In this document: positions 1 to 64,000 of the stretch, one piece after another
Position numbering within the stretch: position 1 is the stretch's first letter
How the letters are laid out: every line of letters starts with the position of its first letter
Source: Sulfolobus sp. A20
Lineage (GTDB): Archaea; Thermoproteota; Thermoprotei_A; Sulfolobales; Sulfolobaceae
Direction of reading: 5' to 3'
Length of the DNA: 64,000 nt
Assembly: GCF_001719125.1 (NCBI RefSeq)
Contig: NZ_CP017006.1
Span: forward strand, 2,060,384-2,124,383
Made by a program: the position numbers and the translations under genes
Notes under the pieces: generated by a model
Told to the model about the DNA's origin: nothing
Databases searched by the model: none
What the model saw: the letters and a program-made list of their open reading frames with translations, nothing else

Positions 1-109
1 TAGATGATATTTTGAACGTAACCTTTTCCTTATCAGCTAAAAACCCTATAGCCTCTATAGGATCGCTAGAACAAGTAAATGAGTCCAAATCAACTATGGT
101 ATTCGTCAT
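1..109 (-). CDS. Partial hypothetical protein (N-terminal 36 residues)
   Basis: An open frame starts at an ATG at 109 on the minus strand and runs off the left edge (begins MTNTIVDLDSFTC). Its start overlaps the end of the upstream HEPN-like gene by 20 nt, the same tight coupling as between the next two genes, so it is probably the third gene of that operon. The visible part is too short to recognise a family. What can be seen: acidic, one Cys, no membrane segment. Confidence 0.5.
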   Translation of the reverse strand, partial: MTNTIVDLDSFTCSSDPIEAIGFLADKEKVTFKISS

Positions 110-500
110 ATATTTTTTCCACCTCTTCAAACACTTTATTAATTTCCTCCAATAATATCTCAGCTTCTTTGTTCCTTACAACAACTGAAGGTGATTTTAA
201 TGGTGACTCATTTAAATAGATTAACGACATTAACTTTACTTCCAGATCCCTTAATTTACTCTCCATATCTGAATTCCCGCCAAGTGAGATAGCGTTCCAG
301 AAGGTATCTAAAGCATACTTTCCATTAAGGGTTAATAATACCTTGGACAGATTTTCAACAGTATCTAAAACTCTTATTAATGTGTAATACAAGTCACCAT
401 CATCAAATGCTATTTTAGCTTCCTTTAATGTTCTTCTTGCCCTTATTAAGAACTCTGCTGCTAATAAACTTTCATCCATTTTCCTCAACCTCTCTATCAA
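90..500 (-). CDS. HEPN-like helical protein
   Basis: 136 residues, almost entirely alpha-helical by composition, with the charged-then-hydrophobic N-terminal helix pattern (EFLIRARRTLKEAKIAF) and LIRVLDTVENLSK typical of HEPN-domain proteins. HEPN proteins are often paired with a small nucleotidyltransferase as a toxin-antitoxin or nucleotide-modifying unit. The upstream gene overlaps it by 29 nt. The RNase-type R-x4-6-H motif of active HEPN toxins is not visible, so an RNase role is not supported. Family assignment is by fold pattern only and remains tentative. Confidence 0.5.
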   Translation of the reverse strand: MIERLRKMDESLLAAEFLIRARRTLKEAKIAFDDGDLYYTLIRVLDTVENLSKVLLTLNGKYALDTFWNAISLGGNSDMESKLRDLEVKLMSLIYLNESPLKSPSVVVRNKEAEILLEEINKVFEEVEKIYDEYHS

Positions 501-849
501 ATAGTACGTAACCGTTCTTCATCACGTAATCTACTAAAGGAATCTCATACTCTAATTCTTTAGGGGATAAAACAATTCCAAGAATTTTTGGTAAAGAACC
601 ATATTTGGATTTGAATTGATCTATTGTTTTGCTTTTAAGAAGTTTATTATAGAAAAATAGGAAAATTTCTCCTCTCGAGAAAATAGATATTTTAGAAACT
701 TTATCTAAAACTAACAAATAGATGACCTCTTCATTCTCTCGCTTATCTGAAAAAGATTTACCTCCTACTACTATTTTTTTCACATAGTTTCCATACCACT
801 CAATTATTGATGATGAAAGTTCTTCAATTGCGTTTAATATTAACTTCAT
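472..849 (-). CDS. Possible degenerate nucleotidyltransferase-like partner of the HEPN-like protein
   Basis: 125 residues. The stretch VVGGKSFSDKRENEEVIYLLV occupies the place where minimal nucleotidyltransferases carry GS-x9-D-x-D, but the Gly-Ser and both catalytic Asp are absent. It is followed downstream by the HEPN-like gene with a 29-nt overlap. I infer a catalytically dead MNT-type protein; the alternative is an unrelated alpha/beta protein. Divergent from the gene at 882, only 32 nt away, so the two share a promoter region. Confidence 0.35.
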   Translation of the reverse strand: MKLILNAIEELSSSIIEWYGNYVKKIVVGGKSFSDKRENEEVIYLLVLDKVSKISIFSRGEIFLFFYNKLLKSKTIDQFKSKYGSLPKILGIVLSPKELEYEIPLVDYVMKNGYVLFDREVEENG

Positions 850-881
850 GCTTAATAGTTAGTTGGTTGATATAAAAATCT

Positions 882-1385
882 ATGAAAGAAATAGCAGAAA
901 GTTATCTTACAGAGAGAATTAGCGTAAAATTGCCTATTCTTGACATTCCAGTTCCGTGTAATACTACTTGCATTATGACGAGTAAGTATAAGGATTTATT
1001 ATCTATAGAAAATTTCAAGGCTCAAGTAGAAGTGCTAGACAGCTTAATAGATCTCATTCAAGACAGAATATATACGTTAAGGTATGACTTAGGAGAAATT
1101 TTCTCGCGATATGCTAATAACATTAACATTGACAATTTGACTTACGCTGTGTATAAAATAATAGAGGAAGGAGGAAATACAGTAATCGGAGACAAGATCT
1201 ACTTCGGGGAAAAGGAGATCGCTCAAGGTGATTTTCACATTCTCTATAATATAAACAAAATAATTGAAGAGATAGCAAAAAAGGATGCTAATATCAAGTC
1301 GTTATGCGATGAGATAAAATATTTAAGCGAGGCTACTTGGGAACACTTTGACAAGAATATAAGGAGGTCTTTGAATGAGGGTTAG
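882..1385 (+). CDS. Hypothetical protein upstream of the PTPS-family gene
   Basis: 167 residues, soluble, rich in acidic and helical segments, with three Cys (two close together in PCNTTC, residues about 25-30). I do not recognise a family. It overlaps the following pterin-synthase-family gene by 11 nt, which implies translational coupling and a shared role, perhaps in pterin or deazapurine metabolism. The AGGAGG just before the next gene (GGAGGTCTTTGAATG) is a good Shine-Dalgarno site lying inside this reading frame. Confidence 0.6.
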
Positions 1386-1791
1386 GGTAGGAATAGAAGG
1401 AATTACTATAGATTCAGCCCATTACACCTTGTCATCATATCAAGATAGTCAAATTCATGGACATACATACTTAGTTAGCGTTGAGGTAGAGGGTGAGGTA
1501 AACGAAAAATCAGGATTTGTGATAGATTTTAACTTGCTCAAAAAGATCATTAAAGAAATCGTGAAAGAGTGGGATCATAAGTTAATCATCCCTGAGCCTG
1601 ATCTGGAAAAATCGAGATTTGAAGGTCCCTTCAGAATGGAGTATAAAGTGATCAACGCTCCCTTCCCTACAGTCGAGTACATAGGTATGGAGATTGCCAA
1701 AATAATCTATGAAAAATTGGATAGAAAATATAAGATCATGGTAAAGATCTATGAGGGAAAAGATTCCTATGCGGTTATAGAGTATCCATGA
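1375..1791 (+). CDS. 6-pyruvoyl-tetrahydropterin synthase / QueD family protein
   Basis: 138 residues, the full length of the T-fold PTPS/QueD family, which converts dihydroneopterin triphosphate in pterin or 7-deazaguanine (archaeosine) synthesis. The three zinc-ligand His are visible: His16 in SAHY and His28/His30 in HGH. WDHK (about 64-67) and the C-terminal Glu of KIYEGKD match the rest of the active site. The catalytic Cys of the C-x3-HGH motif is Asp24 here (DSQIHGH), so the reaction may differ from QueD. A dihydropteroate-synthase-related gene lies 390 nt away on the other strand. Confidence 0.85.
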
Positions 1792-2221
1792 TAAAACGTA
1801 ATCCGACATTATCAATCCATTTACATTCTTGACTTATTTTGTTTTTCCTATAACATAAGATCTCTTCATCAGAAAATTTGAAGCACCACTCCTCACCTTT
1901 CTCCATTTTTTCAAAGAGATTGTTTAAGTTAGGTATAAAGTGCCCATTACTTTTACAAATATAGCCATAAGTCTCATATCTTTTCATAATCACGTTTTCA
2001 TTGAAGATGAATATTCCCCCTAAAATTGCAGGATAGCAAAACTTTTTCTCATGATCCTTACAAGCCTCATCAATACTGTAAGTCTCTTTCAATTTAATGA
2101 GTAAGTCCTTCTCCTTTTCACTAGAATTTCTGAAAGAGACTATAGGCGGAATCACAGAAAATACGAAGGTATAGCTTTCAGCTATCTTCTCTATTCTTGA
2201 CGGAATCGCTATTATCATCAT
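1775..2221 (-). CDS. Hypothetical cysteine-containing protein
   Basis: 148 residues, no family recognised. It has several Cys (in [32 protein letters not shown]), which might bind metal, and no membrane segment. The start codon lies 44 nt inside the 3' end of the upstream dihydropteroate-synthase-related gene, so the two are probably co-translated. Its 3' end overlaps the convergent PTPS-family gene by 17 nt. Confidence 0.6.
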
Positions 2222-3683
2222 TAACTATCTTTTTAAATAACGGTTTATCTTGAATATAATTTTTATCTAGCTGATAAGCTATCTCAGCCTTAGCTAATTC
2301 ATATCCAATATATAATGCATGCTCCTTGCTAACCTCATTTATTCTTCTTAGGAGAGCTCTTCCTAGACTTAAAGCGTCCTTTCCCTTTATTGTTACTCTT
2401 TCCTTTCCGTACCACTCTATACCAATTCCATCATCGGCTATGAATACCTTAGCGTAACCTTGATCCATAATTGGATCTATTTTATCTTTTATCTGAATAT
2501 CTGCTTTCTTATTCTCCTTTTTAATCTTATTTTTGTCCTTCAGTATTAATAAGTCAATTCCTAAATCCTTAGGAACCCTGTTTTCTTTCAATGCAATACT
2601 AACCATTTTAGACGCTTGCTTAACTTCCCAACTGCTCCACCTGGTTTTACCCTTATCCATAATTAGTAGATTGGAAATTCCTATCTCCCCAGCTATCGTT
2701 GTGAGTAATGCGTTAATTCCTACGCTATCAGCGTCTAATAACTCAGTGACATTAAGTATACCCATTAAAATCGGAACATCAGACAATTTTTCCCTTACAT
2801 AAGCGTAATCAAACATACTTTTCACCATTCCCTTAAGTGGAGGAGATAAGATAGGATCTGCTATAAGTTTCTTGAAGCCTCTCCTTCTAGCTTCACTTAT
2901 TAGTTTAACCGTAATTTCACCTTTATTTTCAGTTGAAAAGGGTGCTACTACGAAAGCAGAATCCTTAATTTCCTCTAATTTGTCGATATTTAACTCGTTT
3001 AAGTTAAATACAACTGATGCCCCACTTTTCACACCTTCAATTAACGCTTTAGGAGAATCCGCATCTATTCCAACTACGTAACCACTGTCCACTAATATTC
3101 TAATTTTTTTCCTTAGCTCTTCAATATCGTTATGTCCCACAGGAAATCCTAAAACTATAATATCTACTAACCTTCTTACTTTCTCTAGATAACTAAAGTC
3201 CCAATTATGATCAAACTCTAAGAATATTCTAAAAGGAGGAGGTGTTATAGGGATTTTTATGTCACCTATTTCAAAAGCTATTTTAGCATCTTCTTCAATT
3301 TCTTTCAATTTTTCCTCAACATTAGATACCTTACCTATTATTTTGTCAGCAGGTTCAATAGTAGATAGTTCTATTCCACTCTTCAATGCCTCAATAACTT
3401 TAGGAATATCCCAAGCTTCCTCTGTTCCTTTGAATGCTTTAATCCCTGTCTCTTTCTCGATAATTTTTGCATCTCCATATACTAACCCAGGTACCAAAAT
3501 ATAGTCAATTTTTTTATCACTACTAACATCTTTTTTCAGTTTTTCAGCAATATACTTAGTACTCATCAGTGCAGCAACGGGATAATCAAGAACTTTAACC
3601 TCAACTTGTATGTCTCTAATATTTTTTATTACATCATAGACAATTGGGGCAGCCAAAGTTCCAGTTACCAGTAATACTCTCAC
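2178..3683 (-). CDS. Dihydropteroate synthase-related protein
   Basis: 501 residues. It matches the archaeal dihydropteroate-synthase-related family: an N-terminal nucleotide-binding-like domain ([15 protein letters not shown]), a central TIM-barrel pterin-binding-like domain ([41 protein letters not shown]), and a C-terminal domain ending in a helical tail. The family is thought to act in the pterin part of archaeal C1-carrier synthesis, but its reaction is not settled. A PTPS-family gene nearby supports a pterin role. The start ATG is at 3683, divergent from trxB. Confidence 0.8.
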
Positions 3684-3743
3684 ATGATATAATAGATGTT
3701 AAACTATTTAACTTCAAGTTTTTATTTATCGTTGAACAAAACT

Positions 3744-3753
3744 CTTAAAATTA
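3744..3753 (+). promoter_or_regulatory. TATA element of the thioredoxin reductase gene
   Basis: CTTAAAATTA is centred about 26 nt before the ATG at 3774, the usual crenarchaeal TATA position for a leaderless mRNA. This supports 3774 rather than the earlier in-frame ATG at 3696 as the start. Confidence 0.55.
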
Positions 3754-3773
3754 AATCATGTGTAATAAATCAT

Positions 3774-4745
3774 ATGAGTCTTTTACCAAAAACAGCAAGT
3801 ATAAAGCCTGGAGAAAAATTTGATACGATAATAGTTGGGTTAGGTCCCGCTTCATATGGTGCCGCACTCTATGCTGCTAGATATATGATGAAGACTTTAG
3901 TTATAGGCGAAACACCAGGAGGTCAACTTACTGAGGCAGGTATAGTTGACGATTATTTAGGTTTAATAGAAATTCAAGCTAGCGATATGATTAAAATATT
4001 TAATAAGCATGTTGAAAAATATAACGTCCCAATAATTTTGGATATTGTTGAGAAAATTGAGAAAAACAATGATGAGTTTATTGTGAAGACAAAAAGGAAA
4101 GGGGAATTTAAGGCAGATACTGTAATACTGACAATAGGTGTTAAGAGGAGGAAACTAAATGTTCCTGGGGAACAGGAATTCGTTGGTAAAGGTATTTCTT
4201 ATTGCTCTATATGCGATGCTCCACTATTTAAGAATAGAGTTGTAGCTGTAGTAGGAGGAGGAGACTCAGCCTTAGAAGGAGCTGAAATATTATCAAGTTA
4301 CTCCACAAAAGTTTACCTTATACATAGAAGAGACTCCTTTAAAGCCCAGCCAATTTATGTTGAAACTGTAAAGAAAAAGCCTAACGTTGAGTTCGTTTTA
4401 AACTCAGCAGTTAAGGAAATTAAAGGAGATAAGATAGTTAGACAGATTGTAGTGGAGAATCTGAAGACTGGAGAGATTAAGGAATTGAATGTGAACGGTG
4501 TCTTCATAGAAATAGGTTTTGATCCACCGACAGATTTTGCTAGGAATAACGGAATTGAAGTTGATAGTAATGGGTATATTAAGGTTGATGAGTGGATGAG
4601 AACAAATGTACCGGGTGTCTATGCTGCAGGTGATTGTACCAACATGTGGCTAGGGTTTAGACAGATTATAACAGCTGTAGCTCAAGGTGGTGTAGCAGCA
4701 ACTTCCGCATATAGATATTTAACGGAAAAGAAGGGTAAAAAATGA
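3774..4745 (+). CDS. trxB: Thioredoxin reductase (FAD/NAD(P)H)
   Basis: 323 residues from the chosen start. FAD-binding Rossmann motif [10 protein letters not shown] (about 22-31), redox-active pair Cys144-x-x-Cys147 (YCSICDAP), NAD(P)H-binding [10 protein letters not shown], and C-terminal FAD motif GVYAAGDCT. The protein reduces thioredoxin or protein-disulfide oxidoreductase in the cytoplasm. The last bases overlap the next gene (ATGA), so the two form an operon. The N-terminus [15 protein letters not shown] matches what I recall of Sulfolobus TrxB, another reason to start at 3774. Confidence 0.95.
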
Positions 4746-5545
4746 GTGAATTAAGACAAACTCTCGATGATATAGCTCTTAAAGTATCTAAATACATTAA
4801 GGAAGTAAGAGATGAGGGAAATGCTACTAAGATTATTGGGTATCATTCTGGGGATACAACGAGGTTAATAGATAAGAGGTCTGAGGAATACTTATTTGAA
4901 TTACTAAAGGATACTGGTTACAAATTTAAGTTTGTCTCAGAGGAATCTGGAGTTTCTGGGTATATGGATAATTATGATTATCTTGCCGTTATAGATCCTC
5001 TTGATGGTAGTACTAATTTTGTGTTAGATATTCCTTGGTTTTCTGTATCTGTTGCAATATATGATAGAAAGTCTAAGACGATATTAGATTCCATAGCAGG
5101 ATTTGTAATTAACGTTCCATACAATAAGGTCTACAGTTACGATATTAGAAATGCTTATGTTAATGGTTACCCCTACAATGATAAGCCAAATGATCTATCT
5201 TTACCGAAAATTGTTATAACGTATTTTGAAAAAGATAAAGTGGAGAAATCAATTCAAATTTTGAGCAAAATTAACGGATATAAGATAAGAAGTTTAGGTA
5301 GTGCTTCACTTGACATGTTGCTGGTATGTACTAAAATGGCTTACTTATTCTTTGATTTAAGGGGAAGGTTAAGAAATGTAGACATTTCAGCATCGATAAA
5401 CTTTTGTAAACGTCTAAATACAATAGCTACAACATTAGACGGAAAAGAAATTGGTGTTGGAATAGATAACGTATATAATATAGACGAAATTATTCTATCT
5501 TGGGATCATGATGTGTTGAAGAGGATTTACTCTTCTTTTTCTTAA
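4742..5545 (+). CDS. Inositol monophosphatase / fructose-1,6-bisphosphatase family enzyme
   Basis: 267 residues, typical for the Mg-dependent phosphatase family. Metal-binding motifs visible: EESG (about 67-70), DPLDGSTNF (about 85-93), and a late Asp (DIS) in the RNVDIS segment. Archaeal members hydrolyse inositol-1-phosphate, fructose-1,6-bisphosphate or 3'-phosphoadenosine phosphate; the substrate cannot be told here. It overlaps trxB by 4 nt and its 3' end overlaps the convergent AAA ATPase gene by 56 nt. Confidence 0.85.
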
Positions 5546-7316
5546 CTGAAGGTTGTATTTTTTCCAAGGCATACGTAAGATCTTCTTTAGTTAGACTCCT
5601 ATCCTTAATACCCTTTAACATGTCCTTTAGTACTTTCATTTTCGCCTCCCTAGCGATCGCCGCTAAGTCAGCTCCAGAATATCCCTCAGTTTTCTCCGCT
5701 ATTATACTGCAATCAACTTTTTCACACTCATCCATACCTATATACTTCTTAAGGATATCTAATCTCTCATCTTTATTTGGTAAAGGCATGTGTAATATTT
5801 TGTCAAACCTCCCAGGTCTCAAAATTGCTGGATCAATAGCCTTTAACTTATTAGTTGTACCTATTACTATTACTTCCTTTAAACTTCTTATTCCATCCAT
5901 TTCAGTTAACAATTGATTTACTATTTTTGATGCTTCTGAAGAACTCTTGTAATTTCTTTTTGATGCTATTGCATCCAATTCATCTAAAAGTATAATTGAC
6001 GGCTTATTTTCTCTAGCCCTATTAAACACTTCCTTTATAGCGGCAATTGCTCCCTCGTATCCCTTGTACATTATCTCAGCTCCGCTTAATGATATTAATT
6101 TTACCTTGAGTGTTTTTGCTAAAGCCTTTGCCATCATCGTTTTACCTACTCCAGGTGGACCATAGAGTAGAATCCCTCTGATAGGAGGAATCTTTAATTT
6201 TTCCAAAAGTTTATAGTGAAATAATTGCAATTCAAGCAGTTCTTTTAACTCAGTTTTTATTTGCTCATATCCTCCAATATCATCTAAAGATATCTTCTCC
6301 TCAAAGTATTCGTTCTCCTCTTCTCCTTTTCTAACTCTCCTCTCAAAGTCTAATCTAAATTTCTCATAATCTTCTATCATTTGCAAGGTTATACTAGGTT
6401 TGTATTTCTTTATTAGTTCAATGAAATCATCCATAGTGATTTTCCTATCCGCTCCCTTTTCTAAAACTTCAGCTGCTACTTTTCTCGCAGCTTCTTGGCA
6501 TAGGTTAGCTAGGTCTGCTCCGCTATATCTCTCAGTTATATCAGCCAATCTATCAAAATCAACATCATCAGCTAATGGTTTTCCCTTACAATGTATTTGT
6601 AAAATCTGTTTTCTAGCTTGTTTATCTGGTGCTCCAACGTAAATTAGTTTGTCAAATCTCCCTGCCCTTAATAAAGCTTTATCTAGCATTTGGGGTACGT
6701 TAGTAGAACCAACTATAATTACTCCATCATCACTATGTAGACCATCTATTTCTGATAACATCAAGGATAATAATCTTGGTGTAACAGAATCTCCTGTGTG
6801 AGATTCCCTTTTTACGCCTATGGTATCTATCTCATCAAAGAACAGTATACAAGGAGAGTTCTTTCTGGCATTATTAAATAACTCCCTCAGTCTAGCCTCA
6901 CTTTCCCCGTACCATTTGCTCATTATATCACTTATATTGACGTAAATAAAGTTCAATTTTGTCTCGTTGGCTAAAGCCTTCATCATTAAAGTTTTTCCAC
7001 ATCCAGGAGGACCAAAGAGTAATATTCCCTTTGGTGGTCTTAATCCATATCTTAATGCAACATCCTTATTTTTAAGAGGAAGCTCTATGTATTCCCTTAT
7101 TTCTTTCTTTACGTCTTCATAACCTCCAATATCATCCCAAGTTATTCTCTTATCTTCAGTTTCGGGCTTCTTTTTCTGAGTTTTATTTTGTAATTGTAAC
7201 GCTTTATCAGAATAAGCGAACTTTGCAGTAGATTTTCCGAAAATCTTCATAAGTATTACTATTAATACGGACAAGCTGATAAATATGATTATAAGATTTA
7301 CTGTGTATTCATTCAA
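5490..7316 (-). CDS. Membrane-anchored CDC48/VAT-like double AAA ATPase
   Basis: 608 residues. Residues 4-26 ([20 protein letters not shown]) form one transmembrane helix, then a short charged linker, then two AAA modules. D1: Walker A GPPGCGKT (102-109), Walker [10 protein letters not shown]2: Walker A GPPGVGKT, Walker B IILLDELD; both have GRFDK-type second region of homology. The usual N-domain of CDC48/VAT is replaced by the membrane anchor. The C-terminus is a Lys/Ser-rich tail without an HbYX proteasome motif. A role in membrane-protein unfolding or extraction is inferred. It overlaps the convergent phosphatase gene by 56 nt. Confidence 0.9.
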
Positions 7317-7407
7317 GGCTCAATCCGATAATAATATCCGTTTTTATGATTATAAGCTTATTTCAAAAACTTTTATCAAGAAAATGATTCGATTATTCTC
7401 TATTAAA

Positions 7408-8958
7408 TTAGGACTTTTTCTTTAAATCTTCTAGAATTTTAATGTATGCATTATACCCTGGTGCACCAGTAACACCTCCACCTGGATGAGTTCCGGATCC
7501 ACATAAATATAATCCTTCTATCGGTGTAGTATAGTCAGAGTATCCTATTAGGGGTCTAAAGAAATATAACTGGTCAGGGGTCATGTCCAAGTGAAAAATG
7601 TTTCCTCCAGTAATTCCGAACCTGCTCTCTATATCCAATGGAGTTAACATTTCGTACTTAATTGGTTTAAAATTAGGTGCATATTCTCTTATGAGCTCTA
7701 GAGTTCTCGTAGCAATTTCATCCTTCATTTCATAATTTCTCTTTCTGTCATATACTACATATTGCCCAAAAATTGAGAACGAGAATTTACCTTGAGGTGC
7801 CACAGTAGGATCTACTGATGATTGAATGTTAATTGAAAGCCATGGTTCTTTCGAATAACCAAAAATTCTCGCATCATCATAGGCTTTCTCGATATAATTT
7901 ATACTCGGCATAATTAGTTCTGAAGCTATATGTTCCGGAGAAAGACTTTTTCCGTTCCCGAAATCCGGTAACTCCTCTAAGTATCCTACTATCTTAAATG
8001 AAACACCTGTAGTCTTCAGAGCCTTAACCTTCTTTACAAACCCCTCATCAAGTTCTGCATTTCTTAACAAATGTAGAAATGTCTTCTTAGGGTCTGCGTT
8101 AGAAACAACTATCTTTGCCTTAACCTCTTTACCGTTCTTTAGTTTTATCCCCTCTACCTTGTTGTTTTTCACTAGAATCTCGTCCACCTCAGCATTAGTA
8201 TATATTTCAGCTCCAAAGTATTCAGCTGATCTCTTAAGTGCTTGAGTAACCCCACCCATACCTCCTTCCACATATCCCCATGCTCCCTTAACCCCATTAA
8301 CTTCTCCAATTACGTGATGTGCTAACACGTAAGCTGTGCCGGGCATAGAAGGTGAGGCAAAGGTACCTACTACGGCATCCTCCACTAAAGCTGACTTTAT
8401 CTCTTCAGACTCAAAATATTCATCCAACATTGAGTTAGCGTCTTGAACAAAAGTTCTAAGGAACATTAAAACCTCTTCTTCATTTACATTACCCTTTAAC
8501 AGTTTAATTAAGTTCTCAGCCTCATCTAATCTAGGAGGAGGGTTTAACATAAAGAAATCAGCTAAAGAAGCAAAGTTATCCCAAAATTTAACCCATCTCT
8601 CATAACTCTTAGCGTCGTTCTTTGAAAATTTTTCAATTTCTTTTTTGGTCCTTTCTAGACTAGACCAAATATACAACTTCTTGCCGTTGGGGAAAGGTAA
8701 GAATAACCCAGGATCTTTCAAATACACTTTTAAACCAAATTCTTTTAATTTTAGATCCTCTATGATCTTGGGTCTTAGTAAGCTTAGTACGTAAGCACCA
8801 GTTGAAACTTTAATTCCCGGCCATAATTCTTCAGTAACACTAGCCCCTCCAACTATTTCCCTTCTTTCGAATACAGCTACTTTTAAGCCAGCCTTAGCTA
8901 GATATGCAGCGGTGACTAATCCGTTATGTCCTCCTCCTACTATTGCTACGTCAATCAT
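7408..8958 (-). CDS. Phytoene dehydrogenase-like FAD oxidoreductase (CrtI/PYROXD2 type)
   Basis: 516 residues from the ATG at 8958, which places the dinucleotide-binding fold at the N-terminus (DVAIVGGGHNGLVTAAYLAK) as usual. FAD-contacting ERREIVGGAS follows, and the C-terminus carries the CrtI-type GLYLCGSGTHPGGGVTG motif. Family members desaturate or isomerise carotenoids or act on unknown lipids; the substrate is not deducible. An upstream ATG at 8982 is in frame, but the ATGA overlap with the 57-residue gene in front favours 8958. No other carotenoid gene is near. Confidence 0.85.
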   Translation of the reverse strand: MIDVAIVGGGHNGLVTAAYLAKAGLKVAVFERREIVGGASVTEELWPGIKVSTGAYVLSLLRPKIIEDLKLKEFGLKVYLKDPGLFLPFPNGKKLYIWSSLERTKKEIEKFSKNDAKSYERWVKFWDNFASLADFFMLNPPPRLDEAENLIKLLKGNVNEEEVLMFLRTFVQDANSMLDEYFESEEIKSALVEDAVVGTFASPSMPGTAYVLAHHVIGEVNGVKGAWGYVEGGMGGVTQALKRSAEYFGAEIYTNAEVDEILVKNNKVEGIKLKNGKEVKAKIVVSNADPKKTFLHLLRNAELDEGFVKKVKALKTTGVSFKIVGYLEELPDFGNGKSLSPEHIASELIMPSINYIEKAYDDARIFGYSKEPWLSINIQSSVDPTVAPQGKFSFSIFGQYVVYDRKRNYEMKDEIATRTLELIREYAPNFKPIKYEMLTPLDIESRFGITGGNIFHLDMTPDQLYFFRPLIGYSDYTTPIEGLYLCGSGTHPGGGVTGAPGYNAYIKILEDLKKKS

Positions 8959-9128
8959 TTTGACCGCCTTTGTAAGAACCAAATGAGAAATCCAATTGCA
9001 ACACCTAAACCACCTAAGCCTATTGATATATAGGTAAACGTTTCTATCGTGGATTGGATGGGAGGTATTGTATTTGCAACCTTAGTTGTTGCAGTGCTTG
9101 CTGCGAGTATAATGAGTGACATTAACAT
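8955..9128 (-). CDS. Small membrane protein (57 aa) coupled to the CrtI-like gene
   Basis: A 57-residue frame starts at ATG 9128 (or 9122). It begins MLMSLIILAASTATTKVA, resembling a signal peptide or short hydrophobic leader, followed by a Pro/Thr-containing outer segment and one strong transmembrane helix (YISIGLGGLGVAIGFLIWFL), ending in QRRSK, which predicts a cytoplasmic C-terminus. Its TGA overlaps the ATG of the CrtI-like gene as ATGA, the usual sign of translational coupling. Family not recognised. It may anchor or partner the flavoprotein at the membrane (inference). Confidence 0.7.
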   Translation of the reverse strand: MLMSLIILAASTATTKVANTIPPIQSTIETFTYISIGLGGLGVAIGFLIWFLQRRSK

Positions 9129-9164
9129 AAACTTAAAAAGTGAGCAATATAACTCTATTGCAAA
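9129..9164. promoter_or_regulatory. Divergent promoter between the 57-aa membrane protein and the phosphodiesterase
   Basis: The 36-nt gap holds AACTTAAAAAG (9130-9140), about 28 nt before the plus-strand ATG at 9165, and on the minus strand GTTATATT (complement of 9147-9154), about 22-29 nt before the ATG at 9128. Both fit TATA boxes for leaderless divergent transcripts. Confidence 0.5.
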
Positions 9165-10265
9165 ATGGACGTTATATTACCAGATTATTATGGAGAGAAT
9201 ATTTATACGCTTTCGTGTACGATTGCAAAGTTTCTAGGTGTTAATAGAAATTGCCTTAAAGAGATGGATATTTCATTAAATAATAGACTGGTTTTAGTCC
9301 TATTTGACGGATTAGGATGGAACATCTTTCAAAAGACAGAGAGTAAAATCAATGCGAAGAAGATAACTACAGTTTTCCCATCAACTACTTCCACTGTCTT
9401 AACAACCTTATTTACTGCCTTGACCCCTGGTGAGCACGGAGTTTTAGGATATAATACGTTTGTAAAAAGATTAGGTGGGATAGTAAATACATTACGTTAT
9501 ACGTTTCCCCAGTTAAGCGAGAGGGACTCCATAAAGGATTCATTATCCTTCAATGTCTCATTTCCTTATGTGAAAAGTTATTTAAAGGAGGTCAATAATA
9601 AGAAAACTTTATCTGTTATTCCTAAAGGTATAGAAAACACTGAGTTCAGTAATGCTACACATGGGGGAACAAGCGAATATAGAACTTATGCGAACTATTG
9701 GGACTCGTTCTATCAATTATCACAAGCCCTGCAACAAGGATCTTATGATTTCATTTACTTCTATGAGCCTGACGTTGATACTTTAGCCCATAAAAACGGA
9801 CCTTATTCAGAAGCTACTGTTAGTTGTGCTAAGGATCTTTTGAAGAGTATTATGTCATTGGCTGAAAAATATACTAACTACTCTTTCATTATTACGGCTG
9901 ATCACGGTCATGTTCCAGTATCTCAAAATATCTTATTAAATGATGATCAAGAATTAATCAATTATCTGGAAGTTCCTCCATACGGAGATTCAAGAGCAAT
10001 ATTTCTACGAACTAGATATGAAATTTCTACATATTTAACGAGGAAATATGATAATCTAAGGATATTTGGAAAATCGGATGCAGAGAAGCTTTTAGGCAGA
10101 ATAAGTGACTCCAGCATACTACCAGATTATATTGTGGTCCCTACAGACTACAAGTCATATATCTTTAGTTTCAAGCAGAAAGATGAGTATGATAAACTTA
10201 AAGGTCATCATGGTGGTCTATTGTCAGAAGAGTTCGAAATACCTTTGGTGGTGCTAAATGGTTGA
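9165..10265 (+). CDS. Type I phosphodiesterase / nucleotide pyrophosphatase (alkaline phosphatase superfamily)
   Basis: 366 residues. Metal and nucleophile motifs of the superfamily are present: LVLFDGLGWN (first Asp), TVFPSTTSTVLTTLFT (Thr nucleophile region), GEHGVLGYN, YEPDVDTLAHKNGP (Asp, His), TADHGH (Asp, His, His), and a C-terminal GHHGGL. No signal peptide is seen, so it likely acts in the cytoplasm on phosphodiester or phosphonate bonds; substrate unknown. It overlaps the next gene by 8 nt, forming a two-gene operon with a phosphoribosyltransferase, which hints at nucleotide substrates. Confidence 0.85.
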   Translation: MDVILPDYYGENIYTLSCTIAKFLGVNRNCLKEMDISLNNRLVLVLFDGLGWNIFQKTESKINAKKITTVFPSTTSTVLTTLFTALTPGEHGVLGYNTFVKRLGGIVNTLRYTFPQLSERDSIKDSLSFNVSFPYVKSYLKEVNNKKTLSVIPKGIENTEFSNATHGGTSEYRTYANYWDSFYQLSQALQQGSYDFIYFYEPDVDTLAHKNGPYSEATVSCAKDLLKSIMSLAEKYTNYSFIITADHGHVPVSQNILLNDDQELINYLEVPPYGDSRAIFLRTRYEISTYLTRKYDNLRIFGKSDAEKLLGRISDSSILPDYIVVPTDYKSYIFSFKQKDEYDKLKGHHGGLLSEEFEIPLVVLNG

Positions 10266-10797
10266 TTATTATATACCTTCATGGAATGAAATTGAAGAAG
10301 GAATTTTTTACATAGGCGAATCTTTAGTTAAAAATTATTATATTCCAGACGTTATAGTAGCTGTTCTAACTGGTGGCGTGATACCTGCTAAGTTATTATC
10401 AGATCTTCTTGATATTAAGAATATAAGGTATATTGAAATAAAGTTCTATAGAAATGTAGGTAAGACAGAGAATAAGCCAGTAATTAAGTCAGTGTATACG
10501 GACTCGTTAGAAGGGAAGAACGTTCTTGTTGTGGATGATGTTTCTGATACTGGAGAAACTTTGGAGGCTGTAAGTAATGTAATAACAATGTTTAACCCTA
10601 CAAAAATAATGACGGCTACCCTTTATCTAAAACCTTGGTCTAAGAGGATACCGGATTTCTACTATAAGCAAATTGATAAGTGGATAGTATTTCCGTGGGA
10701 TAAGTGGGATGTGGTTAGAGAGAATAGGGATATTCAAATAGAGAATAAAGATAGATTTTTAAATTTATATCATGAATTGGCAAGGATTAAAAAATAA
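10258..10797 (+). CDS. Purine-type phosphoribosyltransferase
   Basis: 179 residues. The PRPP-binding motif VLVVDDVSDTGETL (about 91-104) is intact, and VIVAVLTGGVIPAKLLSDLL forms the pyrophosphate loop region. The C-terminal hood (DKWIVFPWDKWD) resembles archaeal xanthine/hypoxanthine/guanine phosphoribosyltransferases of the GpT type, which salvage purine bases. Base specificity cannot be read from the sequence. Coupled to the upstream phosphodiesterase by an 8-nt overlap. Confidence 0.85.
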   Translation: MVDYYIPSWNEIEEGIFYIGESLVKNYYIPDVIVAVLTGGVIPAKLLSDLLDIKNIRYIEIKFYRNVGKTENKPVIKSVYTDSLEGKNVLVVDDVSDTGETLEAVSNVITMFNPTKIMTATLYLKPWSKRIPDFYYKQIDKWIVFPWDKWDVVRENRDIQIENKDRFLNLYHELARIKK

Positions 10798-10824
10798 CCA
10801 GAAATTTAATATTTCATTAACAAG

Positions 10825-12486
10825 TCAGAAAATGGATGGCTCTTTATACTCTCCCCAAACTTCTCTTAATGCCCCACTGATTTCTCCTATTGTCGCGCCA
10901 ACCTTTATACAATCTAACACATACGGGAACAAGTTTTCACTATTCCTTTCAGCTACCTTTACTAATTTGTTAAGTGAATCTTTTACCCTTTGAGTATCTC
11001 TCTCATTTCTGTATTTCTTTAACCTAGTAAGTACCTTTTCCCTAATCTCTGGGTTAACTCTAAATATTTCAGTGGTGCCTACCCAATCTGGTTCATAGAA
11101 CATATTAACTCCTACTTTAATTAAGTCTCCCTCCTCTATCCTCTTCTGAATCCTATATGCGCTTTCAGCTATTTGAGATTGAGGAAAGCCATACTCAATA
11201 GCCTTAATCATCCCGCCCATCTTTTCGACTTGATCTATGATCTTCCATGCCCTTTCCTCTATTTCGTCAGTAAGCCACTCAACATAATATGACCCTCCTA
11301 ATGGGTCTACTGTGCTCGTTGCACCGCTCTCATATGCTATTATCTGTTGTACTCTAATAGCTATCTTAGCTGACTTCTCGGTTGGTAAAGCTAATGCCTC
11401 ATCGTAAGAGTTGACGTGTAAACTTTGAGTCCCTCCTAGAACCGCAGCCAACGCTTGCAAAGTAGTTCTGATGATGTTAATTTCGGGTTGTTGTGCAGTT
11501 AATTCAGCCCCCCCTGTCTGTGTGTGAAATCTTAACATCAAAGATTCTGGATTTTTAGCTTTAAACCAGTCTTTCATTATCTTAGCCCACATTCTTCTAG
11601 CTGCTCTAAACTTAGCTACCTCTTCGAAGATGTCCGTGTAAGCAGCGAAGAAAAATGATAAATGGGGGGCAAACTCATCTACTGAAATGCCTCTCTCTAA
11701 CGTTCTTCTAACGTACTCTATTCCATCTGCTAAAGTAAATGCTACTTCAAGTGCTGCATCAGCCCCAGCTTCTCTGATGTGATATCCGCTGATACTTATT
11801 GGATGCCATTTTGGTAAATATTTTGCTGAATATTCTATAATATCAACTGCATATTTCATAGAAGGTTCCGGAGGATATATGAAATTCTTTCTAGCTATAT
11901 ATTCCTTGAGAATGTCATTCTGAACTGTCCCGTCTAATGCACTCTTATCAATTCCTCTCGATTCAGCAGTCGCTATTAACATTGATAGTAGTTCCATTGC
12001 AGTAGCATTGATTGTCATAGATACTGTTACTTTATTTAACGGTATTTGTGACATTACTAGATCCATTTCTTTCCAGTGAAACATTGAAACTCCTACTACT
12101 CCAACCTCAGCAAAGGCTAATTCATGGTCTGGATCTAAACCTAATTGTGTTGGTAAGTCAAAAGCCATACTTAAGCCAGTTTGACCAGCATCTAATAGTC
12201 TTCTGAATCTAGAATTAGTTTCTTCCGCAGAACCAAAGCCAGCATATTGCCTTATCGTCCAAATTCTACCCCTATACATATTAGGGTAGATTCCTCTGGT
12301 GAAGGGGAATTGCCCCGGTAATCCTATTTTTTCTAAATACTCTCCCCTTACATCTAATGGCGTGTAAAGAGGATTCACTTTTATCCCAGAAAATGTAGTG
12401 AATTCCTTTTTTCTTTCAGCTCTTTTCTTTATCCATTCTTTATAAACTTTCTCTTCCCACTCCTTAATCTTATCCTCTATGTCCAT
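10825..12486 (-). CDS. mcmA1: Methylmalonyl-CoA mutase, catalytic subunit (no B12-binding domain)
   Basis: 553 residues, the length of archaeal large subunits that lack the C-terminal cobalamin-binding domain, which must be a separate protein outside this window. Typical TIM-barrel motifs: FTRGIYPNMYRGRIWTIRQY, TGLSMAFDLPTQLG, SISGYHIREAGA, RFHTQTGG, LGGTQSLHVNSYDEAL, TSTVDPLGGSYYVE. It interconverts methylmalonyl-CoA and succinyl-CoA, in Sulfolobales within the 3-hydroxypropionate/4-hydroxybutyrate cycle. The next gene, divergent by 81 nt, is the epimerase of the same step. Confidence 0.95.
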   Translation of the reverse strand: MDIEDKIKEWEEKVYKEWIKKRAERKKEFTTFSGIKVNPLYTPLDVRGEYLEKIGLPGQFPFTRGIYPNMYRGRIWTIRQYAGFGSAEETNSRFRRLLDAGQTGLSMAFDLPTQLGLDPDHELAFAEVGVVGVSMFHWKEMDLVMSQIPLNKVTVSMTINATAMELLSMLIATAESRGIDKSALDGTVQNDILKEYIARKNFIYPPEPSMKYAVDIIEYSAKYLPKWHPISISGYHIREAGADAALEVAFTLADGIEYVRRTLERGISVDEFAPHLSFFFAAYTDIFEEVAKFRAARRMWAKIMKDWFKAKNPESLMLRFHTQTGGAELTAQQPEINIIRTTLQALAAVLGGTQSLHVNSYDEALALPTEKSAKIAIRVQQIIAYESGATSTVDPLGGSYYVEWLTDEIEERAWKIIDQVEKMGGMIKAIEYGFPQSQIAESAYRIQKRIEEGDLIKVGVNMFYEPDWVGTTEIFRVNPEIREKVLTRLKKYRNERDTQRVKDSLNKLVKVAERNSENLFPYVLDCIKVGATIGEISGALREVWGEYKEPSIF

Positions 12487-12504
12487 ATAAGTTTAAATCT
12501 GTTT

Positions 12505-12567
12505 AAACGCTATATAACTTTTACTTTTAAATCAAATTTATAAGCTAAATAGTATTGAAGTATTACA
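12505..12567. promoter_or_regulatory. Divergent promoter of mcmA1 and the methylmalonyl-CoA epimerase
   Basis: For the plus strand, AATTTATAAGC (about 12534-12544) is centred near -28 from the ATG at 12568. For the minus strand, the complement of TATATAAC (12511-12518) is near -28 from the ATG at 12486. Both are canonical crenarchaeal TATA positions, so mutase and epimerase are probably co-expressed from one intergenic region. Confidence 0.6.
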
Positions 12568-12990
12568 ATGAATGCAGAAAACATAGATCACATAGGTGTA
12601 GCTGTTGAGAATATTGATCAAGCAATAAAATTTTATCAAGAGGTTCTGGGAATGAAGTTAGTCCACTTTGAAGTTTTAGAAGATAGAGGAATAAAGGTAG
12701 CGTTCTTAACTGGGCAAAACGGGGAGACTGCTATTGAACTTATGGAGCCAATAAATCATTATGATATAAATAACACAGTTGCTAAGTTTTTGAAAAATAG
12801 AGGGCAAGGATTACATCATATCGCGATAAAAGTTAGTGATATACAAAAGTCTTTAGAAGAGTTATCAGGTAAGGGTTTGCAATTAATTGATACTAAACCG
12901 AGGAAAGGTGCAAGAGGTCATTTAGTAGCATTCGTTCATCCTAAAAGTGCGATGGGAATTTTATTAGAATTAGTTCAGCCACAAGAGTGA
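12568..12990 (+). CDS. mce: Methylmalonyl-CoA epimerase
   Basis: 140 residues with the glyoxalase/VOC fold of the family: N-terminal IDHIGVAVENIDQAIKFY with the first metal His, AIELMEP (Glu), GLHHIAIKVSD (second His) and GILLELVQP (Glu). It racemises methylmalonyl-CoA so that the mutase can use the product of propionyl-CoA carboxylase. It lies divergently beside the mutase subunit gene, and the carboxylase operon is at 45.2-48.9 kb. Confidence 0.93.
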   Translation: MNAENIDHIGVAVENIDQAIKFYQEVLGMKLVHFEVLEDRGIKVAFLTGQNGETAIELMEPINHYDINNTVAKFLKNRGQGLHHIAIKVSDIQKSLEELSGKGLQLIDTKPRKGARGHLVAFVHPKSAMGILLELVQPQE

Positions 12991-12992
12991 AT

Positions 12993-13028
12993 TTTTAAGT
13001 TAAAAAGGGAATATATAATAATGGTGAT
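12993..13028 (+). promoter_or_regulatory. Promoter and Shine-Dalgarno site of the Hsp20 gene
   Basis: TTTTTAAGTTAAAA (about 12993-13006) is an AT-rich TATA candidate. GGTGAT (13023-13028) lies 5 nt before the ATG at 13034 and matches the 3' end of 16S rRNA, so this gene, unlike many neighbours, seems to have a short leader with a ribosome site. Confidence 0.5.
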
Positions 13029-13033
13029 ATCTA

Positions 13034-13558
13034 ATGCCTAAGAAAGAGAGAGATATATTTGATATAATGGATGAATGGATTAGGGAGATGGAAGAGGAGT
13101 TTGAGAGAATAGAAAGAGAGTTCATGAGGAATATTAAGAGCGGTGAAGTAAAGCAATTTGGTCCTTATGTGTATGGATTTAGAGTAACAGTAGGACCAGA
13201 CGGAGTACCTAAAGTAGAGGAATTTGGTAATGTGAGGAAGATTAGAGGTAAGCCAATGATCTCAGAAGAAATAGAGCCTCTAGCTGACGTTATAGAAAGA
13301 GATAAGGAGATTAAAGTGATAGCTGAGGTTCCAGGTGTAAACAAGGATGATATTAAAGTCAAATTGACAAATAATGGAAAGAAACTTGTAATAACTGCTA
13401 AGTCGGAGGATAAGAATTATTATAAGGAGATCGACTTGCCCGCCGAGGTAGATGAGAAATCTGCTAAGGCTAATTATAAGAACGGTGTACTAGAGATAAC
13501 TTTACAAAAGAAATCTCCTTCCGTATCAGAATCGGGTGTTGATATTAAAATTGAATAA
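13034..13558 (+). CDS. hsp20: Small heat shock protein, Hsp20/alpha-crystallin family
   Basis: 174 residues. An N-terminal acidic helical region (ERDIFDIMDEWIREMEEEFE) and a Gly/Pro-rich segment are followed by an alpha-crystallin domain from about residue 75 (PLADVIERDKEIKVIAEVPGV ... ANYKNGVLEITL). The C-terminus DIKIE contains the I-x-I motif that mediates oligomer assembly. It is an ATP-independent holdase. The protein is about 20 kDa, matching the larger of the Sulfolobus small Hsps. It ends 6 nt before the convergent ZPR1 gene. Confidence 0.93.
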   Translation: MPKKERDIFDIMDEWIREMEEEFERIEREFMRNIKSGEVKQFGPYVYGFRVTVGPDGVPKVEEFGNVRKIRGKPMISEEIEPLADVIERDKEIKVIAEVPGVNKDDIKVKLTNNGKKLVITAKSEDKNYYKEIDLPAEVDEKSAKANYKNGVLEITLQKKSPSVSESGVDIKIE

Positions 13559-13564
13559 TTCTCC

Positions 13565-14101
13565 TTAATGACTATATTTTATTACGAGCTCTTCTATCTT
13601 AGCTTTATCAGATTTGATAAAACTTAATCCAGATTCGTCCTCTATCATTAAGGTGAAACTAATTTTTCCATCCATTGCATTATTTATCATATTCATGCAG
13701 TTATCATCACAATAAGATTCTATTTGATCAAGTACTATTTCCAATATTCCTTCAACTGTTGTGATATATCCTTGAGACGCACTAGCTGGTTCAATTTCTA
13801 GTTCTAGCTCTGGTATGATTATTTTTCCAAATGGTGATCTATATACTATGGTCTTTAAGTCGTCTTTATTCTCTACCTTATACTTTATTAGTTTAGGCTT
13901 GTTGGTCTCATACGGTTTAACGTCCCTAAACCTATATCCACAATTTTCACATACCCAGTTAGATAATATTAACATGCCAGCAATTGGAACCTCATATAAG
14001 TAATCCCTAGCATGGAGAGTGTTCTTCTTACATACCGGGCACGTTAAAGTTTCCTCAAATAATAATTTAGGCTCTTGACTCACTTTTATTTCACCTATCA
14101 A
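13565..14101 (-). CDS. ZPR1-type zinc-finger protein
   Basis: 178 residues. One C4 zinc finger near the N-terminus, CPVC (about 21-24) and CENCGYR (about 50-56), followed by the all-beta ZPR1 domain (LELEIEPASASQGYITTVEG). Eukaryotic ZPR1 has two such units and is a chaperone for eEF1A; archaeal single-unit homologues are uncharacterised. Here it is divergent, 44 nt apart, from a GTPase of the EF1A-like GTPBP1 family, so a translation-GTPase chaperone link is plausible (inference). Confidence 0.85.
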   Translation of the reverse strand: MIGEIKVSQEPKLLFEETLTCPVCKKNTLHARDYLYEVPIAGMLILSNWVCENCGYRFRDVKPYETNKPKLIKYKVENKDDLKTIVYRSPFGKIIIPELELEIEPASASQGYITTVEGILEIVLDQIESYCDDNCMNMINNAMDGKISFTLMIEDESGLSFIKSDKAKIEELVIKYSH

Positions 14102-14145
14102 ACTTATTTAGTAGTTCTCAAATTTATTACTTGTTAAGTGGTGTA

Positions 14146-15714
14146 ATGAAATTACCCCGCGAAAGTGATGAAGGAAAAGTAGAATATAAACTTATTCTCC
14201 ATGATGTTACGCCAGATCGTCTCCAAGAGTTAGCTTCTCAGATGAAATATAGGTTAGAGGAAGGAAACGGGGAGGCATTTTATGTATTAGGAGTCACGAA
14301 TGAAGGTGAGATAATAGGTTTAAGTAGGGAGGAAGTTGAGACCAGCATTTCAACCTTGGGTAAGATAGCTAACCTAATAAACGCTAAGATAGTTTATAGA
14401 AGAGAAGCTGAAGTAAGGAAAGGGAGGTATGTTGTAGAATTATTAGTCAGACGATTTAAGGAAAAACTCCCAGTTGAGGTGAACGTAGCTGTTATGGGGC
14501 ATGTGAATGCTGGAAAAAGTACCGTAACTGGAGCTTTAGTATTGGGCAAATTAGATGATGGTAATGGTGGTTTAAGGAGTACTATTGCTAGGCATCTCCA
14601 TGAAGTATTATCTGGAAGGACGTCATCCATTACGTTGAGACTAATTGGATTCGACGATAATGGAAAAATAGTGAATTGGCAGCTAAAAGATCCTCTGGAC
14701 GAAGCTGAAGTGACTATGAGCAGTAGTAAGGTAATAAGGTTAGTTGATTTAGGTGGTCATGAAAGGTATTTAAGAACTACTCTGAAGGGACTTTTAGGTT
14801 ATGAAATTAATTATGTAATGATCGTAGTTGGTGCAGATGATGGCTTAAGTATTATGGGTAAAGAACACTTAGCAATAGCGTCCGTTTTAAAATTTCCTAT
14901 ATTTGTATTGATAACTAAAATTGACAAATACCCAGAAGAGAAGATAAAATCCATCATTACAGATATAAAGAATATTCTTAAAATTCCTGGAATTAATAGG
15001 TTAGCCTTAGAGGTTGAGGACGAAGATGATGTGATAAATGCTATATTGGCAATTAAATCGAAACGAGTTGTACCAATATTTAAGGTATCAAATGTTACTG
15101 GCAAAGGTTTAGATCTACTTATTAAATTCCTTCACTTACTTCCACCAGAGTCTGAAGCGTCTAGAGACATAGAGCCGCCATTAGTGTATATTGATGAGGT
15201 ATATAATGTAACTGGAGTCGGTACAGTAGTTTTAGGGTCTGTGGTAAGAGGTAAGGTTAACATTAATGAGTCATTGATGATAGGGCCAAACAAGGCTGGT
15301 GAATTTAAAGAAGTAAGAGTAAAGAGCATTCAAGTTAACAGGATTTTCGTTGATTCCGTGTCTAGGGGTAATATAGCTACATTTGCAATCCAAGGTATTG
15401 ATAAGGAAAGCCTTAGGAAAGGAATGGTTATGTTAAAAGGAAGCCCTAAAGTTATAAGGAGATTTAAGGCTAAGATATTCATTCTTCATCACCCAACTAC
15501 CATAAGAGAAGGTTACGTAGCTACTCTTCACTCTTACACTATACGTCAAGCAGCCAGATTTGAAAAAATACAAAATAAAGTTTTGAGAACTGGTGATACT
15601 AGTGAGGTAATACTCTCCTTTTTATATAGACCGGAGTATTTAGAAAGAGGTCAGATATTCGTATTCAGAGAAGGTAGAACTAGAGGAGTAGGCATGGTTT
15701 TAGAGCCGTTATAA
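14146..15714 (+). CDS. GTPBP1-like translational GTPase
   Basis: 522 residues from ATG 14146 (an upstream TTG at 14131 is in frame but weaker). GTPase motifs: G1 GHVNAGKST, G3 DLGGHE, G4 TKID, followed by two EF-Tu-like beta-barrel domains. The family (archaeal GTPBP1/2-like) is related to EF1A and SelB; eukaryotic GTPBP1 helps rescue or recycle ribosomes, while the archaeal role is unknown. The N-terminal 115 residues are an extra domain (LPRESDEGKVEYKLILHDVT) found in this subgroup. Confidence 0.88.
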   Translation: MKLPRESDEGKVEYKLILHDVTPDRLQELASQMKYRLEEGNGEAFYVLGVTNEGEIIGLSREEVETSISTLGKIANLINAKIVYRREAEVRKGRYVVELLVRRFKEKLPVEVNVAVMGHVNAGKSTVTGALVLGKLDDGNGGLRSTIARHLHEVLSGRTSSITLRLIGFDDNGKIVNWQLKDPLDEAEVTMSSSKVIRLVDLGGHERYLRTTLKGLLGYEINYVMIVVGADDGLSIMGKEHLAIASVLKFPIFVLITKIDKYPEEKIKSIITDIKNILKIPGINRLALEVEDEDDVINAILAIKSKRVVPIFKVSNVTGKGLDLLIKFLHLLPPESEASRDIEPPLVYIDEVYNVTGVGTVVLGSVVRGKVNINESLMIGPNKAGEFKEVRVKSIQVNRIFVDSVSRGNIATFAIQGIDKESLRKGMVMLKGSPKVIRRFKAKIFILHHPTTIREGYVATLHSYTIRQAARFEKIQNKVLRTGDTSEVILSFLYRPEYLERGQIFVFREGRTRGVGMVLEPL

Positions 15715-15840
15715 AAAGCAGAGAGAATTTTTGGAATATGTATCATATTATCATTGTATTAAATAATTATTTAACGGTCAACTTAGCCTTCTTTAATGTA
15801 AAGGTGCATTGAAATTAAGGTATAATCTGATAAAAGAAAG

Positions 15841-15875
15841 ACAAACCTCGTCCTTTTTTGCTGGGAGGAGGTCAG
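15841..15875 (+). repeat. Short relic of an IS200/IS605 (TnpB) hairpin end
   Basis: ACAAACCTCGTCC-TTTTTTG-CTGGGAGGAGGTCAG reads as an imperfect CCTC...GAGG hairpin ending in GGAGGAGGTCAG. The same arrangement occurs at 51766-51812, and the GGAGG(A)(A/G)GTCAG tail also ends the TnpB relics at 23.7, 53.9 and 60.2 kb. It probably marks the end of a lost TnpB element. The rest of 15715-15949 is AT-rich with no gene that I can support. Confidence 0.5.
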
Positions 15876-15949
15876 TTTCACAATTTCCAAGTATATTATT
15901 ACGCGATATTACATCAAATATGATAAACTTGTTTGAAGTAAAAGCAAAT

Positions 15950-16364
15950 TTATGATTGAATATTATTTATTTTAGATATGCTACATTCAATTATTTGCCT
16001 TGATATTTTTTCGGCTTCTGTATCTATATACTTTTTCAAACTGTTTGCCAAAGGACCTTCAACACTGTAATCTGCCTTCCAATTAATCTTATTCTGCTCG
16101 AGCAAAAGGATGGTAGATATTGTTGCAGCTATTCCTGGACCTTCAATTGAAATTATCGTATTAACTTTATTTTCGTTTACCTCATGTTTTTTTATCATTC
16201 CATTCAATTGAACAGTTAAAAAGGAAAATTTTACCCTAGCCTTAAAGTAATTTCCGTTTATCTCTTCTACATTAGGTATACATTGGATTAGATTCTGTTG
16301 ATTAGAAAAAAAAATCTTTAGCCTTCTCTAAATTATTTAATTTCACCTCTCCTTCTATTTGCAT
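15950..16364 (-). pseudogene. CoxG-like SRPBCC protein, frameshifted at a T9 tract
   Basis: The frame opens at ATG 16364 (MQIEGEVKLNNLEKAKDFF) and hits a stop just after a run of nine T (minus strand; 16306-16314). Removing one T restores one frame through NLIQCIPNVEEINGNYF and VKFSFLTVQLNGMIKKHEV to the stop at 15950, giving about 137 residues similar to the CoxG-like protein directly upstream. The ATG overlaps the upstream stop (TAATG), so it is translationally coupled. It may be a true pseudogene, a sequencing error, or a gene read by slippage at the homopolymer. Confidence 0.75.
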
Positions 16365-16783
16365 TACTTTAGCACCTTTTCTTTTATGCAAGAGAACAAG
16401 TCACTTATGATCTTTTCAACAGCACTTCCCATTAGTCTAGCCCCTACTGACGCTAATACTCCAGACACCCTTACGTCAGCAGAGTAGTTAAGTTTTCCAT
16501 CTAATACCTCAACAAGAGCATCTATATCTACGTTACTATTCATTCCAGAACCTTTTGCCAATATCCTCCTCTTGGAATCGTCTATTTTTTCAAATTTTAC
16601 ATTAGCTTTATACTCTCCTTTTATGAATCCAATACCAGTTACTCCTACTAATTCATATCCGTCATCCTTTTTTGAAAAACTTTTCACTCCAGGAAAACAT
16701 TGGGAGACTTGATCTGGGTTATCTAATAGTTTTATTATTTGATCTTTTGACGCATTTATGTCGACTGAACCCTCATATTTCAT
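16364..16783 (-). CDS. coxG: CoxG-like protein (SRPBCC fold, CO dehydrogenase subunit G family)
   Basis: 139 residues with the CoxG signature: MKYEGSVDINASKDQIIKLL, NPDQVSQCFPGVKSF, the GEYKANVKFEKI strand, and a C-terminal helix (VGARLMGSAVEKIISDLF). CoxG proteins help mature or dock xanthine-oxidase-family molybdoenzymes at the membrane. That fits the nearby MocA-like cytidylyltransferase and CutC/CutB subunits. A second, frameshifted paralogue follows with a TAATG overlap. Confidence 0.88.
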   Translation of the reverse strand: MKYEGSVDINASKDQIIKLLDNPDQVSQCFPGVKSFSKKDDGYELVGVTGIGFIKGEYKANVKFEKIDDSKRRILAKGSGMNSNVDIDALVEVLDGKLNYSADVRVSGVLASVGARLMGSAVEKIISDLFSCIKEKVLK

Positions 16784-16811
16784 ATTTAAGTTTTAGAATA
16801 AAGTAGTATTT

Positions 16812-17381
16812 ATGAATATAGGGGTTGTTATTTTAGCTGCAGGAGAAGGGAAAAGGTTTGGTGGAAATAAATTATTAGCAAAGATAGATGGAGTCCCAAT
16901 TATTTTGAAGACTATCAGTATATATGATAAATTAGAGAAAGTAATTGTAGTTGGAAAGTATGTTCAAGATCTTATATCAATATTGTTAGACCAAGTCGTA
17001 ATTTATAATCCGAACTGGATGGAAGGAATTAGTAGTTCAATTAAGTTAGGTGTAAAAATGTTTAACGATTATGATGGAGTTCTTTTTGCGTTAGCTGATA
17101 TGCCTTACGTTACGAGGGAGGATGTAATGAAAATCTTAAATTCGTTTAAACCAGGCTGTAAAGTCGTTATCCCAGTTCATAAAGGTAAGAGAGGAAATCC
17201 TGTGTTAATTTCCAAGGAATTGTTTCCAGAACTAAATAAGTTAAGTGGAGATGTAGGGGCTAGAATCATATTGGAAAAATTAAGTGAAAGAGAGATATGC
17301 CTTGCAGAATGTGGAAAAGGTATTCTAATAGATATTGATAAAAAAGAGGATCTAATGAGCTTTAGGGATTTCCATCCTTAG
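16812..17381 (+). CDS. MocA-like molybdenum cofactor cytidylyl/guanylyltransferase
   Basis: 189 residues. N-terminal nucleotide-binding signature [15 protein letters not shown], central LADMPYV (metal Asp), and [14 protein letters not shown], all typical of the MobA/MocA family. Xanthine-oxidase-family enzymes use molybdopterin cytosine dinucleotide, so MocA (CTP) is more likely than MobA given the CutC/CutB genes next door. It starts 28 nt from the divergent coxG, and its 3' end overlaps the convergent cutC by 30 nt. Confidence 0.85.
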
Positions 17382-17858
17382 TTTTTGTGATGCTAATTTT
17401 ATTGCTTCAACGATGTTTTGATAACCAGTGCATCTACATAAGTTTCCAGAAATTCCCTCTCTTATCTCTTCCTCAGTTGGATTTGGATTCTGCTTCAATA
17501 ACCAATAAGCTTCCATTATCATACCCGGAGTACAATAACCACATTGTAATCCATGCTTTTCCCAGAAAGCTTCTTGAATAGGGTGAAGCTTACCATCCTT
17601 GGACAAGCCCTCTATAGTTAATATCTCAGCTCCATCAGCTTCAACTGCTAATAACGTGCATGATTTGACACTTCTTCCATTTAGTATTACCGTACAGGCA
17701 CCACAATTACTTGTGTCACATCCAATGTGCACTCCAGTAAAGCCTAGTTCTCTTAAAACGTGAACTAATAATCTCCTGGGCTCGGTCTCTGTTTCATACT
17801 CTTGACCATTTATTTTTAGATGGATTTTTACTTTTTGATCTTTTTCAAATACCTTCAT
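17352..17858 (-). CDS. cutC: 2Fe-2S small subunit of a xanthine-oxidase-family dehydrogenase (CutC/CoxS type)
   Basis: 168 residues from ATG 17858. Plant-type ferredoxin cluster ligands in [12 protein letters not shown] and the later CTLL Cys, then the second cluster domain with [10 protein letters not shown] and [12 protein letters not shown]. It passes electrons from the molybdenum site to FAD. In Sulfolobus the homologous trimer oxidises glyceraldehyde. The stop of cutB (TGA in AGGTGA) is itself part of the Shine-Dalgarno site before this ATG. An alternative GTG start at 17867 is in frame. Confidence 0.93.
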
Positions 17859-17863
17859 TTTCT

Positions 17864-18700
17864 TCACCTATTTAATGCAGATAATATAGCTCTCTTAGTC
17901 ATAACTTTAACCATTTTCTTTTTATATTCAGCTGATCCTCTTATGTCAGAGGTTGGATTAGCGTATTTAATTGCCGCATTTGAAGCGTCCTCTATTAATT
18001 TCTCAGATATTTTACCTGACATCAAAATTTTCTCACTTTCAGCAGCTCTAACGGGTACATTGTTTACAGCAGTTAACCCTATCCTAGCATCCTCAATCAT
18101 ATCGCCATTAACTTTTAGCAATACTGCTACTCCTACAATAGCGAAATCTCCTGCCCTTCTCTCTAACTTCTGATACGAATATTTATATTCCTTTAGGTTA
18201 GGTATTTCAATCTCTGTGACTAATTCTCCTTGATTTAAATCAGGCGTATACATATCTTTTGCAAAGGAAGAGAATTTCTCCTCTCTCCCACCTTTACTAT
18301 TAGCTATTTTTACTTTAGCATCTAACGCAATTAATGCAGCTGGATAGTCCGCAGTTGGGTCTAAGTGGGATATACTTCCTCCTATAGTACCCATATTTCT
18401 GACTTGTGGATCAGCTATTTTTGACGCTGTTTCGCTTAGCAATGGTATATTAGCCTTCATAATATCATAATGAGTCATTGTAGCGCCTATTTTTATTGCG
18501 TTTCCTTCACTTTTTATGTAATGCAATTCTGGAAGTCTCCTTATTTCAACTAAGTATGATGGTCTTAATATCCTTAGCTTCAACATTGGTATTAAGCTAT
18601 GTCCTCCAGCTAATGGTCTAGAGTTCTCATGAGTTTCAAGGAACTCAATGGCTTCTTTCACGTTATCCGGTATTACATATCCAATCTTTGGCGGGTACAC
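17864..18700 (-). CDS. cutB: FAD-binding medium subunit of a xanthine-oxidase-family dehydrogenase (CutB/CoxM type)
   Basis: 278 residues. FAD motifs [13 protein letters not shown] (about 32-44) and [16 protein letters not shown] (about 105-120) are those of the CoxM/CutB family. It pairs with the following cutC. The molybdopterin-binding large subunit (CutA/CoxL), about 700 or more residues, is not in this window, so the pair must serve a subunit encoded elsewhere or a different trimer. Confidence 0.93.
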
Positions 18701-18808
18701 ATGGATAATATTATTTAGTCACTTATATACTTAGCTCATGAATCTTTAAAACGCAAACTAAAATCTCAAACTTCTCTAGTATAATTAAAAATCATAGAGC
18801 ATATAAAA

Positions 18809-18949
18809 TTATTTTTTTGCAATATATTTTTCTGGTCTCTTCTTAAACTCTGCCATACACATTGGATTGTCGAAATAGTAAGTATTACCCTTATAAGTGT
18901 AAGTATAGGCTTTTCCTCTAATCTCTTCTCCACACACAGTACACTTCAT
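18809..18949 (-). CDS. Small YHS/TRASH-type metal-binding protein (46 aa)
   Basis: A 46-residue frame starts at ATG 18949, only 6 nt after the stop of the SUMT gene, with GTGAT as a possible ribosome site. It begins [10 protein letters not shown] and continues with [17 protein letters not shown] and [11 protein letters not shown]. That is a complete YHS domain: an N-terminal CxxC pair, the Y-x-F strand and a late Cys. YHS domains bind metals (heavy metal sensing or handling). It is the last gene of the siroheme/sulfur-type operon. A related YHS domain is fused to an Rdx domain at 55844. Confidence 0.8.
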
Positions 18950-18955
18950 ATTTGA

Positions 18956-19681
18956 TCACTTAAATTTCCATAAGTATTCCCTTAATTTAACAACTTCTCC
19001 TATTACTATCACGGCTGGAGACCTAACTTCATCTTGTTTTGCAATATTCTCTAAATCTTTAAGCTTCCCTAATAACACTCTCTGATTAGGAGTAGTACCG
19101 TTTTCTATTATCGCAAATGGTTCGTTCTCATCTCTGATTTTAATAAGCATTTTCGCTAATTCGTCTATTTTTCGTATACCCATTAAAATAACTAAGGTAC
19201 CCTTTTTTGGAATATAACTAGAATCTATTAGTTCATCTTCAGCTCTAGTTCCAGAAATTACTGTAAACCCGCTTGAGTACAATCTGCTAGTTACTGGAAT
19301 ACCTGCATAAGCGGGCACAGCTATCGCACTAGTTATTCCGGGCACTATCTCGCATTCTATTCCTTTTGATATGACATAGATACATTCCTCCTCTCCTCTG
19401 CCAAAGACGTAAGGATCTCCTCCTTTTAGTCTTACGACTATCTTGCCCTCTAATGCTTTTTTCACTAACGTCTGATTTATCTCATCTTGAATAACGTAAT
19501 CCCCAATACTTTTCCCAACATACAATTTTTCTGCCTCTCTTTTAGAGTAATTTAATAGCTCTTTAGAAATAAGCCTGTCGTAAAGAATAACGTCTGCCAT
19601 CTGTAGTAGTCTAAGACCTTTAAGGGTAATTAACTCAGGATCACCCGGACCAGCACCTACAATATAAACCTTCCCTTTCAT
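18956..19681 (-). CDS. cobA: Uroporphyrinogen-III C-methyltransferase (SUMT)
   Basis: 241 residues. Precorrin-type SAM methyltransferase motifs: [18 protein letters not shown] at the N-terminus, [22 protein letters not shown], and [21 protein letters not shown]. It makes precorrin-2 for siroheme or cobalamin. It overlaps the upstream membrane-protein gene by 1 nt (ATG/TAATG type) and is followed after 6 nt by the small YHS gene. Together with the TusA-like gene the context suggests siroheme-dependent sulfur metabolism. Confidence 0.93.
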
Positions 19682-20268
19682 TAAATGACATTTACTTTTT
19701 TGAATATATAAATCGCAAATGCCGCACCTTCAGGAAACTTAATTGCATAAACTAGTAATATGATTGAGTTAAGTATATTTTGTGGTGGTATAGCAAATAG
19801 GTTAGATGCAACGTATAGTATTAGTAAAAAGAGAGTGTCTCCTGCAAATCCTAAACTATATAATATGATCTTCTCCGTAAAAGTTAAGGAGTTTATACTA
19901 TAACCGACGAGGAATCCTCCTACGAATTCTGAGATGAACGAACATGCGAATAGCCACTCTAATTTAGTAGATATAATATATATTTGAGGGAGTAGCCATG
20001 GAATGATTAACGCTAGTGCAATAGTGATGAATAATGGCACTCTCTTTCGAAGTAGTAAGGAAACTATAGATACTTTCTCCTTATCCACTTCTACAAACTT
20101 ATCTTGAGGAGTATTTGACATTAAAACATACCAACCTAATAGTCCTCCGGATATGATTGGACCTTGATATGAAAGCAATCTATCAATAGGATCTAGCAAT
20201 ATATATGCTACCGCTGACCCTATTAATATTGAAAAACCTAAATACTTTGATATGTTTAAAAAATTCAT
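19681..20268 (-). CDS. Multi-pass membrane protein
   Basis: 195 residues with about five to six hydrophobic segments ([107 protein letters not shown]). No family recognised. It is the middle gene of a minus-strand operon (SIS, TusA-like, this, SUMT, YHS), overlapping SUMT by one base. It might transport a sulfur compound or metal for that pathway (inference). Confidence 0.7.
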
Positions 20269-20280
20269 AAAAACTCCCTA

Positions 20281-20520
20281 CTAGGGGAGGAATATTGTAT
20301 ATACTACCTTATCTTTTTCACTAGCTTTATTAACTAATCTTACTCCTTTCTCGTTCATAGCCGTTATCCACATATCCACTTGATCTTCTTGAACACCTCT
20401 TAATGCTATCACTTTAACTTCTTTATTTCCGCCTACCTCTAACCAAAACCTCAGTAGTCTAATTGACGGCGAGTCAGCCCCACATCTTGTATCAGCTTTA
20501 GTTAAATCCAGTTCATCCAT
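20281..20520 (-). CDS. TusA-like sulfur carrier (tentative)
   Basis: 79 residues, the length of TusA/SirA proteins. It begins MDELDLTKADTRCGADSPSI, where TusA has LDLRGLRCPxP; the single Cys (residue 13) and the Pro after it are kept, but as C-GADS-P rather than C-P-x-P. The beta-alpha-beta pattern that follows (KEVKVIALRGV, QVDMWITAMNEKG, KVVYTIFLP) agrees. TusA-like carriers hand sulfane sulfur to reductases or oxidases. It sits between a SIS-domain gene (1 nt gap) and a membrane protein in the SUMT operon. Confidence 0.5.
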   Translation of the reverse strand: MDELDLTKADTRCGADSPSIRLLRFWLEVGGNKEVKVIALRGVQEDQVDMWITAMNEKGVRLVNKASEKDKVVYTIFLP

Positions 20521-20521
20521 A

Positions 20522-21346
20522 TCAATATATCATTTGTGAGCTAATGTTTAATATTTTTTTGTTATCTATGAAGTAAATCCTGTCCCAATTCTCCTTCCTC
20601 ATTTTTTCTAATATTGACTTTATTAATACTTTAGCGTTACAAAAAGCTCCATTACATTTTGTAGATGCTATGCTAGTGTAGTCAATTTTACTAATGAGTT
20701 CTTCTTCTCTCTCTATGCCTCTTCTAAGTAATATTATTTGTCTATTGCTAGTCATAAATATAGGTGAGTGGCAAAATTGTTCTAATTTTTCGCTGTTAGC
20801 ACTATATCCGAAGATTTCAGAGAATTTCAACGTAGCGTAATATGCAATACCGAAGTTCTCTCCATGTCCTACGAAGAATGGATTATTAGATAAACTTATT
20901 ACGTTATTATCTTCCTCGCTATCAATTTTTTCTCCTGCTAAAGAATATATTGCACTTAAACTCATTAAAAAGGACAATGTGCCGGGTAATTGTATTTTAG
21001 ATTTGTAAGGTATTAAAATAAGGTAGTCAGCAAACCTTGAAAGTTCAGATTCTTCATTTGCGGTAATTACAAAAATTTTAGTTTTACCTTTAAATTTAGA
21101 GGCAAGTTGAATATTACTTTTTGGCTTACCGGATACAGAGACTATAACTAAAGGACGTTCTAATTCTTCATACTCTAACCCTTCATAAGGATCTAATGCC
21201 TTAAACTTTCCCCTTGTCTTTCCCTCAATCGTTAAAGCTACTGCATAAGAGTCTCCTGCACCTGCGACGTAAGCCCTTTCTAACTTTAAATCAGTATTTA
21301 CGACGAAATCTTGTTCCAGTTCCTTTTGGATTAATTCCACGTACAT
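20522..21346 (-). CDS. SIS-domain protein (sugar-phosphate isomerase-like)
   Basis: 274 residues with two SIS-like halves: first YVAGAGDSYAVAL and LVIVSVSGKPKSNIQLA (Ser-containing phosphate loop), second FVGHGENFGIAYYATLKFSE with LEQFCHSPIFM. This arrangement resembles glucosamine-6-phosphate isomerising or phosphoglucose/mannose isomerase-type proteins. The substrate is unknown. It is the first gene of the operon running through TusA-like and SUMT, an unusual partner. Divergent from the amidohydrolase-like gene, 42 nt apart. Confidence 0.75.
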   Translation of the reverse strand: MYVELIQKELEQDFVVNTDLKLERAYVAGAGDSYAVALTIEGKTRGKFKALDPYEGLEYEELERPLVIVSVSGKPKSNIQLASKFKGKTKIFVITANEESELSRFADYLILIPYKSKIQLPGTLSFLMSLSAIYSLAGEKIDSEEDNNVISLSNNPFFVGHGENFGIAYYATLKFSEIFGYSANSEKLEQFCHSPIFMTSNRQIILLRRGIEREEELISKIDYTSIASTKCNGAFCNAKVLIKSILEKMRKENWDRIYFIDNKKILNISSQMIY

Positions 21347-21388
21347 TAAATAACTTTAATTAAGATAGACATATATTAGTGCTTTAGG

Positions 21389-22540
21389 ATGAAAGTTCTA
21401 GTAAAGGCTACTCTATCATTAGGTTCACCGAGACCGCTTAAAAACGTTTATATAGGGATTGAGGAGGGAAGAATTAAAGTAATATCTAAAGAAGAACCTG
21501 AGGAATATGAGTATGCAGAATATATTATAGGAGGAGAAAATAGGGTTGTTTTGCCCGGTTTCATCACTACACACTCCTTTGTGTATTTATACCCGTTTAG
21601 ATATAGAATATTTTCTGGTAAACTTAATGCTTTTGAATTGCTTAGTGTCTTATCCCCTAATGACATTTACTATTTTTCGTTAGTTGGTGCATATCATCTT
21701 TTAAAATCTGGCGTCACAACTATTGTAACTTCTGGTCCAAATCTAGACATGATAGCTAGAGCAATAAGTGAAGTAGGACTCAAACCAATACTAGCTGTCG
21801 GAGTAAATTGTCCAGATTCTAAAGAGAATTGGGAGAAGGAGTTTACATCACTTTATAATAGATGGTCGAGTAGGGAAGAAAATAGGGTTATATTTAGATT
21901 ATGTAGTAAAGACAATGCAAAGGAGGTATTTGAGATATCAAAACAGTACAACATACCAGTTTTAGTGGAAAGGTTTGTGAATTTGGAAAATATTGATAAT
22001 GCTGTAAACGTAATAGGATTAGGAGGAGGGGCTAGAAGCGATCTAGAATTAATAAAGAAGAATGGATTTTCATTATCTTTTACCCCATCTTATGAAGTAT
22101 CCCAGTTCCCATTATCTCAGTATAAGCCTTCAATATCATTAGATCTAACACCATCCTTTAATATAAAGCACGAAGTTTCGGTAAGTTTAACTAGGCTTTT
22201 GTTAACACCTGAGGAAGCCCTTAGTGCTATTACTGTCTGGGGTTACAGCCAATTGAAGTATAATGATAGAGGCTCGATAGAGAATGATAAAGTTGCTGAT
22301 TTAGTAATATATGAGATCAGAGAACCCCCGTCTTTTCCTCTTGATCTAGAAGCACCTTACGAAACAATGATGTTTAACCTAGATTATCCAGAGACTATAC
22401 TAGTTAATGGAGAAGCCATATTAGATGGAGGAGTTCCGTTAAATGTGGGAATTAAAGATATTAAAAAAGCTGAGGAGAGGTTAACTGAAATTGAAAACAG
22501 AAGAAGGGGAAAAGAACCAAGAAGTTTGGAAAAGAATTGA
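21389..22540 (+). CDS. Amidohydrolase-superfamily protein with degenerate metal site
   Basis: 383 residues. The composite beta domain is intact (VLPGFITTH near residue 54-62; [17 protein letters not shown] and [13 protein letters not shown] near the end), and the barrel begins [14 protein letters not shown]. However, the H-x-H metal pair after PGF is HSF, and the later His and Asp ligands of working amidohydrolases are not seen at their usual places. It is probably a non-catalytic or altered member. It overlaps the following methyltransferase gene by 50 nt. Confidence 0.75.
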
Positions 22541-23270
22541 GATCATAGGTGATATTGCAGTAATAGGAATACCTTTTGGAAAGAAACCAATGGAACTAAT
22601 AGAATTTGCTGAAGAAATTCTTAAAAAATTTCCTTATATAAAATCGGTTTGGGGTAGGTATAGAGATGTCTCTGGTACATATAGACTTTCGTCTTATGCT
22701 CATATAGCAGGGGAGAAGAGAAGTGAAACTATCTACAAAGAACATGGATGTAAATATTACTTAGACTTCACAAAGGTCTTCTTTTCAGCCAAGCTCTCAT
22801 TTGAACACTTGAGAGTGGCTAGGCAAGTGAAAGAGGGGGAGGTAATAATAAATATGTTCTCGGGCTTTGGACCTTTTTCAATCCTATCTGCAAGTCTTGG
22901 AAAACCTAGAATTGTATACTCTATAGATATAAATCCTTATGCTTATTATTATATGATGGCAAATATCGAACTAAACAAAACTTACGCGGTTATTCCAATT
23001 TATGGAGATGCTTTTAAAAGAATAAATGATCTAGAGGAAGCTGACAGAATCATTATCCCTCTTCCAGAGTTAGCTGACAAGGCTTATCAAGTAGCTTTAG
23101 AAAAGATAAGAAAAGGTGGAATAATTCACTTGTACGCAGAAGTGGAAGTAAGTAAAGGAGAAGATCCAGTAGGAATTGCTAAAGAGAAGTATGGAGCATA
23201 TTTCGCCCGAATTGTAAGGAGTGTTAATCCTCACAAGTACCATGTGGCATTGGATATAAAGGTGAATTAA
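22491..23270 (+). CDS. Trm5/Tyw2-family tRNA methyltransferase-like protein
   Basis: 259 residues from a TTG start. The SAM-binding motif reads [12 protein letters not shown], then [20 protein letters not shown] and a motif-IV-like IIIPLPELA (Trm5 has NLP). This is the class I fold of enzymes that methylate or modify guanosine 37 of tRNA, including the wybutosine pathway enzyme Tyw2/Taw2. It is short compared with Trm5b because the N-terminal D1 domain is missing. G37 methylation and aminocarboxypropyl transfer cannot be told apart here. Confidence 0.75.
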
Positions 23271-23501
23271 ATGGTAGATGAAATAGAAATTATGTCTTTA
23301 GGTTATTATGCTTCACAAAAGAAGACATTAATACTAGGTAGGTATGTCTTAAAATTCCATAGGAGAAAAAATAGCAAGAAAAATATGTACTTTTATATAG
23401 TTAACTTATACCACGATGATAAGCTAGTTAGAAGCGGAATTTTTACAGAATATAGAAATGCTGTCATATTCGCTGGATCAATAATATACAAGCTTCTTTA
23501 G
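23271..23501 (+). CDS. Small conserved-looking basic protein
   Basis: 76 residues, starting directly after the stop of the methyltransferase gene (TAAATG), so co-translated. It has an alternating beta pattern with many Lys/Arg (YVLKFHRRKNSKKNMYFYIV, HDDKLVRSGIF), suggesting a small nucleic-acid-binding or beta-rich protein. No family recognised. After it begins an 800-nt stretch with no intact gene. Confidence 0.6.
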   Translation: MVDEIEIMSLGYYASQKKTLILGRYVLKFHRRKNSKKNMYFYIVNLYHDDKLVRSGIFTEYRNAVIFAGSIIYKLL

Positions 23502-23658
23502 TGATATAAATTATGAGTTTTTCATCGTTGATTTGATAATTATAAAATTTAAAAGTTCCGATTAAAACTAAAATAAATAATAAAAAACATAGTTACAGTT
23601 AGTAGTAGAATAGCGGGTATGGGAGGAACAACTATTTTAGCAACTAAGAGACTTTACT

Positions 23659-24120
23659 TGACTTCCTCCCCTTTTCCCTCATCGATTCGTGCTTACATCT
23701 CTCATATGTTGAGAGGCTCAGAAAATCATGAAGATTCATGATAGCAATTACATCCCTATCATTCTCATAGTAACGCAAATACCTATAAGCGACCTTTTCT
23801 ATATCTTTTATAAGATATTAGGAGTTAACCAAACTGATGCTTTACGTATTCTAGGATACCTACTGCGTTTAGGGTTCTTCAACTAACCCTTGTGTATTGC
23901 TATTGCATCCCTATAACAGTCTTGTGCCGGTTTAGGGTGAAGACTAAACCTCTCTCATGTCTTTCAACAAGGTTGAGTAGGGGAAGGTAAGGAAAATCAT
24001 AAGGTTAATAGTAGTCATGATTTCTAACCTACCCTTTTTAACTCCCCTACTCGCAGGTGAAGAGATAAGGGGTTTATATACTTTTCATCCTCACCTTGTG
24101 AGGCTTTCCTCACTTTGTAA
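23659..24120 (-). mobile_element. Internally deleted IS200/IS605-type TnpB element relic
   Basis: On the minus strand the relic starts TTACAAAGTGAGGAAAGCCTCACAAGGTGAGG, whose CCTCAC/GTGAGG is a perfect 6-bp terminal hairpin, and has a TATA-like GTATATAAA (complement of about 24073-24081). It ends in GGGGAGGAAGTCA. Just before that end a frame reads ENDRDVIAIMNL, then FLSLST, close to the conserved C-terminus of archaeal TnpB. Most of tnpB is missing or scrambled. In live elements this 3' region also encodes the omega RNA. The remainder of 23502-24295 holds AT-rich sequence and the L13e promoter only. Confidence 0.7.
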
Positions 24121-24263
24121 CGAATAAATGAGCTAAAACTATAGATAAGATTTAGAAAATGAGGAAAGGTTAGTCACCTAAGGCAAGAAGGGGACCAGTT
24201 TTAACAATTTTTATATGCGTATTCAGCTTATGCAATCGACTATTGTTTAAAAACGAATTATAA

Positions 24264-24272
24264 CTTTATAAG
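24264..24272 (+). promoter_or_regulatory. TATA box of the L13e gene
   Basis: CTTTATAAG is centred about 28 nt before the ATG at 24296, the canonical position for a leaderless crenarchaeal mRNA. It lies 140 nt beyond the TnpB relic, so the promoter is outside that element. Confidence 0.65.
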
Positions 24273-24295
24273 AAGTTTTAGGCTTAGCAATATAT

Positions 24296-24556
24296 ATGAC
24301 TGAAAGGGCTGAAGTTCCCACCCCAAAAATAAAAAGGCCTAACTTTACTTTCGAGTATAAAAATGATAGGAAGGTATATAGGGTAGGAAAAGGCTTTAGT
24401 GTAGGTGAAATAGTTAAAGCGGGATTAACTATTGAGAAAGCTAGAAAATTGGGTATCTATGTGGATATTAGGAGAAAGTCCGTACATGAAGAAAATATTC
24501 AAATGCTCAAGAAATTTATAGAAAATAAGACGCAACAAAAGGACAATAAAACCTAG
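24296..24556 (+). CDS. rpl13e: Ribosomal protein L13e (eL13)
   Basis: 86 residues with the archaeal eL13 signature: [12 protein letters not shown] near the N-terminus, [36 protein letters not shown] and a basic tail. It is a large-subunit ribosomal protein of Thermoproteota and eukaryotes. It stands alone here, between a TnpB relic and the convergent alcohol dehydrogenase gene, whose 3' end it overlaps by 4 nt. Confidence 0.93.
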
Positions 24557-25548
24557 GGAATTATTATAGCTCTGCCAAAAATTTTTCCATTAGCTACATC
24601 GTTAATAGCTTGATTTATTTCATTTAATGAATAAGGTATTGGAAAAGTTTTGATTACTTTTTTGCTATATAACTCATATACTCCTAATAAATCATCATAA
24701 GTTCCATATAATATTCCTTTCACTTTAATCCCCCTTAAAACTAGGAGTTGTTCCGGAATATTTAGAACCCCTCCAAATTCGCCAACTATCCTTAATTCTC
24801 CCTCGTTCCTTAACAACCATGGCAAATCGGTGAGTGTAGTATTGTTTCCTACGTAATCTATTATGTAGTCAAACTTATATAAAGAGGAAATCTCACCCAC
24901 AGCTTGTCCGACAGAATTGGATTTCAAAGGAATTATCTCATCAGCTCCTATCTCTTTAAATTTACTCAGTTTGCTTAAATTTCTTCCAACTACTGCAACC
25001 TTTGTTCTCCTATTTTTCAAGATTTGTAACGCTAAAAGTGATACGTAGCTCGTTCCAACAAGTAATACATTATCGTCTTCACTTATCCCCTTTACTGAGT
25101 TATAAGCCGTTATTCCTGCGTCAGCTAAAGGAGCTAGCTCAATAGGATTTCCTTCAACTTTTAATAGATTCCTCTCACTAGGCACTTTAACATATTCAGC
25201 ATATCCCCCATCTAAGTGAAGTCCTATTATGTTTACATTTTCACAATATTGGTAATGTCCAATTTTACAATATTTACAATTCATGCAACCTACTGCATTA
25301 TATACTAGTACCATATCACCTCTTTCAAGAGATTTTGTATTTCCACTTACCACTTCCCCGATTATTTCATGTCCTAAAATTCTAGGAGTGTTAATTTTAA
25401 TATCGTACTTCCAATCTCCAAAGATTAGGTGAACATCCCCATGACATAATCCAGTTCCTAAAACTCGCAGTATTATTCCATCTTTAGGCTCCGCTACGTT
25501 TTCTATATTTAATGGAATTCCGTATTCTTTAAACAAAGCTGCTTTCAT
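24553..25548 (-). CDS. Zinc-containing alcohol dehydrogenase family protein
   Basis: 331 residues of the MDR family. Catalytic zinc ligands in [10 protein letters not shown] and GHEIIGEV, structural zinc Cys in [15 protein letters not shown], and a Rossmann segment near [15 protein letters not shown] (a weakened GxGxxG). It likely oxidises or reduces an alcohol/aldehyde with NAD(P). It lies 1 nt downstream of the GlnA-like gene in the same direction, so probably one operon. Confidence 0.88.
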
Positions 25549-25549
25549 T

Positions 25550-26827
25550 TTACCATCCGGCTTTTAGATAATACTCCCTCTCCCACTTAGTTATCTGTGA
25601 CTCGTATTCCTCAATTTCAATGTTCTTTAAATTAATATATGTATTTATTAATTCCTGCCCTAAATTATATTTCATATAGTTATCACTATCGAGCTTCTGT
25701 AAGGACTCTTTAAGTGTTTGTGGCAAATTTCCGTAATACTCATTCAAGTTAGGAGTTAGATTTCTCTCGATTCCATCAATTCCGGCATAAATCATAGAGG
25801 CTAATAATAAATAAGGATTAGATAGAGGATCAGCCAATCTAAATTCAATGTAATGTGAATCCCTATAAGAGTTAGGTATTCTTACAATATAATGTCTCTC
25901 CGTTCCTATGCCCATAATGTTTGGAGTCACAAGTTCCTTAAATCTCTTATACGAATTAACCGTAGGTGCAGCAAATGCCAATATAGAAGCTAGATGTTCT
26001 AATATTCCAGCAAAGAAATTATAAGCCACCTTACTTAGGCCTATTCCCCTTGGATCGTTAGAATCGTACATAAGATCATTTCCATCCTTTGATTTTATGC
26101 TAATCTTTATATCCATACTACTGCTAGGGTATTCTTTGAATGGCTTAGGCATGAATGTAACTAATAAATTATAGAACCTAGCCGTATCTCTAATAATTTC
26201 TCTGCTTGCTATAAGAGCATCAGCCGCCTCCATTAAAGACTTCTGTGACAGTTTTATCTCATATTGTCCCGGACCATAGTGTTTGTTTATGGTCTCTACT
26301 TTTATATCAGCCTCCTCCAAATACTTTATAAGGGCTTTTAGAAAATCTTGTTGTTCTAGCAAACCTTCCAACGAGAATGCCTTAGCATAATCTGCAGGGT
26401 TAAAATCTTTGTCAAGCAAGTAAAATGTTGGTTCAAAAGAGATTTCTAATGAATACCCAATCTCTTCCAATTTGGTTATAGCCCTACTAAGGATTGTTCT
26501 GCTACAAAATGCGTATTGAGAATTATCTGGATTTGTAATAAACGATAAGACCCTACCAGTCCTCTCTAAATAAGGTACTATAATAAACGTGTTAAGGTCT
26601 GGTATCGCAGTGACGTCTTCGTATTTGCTTTTGATTGGTCTATCCATGTAATCCATTAGTACAAGAGATTCAGGGTAATTTACTCCTCTATTACTATTTA
26701 TCATATCTTCAAATTCTGCTCTTCTTAAAGATCTACCTCTAGTATTTCCTAAGAGGTCAACAATCTCAACTCTGACATAATCTATCTTACCAGATTTTAA
26801 TACGTCGAGTACATTCTCCTTGTACAC
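25550..26827 (-). CDS. Glutamine synthetase-family protein (GlnA-like)
   Basis: 425 residues. The beta-grasp domain ([18 protein letters not shown]) and catalytic domain motifs [22 protein letters not shown], and [20 protein letters not shown] are present. The usual FDGSS loop of true glutamine synthetase is replaced by [10 protein letters not shown]-type sequence, and the KP-type motif is altered. It is therefore likely a gamma-glutamyl ligase acting on another amine (polyamine or ethanolamine type) rather than housekeeping GlnA. Co-directional with an alcohol dehydrogenase. Confidence 0.82.
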
Positions 26828-26924
26828 TTTTGTTCATAAAGGATTAGAAGTATTATTTAATAAAACTTATAGAGCCTAGTCTCTCCATTCTGATAACTAC
26901 TAAAAATGCTAAACAAATTAAACC

Positions 26925-27359
26925 TTAAATAACTTCTAACCTTACCACATTTCTTAAACTAGTAATATTGATTTCCTTATGTACAGCTAAATAATTTATC
27001 AAGCCTTTGATCCCTCTACTATTCATATCTGGATTGTCAACAATTTGTATATCAAAATATAATGGAACTCTGTACATCCTAGCTATTCTATCCAATTTTA
27101 TGATCTTCTTAATTGAATTAAAGTCTTCATCTACACCCTCAGCATCTATGTATGTTTTTTTACCTTTTATGTAATTTATTTGGTCAAACTTTATATCACC
27201 ATATTTATCTAAGACAACTACTAGCCTAGCCTGTCTTCCTCCCTCTATATCCTCATAAAAATTTAGGCATTCTACAAACACGCCATTTTCGGCTAGTGGT
27301 ATTATAGAAAGTTCTTCTTCGCCTATAGGTTTAACGATTGACTTTATTTTAATCTTCAT
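26925..27359 (-). CDS. Hypothetical protein divergent from rtcA
   Basis: 144 residues, soluble, mixed alpha/beta ([44 protein letters not shown]). No family recognised and no cysteine-rich or membrane feature. It starts at 27359, only 15 nt from the divergent rtcA start, so both share a compact promoter. An RNA-related role through rtcA is only a guess. Confidence 0.6.
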
Positions 27360-27374
27360 TTATTACATCACCTA

Positions 27375-28394
27375 ATGATTGAAATTAATGGATCATTTGG
27401 TGAGGGAGGTGGACAAATACTAAGGACTTCCTTGTCTCTCTCAGTCATAACTGGTAAACCATTTAGAATTTTTAACATTAGAGCTAATAGACCTAACCCC
27501 GGTTTACAGCATCAGCATTTGTGGGCTGTAAGGCTAATGAAAATAATATCTAATGCTGAAACTAAGGGTGACGAGGTAGGATCCAAAGAATTAGTATTCT
27601 CACCTAGAGAATTAAAGGGAGGCGGAAATATAACTATCGACATTAAAACAGCTGGAAGCATAACGCTGTTATTACAGACTGCGATACCTGCAATAGTTAA
27701 TAAGAATATTAAATTAAGAGTGCTAGGTGGTACCGATGTACCTAAATCACCTACAATCGATTACATTAGACTAGTTTATAAAAGAGTATTGGAGAAAATA
27801 GGGATAAACTTTAGTTTGGACTTAATTAGAAGAGGCCATTATCCAGAAGGTGGTGGAGAAGTCATATTAAGTGAAGTTAAAGGTAATCCTCATGATTTTT
27901 CATTAACTAAACTAGGAAAGGTAGAGAAGGTTGAAGGTATTTCACACGTCTCTTCATTGCCATCTCATATAGCGGAGAGACAGATGAATTCAGCTAAGAG
28001 TATCTTAACTAAAGCATTACCTAACGTTCCCATAGATATTAGCCTCGATGTGCGTCAAGGTGAAAGGAGTAAGGGCAGCGGGATTACCTTAGCTTTGATC
28101 GGAGAAAATAGTGTAATTGGAGCAGACTCATTAGGGGAGAGAGGAAAAAGAGCAGAAACAGTTGGAGAGGAAGCATCTAATACTTTGCTTAACGATTTTA
28201 AAACCAGCTCAGCTGTGGATAGGTATATGAGTGACATGTTGATGATCTATGCTTGCCTTTTTAGGGGAGAATTCGTAGGTGCTGAATTAACCAGCCATGC
28301 CTTAACTAATATAGAAGTAATAAGAAAGTTTTTAGAAGTTAAAGTTGAGATCAAAGGAAAGAGCCCGTTCTATTTTGAATGTAAACCCATATGA
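27375..28394 (+). CDS. rtcA: RNA 3'-terminal phosphate cyclase
   Basis: 339 residues, the family's normal length. Motifs: N-terminal [56 protein letters not shown], and the late active-site segment with the nucleophile His in [10 protein letters not shown]. It converts RNA 3'-phosphate to 2',3'-cyclic phosphate using ATP. ATG at 27375 directly follows a TCACCTA stretch; no RtcB is in the window. Confidence 0.93.
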
Positions 28395-28756
28395 TCATCT
28401 CAAAGAGATAACATCAAATCATTAATATGTTAAAAAGCACTTATATTTTGTCATTTGGAAAAACTAGGCTTACTAACCTTAATGAAGACAAGGCAGTAAT
28501 CAAAAAGCCTTAGATGGTCGATTGTCCACATATGTGTTCAGAATTAACAGATACTGATAGTGCTGTTATATTGTTATAAAAATATCAATAACTTGCATTC
28601 ATTACTAAAGTTGTCTATCTTAATTTAAATCCTCATTACGGCACTACATAAGGAGTTAAATGTTAAAAATATGAGTGATTAGTAATATTTTTGATTCAAT
28701 TGTTTTAAATTGTTGCACGAGAAACTTTTATTTATTCGATTATACAATAAAGTGTT
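28395..28756 (+). other. Intergenic region with P5C dehydrogenase promoter and one copy of an inverted repeat
   Basis: 362 nt without a supportable gene. It contains the 30-nt repeat at 28622-28651 (other copy inverted at 34347-34376) and, near the right end, AACTTTTATTTATT (about 28723-28736), a TATA candidate about 27 nt before the ATG at 28757. No tRNA, C/D box pair or hairpin terminator is evident. Confidence 0.5.
28622..28651 (-). repeat. 30-nt dispersed inverted repeat, copy 1
   Basis: The minus strand here reads TTATGTAGTGCCGTAATGAGG followed by ATTTAAATT. It matches 34347-34376 on the plus strand at 28 of 30 positions. The two copies are in inverted orientation 5.7 kb apart, both intergenic. 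No neighbouring homology extends beyond the 30 nt, so this looks like the end of a small mobile element or a regulatory repeat rather than a duplicated gene. Confidence 0.7.
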
Positions 28757-30325
28757 ATGGTATTTGTTAATGAAAAAACGTATCAGCGATATGTTGAAGA
28801 GGGTAAAGAAGACGAATTTCATAGAGAATTCGAAAGAGCATTAGATAGAGTTAAGGAAGAATTAGGTAAGGAATACCCACTTCTTATAGGGGAGAAAGAA
28901 GTAAAGGTGAATGACAAGTTTGAGGTCAGATCCCCTTTTGATACATCAATATTAGTAGGCAAATTCCAGAAAGCTGGTGTTAATGAAATTAAGGATTCAG
29001 TAGAAGTGGCTAAGAAAGCGTTTGAAGAATGGCAATATGTTGATTGGCATGAAAGGGTAGAATTAAGTTACAAGGCTGCTGAATTGATGAAAAGACAAAA
29101 GTTTGAGTTAGCTGCAATAATCACTTATGAAAATGGGAAAAATAGGTTTGAAAGCGTTGCTGAAGTGGACGAGGCAATAGATTACTTTATGTATTACGCG
29201 TATCTTTTAGAGGAGAATAAAGGTTATGTAAGACCAATGGAGTCTAGGATATACAAGAATGAGATTGCATATAGCGTAATGAAACCTTATGGAGTATGGG
29301 CAATTATTTCACCATTTAACTTTCCGTTGGCAATAACTACTACAATGACTATTAGCGCCGTGATTACCGGTAATACCGCTATTATAAAACCGTCTTCAGA
29401 TACTCCACTATCTGGATTTAAGTTGGTCGAGATAATGAGGAGGGCTGGTTTCCCAAAAAATACTGTTAATTATGTTACTACATCGGGAGAATTATTTGGA
29501 AAAGAAATAATAGAGAACCTAGGTATTGCTGGTTTCGCCTTCACTGGATCTAGAGAAGTAGGGCATAGGTTATTAAAGGACTTTATTAGTAAAAATCCAA
29601 GACCAGCTGTACTAGAATTAGGCGGTAAGAATGCTACTATTATTACTAAAAAGGCTGATCTCAATAAGTCAGTAGAGGGTACACTAAGAGGAGCATTTGG
29701 CTTTGGAGGACAAAAGTGTAGTGCTACATCTAGGATATTTGTAGAAGAGCCAATCTACGATAACTTCGTAAAAGCGTTCGTAGATAAGGTGAAGTCTATT
29801 GTAATTGGTGATCCTAGGGATAGAAGAACATTCTTAGGACCCTTAATCAATAGACAAGCGATTGAAAAGTATAGAAAATATATTGAAGAAGTAAGGAAAA
29901 GCAATGGAAAGATCCTAGTAGGCGGGAATGTCAAAGATGATCAAAGAGGATATTTTGTAGAGCCGACTGTTGTTGTAGAGGTACCATATAATCATTGGTT
30001 ATGGTACACTGAATTATTTGTGCCAATAGTTTTAATAGGCAAGGTAAAGTCGCTGGAGGAGGCGATAAGACTGGCAAATAATGTAGATTATGGATTAACA
30101 GCTGGTATTTTCTCAGAAGATAAGAAAGAAATTGAGTTCTTCTTTAGTCATATACAAGCTGGTGTAGTTTACGCTAATAGAATTGCCGGGTCAACAACAG
30201 GTGCTATGCCGGGCGTACAACCCTTTGGCGGATGGAAACATTCTGGTTGGACTGGCAAGAATGCTGGAGGTCCCTATTATCTACTCTCCTTCTTAAGGGA
30301 GCAAGCTATAACTGAATACGTTTAA
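28757..30325 (+). CDS. pruA: L-glutamate gamma-semialdehyde (1-pyrroline-5-carboxylate) dehydrogenase
   Basis: 522 residues. Aldehyde dehydrogenase motifs: ISPFNFPLAI (cofactor site), FTGSREVGHRL, catalytic Glu in LELGGKNA, and nucleophile Cys in GFGGQKCSATSR. The long N-terminal region and the C-terminal FGGWKHSGWTGKNAGGPYYL are typical of the P5CDH branch, which oxidises glutamate semialdehyde to glutamate in proline catabolism with NAD. No proline dehydrogenase is adjacent. A TATA-like element lies about 27 nt upstream. Confidence 0.9.
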   Translation: MVFVNEKTYQRYVEEGKEDEFHREFERALDRVKEELGKEYPLLIGEKEVKVNDKFEVRSPFDTSILVGKFQKAGVNEIKDSVEVAKKAFEEWQYVDWHERVELSYKAAELMKRQKFELAAIITYENGKNRFESVAEVDEAIDYFMYYAYLLEENKGYVRPMESRIYKNEIAYSVMKPYGVWAIISPFNFPLAITTTMTISAVITGNTAIIKPSSDTPLSGFKLVEIMRRAGFPKNTVNYVTTSGELFGKEIIENLGIAGFAFTGSREVGHRLLKDFISKNPRPAVLELGGKNATIITKKADLNKSVEGTLRGAFGFGGQKCSATSRIFVEEPIYDNFVKAFVDKVKSIVIGDPRDRRTFLGPLINRQAIEKYRKYIEEVRKSNGKILVGGNVKDDQRGYFVEPTVVVEVPYNHWLWYTELFVPIVLIGKVKSLEEAIRLANNVDYGLTAGIFSEDKKEIEFFFSHIQAGVVYANRIAGSTTGAMPGVQPFGGWKHSGWTGKNAGGPYYLLSFLREQAITEYV

Positions 30326-30582
30326 ATGATTCTTAGTAAGGCAGTTTTTTACGTATAGTAGTAGCTTTGCTACATGACAACAATTCCTATTATATTTTAA
30401 AAATTCTTGAAGATTAATGAACCATTTTATCTTAAGTAATACCTTTTTAAAAATCGCTGTCTTATTCTATCTTAGTAAATTTCTCTAAGACGAACTCATA
30501 ATATTTTAATTTATAGTAAAATTGTTATTTAACGTAGTTTACTTACTAGTTAATTGGAAAATAGCTCGTAATTTCATTAAAA

Positions 30583-31635
30583 TCAAAAGAATTCATCCAG
30601 GGTAGCTGATTTTATGAACTTACTTAACCTAACTCCAATTCTCCTTATTCTTCTATCATCGTCCTCTAAGAGTTTTTCAAGCAACTTTAGTGACTCTTTA
30701 TAGGCTCTTTCCTTACTTACTCCATAAGGGAATGTTTTCTCCCTGGTGATTATCTCTAAGTCCTCCATTACCGCAACTAGGTGAAGGGTCTTAGGCATCA
30801 TTCCGTTTAATCTGAGATAGGCTTCATCAACTGTTCTATACAAAAATGGTTTTATTTCCTCTATGTCCCTAGTATTTCTTTTTAGAGTGACCATCTTTCC
30901 CACGCTTTTGATAACTTTTTCCTTAATTGGCTCAGAATATTCATCTCTCGCTATAGAAAATAAATAGGTAGCCTTTGCTTCCCCCACTTGCTTCTTAATA
31001 ATCTCGAAATCAAAATTCAATATATCAATCAATTTTCTAATACCTAAAGCTTTTAATCTCTCCGCAGTTACTCTACCTATCCCAGGATATTCATCTATAT
31101 CTAGTTCTTTGATTAATCTTTTTACTTCTTCATCATTGATAACCTTGATGCCGTTTGGTTTCGACATATCAGCTGCTATTTTCGCAAAAACTTTATTTTT
31201 GGATATTCCTACTGTAACAGTTATTTTTTCCTGTTTCAGAATTCTTCCCTTTATTTCTAAACCTAATTTATATGCTTCCTCATAATCTTTTACCATATCA
31301 GTTATATCTAAGTAAGCTTCATCTATACTGGCTACCTCAATTTTACTTGAATAGCTTCTTAAAATATTCATAATCCTATTTGAGACTTGCTGATACAATT
31401 CCTTTCTCATTGGTAAATAAATCGCATTTGGTAAAATCTCTTTAGCTTTAATTATTGGCATTCCAGCCTTTACTCCATATTTTCTCGCCTCGTAGTTTGC
31501 AGTAGCTACGGCGCCACTAGTCTCACTTCTGCCAGAAAAAACACATACTACTACTGGTTTTCCCTTTATTGAGGGATTTAATACTTCCTCAACTTGAGCA
31601 TAAAAGTAATCGAAGTCCACGAAGAGTATAATCAT
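30583..31635 (-). CDS. dpo4: DNA polymerase IV, Y family (Dpo4/Dbh)
   Basis: 350 residues, close to the 352 of Dpo4. Catalytic carboxylates are visible in [15 protein letters not shown] (Asp7) and ASIDEAYLD (Asp105/Glu106); the steric-gate region is DFDYFYA, followed by the little finger domain. The C-terminus TLDEFF is a PCNA-interacting (PIP-like) tail. It bypasses DNA lesions in the cell. The flanking PfkB kinase gene overlaps its start by 4 nt, an odd operon partner. The region 30326-30582 is AT-rich with only a small GTAGC-TTT-GCTAC hairpin (30359-30371). Confidence 0.95.
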
Positions 31636-32486
31636 TTACATATAACTTTCGGCTTTTTCTTTCTTAAATATTCCCTTACTTCTTCTAATGTGGGCGAAGA
31701 TATTCCTCCTATTTTCATTATCTTTAAACCAGATGCTACTGTAGCTAGCTGTAAAGCTCTCTCTACGTTTCTATCCTCTAAGATCGAGATGTTAAACGCT
31801 GCGTCAAAAGTATCCCCTGCTCCGGTAGTATCGACTACTTTCTCCACTTCTAATGACTCTACAACGCACTCCTCATTATCTTGCGTTATTACTCTAGCCC
31901 CTTTCTTACCCATCTTAACTACAATATATTTAGCTCTGATATTCTTGTCTTTCACGTTTTCGAATTCTTTTTCATTTAAGTATAGAATATCTACGTCTAT
32001 TACGTTGATATCTTTAGAATAAGGTCCAGGATCATAAGATATTAGCTTAGCATATGGATCTCTAGTTACTATGTTGGGAGAGACTGAGGCAAAGTGAATT
32101 ACGTCAAATAGTCCAAAGTGTTTCTTAACGTCTTCCCTAGTTAATAGTATAGAGGCTCCTAACCTTCTAACCATAGATAAACTTCCATCATTTCTTAGAA
32201 AAATCAATGTTACGCTAGGTTTTTCATTTACTTCCTCAACATATTCTAAGCCTACCCCCATTTCTATAACTTTCTCCATTAGGCTTTTCACAACTTCATT
32301 CTTTCCCACTTTTGCTAATAACTTAGCAGAATGTCCAAATTTTGTAACAGCTACTGCGTAATTCGTTGCAGCCCCGCCTGGCAATATTTCCAATACGTCC
32401 GTCACGTGATTAGAATCTATAGGTGGTATCGTATCTAGTCTTACTATTACATCGATGTTAAACCTACCTACAGCTAAGTGAATCAT
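31632..32486 (-). CDS. PfkB-family sugar or nucleoside kinase
   Basis: 284 residues. N-terminal [17 protein letters not shown], the first PfkB-type motif [14 protein letters not shown], and the ATP/catalytic motif [14 protein letters not shown] with the base Asp. It phosphorylates a sugar or nucleoside; specificity unknown. SD-like GGTGG lies about 7 nt before the ATG at 32486, and a box C/D sRNA ends 17 nt upstream on the same strand, so the leader of this mRNA probably carries that sRNA. It overlaps the polymerase gene by 4 nt. Confidence 0.88.
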
Positions 32487-32502
32487 CTATATGACCACCT
32501 CT

Positions 32503-32553
32503 TCAGACAGCCGCCACAACATCACTTTCTTCAGTCCCAAAGGTCTTCATCAC
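32503..32553 (-). ncRNA. Box C/D sRNA candidate 1 (dual guide)
   Basis: Read on the minus strand: box C GTGATGA (32553-32547), a 12-nt guide AGACCTTTGGGA, box D' CTGA (32534-32531), a 5-nt spacer, box C' GTGATGT (32525-32519), a 12-nt guide TGTGGCGGCTGT, and box D CTGA (32506-32503). All four boxes are near-consensus and both guides are the canonical 12 nt. The D guide can form 11 pairs (two G-U) with the CAGCCGCCGCG of the 16S 530 loop. It directs 2'-O-methylation with L7Ae, Nop5 and fibrillarin. A TATA-like CTTTTATT lies about 25 nt upstream. Confidence 0.85.
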
Positions 32554-32915
32554 AAATTACTCTCTAACTTTCTAGTAATAAAAGTTAGTCTTTCGAGTGA
32601 TAATGGCAAAATATGAAAAATATTCCAATTATTAGGAATAATAATATAATTTCAGATTAACAATTATAATATATTTAACGTAAAAAGGAGATACCTATTT
32701 CCTCTTCAGTTTAAGAGATATCACTTAAAATCGCTTTAACATTCTTATGACGAAAAAAGGCATCAAAAAAAGTAGAATCTTCAAAGTATTATAAAAGTAT
32801 GGCAAGTGAGTTCTACGATTTAAGTGACTTAAATGTTAGATTATGCTAATATTGTACATAGTAGTATGGCATTTATGGTTAATTTCAAAAGCATTCCTAA
32901 ATAATTATATATAGT
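32554..32915. other. Intergenic region between the C/D sRNA and the TIP49-like gene
   Basis: AT-rich, no supportable gene. It holds the sRNA promoter at the left, a small hairpin TATTCC-AATTATTA-GGAATA (32621-32640), and AT-rich TATA-like sequence (32898-32913) just before the ATG at 32916. Nothing else is evident. Confidence 0.45.
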
Positions 32916-34274
32916 ATGGCTGAGATAAAAGAGATTAGAAAGCCGGTAAGGGAGAAGGCAAGTATTCACAGTCACATAAAGGGATTGGGTTTAGATGAGA
33001 ATGGGAAAGCTAAGTTCATAGCTGATGGTTTAGTCGGGCAGGCTGAGGCTAGAGAAGCAGCTGGGGTTGTAGTTCAATTAATAAAGCAAGGAAAGATGGC
33101 AGGTAAAGGAATATTATTCGTCGGTCCACCCGGAACTGGTAAAACAGCAATAGCAGTAGCCATTGCCAGAGAATTAGGGGAAGATACTCCTTTTACAGCT
33201 ATCAACGCATCGGAAATATACTCTACGGAATTAAAGAAGACAGAAATACTAACACAACTAATAAGAAAGTCTATAGGCGTTAGAATAAGGGAGAAGAGGC
33301 TGGTTTACGAAGGTGTTTTAAAGGACAGAAAAGTTAAGGTTGCTAGAAGTAGGTTAAATCCCTATTCTCAAGTCCCTGTTGAAGCCCAAATAACATTAGC
33401 TACCAAAGATGATGAAAGAACGTTGACTGTGGGAGAAGAGATAGCTCAACAATTAGTCTCTTTAGGAGTAAAGAAAGGCGATGTAATAATGATAGACGCT
33501 CAGACTGGACAAGTGATAGTACAAGGTAAAGCAAAAGGATTTGAAGGTATAAAGACTTACGATATAGAGACCTCAAGAGTTATTGAAATGCCTTCTGGTC
33601 CAGTGAGGAAAGAGAAGGAGATAACTACAACACTTACCTTGAATGATTTAGACCTAAATTTAGCAGCTAGAAACTTAGCGGTAACAGCAATATTCTCATT
33701 ATTCACAGAAAGGGAGGTAAGCGAGGATGTTAGAAAGGAAGTGGATAGGCTAGTTAAAGAATGGATAAACCAAGGAAGAGCTGAATTGGTAGTAGGTGTA
33801 TTGTTCATCGATGATGCTCATATGTTAGATTTGGAAGCCTTTTCCTTTCTCACTAGAGCGTTAGAGTCAGAATTAGCTCCTATAATAATCTTAGCTACTA
33901 ATAGAGGGATAACTAAAATAAGGGGAACTGATGTAGAGTCACCGCACGGCATACCATTAGATTTACTTGATAGACTTTTAATAATCCCGACTAGACAATA
34001 CAATGCTGAAGAAATAAAAGAAATAATTAAGATAAGAGCAGATGAACTTGAGATTGAGTTGGATCCCCAGGCTCTAGATGAGTTAACTAAAATAGGTGTA
34101 GAAAATAGTTTGAGATACGCTGTTCAATTATTAGAACCATCACAAGTAATAGCACAAAGGAATAATAGAAATGTTATAAAGGTTGACGATGTTAGAGAAG
34201 CTTCTAAGTTATTCTCTGATGTGAAGAGAAGCGTAAAGTTTGTAAAAGAGTATGAGAATCTATTATTAAAATGA
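32916..34274 (+). CDS. TIP49/RuvBL-like AAA+ ATPase
   Basis: 452 residues, colinear with eukaryotic RuvBL1/2: N-terminal [32 protein letters not shown], Walker [10 protein letters not shown], inserted OB-like domain II, Walker [11 protein letters not shown], sensor I ATNRG, and [16 protein letters not shown]. In eukaryotes RuvBL1/2 remodel chromatin and assemble box C/D snoRNPs. The catalytic Walker B Glu is Asp here (DDAH instead of DEVH). A C/D sRNA overlaps its stop codon and two others flank it. Confidence 0.93.
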
Positions 34275-34319
34275 TGTATGGTGACGGCTCTGAGGCAGTG
34301 ATGTAACTTAAAGGGCTGA
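34271..34319 (+). ncRNA. Box C/D sRNA candidate 2, overlapping the TIP49-like stop codon
   Basis: Box C ATGATGT (34271-34277) contains the TGA stop of the preceding gene. Then a 12-nt guide ATGGTGACGGCT, box D' CTGA (34290-34293), spacer GGCA, box C' GTGATGT (34298-34304), an 11-nt guide AACTTAAAGGG, and box D CTGA (34316-34319). The boxes and spacings are those of archaeal dual-guide sRNAs. There is no separate promoter, so the RNA is probably processed from the 3' end of the mRNA. Targets not identified. Confidence 0.8.
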
Positions 34320-34346
34320 AAAATTAATTCCCTTTTATAGTATTGT

Positions 34347-34376
34347 TTATGTAGTGCCGTCATGAGGACTTAAATT
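34347..34376 (+). repeat. 30-nt dispersed inverted repeat, copy 2
   Basis: Plus-strand sequence TTATGTAGTGCCGTCATGAGG followed by ACTTAAATT. It pairs with the inverted copy at 28622-28651 with two mismatches. It sits 28 nt downstream of the C/D sRNA that follows the TIP49-like gene. Confidence 0.7.
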
Positions 34377-34559
34377 TAGGTAAAATCAATTAGGGCATAA
34401 AGTCGTATGTAAGGGATATACTTTTAGAGTTCTTGCCCATATTAACGGTAATACAAGAGAGGTTTGGCGAATCCTAACTTTATGATATTATGAAAATTGG
34501 AGTAAGGTCGTTAGTAGATTGGAAAAAGTCGTTGTCTTTCTTAGTAACATCTAACGGAG

Positions 34560-34617
34560 TAACAAAGGGGAGTAACGCTTTAGACCTCAGTGGAACCCTT
34601 TAGGTGGGGAGGAGGGT
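34560..34617 (+). mobile_element. Possible TnpB element end relic
   Basis: TAACAAAGGGGAG is followed 33 nt later by TTTAGGTGGGGAGGAGGGTAG, resembling the TTACAAAG...GGGGAGGAGGTCAG frame of the better relics in this window. A short frame before it reads GSNALDLSGTL and then stops. The match is weaker than at 23.7, 53.9 and 60.2 kb. The surrounding 34380-34700 holds no gene that I can support. Confidence 0.35.
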
Positions 34618-34710
34618 AGAGCACTATAGTAATTTATTAATTTTTAAAATAGAGCATGAGTATATTTCATTGCATAACGTATTTAAAATGTAATTTGTAG
34701 AAGGTCAGAA

Positions 34711-34761
34711 TCAGTAACTTAAGACCTTCATCACTTTCTCAGAAGATCCGCTTTACTTCAT
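34711..34761 (-). ncRNA. Box C/D sRNA candidate 3
   Basis: On the minus strand: weak box C ATGAAGT (34761-34755), a 12-nt guide AAAGCGGATCTT, box D' CTGA (34742-34739), spacer GAAA, consensus box C' GTGATGA (34734-34728), a 13-nt guide AGGTCTTAAGTTA, and box D CTGA (34714-34711). The C', D' and D boxes and spacings are good; box C is degenerate. AT-rich AAATTTAAATATTATA (complement of about 34781-34796) lies 20-35 nt upstream and could be its TATA region. Targets not identified. Confidence 0.6.
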
Positions 34762-34762
34762 G

Positions 34763-34797
34763 CTATTTTATTATCCTTGTCTATAATATTTAAATTT
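34763..34797. promoter_or_regulatory. Shared promoter region of the KaiC-like gene and C/D sRNA 3
   Basis: For the plus strand CTATTTTATTA (34763-34773) is centred about 30 nt before the GTG at 34798, supporting that start. For the minus strand the AT-rich stretch 34781-34796 is in TATA position for the sRNA beginning near 34761. Confidence 0.45.
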
Positions 34798-35586
34798 GTG
34801 ACAAGTAGAATATCGACTGGAATACTGGCATTCGATAAACTTATTCAAGGAGGTATCCCCCAAGGTTTCTTTGTTGCATTAACTGGTGAACCCGGAACTG
34901 GAAAGACAATATTTTCCTTACACTTCACCGCGCAAGGGTTGAAAGAGGGTGATCCATGCATATATGTTACTACCGAGGAGAGTAGGGAGTCAATTATAAG
35001 ACAAGCAAGGCAGTTTGGGTGGAACTTCGAAGAACATATAGAAAAGAAGTTAATTATAATAGATGCGTTAATGAGGGAAAAGGAGGATGAGTGGTCTCTT
35101 ATCAGTCTTAATCCAGAGGAGGTGGTGAATAAAATAATTGAGGCTAAGCAGAAATTAGGCTACGGAAGAGCGAGGTTAGTAATAGATTCTGTCAGTGCAT
35201 TGTTTCTCGATAAACCCGCGATGGCTAGGAAGATAAGTTATTATCTCAAGAGGGTTTTGAATAAGTGGAATTTTACGATATACGCTACTTCGCAATACGC
35301 TATTACTACTTCACAAGCTTTTGGGTTTGGGGTTGAGCATGTAGCAGATGGCATAATAAGATTTAGGAGGGCTATAAAAAATGGAGAGCTTCATAGATAT
35401 ATAATAATTGAGAAAATGAGACAGACAGATCATGATAAGCACGTATGGGAAATAGATATAGTCAATGGTAAAGGGATCGTATTGAAAGGAAAATTAGAGG
35501 AGAGGAGAGAAGACTACGCCCTACCAGAAAAGGTAAAAAATAAGATAATTGAAAGTTCTAAGAAGGAGGAAGAGGAGCTAAAATAG
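34798..35586 (+). CDS. KaiC-like RecA-superfamily ATPase (single domain)
   Basis: 262 residues from the GTG at 34798; a TTG at 34777 is in frame but would overlap the AT-rich promoter sequence. Starts with the family pattern SRISTGILAFDKLIQGGIPQG, Walker A GEPGTGKT, Walker B ARLVIDSVSALFL, and DHDKHVWEIDI. Single-domain archaeal KaiC homologues are common in Sulfolobales; several regulate other proteins by ATP-dependent interaction or autophosphorylation. The C-terminal tail is highly charged (KKEEEELK). Confidence 0.88.
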   Translation: MTSRISTGILAFDKLIQGGIPQGFFVALTGEPGTGKTIFSLHFTAQGLKEGDPCIYVTTEESRESIIRQARQFGWNFEEHIEKKLIIIDALMREKEDEWSLISLNPEEVVNKIIEAKQKLGYGRARLVIDSVSALFLDKPAMARKISYYLKRVLNKWNFTIYATSQYAITTSQAFGFGVEHVADGIIRFRRAIKNGELHRYIIIEKMRQTDHDKHVWEIDIVNGKGIVLKGKLEERREDYALPEKVKNKIIESSKKEEEELK

Positions 35587-35859
35587 TTGAATTGAAATAT
35601 GATTATTAACTTAAAAAAAGTTAAAACTATACATAATGTAGTTACGTTAAAAGTTAACTATATAACGGAAAATTCCGCGAGTGAAAGATGGGAGCCTTAC
35701 TATTTATGGAAAGGAAGTATGATGCAAAAAGTGATCATCAGAAAGAGCTCTCGTAATTCTACAATATCTGCTTTATTCAATACGAGTTATATCGTAATGC
35801 GTAGATAAGAGAGTTTTTAGTAACTGTTATATACTGAAAGTGCAAGGATTAACTGAGAA

Positions 35860-36426
35860 ATGAAAATTGGGCTTATTTACTATGGCGGTCAATATAATCA
35901 CTTAATACTAAAAAACTTGAAATACCTAGGTGCTAATGTAGATGTTATAATACCAAATAAAGAAGTTGATGAGATTAAAGATTATGATGGTTTAATTTTC
36001 AGTGGTGGTCCATATTCCGTAGCATCTGAGATAGACAAGATGGGAAACTCCCCTCTATATATTAAAAAGTTAAAAATACCCATGTTAGGAATATGTCTAG
36101 GTCATCAGTTAATCGCTTATGTGCTAGGAGGAATTGTAAAGAAAGCTGACAATCCAGAATTTGGTCTAACTAAGATACAGATTCATGATGAAGATACTAT
36201 TCTAAAGGGTTTACCAAAAGAGCTAAACGTTTGGGAAAGCCATAACGATGAGGTTGTGGAACCCCCTAAGGGATTTAAGGTGCTAGCGAGTAGCAGTAAT
36301 GCTAAAGTTCAAGCTATGGTTAACGCTGAAAACACTATCTTCAGTGTACAGTTTCATCCAGAGGTAAAACACACTGAAAAAGGGACAGAGATCTTTAAGA
36401 ATTTTCTAAATGTATGTAAAAGATAG
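35860..36426 (+). CDS. guaAA: GMP synthase, glutamine amidotransferase subunit
   Basis: 188 residues, the class I amidotransferase alone, as in archaea where GMP synthase is split. Nucleophile Cys79 in LGICLGHQL, oxyanion SGGPYSV, and the His/Glu pair in QFHPEV. It supplies ammonia from glutamine to the ATP-pyrophosphatase subunit, encoded elsewhere. First gene of a plus-strand run (PTP after 12 nt). The gap 35587-35859 contains a frame of 69 codons that I do not support. Confidence 0.9.
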
Positions 36427-36438
36427 AAGGAGAGAGCA

Positions 36439-36924
36439 ATGTACTGGGTTAGGGAGAGGGTCATAGGTGGATCTCCAATACCTTATAATGAATATGAGAT
36501 AGAAGAGTGGAAAAGACAAGGTGTTAAGAGAGTTTTGGTATTGCCAGAGGACTGGGAGATCGAAGAAGCATGGGGAGATAAGGAGTATTACTTCGACGTA
36601 CTTAGAAGTAAAGGATTAGAGTATATTCACGTCCCTATAACAGATGGTGAGGCTCCAACAGATGATCAGTTTTTAATAATTATGAGGTGGCTGAATAGTA
36701 AAAAAGTAGGAAATCTAGTTCACTGTGTCGGAGGAATAGGGAGAACCGGAACAATCTTAGCTTCCTACTTGATACTTTTTGAGGGTCTAGACTTAGAGGA
36801 GGCATTAGATGAAGTTAGGCGTGTGAGACCAGGGGCAGTGCAAACATATCAGCAAGAAATGTTTCTTTTAAGAATAGAAGGGATGAGAAAGAATTGGTTG
36901 AATCTCATTTACTCGAATTCTTAG
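36439..36924 (+). CDS. Dual-specificity protein phosphatase (Sso-type PTP)
   Basis: 161 residues, the same length as the S. solfataricus PTP. P-loop [10 protein letters not shown] with nucleophile Cys96 and Arg102, general-acid Asp in PITDGEAP (about residue 69), and Q-loop-like VQTYQQEMF. It dephosphorylates phosphotyrosine and phosphoserine/threonine proteins. Its last 31 nt overlap the endonuclease V gene. A GGAGAG ribosome site precedes the ATG. Confidence 0.92.
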
Positions 36925-37490
36925 AAAAATTACAACTTTTAATTTCAAAAAATGTAAAGATTGAGTATTTTGGGGTGAATAAGGCAGAGAGAGTTTGTGG
37001 TGTTGACGTAGCCTATAAAAATAACATAGGATATTCAGTTGGGGTAAGCATGAATGTGAAGAGTGGTGAATATTATTATAAATCTTACATTGGAGAAGTT
37101 AGTTTCCCTTATATACCAGGGTTTTTATTCATGAGAGAAGCACCTGTTATGTTGAAAGCCTTAGAAGGGCTTAACTGTGACCTAATCTTAGTTGATGGAC
37201 ATGGATTAGCACATCCAAGAAGAAGTGGTATAGCTTCAGTGATTGGCGTAATCCTAGACTTCCCCACAATAGGTGTAGCTAAGTCTAGATTAATAGGAGA
37301 ATTTGTAGAAGAGAATGGAATAGTTTATGTAGCACATAGGGGCGAAAAGGTTGGGGTCAAATTTGGAAAGTACTACTATAGCCCGGGGAATAAGGTGAGT
37401 TTAGAGGACTGCATTGAACTAGGTAAGGCTGGTTATCCTAAAGTTTTGAAGATAGCAGATATGCTGACTAAGAAACTAAAAAAAGAATAA
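36894..37490 (+). CDS. nfi: Endonuclease V
   Basis: 198 residues from a TTG start. Motifs: CGVDVAY with the first metal Asp, [19 protein letters not shown] (the PYxPxxL wedge plus Glu), [17 protein letters not shown] with the second Asp and His, and GVAKSRLIG. It nicks DNA (or RNA) next to deoxyinosine, repairing deaminated adenine, important at high temperature. It overlaps the PTP gene by 31 nt, so translation is probably coupled. Confidence 0.93.
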
Positions 37491-37516
37491 AAGTGTCTTA
37501 TGCTATATAAAAAACA

Positions 37517-38113
37517 ATGAAAATTGAAGTTCCTAATATACCTATAGAGAAAGAAGTAACTTTGAATCCCATGTCAACAGCTCTGATTATAGTGGATATG
37601 CAAAATGACTTCGTTAGGAAAAATGGAAAACTTTCAGTACCTACTGCTGAAAACACTATACCTTATATAAAGAACCTAATAGATAAGGCGAGGAGTGCTG
37701 GAGCGTTAGTAGTATATACGCAGGATTGGCATATGAAGGATGATCCAGAATTTAAGATCTGGGGAGAGCATGCCTTAGCGGGTACTTGGGGTGCAGAGAT
37801 TGTAGATGAGCTTAAACCAGAAAAGGAGGATTTTATTGTTAAAAAATATAGGTATGATGCATTCTTTGAGACATCACTAGATTACATTTTGAGGGTGAAA
37901 AACATAAAGAATACTATAATTACTGGAACAGTAGCTAATATATGTGTTTTACATACTGCCGGTAGTGCAGCATTAAGGTGGTATAATGTTATTATGCCTA
38001 AGGATAGTATTTCGGCAATAACAGAATTCGACTATTATGCAACACTCAGACAAGTAGACTTTTTATATAAAGGCAAAATAACTACATCAGATAGTATTAA
38101 GTTTGAAAGGTAG
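37517..38113 (+). CDS. pncA: Nicotinamidase / isochorismatase-family hydrolase
   Basis: 198 residues. Catalytic triad positions visible: Asp in LIIVDMQNDFV, Lys in FIVKKYRYDAFFET, Cys in GTVANICVLHTA. The metal-binding site matches nicotinamidase (DWHMKDDPEF, GEHALAGTWGAE), which turns nicotinamide into nicotinate for NAD salvage. Downstream of nfi by 26 nt, with CTTATGC/TATAAA-like AT-rich sequence in the gap. Confidence 0.87.
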   Translation: MKIEVPNIPIEKEVTLNPMSTALIIVDMQNDFVRKNGKLSVPTAENTIPYIKNLIDKARSAGALVVYTQDWHMKDDPEFKIWGEHALAGTWGAEIVDELKPEKEDFIVKKYRYDAFFETSLDYILRVKNIKNTIITGTVANICVLHTAGSAALRWYNVIMPKDSISAITEFDYYATLRQVDFLYKGKITTSDSIKFER

Positions 38114-38125
38114 GTAGATGATAAA

Positions 38126-39100
38126 TTGGATTATTATGCAATAGTTCATAACGATTTTGATGGAACTGCATCTGCTGCTGTATACGCCCGTGCTGTCAAG
38201 TCATTGCCTAAAACGGTTTTTTTCACAGAGCCTAATAAGTTACATTCCTTGCTGAAATCTTTACAGCTTAGAGGAGTTTATAACATTATGATAGCCGATT
38301 TAGGTATTAACGCTAGTACGTTTAATGAGATTGTAAAAGAGCTGAGAAGGTTAATAAGCGAAGGAGCTGAAATCGAATGGTTCGATCATCATGTTTGGAG
38401 AGATGAGTGGAAGGATGAATTGAGGGAAATAGGTGTTACGGTCTATCATGATACTTCGACATGTGGGGCAGGTGTAATATACAAGTATAGAAACAAAGAA
38501 GACGAATTTTCACGAAAGTTAGCATCAGCTGATTGTTCAGTAGACATTTGGCTTCATGACGATCCTATGGGCGAGAAGCTAAGAAGAATAGTGGAGACTA
38601 ATAAAGACTTTTCATGGAAGATCGAGCTAATTAAAACGTTTTATAATGGAGTGCTATGGAATGAAAATTTTGAAAGGATGCTAGAGGATATAGTTTCTAA
38701 GGAAATTGAAGGATATAAAAAATTAATGAAAAACGTGAGATTAATAGAGATAGATGGACATAAGGTGGTAATAGCGTTAAGGTGGAAAGGTCCACCGGAT
38801 ATAAGTTATGCATCCCAATTCTTGATGACTAGATTAAATGCAGAAGTTTTCGTTTCAGCAAATGGTAAAAGTGTATCGTTTAGGAGTAGGGATATTGATG
38901 TCAGACAATTTGCAGTGAAGTTAGGAGGAGGAGGGCATCCATTAGCAGCTGGAGCCCAACTAACAGTACCTATCATTTACAGATTATTAAGAAAAATTGG
39001 AATATCTTCTCCAATGATGAATTGGGTGGTAAAGAAGGTTGAACGTGCTATTATAGACGTTGGTTTTATTAAATATCAAAAAGCTGAGGCTAAGTATTAA
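38126..39100 (+). CDS. DHH-family phosphoesterase
   Basis: 324 residues from a TTG start (a GGTAG precedes it by 9 nt). Motif I HNDFDGTASA, motif II IADLGI, motif III WFDHHVW, and the C-terminal DHHA1 domain with GGGGHPLAAGA. DHH/DHHA1 proteins degrade short oligonucleotides, cyclic dinucleotides or pyrophosphate-like substrates; archaeal members include RecJ-like nucleases. Length and the RSRDIDVRQFAVKLGGGGH pattern fit a nanoRNase/RecJ-like enzyme. Its end overlaps the convergent metallophosphoesterase by 11 nt. Confidence 0.85.
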   Translation: MDYYAIVHNDFDGTASAAVYARAVKSLPKTVFFTEPNKLHSLLKSLQLRGVYNIMIADLGINASTFNEIVKELRRLISEGAEIEWFDHHVWRDEWKDELREIGVTVYHDTSTCGAGVIYKYRNKEDEFSRKLASADCSVDIWLHDDPMGEKLRRIVETNKDFSWKIELIKTFYNGVLWNENFERMLEDIVSKEIEGYKKLMKNVRLIEIDGHKVVIALRWKGPPDISYASQFLMTRLNAEVFVSANGKSVSFRSRDIDVRQFAVKLGGGGHPLAAGAQLTVPIIYRLLRKIGISSPMMNWVVKKVERAIIDVGFIKYQKAEAKY

Positions 39101-39776
39101 TTACTAATATCCTTTTATTAGCCGGTAACGCCACGTTATAAACCTTGACTCCATAAACTACATAAAATGTTCTCTTAGCGTAATGCGCATGTCCATGGAT
39201 AGCTATATTAGGCAAACAATCTACCCTTCCATTTAAGGCTAGTTTTTCTATAATTCTGTACCCTAAATGTGGATAAACGCTTTTTCTCTCACCAAGAACT
39301 GTTTGAAAAGTGCTTGCATAGTGAGTTAGAAGTATCTTTATATCCGAGCTCGAATTACATAACAAATTTTCAAGCTTTTCTAATCTCTTCATATAAAAGT
39401 TTTCATCAATACCGTTCATCATCTGCCATTTAGTTGGTGACTCTAATACTCCTTCACTTCCCACGATTGTTACTTTAATATTACCCACTTCTAAGTCTAT
39501 TCTTTCATCATCTAGCCATATAATATCATTATACTTCTCCTTATAATACATCCTATTCTCGGAATAGTCCTCATTCCCAAATGTAGCTATGACATACCTA
39601 GCCCTATTCTTCAAAGCACTGTAGACTGGGCTAAAATGCTGAAAATAACCCTTTTCTACTAAGTCCCCAGCTAGGATGGCTAAGTCTGCGTTAATATTAC
39701 TAATTTCTCTTAAGGCTAGAAAGAATTCATTAAGATACTTAGGAGAGTGTATATCTGATGTCGAGATAATAAGCAC
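39090..39776 (-). CDS. Calcineurin-like metallophosphoesterase
   Basis: 228 residues from a GTG at 39776, chosen because the first metal motif STSDIHSPKY (D-x-H) should lie within about 15 residues of the start; the open frame extends to 39860 but would run through the divergent gene's start. Other motifs: ILAGDLVEKG (GD), TFGNEDYSENR (GNED, replacing GNHD), LLTHYA, and IHGHAHYAKR. The substrate is unknown. Confidence 0.82.
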   Translation of the reverse strand: MLIISTSDIHSPKYLNEFFLALREISNINADLAILAGDLVEKGYFQHFSPVYSALKNRARYVIATFGNEDYSENRMYYKEKYNDIIWLDDERIDLEVGNIKVTIVGSEGVLESPTKWQMMNGIDENFYMKRLEKLENLLCNSSSDIKILLTHYASTFQTVLGERKSVYPHLGYRIIEKLALNGRVDCLPNIAIHGHAHYAKRTFYVVYGVKVYNVALPANKRILVINT

Positions 39777-39808
39777 ATATATACTTTTGTTTTGATAACT
39801 TATAAAAT
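39777..39808. promoter_or_regulatory. Divergent promoter of the metallophosphoesterase and DUF763 genes
   Basis: 32 nt separate the GTG at 39776 (minus) from the ATG at 39809 (plus). The stretch GATAACTTATAAAAT (39793-39807) is TATA-like on both strands, and its complement TTTTATAAGTT lies about 20-30 nt before the minus start, which supports choosing 39776. Confidence 0.45.
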
Positions 39809-40951
39809 ATGGAAGTAGAAGGAATAGCCGACTTACCATTACATACTGGGCATGTTCCATCTTGGCTTGTTCCCATAATGAAAAGGTTATCTAAGGCTAT
39901 AATTGAGGTAATGTTACTAGAGTGGGGTCCAGAGAAGGTGATAGAGAGGTTTTCAAATCCTTTATGGTTTCAAGGTTTTAACAATGCCATAGGGATGGAT
40001 TGGGACTCTTCTGGTTCTACCACGGTAACTTTAGGAATATTAAAAGATGTTGTTAAGCCTGAAGTCCATGGGTTTGCTATACTAGGCGGTAAGGGTAGTA
40101 ATGCATTGAAAGTTCAAGATGAGATAGATAGATTGCCTTTCGATGTGGATAAGAGTAGGTTAAAGCGTATAAGTAAAATCGTGGCTAAGGTAGATACTAC
40201 TTTAGTTCAAGATGGTCATCAACTTTATCATCACTCTCTTCTGGTTACTGAGAAGGGTAATTGGGGTATAGTTCAACAAGGCATGAATTTGGAAACCAAG
40301 TTTGCTAGAAGATATCATTGGAAAGAAACTGAAAATTTCGTCGTAGAGCCTCATTCAGCAATAGCTGGTGTGAAGAGGGATAATAAAGTAATAAATATTA
40401 TAGAGAGGAACAAGGATAACGTTAGAAAATTGGTATTAGACCTACTGAAGGAGAACCCTAAAAAGATATTATCCTTGTACAAGCAAGCTGAAGCCATGTT
40501 AAAAGGACAGTCCACTCTAGATATGTGGGTTAAGGGTGGTTCGATTTCAATAATTTCTAAAGAGGCTAGGTTGGTATATATGAAACCTGTTGACATTAGT
40601 AAAATACAAGAGGTTCTGAGTAGCATATATGAGGCTAAACCGTTAACGTTTGAGGAAGCTCTAATTAACGGATTAGGTCCTTCTACTGCTAGAGCACTTT
40701 ATCTAATAGCTGATTTAATATACAATGAACCACCCTCTTATAAGGACCCAGTTAATTATCCCTATGATCCTTTCAAGTACGCTTTTGCAGTAGGCGGTAA
40801 AGATGGTATACCTTTTCCAGTGAATAGAAGAGTAGCATGGGAAGTAATTTACACATTAGAAGACTTCATTAGTAAGGCTAAATTAAGTGAGAGCGACAAG
40901 AGATTAGCTTTAAGTAAATTACGTGAACTAGGATCAAGCGAGAGAGCTTAA
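39809..40951 (+). CDS. DUF763 family protein
   Basis: 380 residues matching the DUF763 family of thermophilic archaea and bacteria: GIADLPLHTGHVPSWL, NAIGMDWDSSGSTT, LGGKGSNA, LVQDGHQLYHHSLLV, WGIVQQGMN, ARRYHW, and the C-terminal VGGKDGIPFPVNRR. The conserved His, Asp and Gln residues suggest an enzyme, and a helix-hairpin-helix-like region (NGLGPSTARALYLI) suggests nucleic acid contact. The function of the family is not established. Confidence 0.85.
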   Translation: MEVEGIADLPLHTGHVPSWLVPIMKRLSKAIIEVMLLEWGPEKVIERFSNPLWFQGFNNAIGMDWDSSGSTTVTLGILKDVVKPEVHGFAILGGKGSNALKVQDEIDRLPFDVDKSRLKRISKIVAKVDTTLVQDGHQLYHHSLLVTEKGNWGIVQQGMNLETKFARRYHWKETENFVVEPHSAIAGVKRDNKVINIIERNKDNVRKLVLDLLKENPKKILSLYKQAEAMLKGQSTLDMWVKGGSISIISKEARLVYMKPVDISKIQEVLSSIYEAKPLTFEEALINGLGPSTARALYLIADLIYNEPPSYKDPVNYPYDPFKYAFAVGGKDGIPFPVNRRVAWEVIYTLEDFISKAKLSESDKRLALSKLRELGSSERA

Positions 40952-40981
40952 ATAATAGACAAATCTAAAAGTATATTAATT

Positions 40982-41644
40982 ATGTTTAAGCTAAGGCTTA
41001 ATAATAAAGAGCAGGAAGTTTTTGAAAGATTAACTTATCTAGCTGAGTTCATAGAGGAAGCTGTAAAAATATTAAGTAATGAATTTGAGGCAGTAAAGAA
41101 GGAAAGTTACGAACAATTACCTTCTTACTTAATAAAGATTAAAAGTCTTCATGAAAAAGCTGAAATATTGAGGGAGGAAATATTATCTACCTTATATGGG
41201 GAAGCGTTTTTGCCAGATTTTAAAGAGGCGATGGTGATGTTAACGCAATCACTTTTTAATACGTTAAGTGCAGTAAAGGATGCAGCTAGAGCTCTAGGAT
41301 CAAGGAAGATTGATAAGAAGTGTATTCTCACACTTTACGATACTGTTAATATGTACCTCGCGTTAGTAGCAGAAGCCTCCTCTAGGACGCATGAACTTAC
41401 TAGAAAGATTAGTAATGATATGGAGGGTACTTTAAAGTTAGGTAGAGAAATTCAAGCAATGGAGAGAGAAGGAGATGAGATAAAGGATAACTTACTCCAG
41501 AGGTTATATGAGATAGAAAAGGAAATAGACATTATTAGTATATTGCAGATGAAAGATATAATCTTGTTCATTGATGATATTTTGGATTCTTTAGAAGAAG
41601 CTACTCTAAGTGTAGAAATATTCTACGCTACTTTAAAGTCCTAA
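40982..41644 (+). CDS. PhoU-like protein (DUF47 family)
   Basis: 220 residues, all-helical, with the two repeats of the PhoU fold; E-x-E-x-D-like metal motifs are seen in MEREGDEIKDNLLQRLYEIEK and DDILDSLEEA. DUF47 proteins typically act with PiT phosphate transporters to control phosphate uptake. That fits: the convergent neighbour, overlapping by 12 nt, is a PiT transporter. Confidence 0.88.
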   Translation: MFKLRLNNKEQEVFERLTYLAEFIEEAVKILSNEFEAVKKESYEQLPSYLIKIKSLHEKAEILREEILSTLYGEAFLPDFKEAMVMLTQSLFNTLSAVKDAARALGSRKIDKKCILTLYDTVNMYLALVAEASSRTHELTRKISNDMEGTLKLGREIQAMEREGDEIKDNLLQRLYEIEKEIDIISILQMKDIILFIDDILDSLEEATLSVEIFYATLKS

Positions 41645-42604
41645 AATACTTTTAATTATTCCAAATATTGCTAATGATAATACTATTGCAACTAGTGGTG
41701 AAGTTGTCCAACTTTTTATTATTTGTCTAACTTGTTTTCTAACATCTGAGGTAAAACTCCTAAAACTAAGTCCTATTATTCCTCCCATGATAGTTTGAGT
41801 AATGGAAAGTGGTATTCCGAAAAAAGTGAAGATCTCATTGATTACGTTACTACCTATAATTGCCGATGAAGCCCCCAAATATCCTAACTTAGTTACTCTA
41901 AATCCTACTTTAATTGCTATTCTTCGACTTGATATCACCCCTAAAGAAGCTGACAATCCAAACATGGGTAATATTATATATGTCGGAAAAACTACTAAGG
42001 CTGACGAAACTATGATACCTATTGCGTTAGCTCCTACAACAAATGAGGTAAAGGCTGAGGAAAACATTATAAGGCTCTTATAAATTTTTATCTGTCTTAA
42101 TATCCTATATTCACTTGTCAGCACGTTGCTTAGAACATAATAAAGAAATAAGGAGAATAATATCGCAGAAATGGGTGAGATAGCCCAGGAGAGGACTACT
42201 ATCCAAAACCTAATCCAGTCTAAGTCAAGTAGACTGTGGGATACTAATGTTATTACGGCTAAAGAAGGATAAAAGGTCTGGCTTAAAGATGAAGGAATAC
42301 CAGATTTATTCAGATAATAAAAGGTTATTATTGAAGATGAAAGGGTGGATACAATAGAAATCGTTACGTATAACTGGTTCCCACTTATTAGACCGTAAAC
42401 ACTATGGAGCATCGTTAAGCTTCCAATAACTACCCCTAAGAAAAGAGATATCATGTTAAGTAGATACGCTTGTCTTCTTCTTATTGCATTAGTAGCGAAT
42501 AGAATACCTAAAGAAGTAGCATTATTATTACTCCCAATCAGATATGCAGAAACAACCCCTATTAATAATAAAGCATAATTAACCAGTATTTCTATTGTTA
42601 TCAT
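41633..42604 (-). CDS. pit: Inorganic phosphate transporter, PiT family
   Basis: 323 residues with about ten hydrophobic segments. The duplicated PiT signature is visible as GSNNNATSLG near the N-terminus and FVVGANAIG in the second half. It imports phosphate with a cation gradient across the cytoplasmic membrane. It starts inside the 3' end of an RHH regulator gene (26-nt overlap) and converges on a PhoU-like gene, giving a compact phosphate module. Confidence 0.9.
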   Translation of the reverse strand: MITIEILVNYALLLIGVVSAYLIGSNNNATSLGILFATNAIRRRQAYLLNMISLFLGVVIGSLTMLHSVYGLISGNQLYVTISIVSTLSSSIITFYYLNKSGIPSSLSQTFYPSLAVITLVSHSLLDLDWIRFWIVVLSWAISPISAILFSLFLYYVLSNVLTSEYRILRQIKIYKSLIMFSSAFTSFVVGANAIGIIVSSALVVFPTYIILPMFGLSASLGVISSRRIAIKVGFRVTKLGYLGASSAIIGSNVINEIFTFFGIPLSITQTIMGGIIGLSFRSFTSDVRKQVRQIIKSWTTSPLVAIVLSLAIFGIIKSILGL

Positions 42605-42803
42605 TTTGCTTTAAGAACCTCAAATATTCCAATATTGCGTCCCTAATAAAATCACTCCTACTTGTGTAGCCTAAATCTCTTGCAATACTATCTATCTTAT
42701 TTAAAAACTCGTCCTCCAGTTTAAACGAGATCGTTATTGTACTTGAGATTTCTAATTCAAATGTAGACTCATCTACCTTTCTGAAAGATTGCATACGAAT
42801 CAT
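42579..42803 (-). CDS. Ribbon-helix-helix (CopG/NikR-like) regulator
   Basis: 74 residues. The ribbon ITISFKLEDEFLNKIDSIA is followed by helix-turn-helix GYTSRSDFIRDAILEYLRFL, a classic RHH DNA-binding domain. The start may be the ATG at 42803 or at 42794. It is the first gene of a two-gene operon with the PiT transporter (26-nt overlap), so it probably regulates phosphate uptake or its own operon. Confidence 0.85.
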   Translation of the reverse strand: MIRMQSFRKVDESTFELEISSTITISFKLEDEFLNKIDSIARDLGYTSRSDFIRDAILEYLRFLKQNDNNRNTG

Positions 42804-42928
42804 ACTTTATAGTTATCTTAGATAGATAAACCTTTCGTTTAAAAAGGTACCAGAAAGCTTAAATAATAATACGTTGAGATTGAAAAATTTTTAACGAGGA
42901 CTACTCGCGTATCAAAGGGGTAAAAGTA

Positions 42929-42938
42929 CTTATAAAAG
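42929..42938 (+). promoter_or_regulatory. TATA box of the Hel308 gene
   Basis: ACTTATAAAA is centred about 29 nt before the ATG at 42963, consistent with a leaderless or nearly leaderless transcript. Confidence 0.6.
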
Positions 42939-42962
42939 GTTGCGAAGAAGTATTTTGATTTT

Positions 42963-45098
42963 ATGACAGTAGAGTGGATGCCTGTTAGCGAGTTACCTTT
43001 ACCAAAAGAAGTAATAGAAATCATCTTGAAGAGGGGTATAACCAAACTTAACCCCCCTCAAACTGAGGCTGTAAAGAAGGGACTTTTAGATAATAAAAAA
43101 CTGTTATTAACATCTCCAACCGGGTCTGGTAAGACATTGATTGCTGAACTAGGAATGGTATCTTTCTTATTGAAAAATAAGGGAAAAGCTGTTTATGTAA
43201 CCCCACTTAGAGCGTTAACTAATGAAAAATATTCAACTTTTAAGGATTGGGAGAAATTAGGTTTTAAAGTAGCTATGACATCTGGAGATTATGATACTGA
43301 CGATGCTTGGCTAGAGAATTATGACATAATAGTTACAACGTATGAAAAATTGGACTCCTTGTGGAGACATAGACCTAAATGGCTTAATGACGTAAAATAT
43401 TTCGTATTAGATGAGCTTCACTATTTAAATGACCCTGAGAGAGGACCAGTAGTTGAAAGTGTAGCAATAAGAGCTAAGAAACAAAACTTGTTAGCCTTGA
43501 GCGCTACAATAAGTAACTATAAACAAGTGAGTAATTGGCTAGGAACTGAACCAATAACGGTCAACTGGAGACCAGTACCATTGATAGAAGGGGTTCTTTA
43601 CCCAGATAAGAAAGGATATACAGTATTATTTAAGGATAATTCGACTAGAAAGGTTTATGGGGACGATCCTATTATTGCTTATACACTAGATAGTTTAAAC
43701 AGAAATGGTCAGGTGTTAATATTTAGAAATTCGAGGAGAATTGTAGAAAGCACAGCGATGAAGATAGCTGGCTATATGAACTTCATAACTTTAGATGACA
43801 AAGGAATATCTGAGATAATTACCAAGCTAGAGGAAGTTGAAGATGGAGGAAGTGAAGAGAAAGAGGCTCTCAAAGAATTGATAAATAAAGGAGTTGCATT
43901 TCATCATGCGGGACTATCTAAGGGTCTGAGAGACTTGATAGAAGAGGGATTTAGGCAAAGGAAGATTAAGGTTATTGTGGCTACGCCAACATTAGCTGCT
44001 GGGGTAAATTTGCCAGCTAGAACTGTTATAATAGGGGACATATATAGGTATAACAGAAGGATAGCTGGATTTCAAGAGGAAATACCGGTTATGGAATACA
44101 AACAAATGAGCGGCAGAGCCGGTAGACCAGGTTTTGATGATATCGGGGAAGCAATAATAGTGGTGAGGGATAAGAAGAGTGTGGAGAGAGTATTTGAGAA
44201 ATACATATTCTCAACTGTTGAACCAATTGAGTCTAAATTAGCTAATGAGAGAGCTTTCTATACGTTCTTATTAGGAGTACTTTCTGTCGAAGGTGAGATG
44301 AAATATGATGATTTGGCTAATTATGCATATGAGTCTTTTCTTCCCAGAATTTTAGTAGACACGTATTTTGATAAGGCAGTGAACTGGTTAAACGAACATA
44401 ATTTTATGAGTTTAAGTGATCACGTATTATCCTTAACCGATTTTGGAAAAAGAGTAGCTGACTTATATATAAACCCCTTTACTGCAGATGTAGTGAGGGC
44501 AGGGTTAGAAAAAGCTAAGTCGTCATGTGATATCGCTTATCTCCACTTATTTGCTTTTACTCCAGATGGACCCCTAGTCTCCTTAGGTAGAAATGAGGAA
44601 GAGGAGCTAATAGGTATGATAGAGGATTTAGATTGTGATCTTTTAATAGAGGAGCCTTATGAGGACGAAGAGTACTCATTATATTTAAACGCATTGAAAG
44701 TAGCAATGATTGTGAAGGATTGGATTGATGAGATAGATAATGATGTAATATTAGAAAAGTATGGTATAGGTTCGGGAGATCTAAGAAACATAATTGAGAC
44801 TATGGATTGGCTAACTTATAGTGGTTATCAAATATCGAAGGTCTTAAGGTTGGATGAACATAGTGAGAAGCTAAGAATGTTGAACATGAGAGTTAAAGAT
44901 GGAGTTAAGGAAGATTTATTAGAATTAGTACAAGTGAAGGGCATAGGTAGGAAGAGGGCAAGATTACTCTATAATAATGGAATTAGGGGCTTAGGAGATA
45001 TAGTAATTGAGCCAGATAAAGTGAAGAGTTTACTTGGGGCAAAAATGGGTGAGAAAGTTGTCCAAGAAGCTGCAAGATTACTTAATAGAATTCATTAA
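42963..45098 (+). CDS. hel308: Hel308-type superfamily 2 DNA helicase
   Basis: 711 residues, standard for archaeal Hel308/Hjm. Q-motif NPPQTEAV, Walker [10 protein letters not shown], motif Ib, DELHYL (DExH box), motif III LSATISN, motif IV, motif [12 protein letters not shown], then a winged-helix and ratchet domain and a C-terminal helix-hairpin-helix ([18 protein letters not shown]). A 3'-5' helicase that remodels stalled replication forks. A TATA box lies 29 nt upstream. Confidence 0.95.
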
Positions 45099-45240
45099 TC
45101 TAGAGAATGGAAAAGAGTTTATAGTTAAAGATGAGGATTGTGAAACTTTAAGGAAATTATTATTAATATTTCTAGCTCTAGGTCAAAAGGAAATTGAATT
45201 TAAAGATTGCTCTCAATTGTCAGTTAAGAAGAGAATCTAA
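45049..45240 (+). CDS. Possible small protein overlapping the hel308 3' end
   Basis: A frame with GTG at 45049 (or TTG at 45034/45058) runs past the helicase stop to 45240, encoding about 63 residues. The part beyond the helicase reads [20 protein letters not shown] then [11 protein letters not shown], an amphipathic, acidic pattern that looks protein-like. No ATG start is available and no family recognised. It may be a genuine translationally coupled gene or a chance frame. Confidence 0.35.
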
Positions 45241-45248
45241 AAGAAAAA

Positions 45249-46820
45249 TCATAGTGGTATATTTCCATGTTTCTTAGGATATCTGAACTCTCTCTTGTTC
45301 CTCAACATCTCTAATGCCATTGCAATAATCTTTCTCGTATCTTTAGGTTCTATTACATCATCAATTAGTCCTCTCTCCGCAGCCCAGTAGGGATTAGCGA
45401 ATAATTTTCTATACTCACTAATCTTTTGATTCAATAACTCTTGAGGATTATTTGCAGTTTGTAAATCTTTTCTATATAAGATTCTTACGGCACCCTCTGG
45501 TCCAGTGACTGCTATTTCAGCTGTAGGCCAAGCGTATACTAAATCAGCACCTAAGCTCTTGATACTCATTGCTATGTGAGCTCCTCCATAAGATCTCCTC
45601 ACAATTACCGTAATTTTTGGTACAGTAGCTTCAGCGAAGGCATATAACATTTTTGCTCCATGTCTAATTATTCCTTTGTATTCTTGATCAGTTCCAGGTA
45701 CGTACCCTGGAGTGTCGACTAAACTTATTAAAGGAATATTAAATGCATCACAGAATCTGATGAATCTTGAAGCCTTATCAGCAGCATCAACATCTATTGC
45801 TCCTCCGTAATACATAGAATTATTCGCAACTATGCCCACTACATTTCCTGCTATTCTTCCGAACCCAACTGTAATGTTTTGAGCCCATAGTTTATGTACT
45901 TCTAGAAACTCGCCATTATCAACTAAATTGTATATCACGTCTCTCATATCAAATGGTTTAAGTGGGTCGCTAGGTACTATTGATTCAGCACCTTTCATTT
46001 CTCTATCAGCAGGATCCCCAGTGTCCATAAATGGTGGTTCTTCCATGTTATTAGATGGTAGATAGGATAGCAATCTCTTCGTAATGTTTATCGCATCTTG
46101 TTCATTTTCAGCGACGAAGTGAACTACTCCAGACTTCGTAGCATGAACTATCGCTCCTCCTAAATCCTGATAACTAACCTCCTCTCCTATCGAAACTTTC
46201 GTTATCTCTGGTCCAGTTACAAACATGTAATATGCATCTCCCTTTATCATTATTATGAAGTCGGTTAATGCAGGAGAATACACTGCTCCTCCAGCCGAAG
46301 GTCCAGCCATTATCGTTATTTGAGGTATTACGCCAGAAGCCATTACATTCATCTTGAATACTCCACCATAACCTTCCAAGGATAATGCTCCCTCTTGTAT
46401 CCTAGCGCCCCCAGAGTCATTTATGCCTATTACTGGAGCTCCCACCTTTAATGCCATCTCATAGGCTCTAATTATCTTATTGGCATGAGTCTCTCCTAGA
46501 CTTCCTCCTAACACCGTAAAATCTTGTGCATAAGCAAAAGCTGTACGTCCATCTATCTTACCCCATCCAGCTATTACCCCGTCTCCGTAGTATCTATTCT
46601 TGTCTAATCCAAACTCTGTAGATCTAGTTGTCGCAAAAGTCAATATTTCGTTAAATGTACCTTCATCAAATAATAGATTTAATCGCTCTCTAGCTAATAA
46701 CTTACCTTTACTATGTTGGAATTTTATTCTTTCCTCTCCTCCTCCTTTTCTTACCACTTCTTTTAATTGCTTTAGTTCTTCAATTAATTTATCCACAGAT
46801 GGTTTCTCATATAGGGACAT
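45249..46820 (-). CDS. pccB: Acyl-CoA (acetyl/propionyl-CoA) carboxylase, carboxyltransferase subunit
   Basis: 523 residues, crotonase-like carboxyltransferase with both halves fused, as in PccB. Features: KLLARERLNLLFDEGTF, FTVLGGSLGETHANKI, oxyanion-hole regions SGGARIQEGA and AGPSAGGAVYSPAL, and VDTPGYVPGTDQE with RRSYGGAHIAM. In Sulfolobales the enzyme carboxylates both acetyl-CoA and propionyl-CoA in the 3-hydroxypropionate/4-hydroxybutyrate cycle. Last gene of the accC-accB-pccB operon. Confidence 0.95.
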   Translation of the reverse strand: MSLYEKPSVDKLIEELKQLKEVVRKGGGEERIKFQHSKGKLLARERLNLLFDEGTFNEILTFATTRSTEFGLDKNRYYGDGVIAGWGKIDGRTAFAYAQDFTVLGGSLGETHANKIIRAYEMALKVGAPVIGINDSGGARIQEGALSLEGYGGVFKMNVMASGVIPQITIMAGPSAGGAVYSPALTDFIIMIKGDAYYMFVTGPEITKVSIGEEVSYQDLGGAIVHATKSGVVHFVAENEQDAINITKRLLSYLPSNNMEEPPFMDTGDPADREMKGAESIVPSDPLKPFDMRDVIYNLVDNGEFLEVHKLWAQNITVGFGRIAGNVVGIVANNSMYYGGAIDVDAADKASRFIRFCDAFNIPLISLVDTPGYVPGTDQEYKGIIRHGAKMLYAFAEATVPKITVIVRRSYGGAHIAMSIKSLGADLVYAWPTAEIAVTGPEGAVRILYRKDLQTANNPQELLNQKISEYRKLFANPYWAAERGLIDDVIEPKDTRKIIAMALEMLRNKREFRYPKKHGNIPL

Positions 46821-46835
46821 ATCTTATCACCTTAA

Positions 46836-47348
46836 CTATTTAATAAGTAATAAAATGTCACCTTTCTTCACACTCTGACCTTCTTTAACCATAACTTTTT
46901 GAACTATACCGGCGATAGGGGAAGAAATAACAGTTTCTGCTTTCATAGCTTCAATTGAGAGTAAAGGTTGACCTTTATTTACAGCATCACCTTCCCTCAC
47001 TCTAATCTTAACGATTCTCCCAAATAGAGGTGAAATTATCTCTCCCTCCTTTCCTCTTAAAACACTTTCTATACTTTCTCCTTCTTTAACTGGTATTTCG
47101 TTTATTCTGTCTAATCTGAGAAAGTTTTCATTAGCGAATATTAAGGTCCCATCTGATTCAACAAACACATAATAATTTTTCCCATCGATCTCAAATAGAT
47201 ATTCATTTTCCCTAGTACCTCTGCCTAAGAACTTCACTTTTACTTCCTTCTCTCCTATTTTTATATTATCTATATTTCCTTGCTGATCATAGGCTACAAC
47301 GTAAGAATCTCCCAATTCTGTATGGATTCTATAAGCCTTCATTACCAC
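46836..47348 (-). CDS. accB: Biotin carboxyl carrier protein
   Basis: 170 residues. The C-terminal biotinyl domain carries SIEAMKAE, with the biotinylated Lys at residue 136, between symmetrical half-domains (GRIVKIRVREGDAVNKGQ, GIVQKVMVKEGQSVKKGD). The longer N-terminal part (residues 1-80) is a beta-rich linker found in archaeal BCCPs. Overlaps accC by 7 nt and precedes pccB by 15 nt. Confidence 0.95.
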   Translation of the reverse strand: MVMKAYRIHTELGDSYVVAYDQQGNIDNIKIGEKEVKVKFLGRGTRENEYLFEIDGKNYYVFVESDGTLIFANENFLRLDRINEIPVKEGESIESVLRGKEGEIISPLFGRIVKIRVREGDAVNKGQPLLSIEAMKAETVISSPIAGIVQKVMVKEGQSVKKGDILLLIK

Positions 47349-48871
47349 ATCACCCTCGTATTAGATTGTAGAGCGATGCCATAAGTCTTCCATTTGTTTG
47401 GAGCCCTCTCATCTCTTATAATCTTCTTCTCTTCAGCTTTTCTCTTCAATAAACCTCTATTATATAAAGCTATAGCAATTGCTACTTTTCTTTCCTCTTC
47501 CTCAGTTAGTTTTTGCTTAAAGTATTGTATTTTCTCAGAGATATAAGCGGTAGTAAAGTTACCCTCCCAGAAGTCTGGGTCTTGTAAGATGAGCTTATAT
47601 AGGGGTATAGTAGTTTTTACACCACCTATCTTATAATCATTTAATGCTCTCAATCCAACTTGTATTGCATAGTCTCTGCTTTGACCATATACTATTAACT
47701 TAGAGACTAATGGATCATAATAAGGTGGAACCCATGTACCAACTTCAATTCCACTATCAACTCTCACGCCCGGTCCAGTAGGTTCTTTATAATATGTTAT
47801 GTAACCAGATTGTGGCGTAAATTCGTTCAAAGGATCCTCAGCATTTATTCTAAATTGAATGGCGTGTCCTCTAATTTTCAGATCCTCTTGGGAAAACGGT
47901 AAATATTCTCCAGCAGCAAGTCTAATCTGCAGTTTTACTAGATCAATACCTGTTATAAATTCGGTTACAGTGTGTTCTACTTGTACTCTTTTGTTTATTT
48001 CCAAAAAATAAAAGTCATGTGTTACTGGAGAATATACGAATTCCATAGTACCTAGGGTGAAGTAATTTATTTCCTTACCGAATCTAATCGAAGCTTCAAT
48101 AATTGTTTTTCTTTCTTCCCAGGTAATTGAGGGAGAAGGAGCTTCTTCTATCAGCTTTTGATTTCTCCTCTGAATTGTACACTCCCTTTCAAATGCTACT
48201 ACATAATTGCCATATTTATCGCCTATTAGTTGTGTCTCTATATGCTTAGGTTTTACGGCAGCTTTCTCGATATATATTTCTGCTCTACCAAAAGCTGAGT
48301 ATGATAATCTTTTGCTCCTTTCAAAAGCCTCAGCCAATTCTGCTGAATTATCAACCTTTATTATCCCTACGCCAGCTCCTCCTCCAGCAGCCTTCAGCAT
48401 TATTGGATAGCCTATTTCCTCAGCGACCTTTAAAGCCTCATCTACGCTCTCGACTGGTGTTAATGGACCAGGTGAGGTTGGAACTCCAGCCTTTCTAGCT
48501 ATCCTCTTACCATCTAGCTTGTCTTTTATTTTATCCATGACTTCTGCTGAAGGTCCTATAAAGGTTAAACCGACTTTCTCTACTTCTCTTACAAACCTTG
48601 GATTTTCGGATAAAAATCCGTAACCGGGATGTACGGCATCAGCATGAGCTTTCAATGCAGCGTCAACAATTCTATCTATGTTTAAGTAGCTCTCAAGTGC
48701 GGGTGAAGGTCCAATCCAATACGCTTCATCCGCATATTTAACGTGAGGAGCATATTTATCAGCATCTGAATAGACTGCTACAGCTTTCATTCCCATCTCT
48801 TTTACCGCTTTCATTACTCTGATTGCTATCTCTCCTCTATTGGCAACGAGAACTTTATTAAATGGGGGCAT
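47342..48871 (-). CDS. accC: Biotin carboxylase subunit of acyl-CoA carboxylase
   Basis: 509 residues. ATP-grasp motifs: KVLVANRGEIAIRVM, HPGYGFLSENPRF, the Gly-rich loop KAAGGGAGVGI, MEFVYSP, EINKRVQVEHTVTE with the catalytic Arg region, and GHAIQFRINAEDP. It carboxylates biotin on BCCP using ATP and bicarbonate. First gene of the operon; on the minus strand CTTTTAAA near 48894-48901 is a TATA candidate about 25 nt before the ATG. Confidence 0.95.
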   Translation of the reverse strand: MPPFNKVLVANRGEIAIRVMKAVKEMGMKAVAVYSDADKYAPHVKYADEAYWIGPSPALESYLNIDRIVDAALKAHADAVHPGYGFLSENPRFVREVEKVGLTFIGPSAEVMDKIKDKLDGKRIARKAGVPTSPGPLTPVESVDEALKVAEEIGYPIMLKAAGGGAGVGIIKVDNSAELAEAFERSKRLSYSAFGRAEIYIEKAAVKPKHIETQLIGDKYGNYVVAFERECTIQRRNQKLIEEAPSPSITWEERKTIIEASIRFGKEINYFTLGTMEFVYSPVTHDFYFLEINKRVQVEHTVTEFITGIDLVKLQIRLAAGEYLPFSQEDLKIRGHAIQFRINAEDPLNEFTPQSGYITYYKEPTGPGVRVDSGIEVGTWVPPYYDPLVSKLIVYGQSRDYAIQVGLRALNDYKIGGVKTTIPLYKLILQDPDFWEGNFTTAYISEKIQYFKQKLTEEEERKVAIAIALYNRGLLKRKAEEKKIIRDERAPNKWKTYGIALQSNTRVMW

Positions 48872-49156
48872 TAATAATAATAGTGTATATCGGGTTTAAA
48901 AGTTTTTAACTTTAGAATTTATCTATGTATAAAATTCTAAAAATTTTTTAATATAAAAAGTGATCAACATCAAACTTTTTATGTTAGTCCAAGGAGGGGA
49001 AGTAGAAAATATTAAGAGGAAAATTATCTCCTTATAGATTTTCTAGAAACGTACTTGAAGTAGCGTTGAAATCATGGATATCGAATCTAAATTACAAAAT
49101 AACACTCTAAACTTTATACAGAAAAATATTTAATTATCGTAAGCCACTCCATACTG
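48872..49156. other. Intergenic region upstream of accC and of the C/D sRNA
   Basis: It holds the accC TATA element (minus strand, near 48894-48901) and, at the right, AAAATATTTAATTA (about 49125-49138), about 20-30 nt before the box C of the sRNA at 49157. A stretch CCAAGGAGGGGAAGTAG at 48998-49014 resembles the GGGGAGGAAGTCAG tails of TnpB relics but is too weak to assign. No gene seen. Confidence 0.4.
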
Positions 49157-49205
49157 AGGATGACGAATCCGGGAACTGAGCAGTGAGGAAATGCGCGAAC
49201 GCTGA
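49157..49205 (+). ncRNA. Box C/D sRNA candidate 4 (dual guide)
   Basis: Box C AGGATGA (49157-49163), a 12-nt guide CGAATCCGGGAA, box D' CTGA (49176-49179), spacer GCA, box C' GTGAGGA (49183-49189), a 12-nt guide AATGCGCGAACG, box D CTGA (49202-49205). Both C boxes deviate from RTGATGA at one position, but both guides are exactly 12 nt and both D boxes perfect. The sequence is much richer in G+C than its surroundings, as expected for a structured guide RNA. A TATA-like stretch lies about 25 nt upstream. Targets not identified. Confidence 0.75.
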
Positions 49206-49239
49206 TCAATTGAAAAAGGAATTAGAAGGTAACAGATAG

Positions 49240-50852
<1,613 letters not shown>

Positions 50853-50856
<4 letters not shown>

Positions 50857-51545
50857 ACTTTCTCGCCCCCCTTAATTGGGGTTAACAAACCGTAGAGGAC
50901 GTCTAGGTATTCTTGAAAACGCTCATCCTTAGGATTTCTAGGTCTTTCTAACGTAATTTCTACTTCACCTACCACATTGGCTGGTCTTCCATTTAGGACG
51001 TAAACTCTATCAGCCAGTTCGACTACTTCATTTAAGTTATGAGATACAAGAACTACACTCTTTAATGTAGTACCCTCATTAAATAGCATAGAATAGATTT
51101 CTTGCCTTAAGCCCTCAGCAGTTAACTCATCTAAATGAGAAAAAGGTTCATCCATTAAAAGAACTAAGGGGTCTGCAACCAATGCTCTCGCAATAGCAAT
51201 CCTTTGCCTCATACCACCACTCATCTGTTTAGGATAAAAGCTCTCAAAACCTTGAAGCCCAACAATTTCCAAAGCGTGTCTAGCTATCTTATCTTCCTCC
51301 TCTTTGGGTAACTTTCTGTTCATTAAGCCTAACTTAACGTTATCTAGTGCCGTAAGCCAAGGAAAAGTAGCAATAGATTGATGTATTAAGGCAATCTTAG
51401 GAGATGGACTTAATACCAGCTTCCCAAGAAGCCTAACTTCCCCCTTTGAGGGTCGAATGAAACCACCCAATATCCTAAGTAGAGTAGACTTTCCAACTCC
51501 AGTTGGTCCAACTATTGCGACCAACTCCCTCTCCCGGGTAAACAT
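50853..51545 (-). CDS. ABC transporter ATP-binding protein (N-terminus probably extends upstream to about 51611)
   Basis: 230 residues from the first ATG. Walker A GPTGVGKST lies only 13 residues from that ATG, Q-loop Gln in LIHQSIA, signature MSGGMRQR, Walker B LVLLMDEP, H-loop VSHNLNE. The same frame continues upstream with RILEAINLAYTYPNGYVVFD, which is the normal ABC N-terminal strand, back to a stop about 30 codons earlier, yet it has no ATG, GTG or TTG. CTTTTAAGAT (complement of about 51651-51660) could be its TATA. It energises the fused permease. Confidence 0.88.
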
Positions 51546-51765
51546 ATTAATGTTGTCAAATACAACATAGCCATTGGGATAAGTATAAGCTAAGTTGATC
51601 GCCTCTAGGATTCTTCCAACTACTTCACCGTTCTCTTTCTCCTAACAATATCTTAAAAGCTTTTTGCTTTAAAACAAAAGTGTTATCGAAATACGATCCT
51701 TTAAGAATATTCTAATTTGAATTTCTGGAATTTTACCTATATCTTCACTACAACCAAAATCAATT

Positions 51766-51812
51766 TTACAAAGTAGGGAAAGCCTCGTCATTTATGGTGA
51801 GGAGGAGGTCAG
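51766..51812 (+). repeat. TnpB element hairpin-end relic
   Basis: TTACAAAGTAGGGAAAGCC, then a CCTCGTCA-TTTA-TGGTGAGG hairpin (8-bp stem with G-T pairs), then AGGAGGTCAG. It combines the left-end start seen at 24120 and 60153 with the GGAGGTCAG tail, so it looks like an element reduced to its ends. Located in the gap between the ABC ATPase and pckG. Confidence 0.55.
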
Positions 51813-51856
51813 CTATAAATGTGCTTTAAGGATTTAAAAAATCGGCTACTTTTATA

Positions 51857-53668
51857 TTAATCTTTACTTAGCTTTAAAGGAGAGACAACATCACCGTACT
51901 TGTTAATATATTCTAATAACCTGTCTTGTTGAGCTTTTAACTCACCTATGACGTCAGAAGGCGTATCTGAAATTTGACTGTAAACTTTTAGAATCCTTTC
52001 AGTTTTCTCCAAATATCTTCTTAACTTTAAAGAGAACTGCAACTCATATTCTTTTTCTCCATACTCCTTGCCTAAAACCTTCATGAATAGGGTTTTCAGA
52101 TCATCATAATAGGGTATAAAACCAATAGGTGTATAAATTGCGTCAACAGAGTTTTCCACTCTTAACACTGCCCATTTTATCCAAACTTTCTTATCCTCTT
52201 TTGAGTTTACGAATTTATTTCCGTCCTTTAAGAAGTAATTAAATCCAAATATCTTTGGGACCTTTTTTAATTTTTTTCCAAAATTTAAATAATTATTCAA
52301 ATAACTCCCCAAGGATAATGGCATGAAATCTAGAATAGCCATCGGATTAAATTCTAACTCGTCTGCCTTACCTATGACCGCTGATGTCCTAGCTGATTCC
52401 ATGGAGGCACCAATGGTAATGATGCCATGGTTCCACGAAAAAGCCTCAACAGCTGGAACTAATGTAGAGTAGTCTCTCACTCCAAATATTATTCCATCAA
52501 TACTTACACCGTCTGGATTATCGTAATTTTTATCTAAATTACTAAAGGACGTCAAAGGCACGGTAAATCTTGCATTAGGATGTGAGGCAGGTTTGCCACT
52601 ATTCTTATTCCACACTCCCTCATAATTATAACCTTTCTCTGGTTTGGTTTTTCCACTTCCCTCCCAATAAACATCTCCATCCTCAGTCATCAACACATTT
52701 GAGAATATGACTTCCCCCGGCTTATGTAATACTTCCCAAATTACGGGATCGTCTTTTTCATTTATCCCTTGAATGATTCCAAATACTCCAATTTCAGGAT
52801 TAACCGCCTTAACCTCTCCGCTAACTTCTCGTATAAACGCTAAGTCATCACTTATTAATGAACCTAACATAGCAGTAGACGTTTTTCCCGATCCAGAGGG
52901 AAACGATGCTGTGAAGTAGTGTATCCCATTATCACCTTCAAATCCTACTATTGCCATATGTTCTGAAAGCCATCCCTCCCTTACAGCCTTCGTAACGGTA
53001 AGCCTTAAGGCTAGTTTCTTTAGACCTACACTATTGCCGGCATAGGTTGTATTAACGCTATACACAGTATCTTCTTTAACGTCTATCATTATCCTCCTTT
53101 TTTTAATATTTAGTTCACCTTTAGAGTGGATAAATTTTAGGAATGGCTTATTATTTGAGAAATCTTCGAAAGCGTTTCTATATAGTATGTTTTCACTATG
53201 TATTACGTAAGGAGAATCAGTAATCTGGACTGCTAAAATCTGAAAACGAGAATTTCTGGGACCTAATGAGTAGAAACCTACATACATTTCTCTACCTTTC
53301 ATTGAACCCTTTAACAAGGATAAAGCTTCTCTTAAACCTTCTTCTCTAGGTTTTGTGTTTACGAAAGGAATTTTGTTGTCAGTTAAGATGAATGTATCCT
53401 CTCTGGCCCTAGCTTGATCCAATGGATGATCGAAGTGAATTGTGTGACCTTCCATCTTCAACTTTATTTCCTCTTTAGACTCTATTGCCTTCTTTTTAAC
53501 ATACTCTTTATCACTTTCATGACCTAACGAAACGTATAGGCTCTCTGGTTCACATAATTCTACATAGGTTCTCAAAAAATGCGTTAATGAACTATTATTA
53601 ATACTTTCTAATTTTTTAATTATTCTGTCCGAAACGAAGTCGCTTAAAAAACTTATATCATCCTTCAT
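51857..53668 (-). CDS. pckG: Phosphoenolpyruvate carboxykinase (GTP)
   Basis: 603 residues, the GTP-dependent class. P-loop [13 protein letters not shown], the metal-binding [10 protein letters not shown] segment, active-site HPNARFTVP, and [20 protein letters not shown]. It converts oxaloacetate and GTP to PEP and CO2 for gluconeogenesis, consistent with an autotroph building sugars from C4 acids. It stands alone; TATA-like AT-rich sequence lies just upstream of 53668. Confidence 0.94.
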
Positions 53669-53878
53669 ATTATATACTCGGTAATAAGGGGTAAAAACAT
53701 TTTAGTTTTGGTATATGTTTTAAAAAACTTGTTAAGTTCAAGCTAATCCTGATTGTTACATTTTAAAATACAATGAAACTATAAATTAAATATTCAACTC
53801 CCTTATGAACTAATATGATAACTACAAGACTGATACGTTATAACGTATGCTTTCAATAGAAATCAGAGTTAATGTATC

Positions 53879-54411
53879 TGACTTCCTTCCCTTAGAGGTT
53901 TACCTCATCGATTCTCATATGATGAGCAGTCGAGAGGCTCAGATAGCCATACAAGTTTATTACTGCAATAGAGAATGCCTTGTAGCCTTATCGTGTAACT
54001 TTATCCCTCCAATTTTCCAGCTTAATACCATTTACATAAACGTGCAAACTACATGAAGAATTAGCCCAGGCTCGTAATGCCTAACTCACCATTAATCCTC
54101 ATCAACGAGCAAACGATCCCCATAACATCATGCTTAAGCTCATAATTAACATTAGCCAACTTGTGAAGAGCAAGGTAGTGTGAGGAAATGAAGTCCTTCA
54201 ACTTGACAAGCAAAATATCGAGGCTAATATAATCTCGTCCAAGGAATGAAACTAAGCTTAAAAGGGTAGAGATAATTTGGGCGAGGAAATCAAACATATT
54301 CTTGCCTCACCCTAAAAATACTTTTTCGCAATAAAGAAAATTCAATTCATATCAACCAAATTGTTGTCCACATACTCCATCTTGAAGGGCAAGGCTTTCC
54401 TCACATTGTAA
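53879..54411 (-). mobile_element. IS200/IS605-type TnpB element relic carrying another insertion
   Basis: On the minus strand it starts TTACAATGTGAGGAAAGCC (54411 downward) and ends AAGGGAAGGAAGTCA at 53879. Near the end a frame reads INLYGYLSLSTAHHMRIDEV then NL and a stop, matching the conserved C-terminus of TnpB and the relics at 23.7 and 60.2 kb. The middle contains a different open frame (54061-54297), probably a piece of another insertion sequence. No complete transposase remains. The part 53669-53878 upstream is AT-rich with nothing supported. Confidence 0.7.
54061..54297 (-). pseudogene. Possible transposase fragment of a second insertion sequence
   Basis: 78 codons, ATG 54297: MFDFLAQIISTLLSLVSFLG then helical sequence (LLVKLKDFISSHYLALHKLA) ending ELGITSLG and a stop. 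The pattern resembles the N-terminal part of Sulfolobales IS-encoded transposases, but I cannot name the family with certainty. It lies inside the TnpB relic, so it is either a nested insertion or part of the same decayed element. Confidence 0.4.
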
Positions 54412-54421
54412 GGTTTATTAC
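54412..54421 (+). promoter_or_regulatory. TATA candidate of the GlcD-type oxidase gene, abutting the relic end
   Basis: GGTTTATTAC begins directly after the last base of the TnpB relic (54411) and is centred about 29 nt before the ATG at 54445. The promoter of this gene therefore lies exactly at the element boundary. Confidence 0.5.
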
Positions 54422-54444
54422 TTAACTAACTTGTAATATAACAT

Positions 54445-55788
54445 ATGGACTTTCATGAGTTAAGTGATATCCCACACAGTGTTGAACAAAGAGAAGATTT
54501 CTCCGGAGAGAAAGTAAATCCATTAATCGTTTTCTATCCTAGGAGTGAGGAAGATGTAGTTAGAATAGTAAAATTTGCAAACAGTAATAAAATTCCTATT
54601 ATACCTTGGGGGTCTGGTACTAGTTTAACCGGAGCGGTATCGTGTGATAAAAACTGTATCCTAATTGATATGTCAAGGATGAATAAGGTGATTGAAATTA
54701 ATGAGATAGATTGGTATGTAAGAGTCCAACCTGGTATGAAGTTAGTGGATCTATTTGAGGAATTGGAGAAGAAAGGTTTCATGCTACCTCCGGATCCGGC
54801 AAGTTTCTTTCTATGTAGTGTAGGAGGTGCTGTTTCAGAATCTTCTGGCGGAATGAAGGGGGTTAAGTATGGTTCATTTAGGGAATGGGTTTTAGCGATA
54901 AAGGTAGTATTACCAAGTGGTGAAGTGGTAAAAATTGGAGAGCCTTTGAGAAAAAATAGAGCTGGATATGATATTTTACATTTATTTGTAGGAAGTGAGG
55001 GTACATTAGGTGTCATTACTGAAATATGGTTGAGAATAATCCCTTTACCTAAGAGAAAGATTGTTACCATATTAGCTTTACTTAGAGATTTTGAATCTGC
55101 CGGAGAAGTTATTTTGGGTCTAAGGAAGAATAGAATACTGCCAGAGCTCTCAGAGTACGTGGATTCTGACGTCATTAAAGCTTTAAATAAGCATCTAAAC
55201 GCTGGGCTAAAAGAGACTGAGGGTGGTATGTTACTAATTTCAGTTGAGGAAGATTTAGTTAATGATGTTCTTAAAGTTTTAGATGGTAAAGCTGTTGAGG
55301 TTAAAGTGGCTGAGGGAGAAGAGGCTGAGAAGTTATATTCTTTAAGGGCTCAAGCAGCAATAGCGGTTAAAGCTGAGGCTAAGAACGTGTTTTATGCTGA
55401 AGATATTGTAGTTCCTATTTCAAAATTGCCGGAGGCAATAAAGAGACTAAAAGAGATAGGTAATAAATATAATACTAAATTTTATGTAATCTCGCATATT
55501 GGAGATGGAAACTTACACCCTAATATTGTGATAGAGGATGAGGAGTTAAGACAAAGAGCCTTTGAGGAAATTGCTAGAATGGCTATAGAACTAGGAGGCT
55601 CTGTTAGTGGGGAACATGGAATAGGTGTCCAAAAAGCGAAGTTAATGGCTGAACAATTAATCAAGCATAATGGTTACAGAGTTTTAGATCTTATGTATCA
55701 GATTAAGAGGCTAATTGACCCTAATGACATTATGAACCCCAATAAATTTGTAGAATTATCGTATAAGTTAGCCGATTCGTATAAATAA
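54445..55788 (+). CDS. FAD-linked oxidase, GlcD/D-lactate dehydrogenase type
   Basis: 447 residues. FAD-binding (type 4) motifs: [48 protein letters not shown] and [15 protein letters not shown]-terminal domain with [12 protein letters not shown] and [13 protein letters not shown]. The family oxidises D-lactate, glycolate or other 2-hydroxy acids. It has no iron-sulfur domain, so electrons go to an unknown acceptor. The gene begins 34 nt after a TnpB relic. Confidence 0.9.
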
Positions 55789-55843
55789 AATTCAAAACTT
55801 CATAATTAACACTTTTTATTTAATAGCTTTAATTGTATGTAAT

Positions 55844-56245
55844 ATGCAAGATCCGGTATGTAAAATGGAAGTCGAGAATACAACTCCCTTCAAGGTAAAC
55901 TATAAAGGAATAACATACTATTTCTGCTCTTCTCACTGTTTAGAGGAGTTTAAAAAAGATCCATTAAGGTACGTTAAAAAAGAAGATTTGAATAAAAAGA
56001 TAGATGTTAAAGTAGTTTATTGTAGACCTTGCAAATACATGGATAGAGCGTTAGACCTAGCAAAGGATATCCTTAGTTACTTTGAGGAGGCTAACGTGGA
56101 ATTGGTGCAAGGGGATAGGGGAATATTCGATGTTTATATAAATGACGAATTAGTATTTTCGAGGTATAATCAAAAAAGGTTCCCTGACCATCAAGAAATA
56201 TTACAAGAGATAAGTAAGAGATTACAGAAATCACTTGCCAGCTAA
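55844..56245 (+). CDS. YHS domain fused to a selenoprotein W-like (Rdx) domain
   Basis: 133 residues. Residues 1-46 are a YHS domain (DPVCKMEV, YKGITYYFCSSHCLEEFKK) with the metal-binding Cys. Residues 53-128 match the Rdx thioredoxin-like fold of SelW/SelT/SelH: VKVVYCRPCKYMDRA, with Cys60-x-x-Cys63 at the start of the domain, then GIFDVYINDELVFSR and FPDHQEILQEI. A combined metal-binding and thiol-redox protein is inferred. A TATA-like CTTTTTATTTAAT (55811-55823) is about 28 nt before the ATG. Confidence 0.85.
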   Translation: MQDPVCKMEVENTTPFKVNYKGITYYFCSSHCLEEFKKDPLRYVKKEDLNKKIDVKVVYCRPCKYMDRALDLAKDILSYFEEANVELVQGDRGIFDVYINDELVFSRYNQKRFPDHQEILQEISKRLQKSLAS

Positions 56246-56488
56246 TTTAAGGATGTCAGATATAATATTATCTATATTTTTTACATAACTATACTTCAGC
56301 CTTATCTGGTCTAGGCTAATCTTATTCTCAGTTAAATACTTTACTAATATATCAGTCGCAATATCAGTTAAAACTTTAACATCAACCTCATATTTTTTCT
56401 TTAACTCTCTAACTGCCTCATCTACAGTACAACTCTTAACGTCTTTAGGGGCGGAAAGTCCTTTTAAATCTTTAAATTTCCAGCTCAT
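56231..56488 (-). CDS. Small hypothetical protein
   Basis: 85 residues, helical and charged (WKFKDLKGLSAPKDVKSC, DEAVRELKKKYEVDVKVL, TDILVKYLTENKISLDQIRL), one Cys. No family recognised. It converges on the YHS-Rdx gene with a 15-nt overlap. The 262-nt gap on its upstream side (56489-56750) is AT-rich with a small CCTCCTCAG...CTGAGG-like palindrome but no gene. Confidence 0.55.
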   Translation of the reverse strand: MSWKFKDLKGLSAPKDVKSCTVDEAVRELKKKYEVDVKVLTDIATDILVKYLTENKISLDQIRLKYSYVKNIDNIISDILKLAGK

Positions 56489-56750
56489 ACTATATACATG
56501 TTTTTCCTAGCTTTTAAGGTTAGAATAGACGAGAATTTGTTCGTATATTGAAAATTATGGAAGTTTGTCAAGAATAGATGTGCTAGTAAGAAAATATGAT
56601 TACCTCCTCAGTTTTGAGGAAGTTTATGCCCAACTCTTTCCTTAGTATATGATTTTCCTCTGGTTATTTTTATTATAAACATTTTTTATCTAGGGCTTAT
56701 GAGGAGGAAGTTAGAATTAAATCTAAATTCATTTATTATAGATTTTATTC

Positions 56751-57152
56751 ATGATCTCCGTTGAAGAATTAAACGAAGTTTTAAAACAAGAAGAAATATT
56801 TAACTTTATAGGTATAAAATTTGAAAAGATAGATAAAGGCTATGCTAAGCTCTCTTTTAATTATAGTGATAGGCTATCAAGAATAGGTGGCATTCTTCAT
56901 GGAGGTGTAATGTTAACTGCTATAGATTATGCGGGAAGTATGGCAGCCAAATCATTAGATAACGTAAAAGATGAGGTAACAGCAGAATTAAAAGTGAACT
57001 TCATAAAGCCTATGAAACAAGGTCCTTTCACAGTGGAAGGTAAAGTAATAAGTGAGGGAAATAGGTTAGTCGTTATAGAAATTTCAGCTTATGATGGTAA
57101 TGGTAGTTTATGTGCAAAGGCTTTAGGAACTTGGGTAGTCTATAGGTTCTGA
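56751..57152 (+). CDS. PaaI-type hotdog thioesterase
   Basis: 133 residues, a single hotdog fold. The signature RIGGILHGGVMLTAIDYAGS (HGG motif with the catalytic Asp nearby) and TAELKVNFIKPMKQGPFTVEG are typical of PaaI/acyl-CoA thioesterases. It hydrolyses an acyl-CoA of unknown chain. Convergent with and overlapping the CitE-like gene by 13 nt; both belong to CoA-ester metabolism. Confidence 0.85.
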   Translation: MISVEELNEVLKQEEIFNFIGIKFEKIDKGYAKLSFNYSDRLSRIGGILHGGVMLTAIDYAGSMAAKSLDNVKDEVTAELKVNFIKPMKQGPFTVEGKVISEGNRLVVIEISAYDGNGSLCAKALGTWVVYRF

Positions 57153-57952
57153 AACTCGATAATCCTCTTAGCTATCTTATAGTGTACGTAATCAACCAAC
57201 TTGTCATCTAACCTTATTGCACCTCTACCCTCTTTTTTTGCCTTTTCATAAGCTTCAATAACTCTTCTTGCCCACTCTATTTCTTCCTTAGATGGTGAGA
57301 AGACTTGATTAGCTATCTCCACTTGGGAAGGGTGAATCACTTGTTTACCTACATATCCTAACTTCCTAGCCTCTTCACATTCTTTCCTAAACCCCTCTTG
57401 GTTTTTAAGATCAAAGTAAACCTTATCTATAGCGTCAACATCATAAGCTTTGGCTATATTTACGATATACGTTTTAATGAACTCGTTCTTCTCATAAAAA
57501 GTGAAATCTCCACCTAATGATAATGAAAGATCAGCTATACCGTAACTTATTGCCTCTACTCCTTCAGATCTAACAATATCCTCTATCTTGGCTATTCCTT
57601 TAGCGGTCTCTATCAATGGAATAAGAGTTTTACCAGTTGCCTTGAATAAAAAGGATAAATCGTTTTCAGTCTTTGGGACTACAATGCATGTTATTTTTTC
57701 CTCTTTAGAAATCGTTGCAAGATCCTTAAAAGATTCTGATAATTGTAACGAGTTTATTCTTACACATAACTCCCTCTTACCCCAGTCTAGTTCCTTAATT
57801 AACTTTATTAAAATTTCTCTTGCTCTTTCCTTATCCTCTGGTGGAACAGCGTCTTCTAGATCAAAAATTATCGAGTCAGCATTCAATTCAACAGATTTCC
57901 TTATCATTTTTTCGGAGATAGAAGGGACATAAAGCTGCGATCTTCTTATCAT
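57140..57952 (-). CDS. HpcH/HpaI aldolase / CitE-like acyl-CoA lyase
   Basis: 270 residues. N-terminal RRSQLYVPSISEKMIRKS, metal-binding Glu/Asp in SIIFDLEDAVPPEDK, LCVRINSLQLS, LIPLIETAKGIAKIEDI and a C-terminal KQVIHPSQVEIANQVFSP. CitE-like proteins cleave malyl-, citramalyl- or related CoA esters. Without other citrate lyase subunits the enzyme is probably a stand-alone malyl/citramalyl-CoA lyase. Upstream (120 nt) is a GntR regulator in the same direction. Confidence 0.86.
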   Translation of the reverse strand: MIRRSQLYVPSISEKMIRKSVELNADSIIFDLEDAVPPEDKERAREILIKLIKELDWGKRELCVRINSLQLSESFKDLATISKEEKITCIVVPKTENDLSFLFKATGKTLIPLIETAKGIAKIEDIVRSEGVEAISYGIADLSLSLGGDFTFYEKNEFIKTYIVNIAKAYDVDAIDKVYFDLKNQEGFRKECEEARKLGYVGKQVIHPSQVEIANQVFSPSKEEIEWARRVIEAYEKAKKEGRGAIRLDDKLVDYVHYKIAKRIIEFQNL

Positions 57953-58071
57953 AAAAATGGAATATTACTGTAAGAATAAATTTTTATCCTCTTATAGAGA
58001 GTTCCTAAACTCTTCTTTATAAATTGGAGATTTCTTCAAAAATAGAGAAAAATGTTTCTAATCATAAGCTT

Positions 58072-58710
58072 TTATCTAAAAAGCAAAGGGAGAACGTTTA
58101 GTTTTACATAGTTTAGCACGTTTTCTTCATGCTTTTTCATCATTTCGTAAGCCAATTCAACCTTCTTATCCCTTATTGCTAGAACTATCTCTTCATGTTC
58201 CTTTAATTCTTCATCCCTTCTCTGGTAGCTAGTAAAAAGCGTCACTCTTACAATTTTTAACTTCAATCTGATATTATTTAAAATATCCACAATATATTTA
58301 TTGTGCGAAGCCTCGGCTATCAAACTGTGTAGGTTACCGTTAAGATTTGCTAATTTTAGCGGATCGTTTTCCTTAGTATTCCTTATTTGATCTATTAACC
58401 TAAGCATGTTGTCTATTTCCTCTTGAGTAGCTCGCATTGAAGCTAATTTTGAAGCTTCAGCTTCAAGCGGAATCCTAACCTCATAAAGCTGAATTATATC
58501 ACTTTCTGATAGAGGTATTACCGAGTATGATTTGCCATTCTTTACAATTATTCCTTCTTTTTCCAGTCTCACTAATGCTTCTCTAATTGGAGTTCTACTG
58601 ATGTTAAGTAATGATGCCAACTCCTCTTCTTTCAATATACTACCCGGTCTATACTTTCCACTGACAACGAATTCTAGAATTTTTTCATAAGCTGTTTGTG
58701 ATAATGACAT
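58072..58710 (-). CDS. GntR-family transcription regulator (FadR/FCD type)
   Basis: 212 residues. N-terminal winged helix ELASLLNISRTPIREALVRLEKEGI is the GntR signature; the C-terminal all-helical domain (YEVRIPLEAEASKLAS, HSLIAEASHNKYI, HEEIVLAIRDKKVELAYEMM) is an FCD ligand-binding domain with its metal His residues. It likely senses a carboxylic acid. Flanked by a CitE-like lyase and a divergent SDR gene, which are candidate targets. GntR factors are rare in archaea, hinting at acquisition from bacteria. Confidence 0.9.
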   Translation of the reverse strand: MSLSQTAYEKILEFVVSGKYRPGSILKEEELASLLNISRTPIREALVRLEKEGIIVKNGKSYSVIPLSESDIIQLYEVRIPLEAEASKLASMRATQEEIDNMLRLIDQIRNTKENDPLKLANLNGNLHSLIAEASHNKYIVDILNNIRLKLKIVRVTLFTSYQRRDEELKEHEEIVLAIRDKKVELAYEMMKKHEENVLNYVKLNVLPLLFR

Positions 58711-58788
58711 AAACGTGATTATATATAAATTGAAGATTAAAAACGTTATTCTCTACATATAATGTTTTCCCTAATATTCAAATAACAT

Positions 58789-58800
58789 GATTTATAATAG
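58789..58800 (+). promoter_or_regulatory. TATA element of the SDR gene
   Basis: GATTTATAATAG is centred about 26 nt before the ATG at 58820. It would lie inside the coding region if the earlier in-frame ATG at 58787 were used, so it favours 58820. Confidence 0.5.
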
Positions 58801-58819
58801 TGTTACAAAAAAGATAAAT

Positions 58820-59572
58820 ATGCAAATATCTCTTAAGGATAAGGTATGTTTAATTACCGGTGGAACTCACGGTATAGGTCTGGTGACAGCCAAACTATTC
58901 TCAGATTTAGGTTGTAGAGTTATAGCATTAGGTAGAAAAATTACTAATCAAATTGATAATATTGAGTTTTATAAAGTTGACCTAACTTCCAGAAAAGAAG
59001 TTCTCTCTTTCATAGATTGGTACAAAAATAACATAGGCATTATTCACTGTTTAATTAATAATGCTTCGGTAAATTCGAGGTACTCCATTCTAGATGTAAC
59101 CTTGGAAGAGTGGGATAAGATGATTGAGTTAGAGTTAACCTCACCCATGCTTCTATCCAAAATGGCTGCAGAACTGATGATAAAGAATAAAATTAAGGGA
59201 AAAATAATTAATATCTCTGCGATACAAGCATATTATCCTCTTCATCATTCGTTACCTTACGTGACGGTTAAAGGTGGGCTTATAGCAATGACTAAGAGCC
59301 TAGCAGTAGATTTGGGCAAATACGGAATTCAAGTTATTGCAGTATTACCCGGACCAATATACACTAAAGGAGATAGCGTACCAGAGGAATTAGATAGTAG
59401 AGCTGCAACGTTGTTAGGGAGAATGGGTAGGGCAATAGAGGTGGCTAATTTACTAGCGTTTTTAGTTTCAGATTATAACACTTTCATCACGGGTAGTGAG
59501 ATTGTCATTGATGGAGGTAGGATCATTAGTAGAAAGCCTGATCCAGAGGAGATATCTAGAGGCGAAGTTTAG
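58820..59572 (+). CDS. Short-chain dehydrogenase/reductase (SDR)
   Basis: 250 residues from ATG 58820. Classical SDR motifs: cofactor loop TGGTHGIG (about 12-19), NNASVNS (NNAG-like), catalytic Ser in NISAIQAYY, and Tyr-x3-Lys as YVTVK, then PGPIYTKGD and a C-terminal GSEIVIDGG. It oxidises or reduces a hydroxyl group with NAD(P). Divergent from the GntR regulator and possibly controlled by it. Start chosen by the TATA position. Confidence 0.9.
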
Positions 59573-59706
59573 TCCGTTAATTAACCTTTTATAACATAAT
59601 ATACAACTATGCGGTACTATTGAATATAAAAACTGAATGATAAAAGTTCTAAATTCTAATAGTTTATAATAAACATGCTTAAATTTTACCTTTCTAGTGG
59701 TAATCT

Positions 59707-60036
59707 ATGGCGTGGAAAAGAACTATTTCGGCTAAGGCTCTCGAGAAGGCAAAATACGCCTCGGTAAAGGTTGAAGATAAGGTAATATTCATAGCAAATA
59801 TAAATGGAAAACTTTACGCAATGGATGCAGTTTGTAGCCATGCTAGATGTATATTAGGAATTTTAGATGAAGAAAAGTTAACTGTTAAGTGCCCATGTCA
59901 TCACGCATTATATGATCTCAACACTGGTAAAATGCTTGAACCTCCGTATGTAGCTCCAGATGCTCCAAAGGACAAACTAGGTCTGAAAACCTATCAAATA
60001 AGGGATAATAATGGTTGGATAGAGGTAGACGTATAA
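59707..60036 (+). CDS. Rieske-type [2Fe-2S] protein
   Basis: 109 residues, soluble. Cluster ligands in CSH (Cys43, His45) and CPCHH (Cys62, His65), spaced as C-x-H...C-x-x-H. No membrane anchor, so it resembles the stand-alone Rieske ferredoxins that feed oxygenases or nitrite reductase-like enzymes (NirD type). TATA-like CTTAAATTTT (59679-59688) precedes the start, with GGT near the ATG. No oxygenase lies next to it. Confidence 0.9.
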   Translation: MAWKRTISAKALEKAKYASVKVEDKVIFIANINGKLYAMDAVCSHARCILGILDEEKLTVKCPCHHALYDLNTGKMLEPPYVAPDAPKDKLGLKTYQIRDNNGWIEVDV

Positions 60037-60152
60037 GCGGTATTTTTTATGAATCAATCACTCTGAAGTTCTTGTAATCGAGGATTAACGCTAGCTTAGA
60101 AAGTAATCTTTTCCCAATTATGTTTTTATTAAGATTCATGACCTATAACGCA

Positions 60153-60297
60153 TTACAAAGTGGTGAAAGCCTCGCTTTTTAGTGCGGAGATGATATAATT
60201 TTTTAAAAGCCAATTATTCAGAAAGGTTTTCTGATCTTCTCGGCTGCCCTTCAGATGAGAATTGATGAGGAGGACCTTCCTAAGGGGAGGAAGTCAG
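60153..60297 (+). mobile_element. Compact TnpB element relic (145 nt, both ends present)
   Basis: Begins TTACAAAGTGGTGAAAGCC with a CTCGC-TTTTTA-GTGCGGAG hairpin and ends CTAAGGGGAGGAAGTCAG. The frame before the end reads SAALQMRIDEEDLPKGRKSD, a decayed TnpB C-terminus. So the element has lost its whole transposase body but kept both ends, like a miniature derivative, and may still contain the scaffold part of an omega RNA. The other parts of 60037-60408 are AT-rich and hold the leuC promoter. Confidence 0.65.
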
Positions 60298-60376
60298 ATT
60301 TATTATTCGCATATTTATTGATTTAGGTTCTTTTTTCGTATTCCATTCAGCCTAAAAGTATTTCCTTCGTAAGAAA

Positions 60377-60387
60377 TGTTTATTTAT
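60377..60387 (+). promoter_or_regulatory. TATA box of the leuC-leuD operon
   Basis: TGTTTATTTAT is centred about 27 nt before the ATG at 60409, matching leaderless transcription. Confidence 0.55.
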
Positions 60388-60408
60388 GTATATTTTAAAC
60401 ATTAACTG

Positions 60409-61656
<1,248 letters not shown>

Positions 61657-61657
61657 G

Positions 61658-62155
61658 GTGATAATAGAAGGTCCAGTCATGAAATTTGGAGATAAAATAG
61701 ATACTGATATTATAATTCCTGCTAGATATCTAAAATACACAGATCCTCAATATTTAGCTCAACACGCTATGGAACCTTTAGATCCGGAGTTTTATAAGAA
61801 GGCTAGCAAGGGTGTCGTTATAGTTGCTGGTAAAGTATTCGGGATGGGTTCATCAAGGGAACAAGCAGCCATAGCCTTGAAAGCGGCTGGAGTAAAAGCT
61901 GTAATAGCTGAGTCTTTTGCCAGGATATTTTATAGAAACGCAATAAATAATGGTCTTCCCGTAATAACATTGCCTAACGCTACAAAAGAGTTAAGTGAAG
62001 GTATTACAGTAAAGGTTAATGTGGAGACTGGTGAAATAGAAGCTGGGAATAAGTTGTTAAGAGGTAAGGGGATAACGGGGATGGCTTTAGAAATCATTAA
62101 GGCTGGAGGTATTATGGAATATTTGAAGAATATGCAGAGAGTTAGCCGAAACTAA
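61658..62155 (+). CDS. leuD: 3-isopropylmalate dehydratase small subunit
   Basis: 165 residues, the swivelling domain of the aconitase family: [17 protein letters not shown], the conserved [20 protein letters not shown] loop, and [15 protein letters not shown]. It completes the LeuCD heterodimer with the gene immediately upstream (1-nt gap). The YLKY-type loop that sets substrate choice between isopropylmalate and homoaconitate is in the N-terminal part. Confidence 0.93.
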
Positions 62156-62190
62156 AAAGTTTATTTTTTACTAACTATACATTATTGCAT

Positions 62191-62424
62191 GTGAAGCTGA
62201 TTATTATCACCCTACTCTCAGTCTTATTAACAATAGGGGACTACACTTTAGGTCTGGAGTTAACGAGAGCAATATATGGGTATGTAGTTTATTCCATACT
62301 TACTTCTCTACCATTCACTTTGGCATACCTTATTCTAATATTCGTCATAGAATTCACCGTAATTTTCTTCATGTGGAATAATGGTAAAAAGCTAGTAAAG
62401 TTGTTCTCGTCCCGAATCAAATAA
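62191..62424 (+). CDS. Small two-helix membrane protein
   Basis: 77 residues from GTG 62191 (a TTG at 62185 is in frame; the overlapping ATG at 62189 is in another frame and stops at once). Two hydrophobic segments: KLIIITLLSVLLTIGDYTLG, and a long one through PFTLAYLILIFVIEFTVIFF, with a basic C-terminal tail (NNGKKLVKLFSSRIK). No family recognised. Its 3' end overlaps the convergent photolyase gene by 33 nt. Confidence 0.65.
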   Translation: MKLIIITLLSVLLTIGDYTLGLELTRAIYGYVVYSILTSLPFTLAYLILIFVIEFTVIFFMWNNGKKLVKLFSSRIK

Positions 62425-63720
62425 CTTACTGTTTATTTTGCAAGATTCATACAACTTCTTAGCTAATTTCACCCTAACTCTCCAGTCCACTATAGGTCTA
62501 GGGTAATTAGGAACGTTATGTTTGTAAATCTCATGTATTACCTCTGAAGGATAAGGTTCTAGCTCTTTAATATATTTCTTGATATATTTACCTTCTGGAT
62601 CGTAAATCCTCTGTTGTTTCCATGGGTCAAATATACGAAATATGTAGTCAGTCCCCACTGAGGCAACCCATTGCCAATTCCCATTATTTACAGCTGGGTC
62701 ATAATCGATTAATCTGGTTGCAAAATACTTTTCTCCCCATCTCCAATCTACTAGTAACACTTTAACTAGGAAAAAAGCTGTTAGCATCCTAACTCTATTG
62801 TGCATGTATCCAGTTTCATTTAGTTGTCTCATGCCAGCATCTATTATTGGATATCCAGTCCTACCTTCCTTCCACGCAGTGAATAGCCTTTCATTGTTTT
62901 CCCACTCTATGTACTTATATTCTCTCCTTAGAGGTTCAGAAAATACTCTGTCGTTATGATATGCTAATAGTGTGTAAAAATCCCTCCAATATAGTTGCCT
63001 TATGAAAGCTTGATTCCCTTTAAGTTCATGATAAACTTCTCTGACTGAAACTGTTCCAAATTTTAGATGTGGGGAAAGAAAGCTTACGTTGTCTTCAGCT
63101 GGGTAATCCCTTCTACTATAATCTATTTTCTTTGCCCTCTCTATTAAGTATAATCCCTCCTTTCTACCACCCGGTCCCTCATGCCTAGGAGGTAAATCAA
63201 CTTCATCCCCTATGCTTTTAGAGTAATAATTTGAGAACGTATTCTTCACCGGCTCTCTGACTTGCTTCTTCCTCACGCTTGCATAGAACACGGTAAAGCT
63301 ACGATAATTTTTGAAATCATTAACGGAAGTAAGCAAATAATCTTCTGTAGATATTAACTCTTTATTATAATGTTTACAATACTCCATAATCTTCTCATCT
63401 CTCACCCTACTAAAGGGTGTATAGTCAACATTTATGTAAACGCGATCAACCTCCTTTAGTAAACCTTTTACAACTTCCTCTGCAATTCCCTCGTAAACAT
63501 GCAATCTAGCCCCCTTACTCCTAAGTTCCTCATCTAGTTCGTTTATTGAGTTAAACATAAACCTCACTGCCTTCTCAGACTTATACTCATTTGTATCCCC
63601 TACTTGCCTAGGATCAATTATGAATGCTGGAATAACTTCTTCACACTCTCTTAGAGCCTTCACCAAACCCGTATTATCGTCTAATCTTAAATCCCTTCTA
63701 AAAATGAATAAGCATAACAT
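62392..63720 (-). CDS. phrB: Deoxyribodipyrimidine photolyase (class I CPD photolyase)
   Basis: 442 residues. N-terminal antenna domain (CLFIFRRDLRLDDNTGLVKAL) and C-terminal FAD domain with LSPHLKFGTVS, WRDFYTLLAYH, GYPIIDAGMRQLNETGYMHN and DPAVNNGNWQWVASVGTD. The Trp-rich binding pocket and the electron-transfer Trp of class I photolyases are visible. It repairs UV-induced cyclobutane dimers using blue light. Single gene, start ATG 63720. Confidence 0.95.
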   Translation of the reverse strand: MLCLFIFRRDLRLDDNTGLVKALRECEEVIPAFIIDPRQVGDTNEYKSEKAVRFMFNSINELDEELRSKGARLHVYEGIAEEVVKGLLKEVDRVYINVDYTPFSRVRDEKIMEYCKHYNKELISTEDYLLTSVNDFKNYRSFTVFYASVRKKQVREPVKNTFSNYYSKSIGDEVDLPPRHEGPGGRKEGLYLIERAKKIDYSRRDYPAEDNVSFLSPHLKFGTVSVREVYHELKGNQAFIRQLYWRDFYTLLAYHNDRVFSEPLRREYKYIEWENNERLFTAWKEGRTGYPIIDAGMRQLNETGYMHNRVRMLTAFFLVKVLLVDWRWGEKYFATRLIDYDPAVNNGNWQWVASVGTDYIFRIFDPWKQQRIYDPEGKYIKKYIKELEPYPSEVIHEIYKHNVPNYPRPIVDWRVRVKLAKKLYESCKINSKLFDSGREQLY

Positions 63721-64000
63721 TTCAGTATGAATTCAATAGTGACCTTTTATCTTTTGATTAAAGAATATAGAACAAAAGGGAAAAATTTTATGAGATAATA
63801 ACTGAATTTATACTCCAAAGCTAATGAGTGATTAATTGCATAAAATAAAATTTCAATATCTAATTTTACTATAGTATAAATATTATTTGTTAAGCTTAAT
63901 ACGTAGTGTAGATATGAGGGTCCGAATTTAGGTAAATCTATTATTGCAAATAGCTGTGTATGAGTGATGTACTTCCTAGAATTTATACCCATATCACGGT
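63721..64000. other. Right-edge region without a supported gene
   Basis: 280 AT-rich nt upstream of phrB. An 81-codon minus-strand frame (63747-63992) is Tyr/Leu/Phe-rich with no recognisable features, and I do not support it. A plus-strand ATG at 63960 opens a frame to the edge (MSDVLPRIYTHIT), which might be the start of a further gene but is too short to judge. Confidence 0.4.

Follow-up and report, generated by a model that had tools for sequence, protein, structure and literature searches.

A dual-guide C/D box sRNA held at the start of a PfkB kinase gene throughout Sulfolobaceae and predicted to target the 16S 530 loop

A C/D box sRNA carrying two guides complementary to rRNA precedes the gene of a PfkB-family sugar kinase in Sulfolobus sp. 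A20. The explanation that best accounts for this locus, to which we give a probability of roughly 0.9, is that of a dual-guide sRNA that is co-transcribed with pfkB, cut or trimmed out of the message, and directs methylation of nucleotides C479 of 16S rRNA and A2426 of 23S rRNA. It builds on the architecture of the RNA, its targets in the rRNAs of the same genome, the retention of the guides, their target sites and the gene order among relatives, and substitutions that preserve pairing. The mechanism would start with transcription of the sRNA together with the kinase gene from the sRNA's own promoter, followed by release of the sRNA by cutting or trimming of the joint transcript. L7Ae, Nop5 and fibrillarin, whose genes are to be expected throughout Sulfolobaceae, would then bind the sRNA. 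In the resulting particle the D guide would position 16S C479 (E. coli C522), located in the 530 loop of helix 18 in the decoding centre, and the D′ guide would position 23S A2426 (E. coli 2286), each for 2′-O-methylation. TATA-driven transcription, RNP assembly and methylation according to the N+5 rule are the steps that established archaeal C/D RNA biology would predict for such an element.

The analysis concerns a window of 64,000 nucleotides of the Sulfolobus sp. A20 genome, in which a model reading the letters without database searches (hereafter the sequence-only reading) had proposed a C/D layout on the minus strand. This layout is present at 32553-32503 (-) as GTGATGA-AGACCTTTGGGA-CTGA-AGAAA-GTGATGT-TGTGGCGGCTGT-CTGA (Table 1). 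As in archaeal C/D box sRNAs, the C (RTGATGA), D′ (CTGA), C′ and D (CTGA) boxes follow one another in order and enclose guides of ∼12 nt. C/D RNAs have little helical structure. A strict C-D′-C′-D pattern matches this locus and no other in the 64 kb, and gives 0 matches across 200 random sequences generated by a first-order Markov model with the dinucleotide frequencies of the window.

Table 1. Features of the sRNA locus and its neighbours (window coordinates)
Feature	Position	Strand	Basis or remark
C box GTGATGA	32547..32553	-	sequence; TGATGA invariant across the 15-sequence alignment
D′ guide AGACCTTTGGGA	32535..32546	-	pairs with the genome's own 23S GCCCAAAGGTCA
D′ box CTGA	32531..32534	-	sequence and alignment of relatives
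D′-C′ spacer AGAAA	32526..32530	-	sequence and length differ between relatives
C′ box GTGATGT	32519..32525	-	degenerate in relatives: GTGATTG, GTGCTGA, GTGAAGA
D guide TGTGGCGGCTGT	32507..32518	-	pairs with the genome's own 16S TCAGCCGCCGCG
D box CTGA	32503..32506	-	sequence and alignment
TATA-like element CTTTTATT	32577..32584	-	∼31 nt before the C box; presumed promoter
PfkB-family sugar kinase	31632..32486	-	its orthologue immediately follows the sRNA in 30/30 testable genomes
TIP49/RuvB-like AAA+ ATPase, divergent neighbour	32916..34274	+	matches to RuvB and other AAA+ proteins, all remote

Both guides were scanned against the 16S and 23S rRNAs of the same genome. The D guide, for which pairing with the 530 loop had been claimed, forms 11 contiguous pairs with 16S TCAGCCGCCGCG (9 Watson-Crick and 2 G-U), the duplex beginning at guide position 2. 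Its N+5 nucleotide is C479, the counterpart of E. coli C522 in the alignment, as had been predicted. Shuffled D guides pair equally well somewhere in 16S or 23S in 23.6% of cases, so that the match in a single genome is insignificant and comparative evidence is required for the 16S target. The resemblance of the first guide to the complement of a 23S stretch, which the sequence-only reading had suggested, is borne out by 10 contiguous Watson-Crick pairs between the D′ guide and 23S GCCCAAAGGTCA, with A2426, aligning to E. coli 2286, as the N+5 nucleotide; shuffled D′ guides do as well in 16S or 23S in 1.8% of cases. Other targets of the D guide were considered and rejected, the second-ranked rRNA pairings being weaker and a perfect complement being absent elsewhere in the genome. 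The motif RCAGCCGCCRC, a perfect or near-perfect complement of the D-guide core, has its sole genomic match on the opposite strand of the sRNA gene itself; there is thus no better competitor target outside rRNA. In archaea, helix 18 of 16S rRNA is a published hotspot of sites at which guides are predicted to direct methylation (PMC4644070).

The comparative evidence comes from Sulfolobaceae. A nucleotide search recovered the sRNA in 17 of the 31 genomes of the family, and a sequence-only profile built from 15 of these 17 sequences extended the set of orthologues. In each of the 30 testable genomes, which belong to 11 genera, the sRNA comes immediately before pfkB; a genome was testable when DNA upstream of pfkB exists, which excludes the 31st (G025), in which pfkB lies at a contig end. 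The core of the D guide is retained in every one of the 30, and its substitutions are C/U exchanges opposite G that leave pairing intact; the first or second guide position is mismatched in some relatives. Across the 15-sequence alignment, boxes and guides are kept and the spacer and flanks drift. The targets do not vary: the 16S site CAGCCGCCGCGG is identical in the 10 Sulfolobaceae sequences that cover it, and the 23S site CCCAAAGGTC in all 20 Sulfolobaceae 23S sequences, that of Sulfolobus sp. A20 included. Most changes of the D′ guide replace C by U opposite G or fall at the guide edge, and GATCTTT and ACTTTT are among the variants that keep their pairs. Complementarity to 23S is gone in three genomes (G004, G006 and G010), which hold the weakest orthologues and still possess the boxes and the D guide; the 23S function is therefore not universal in Sulfolobaceae. 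That the two guides and their two targets have been kept on the scale of the family supports a role of this RNA as a guide. That the locus resembles a C/D RNA by chance, or is a pseudogene in decay, has next to no probability, for while a D-guide match in one genome often arises by chance, boxes and D guide intact across 30 genomes and 11 genera refute it.

The D guide extends beyond the family. A pattern made of the C′ box, the D guide and the D box is present in at least 84 of the 229 class genomes, a lower bound since the C′ variants GTGATTG and GTGCTGA fall outside it, and the reversed pattern used as control occurs in 2 of 229. Two guide positions were left open to C or U in this pattern and most others were fixed, and variation is visible at the open positions only. 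Wherever a 16S gene was found in these genomes the target reads CAGCCGCCGCGG; the only single-base variants are second sites in two genomes (G046 and G213), each beside a canonical copy, and a search for compensatory changes among the class 16S found gave none. With an invariant target, variation of the D guide can only be of the kind that wobble tolerates. Among 87 D guides, 42 have U then C at the open positions, 42 have C then U, three have C/C and none has U/U, which amounts to exactly one U-G wobble in 84 of the 87. Both single-U forms pair continuously with the target and are present side by side within six families (f3, f4, f7, f8, f9 and f11). The rarity of C/C and of U/U suggests selection for a single wobble, in a sample whose related genomes are not independent observations. 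With its conserved single wobble, this set of guides is a natural source of data on the duplex strength that is permissible between guide and target. Outside Sulfolobaceae each guide has different partners: the D guide is accompanied by D′ guides of another sequence, and the D′ guide for 23S by other D guides. Such swapping of partners is as expected if the guides behave as separate modules, and exchange of guide modules has been published for archaeal C/D sRNAs (PMC4644070). Through the shared D guide, the prediction of a 2′-O-methyl group in the 530 loop covers the whole family and more than a third of the class genomes searched.

The attachment to pfkB has its own features. The sRNA lies within the kinase leader, where it had been placed from the sequence, with 16 nt separating the D box from the ATG. 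The TATA-like element CTTTTATT is a probable promoter for both sRNA and pfkB, and in most relatives the best TATA-like match begins 30-37 nt before the C box. No TATA-like stretch is found in the short GC-rich D half just ahead of the start codon, so that sRNA and pfkB are probably co-transcribed. The distance from the D box to the start codon differs among genomes. In two genomes of genus g3 the ATG of pfkB shares the last A of the D box, and in two genomes of genus g10 the closest in-frame upstream ATG falls within the sRNA. In genus g6, the PfkB frame of 6/6 genomes starts at the CTG (CUG) of the D box; an in-frame stop (TAA or TAG) at the end of the guide closes the frame, and no ATG, GTG or TTG is found ahead of the conserved PfkB N-terminus. 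To judge by these reading frames, the likely start codon of PfkB in this genus is the CUG of the D box; if true, this would make a guide RNA overlap a protein-coding gene unusually tightly.

These overlaps bear on a reading in which the RNA has both roles, acting in trans as a methylation guide and competing, through its excision or RNP assembly, with translation of PfkB, so that the output of kinase would be coupled to formation of the sRNP. It would add to the explanation preferred here, and we consider it less likely than not. It finds encouragement in the D-box CUG that opens the PfkB frame in the 6/6 genomes of g6 and in the two g3 ATGs that overlap the D box, and a review reports, in what it says of C/D genes overlapping a 5′ end, that they reduce expression of the downstream gene (PMC7994747). 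It is weakened by the g6 start codons being deduced from reading frames and by the situation in Sulfolobus sp. A20, where the ATG is 16 nt away and excision would spare the coding region. A combined claim, that the kinase message is destroyed or impaired when the sRNA matures and that the 530-loop guide is selected for exactly one G-U wobble, is likewise doubtful, with the odds clearly against both parts holding together. Were the two-way element real, kinase synthesis would report on sRNP assembly, and in one genus maturation would remove the CUG start codon along with the D box. Were selection for the single wobble real, the strength of the duplex would look as if tuned for release of the decoding loop.

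A different proposal would place cis action first: L7Ae bound to the C/D kink-turn in the pfkB 5′ UTR would control translation of PfkB, and the guides would be secondary. It would account for a position ahead of pfkB that never varies and for start codons that overlap the D box in two genera, and it has a precedent in S. acidocaldarius, where L7Ae acts on a leader kink-turn to repress the mRNA that encodes it (PMC5539422). A leader switch, however, would need no complementarity to rRNA, and here the complementary guides are kept while spacers and flanks drift; moreover, C/D RNAs of other families combine this D guide with another D′ partner. We regard this proposal as very improbable. The known autoregulatory leader (PMC5539422) resembles the pfkB sRNA in carrying a kink-turn motif in a 5′ leader near the ribosome-binding site, but the pfkB sRNA has both C/D and C′/D′ motifs together with conserved rRNA guides.

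The preferred reading, a methylation guide released from the kinase transcript, brings the RNA close to described systems. Compared with archaeal C/D box sRNAs (sR families and the Sac-sR set of S. acidocaldarius; Dennis 2015, PMC4644070), its boxes, guide lengths, dual guides, N+5 rule and rRNA targets are alike and there is no difference in kind, except that each of its guides addresses another ribosomal subunit, while the two sites of many published double guides lie close together. C/D sRNA genes that lie within or across the beginning of a protein gene are likewise described by Tripp 2017, for 7% of the genes surveyed according to the summary given in PMC7994747; unlike the cases as summarised there, the present arrangement is held family-wide and the D box apparently serves as start codon in one genus. 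Searches with Rfam gave only weak sub-threshold sR matches at this locus and its orthologues, with no family above the gathering threshold, and a literature search by sequence found no paper printing the sRNA among those covered. About 60 C/D RNAs of S. acidocaldarius are known by sequencing (PMC4644070, PMC5539422). They probably include the orthologue of the pfkB sRNA at G022:C1:450910-450959, which comes from a genome whose kinship fits that species. The kind of RNA is already well known; what sets this one apart is that it has kept its place ahead of a kinase gene in the entire family.

The divergent neighbour of the sRNA encodes an AAA+ ATPase that we take to be the TIP49-like protein of Sulfolobaceae, and by coordinates this gene occupies the same place in 23 of the 30 genomes. 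C/D RNA genes lie on both sides of it (32503-34319). Eukaryotic RUVBL proteins, to which TIP49 is related, help to assemble C/D snoRNPs, and given this role the placement of a TIP49-like gene between C/D RNAs is suggestive. The second C/D-like RNA, at 34271-34319 (+), reads ATGATGT...CTGA...GTGATGT...CTGA, and the TGA on which the TIP49-like gene ends is part of its C box. The D′ guide of this second RNA forms 11 pairs (2 G-U) with the 16S rRNA of the same genome, with G1016 as N+5 nucleotide. Several relatives also carry a C/D RNA at the end of the TIP49-like gene. A third C/D-like sequence, at 34711-34761 (-), has looser boxes, with ATGAAGT as C box, and neither of its guides gives a strong match to the genome's own rRNA. 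In one relative (G013:C1:2513321-2514496) the TIP49-like gene has one in-frame TAG, and its match starts only at residue 60. Further along the window, at 49153-49207 (+), lies a C/D RNA of the Rfam sR33 family, with an above-threshold score of 46.4 bits.

Follow-up and report, generated by a model that had tools for sequence, protein, structure and literature searches.

A C/D box sRNA of the sR33 family in Sulfolobus sp. A20 and a predicted tRNA T-arm target for its D' guide

A short G+C-rich stretch in the genome of Sulfolobus sp. A20 raises two questions: does it encode a genuine C/D box sRNA and, if so, which RNAs would its two guides address? The stretch (49157-49205, + strand) lies within the window, i.e., the whole 64,000 nt (64 kb) of DNA analyzed here, and reads AGGATGA-12-CTGA-3-GTGAGGA-12-CTGA, with the C, D', C' and D boxes all present. 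The locus displays the hallmarks of the C/D class—four boxes, guides within the range of 10-14 nt and a short D'-C' spacer. Its features are as follows, with congeneric conservation given for the seven genomes aligned.

49123-49134 (+): TATA-like promoter element AAAATATTTAAT, with its end 22 nt upstream of the C box
49153-49207 (+): C/D box sRNA as delimited by the match to Rfam sR33 (RF01120, 46.4 bits against a gathering score of 37)
49157-49163 (+): C box AGGATGA, same letters in 7/7 congeneric genomes
49164-49175 (+): D' guide CGAATCCGGGAA with the core GAATCCGGGA (-2 to -11); predicted pairing partner tRNA U47-C56, predicted methylation site C50
49176-49179 (+): D' box CTGA, read from the sequence
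49180-49182 (+): D'-C' spacer GCA, read from the sequence
49183-49189 (+): C' box GTGAGGA, same letters in 7/7 congeneric genomes
49190-49201 (+): D guide AATGCGCGAACG, no target found among the genome's own rRNAs and 45 tRNAs
49202-49205 (+): D box CTGA, read from the sequence

The box sequences agree with the preliminary description, which had noted a single U-to-G deviation in both C boxes: compared with RTGATGA, C and C' each depart by one T-to-G change. The G+C-rich island reported there was also recovered: G+C amounts to 55% in the RNA and 35% across the whole window, and the flanks (100 nt upstream and 34 nt downstream) each have 29%. In the ORF list of the 64-kb window (frames of at least 50 aa), none overlaps the sRNA. 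A scan for the four-box pattern, in which each C box could carry a single mismatch, gave three hits within the window (34271-34319, +; 32503-32553, −; and 49157-49205, +) and none in a control set of 20 sequences, each 64 kb long, simulated with a first-order Markov model. The site at 32503-32553 (−) is a second C/D sRNA; its first guide core pairs over 10/10 positions with the genome's own 23S rRNA at 2423, and its second guide scores 9.5 at position 476 of the 16S rRNA. The site at 34271-34319 (+) is a third, with a first guide core scoring 9.5 at position 1013 of the 16S rRNA and a second guide for which no match to the genome's own rRNA rose above the shuffles.

RF01120 (sR33) was the sole Rfam family to reach its gathering score in the 64-kb window (46.4 bits vs 37), and the weaker Rfam matches at the locus belong to other C/D families. 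Across the genomes of the taxonomic family, RF01120 found a match in 29 of 31, above the gathering score in seven. A sequence-only search model, built from 24 of the 29 matched rows, extended the distribution to 104 of the 229 genomes of the class, including all 31 family members; among the 73 matches outside the family, 72 fell in the same order, and one weak match (G035) lay beyond it. We inspected 89 loci (the 29 plus 60 further matches, two of those 60 within the family), and 87 of them have the standard D' guide spacing, the exceptions being G153, with a shortened spacing, and G179, with a diverged guide. The D' core reads GAATCCGGGA in 86 of these 87 homologs and GAACTCGGGA in the remaining one (G004)—counts that are biased toward the guide, as the search models themselves weight it. 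Positions -12 and -1 of the D' guide vary among the homologs, leaving an invariant block of exactly 10 nt. A pattern scan of the named genomes, in which GAACC and a G at -6 were also allowed, gave ten stretches. Seven are archaeal, all reading GAATCC (Metallosphaera, Aramenus, Sulfolobus, Fervidicoccus, Sulfolobales and Desulfurococcaceae); the three bacterial ones look like chance occurrences. With its boxes, guides and spacers as originally described, an Rfam match and family-wide homologs, the locus is a real, conserved and ordinary archaeal C/D box sRNA, an orthologue and new member of the known sR33 family.

The genomic surroundings of the sRNA bear on how it would be expressed. The TATA-like element upstream, already pointed out in the preliminary description, is the only upstream stretch conserved in the seven congeneric genomes aligned, where it stands amid diverged DNA about 22 nt before the C box. 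Because of this footprint, we infer that the sRNA has a promoter of its own in this genus and is transcribed from it. It sits between two genes on the minus strand (47342-48871 and 49240-50856), one accC-like and the other encoding a permease, and is opposite in strand to both neighbors in all seven congeneric genomes. The locus had been called isolated; what we found is a conserved slot between the permease gene and the accC-like gene. In other genera, where these genes were found, the permease gene lies upstream (16 genomes) and the accC-like gene downstream (13 genomes), each on the same strand as the sRNA. Given the opposed orientation in the genus vs the co-orientation elsewhere, the sRNA was thus inverted in place, or re-made, with its own promoter, in the ancestor of the genus. 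In four homologous loci (L049-L052, from G027-G030), inspected by eye, the permease frame reaches the sRNA, and its stop appears to fall inside the C box, with one TGA serving as stop codon and box alike. The overlap of a gene stop with the C box is an arrangement described for many archaeal C/D sRNAs in PMC7994747.

To what would the D' guide pair? The guide core (-2 to -11) was compared with the genome's own 23S, 16S and 5S rRNA and 45 tRNAs, with scores out of 10. The best match was to the tRNA T-arm, UCCCGGGUUC, with a score of 9.5. Pairing over the whole core (10/10) was found with the T-arm of 18 of the 45 tRNAs, 16 with one G-U pair and two with two; the other 27 do not pair over the entire core. 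Among 5000 shuffled guides, 29 reached the best tRNA score and none matched as many tRNAs. Against the genome's own rRNA, no D' match exceeded chance, the best score of 8.5 being equaled by 1581 of 5000 shuffles (0.31). The four guides of the two other sRNAs in the window served as method controls: three reach 9.5 or 10 against rRNA, with shuffle fractions of 0.05, 0.005 and 0.075, and the remaining one does not (0.74). The exact complement of the D' core occurs at two sites in the genome, both of which were rejected as targets: one is the opposite strand of the sRNA gene, and the other lies, as judged by eye, on the antisense strand of an apparent coding stretch.

C/D-directed 2'-O-methylation is positioned by the N+5 rule, as set out in PMC4644070, and under this rule the predicted methylated nucleotide is tRNA C50, where the D' guide combines complementarity with a Watson-Crick pair at N+5. 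The freedom of positions -1 and -12 fits this register, with -1 facing the variable tRNA position 46 and -12 facing position 57 (A or G). The duplex contains a G-U pair in every paired tRNA. It falls short of the nine consecutive Watson-Crick pairs that Dennis 2015 generally required, and is within the limit used for scanning there, i.e., one mismatch and two G-U pairs. Taken from sequence complementarity, the D' guide most likely directs methylation at C50 of many tRNAs, a testable target. A paper search for Cm50 in Sulfolobus tRNA found none among the papers covered.

The recurrent wobble deserves attention of its own. The D' guide of G004 reads CGAACTCGGGAA, with the G-U pair moved from G53 to G52, and pairs fully with 15 of the 28 G004 tRNAs scored (30 of 45 loci were fetched, two of them without the loop pattern)—the same number as the common guide would. 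The common and G004 guides are each one C-to-U step away from the exact complement, which holds the palindrome CCCGGG. In energy models, self-pairing of the exact complement amounts to -13.7 kcal/mol and that of the two real guides to -9.3 and -7.7 kcal/mol; the wobble costs 2.6 to 3.0 kcal/mol in tRNA pairing. Because the exact complement self-pairs more strongly in these models, the constant U at -8 (the U-G53 wobble) may be kept to avoid self-pairing of the sRNA, an idea drawn from energy models and one variant genome (G004).

The D guide gave a different picture. No target above chance was found for it in the genome's own 23S, 16S and 5S rRNA or 45 tRNAs (best rRNA score of 8.0, shuffle fraction of 0.84). 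Summed over ten distinct homologous cores, its rRNA score was 6.85, a value reached by 66% of 500 permutations, and the summed cores had no above-chance target in the tRNAs either. We rejected rRNA targets for both guides, since their scores lie within the shuffle range (0.31 and 0.84), and the double-guide rRNA arrangement, with both guides on 16S/23S, is not seen here. The label "dual-guide" given in the preliminary description consequently holds for the D' guide, which has an above-chance target in tRNA rather than in 16S/23S rRNA, but not for the D guide; the guide search against rRNA and tRNA proposed there was answered by the tRNA T-arm for the D' guide and by no rRNA target, with nothing for the D guide. 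Among the D guides of the 29 family homologs, a core near GCGCGARC recurs in many genera. The D guide probably either goes unused or addresses an RNA outside the rRNA/tRNA set scanned, and the conservation of its core may reflect service to such an RNA. In sRNAs directed at tRNA, as characterized in PMC7994747, one guide acts on tRNA and the other lacks a target, a pattern that the targetless D guide fits.

Several other explanations of these data were weighed. That the locus is a chance arrangement of boxes, or a decayed and silent sRNA gene, might be suspected from two C boxes that are each one base off the consensus. Yet these same variants and both guides (the first base of the D guide aside) are kept in 7/7 congeneric genomes while the flanks have diverged, the TATA-like element is kept upstream in the same seven, the four-box scan came up empty in the simulated windows and the Rfam model recognizes the RNA; we thus find such an origin scarcely credible. 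The sRNA might instead serve chiefly as an RNA chaperone, keeping the T-arm open while the tRNA folds and directing methylation only as a secondary activity. A D' guide that covers the T-stem strand and half of the T-loop would suit this role, and archaeal C/D sRNAs have been proposed to act as chaperones (PMC4644070). Nevertheless, the -5 pair and the D' spacing, which methylation needs, are kept in 87/87 guides counted (a count that leaves out two of the 89 inspected loci, G153 and G179), and we consider a primarily chaperone function quite improbable.

A more specific challenge comes from 5S rRNA, in which Cm32 was reported for S. acidocaldarius and S. solfataricus (PMC2584109). If 5S rRNA alone were the target of the D' guide, the N+5 nucleotide would be the third C of CACCCGGACTC, corresponding to C32 on the assumption that 5S starts with GCCC or GTCC. 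The guide scores 8.0 of 10 at this site, a value equaled by 0.075% of 12000 distinct permutations, and U(-8) forms a Watson-Crick pair with 5S A35. In addition, a dedicated 5S guide, GAGTCCGGGNNCYGA, was sought as a candidate and found in 0/31 family genomes; of the 17 sites in the Sulfolobus sp. A20 genome with up to three mismatches from a perfect 5S guide, only the one in this sRNA has a C box upstream (by eye). Against this stand the two mismatches (-2 and -9) that interrupt the eight of ten pairs around C32 and are never repaired among the homologs, and a tRNA pairing that is both longer and stronger (-18.6 vs -14.6 kcal/mol). Furthermore, the 5S stretch around C32 is constant in 26 of 30 5S genes and altered in the other four (L105 of G004, L114 of G010, L113 of G011 and L102 of G021). 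The site reads CACCCGGTCTC in G010 and G011, which nevertheless keep the guide, and in G004 it is altered while the variant guide still pairs with tRNAs. We therefore judge 5S rRNA very unlikely to be the sole target; a paper search for a guide sRNA for C32 of Sulfolobus 5S rRNA found none among the papers covered. The guide could also serve two RNAs, with full T-arm pairing (Cm50) and weaker pairing at 5S C32, and U(-8) would then be a compromise: the near-invariant base would form G-U with tRNA G53 and Watson-Crick with 5S A35. We hold this shared use to be improbable, if still worth considering.

We regard it as likely that the locus is an sR33 orthologue with its own promoter, in which the D' guide directs 2'-O-methylation to tRNA C50 and the D guide probably goes unused or addresses another RNA. 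From the boxes, homology, guide conservation and above-chance complementarity observed here, we infer transcription, RNP assembly and methylation along the following route. In this genus, transcription would start from the sRNA's own promoter, and the transcript would, by analogy, assemble with L7Ae, Nop5 and fibrillarin, an assembly established for the C/D sRNA class. Positions -2 to -11 of the D' guide would then pair with U47-C56 of tRNAs bearing a UCCCGG-type T-arm, and, by the N+5 placement, C50 in the T-stem would receive the 2'-O-methyl group. In an RNA class known for rapid turnover of its guides, a guide conserved nearly letter for letter among relatives gains a testable target here. 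The D' guide also becomes a candidate guide for Cm32 of 5S rRNA; in other respects the result amounts to routine small-RNA gene annotation.

Set beside known systems, the sRNA resembles sR33 of RF01120 over the full length of the model (1-55 of 55), with the same boxes and two similar guides; it differs in having AGGATGA and GTGAGGA where sR33 has UGAUGA forms, and in individual guide letters. The suggestion that C/D sRNAs act on position 50 of the tRNA T-arm has been made before (PMC7912444, citing Omer 2000 and Lui 2018), and both the tRNA position and the mechanism are the same as those proposed here, a comparison made through the sentence of that review rather than sRNA by sRNA. The Pyrobaculum guide sRNA for Cm56, mentioned in PMC7912444, is likewise a C/D guide directed at the T-arm. 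In contrast to it, the N+5 nucleotide in Sulfolobus sp. A20 is C50, and C56 merely marks the far end of the duplex.
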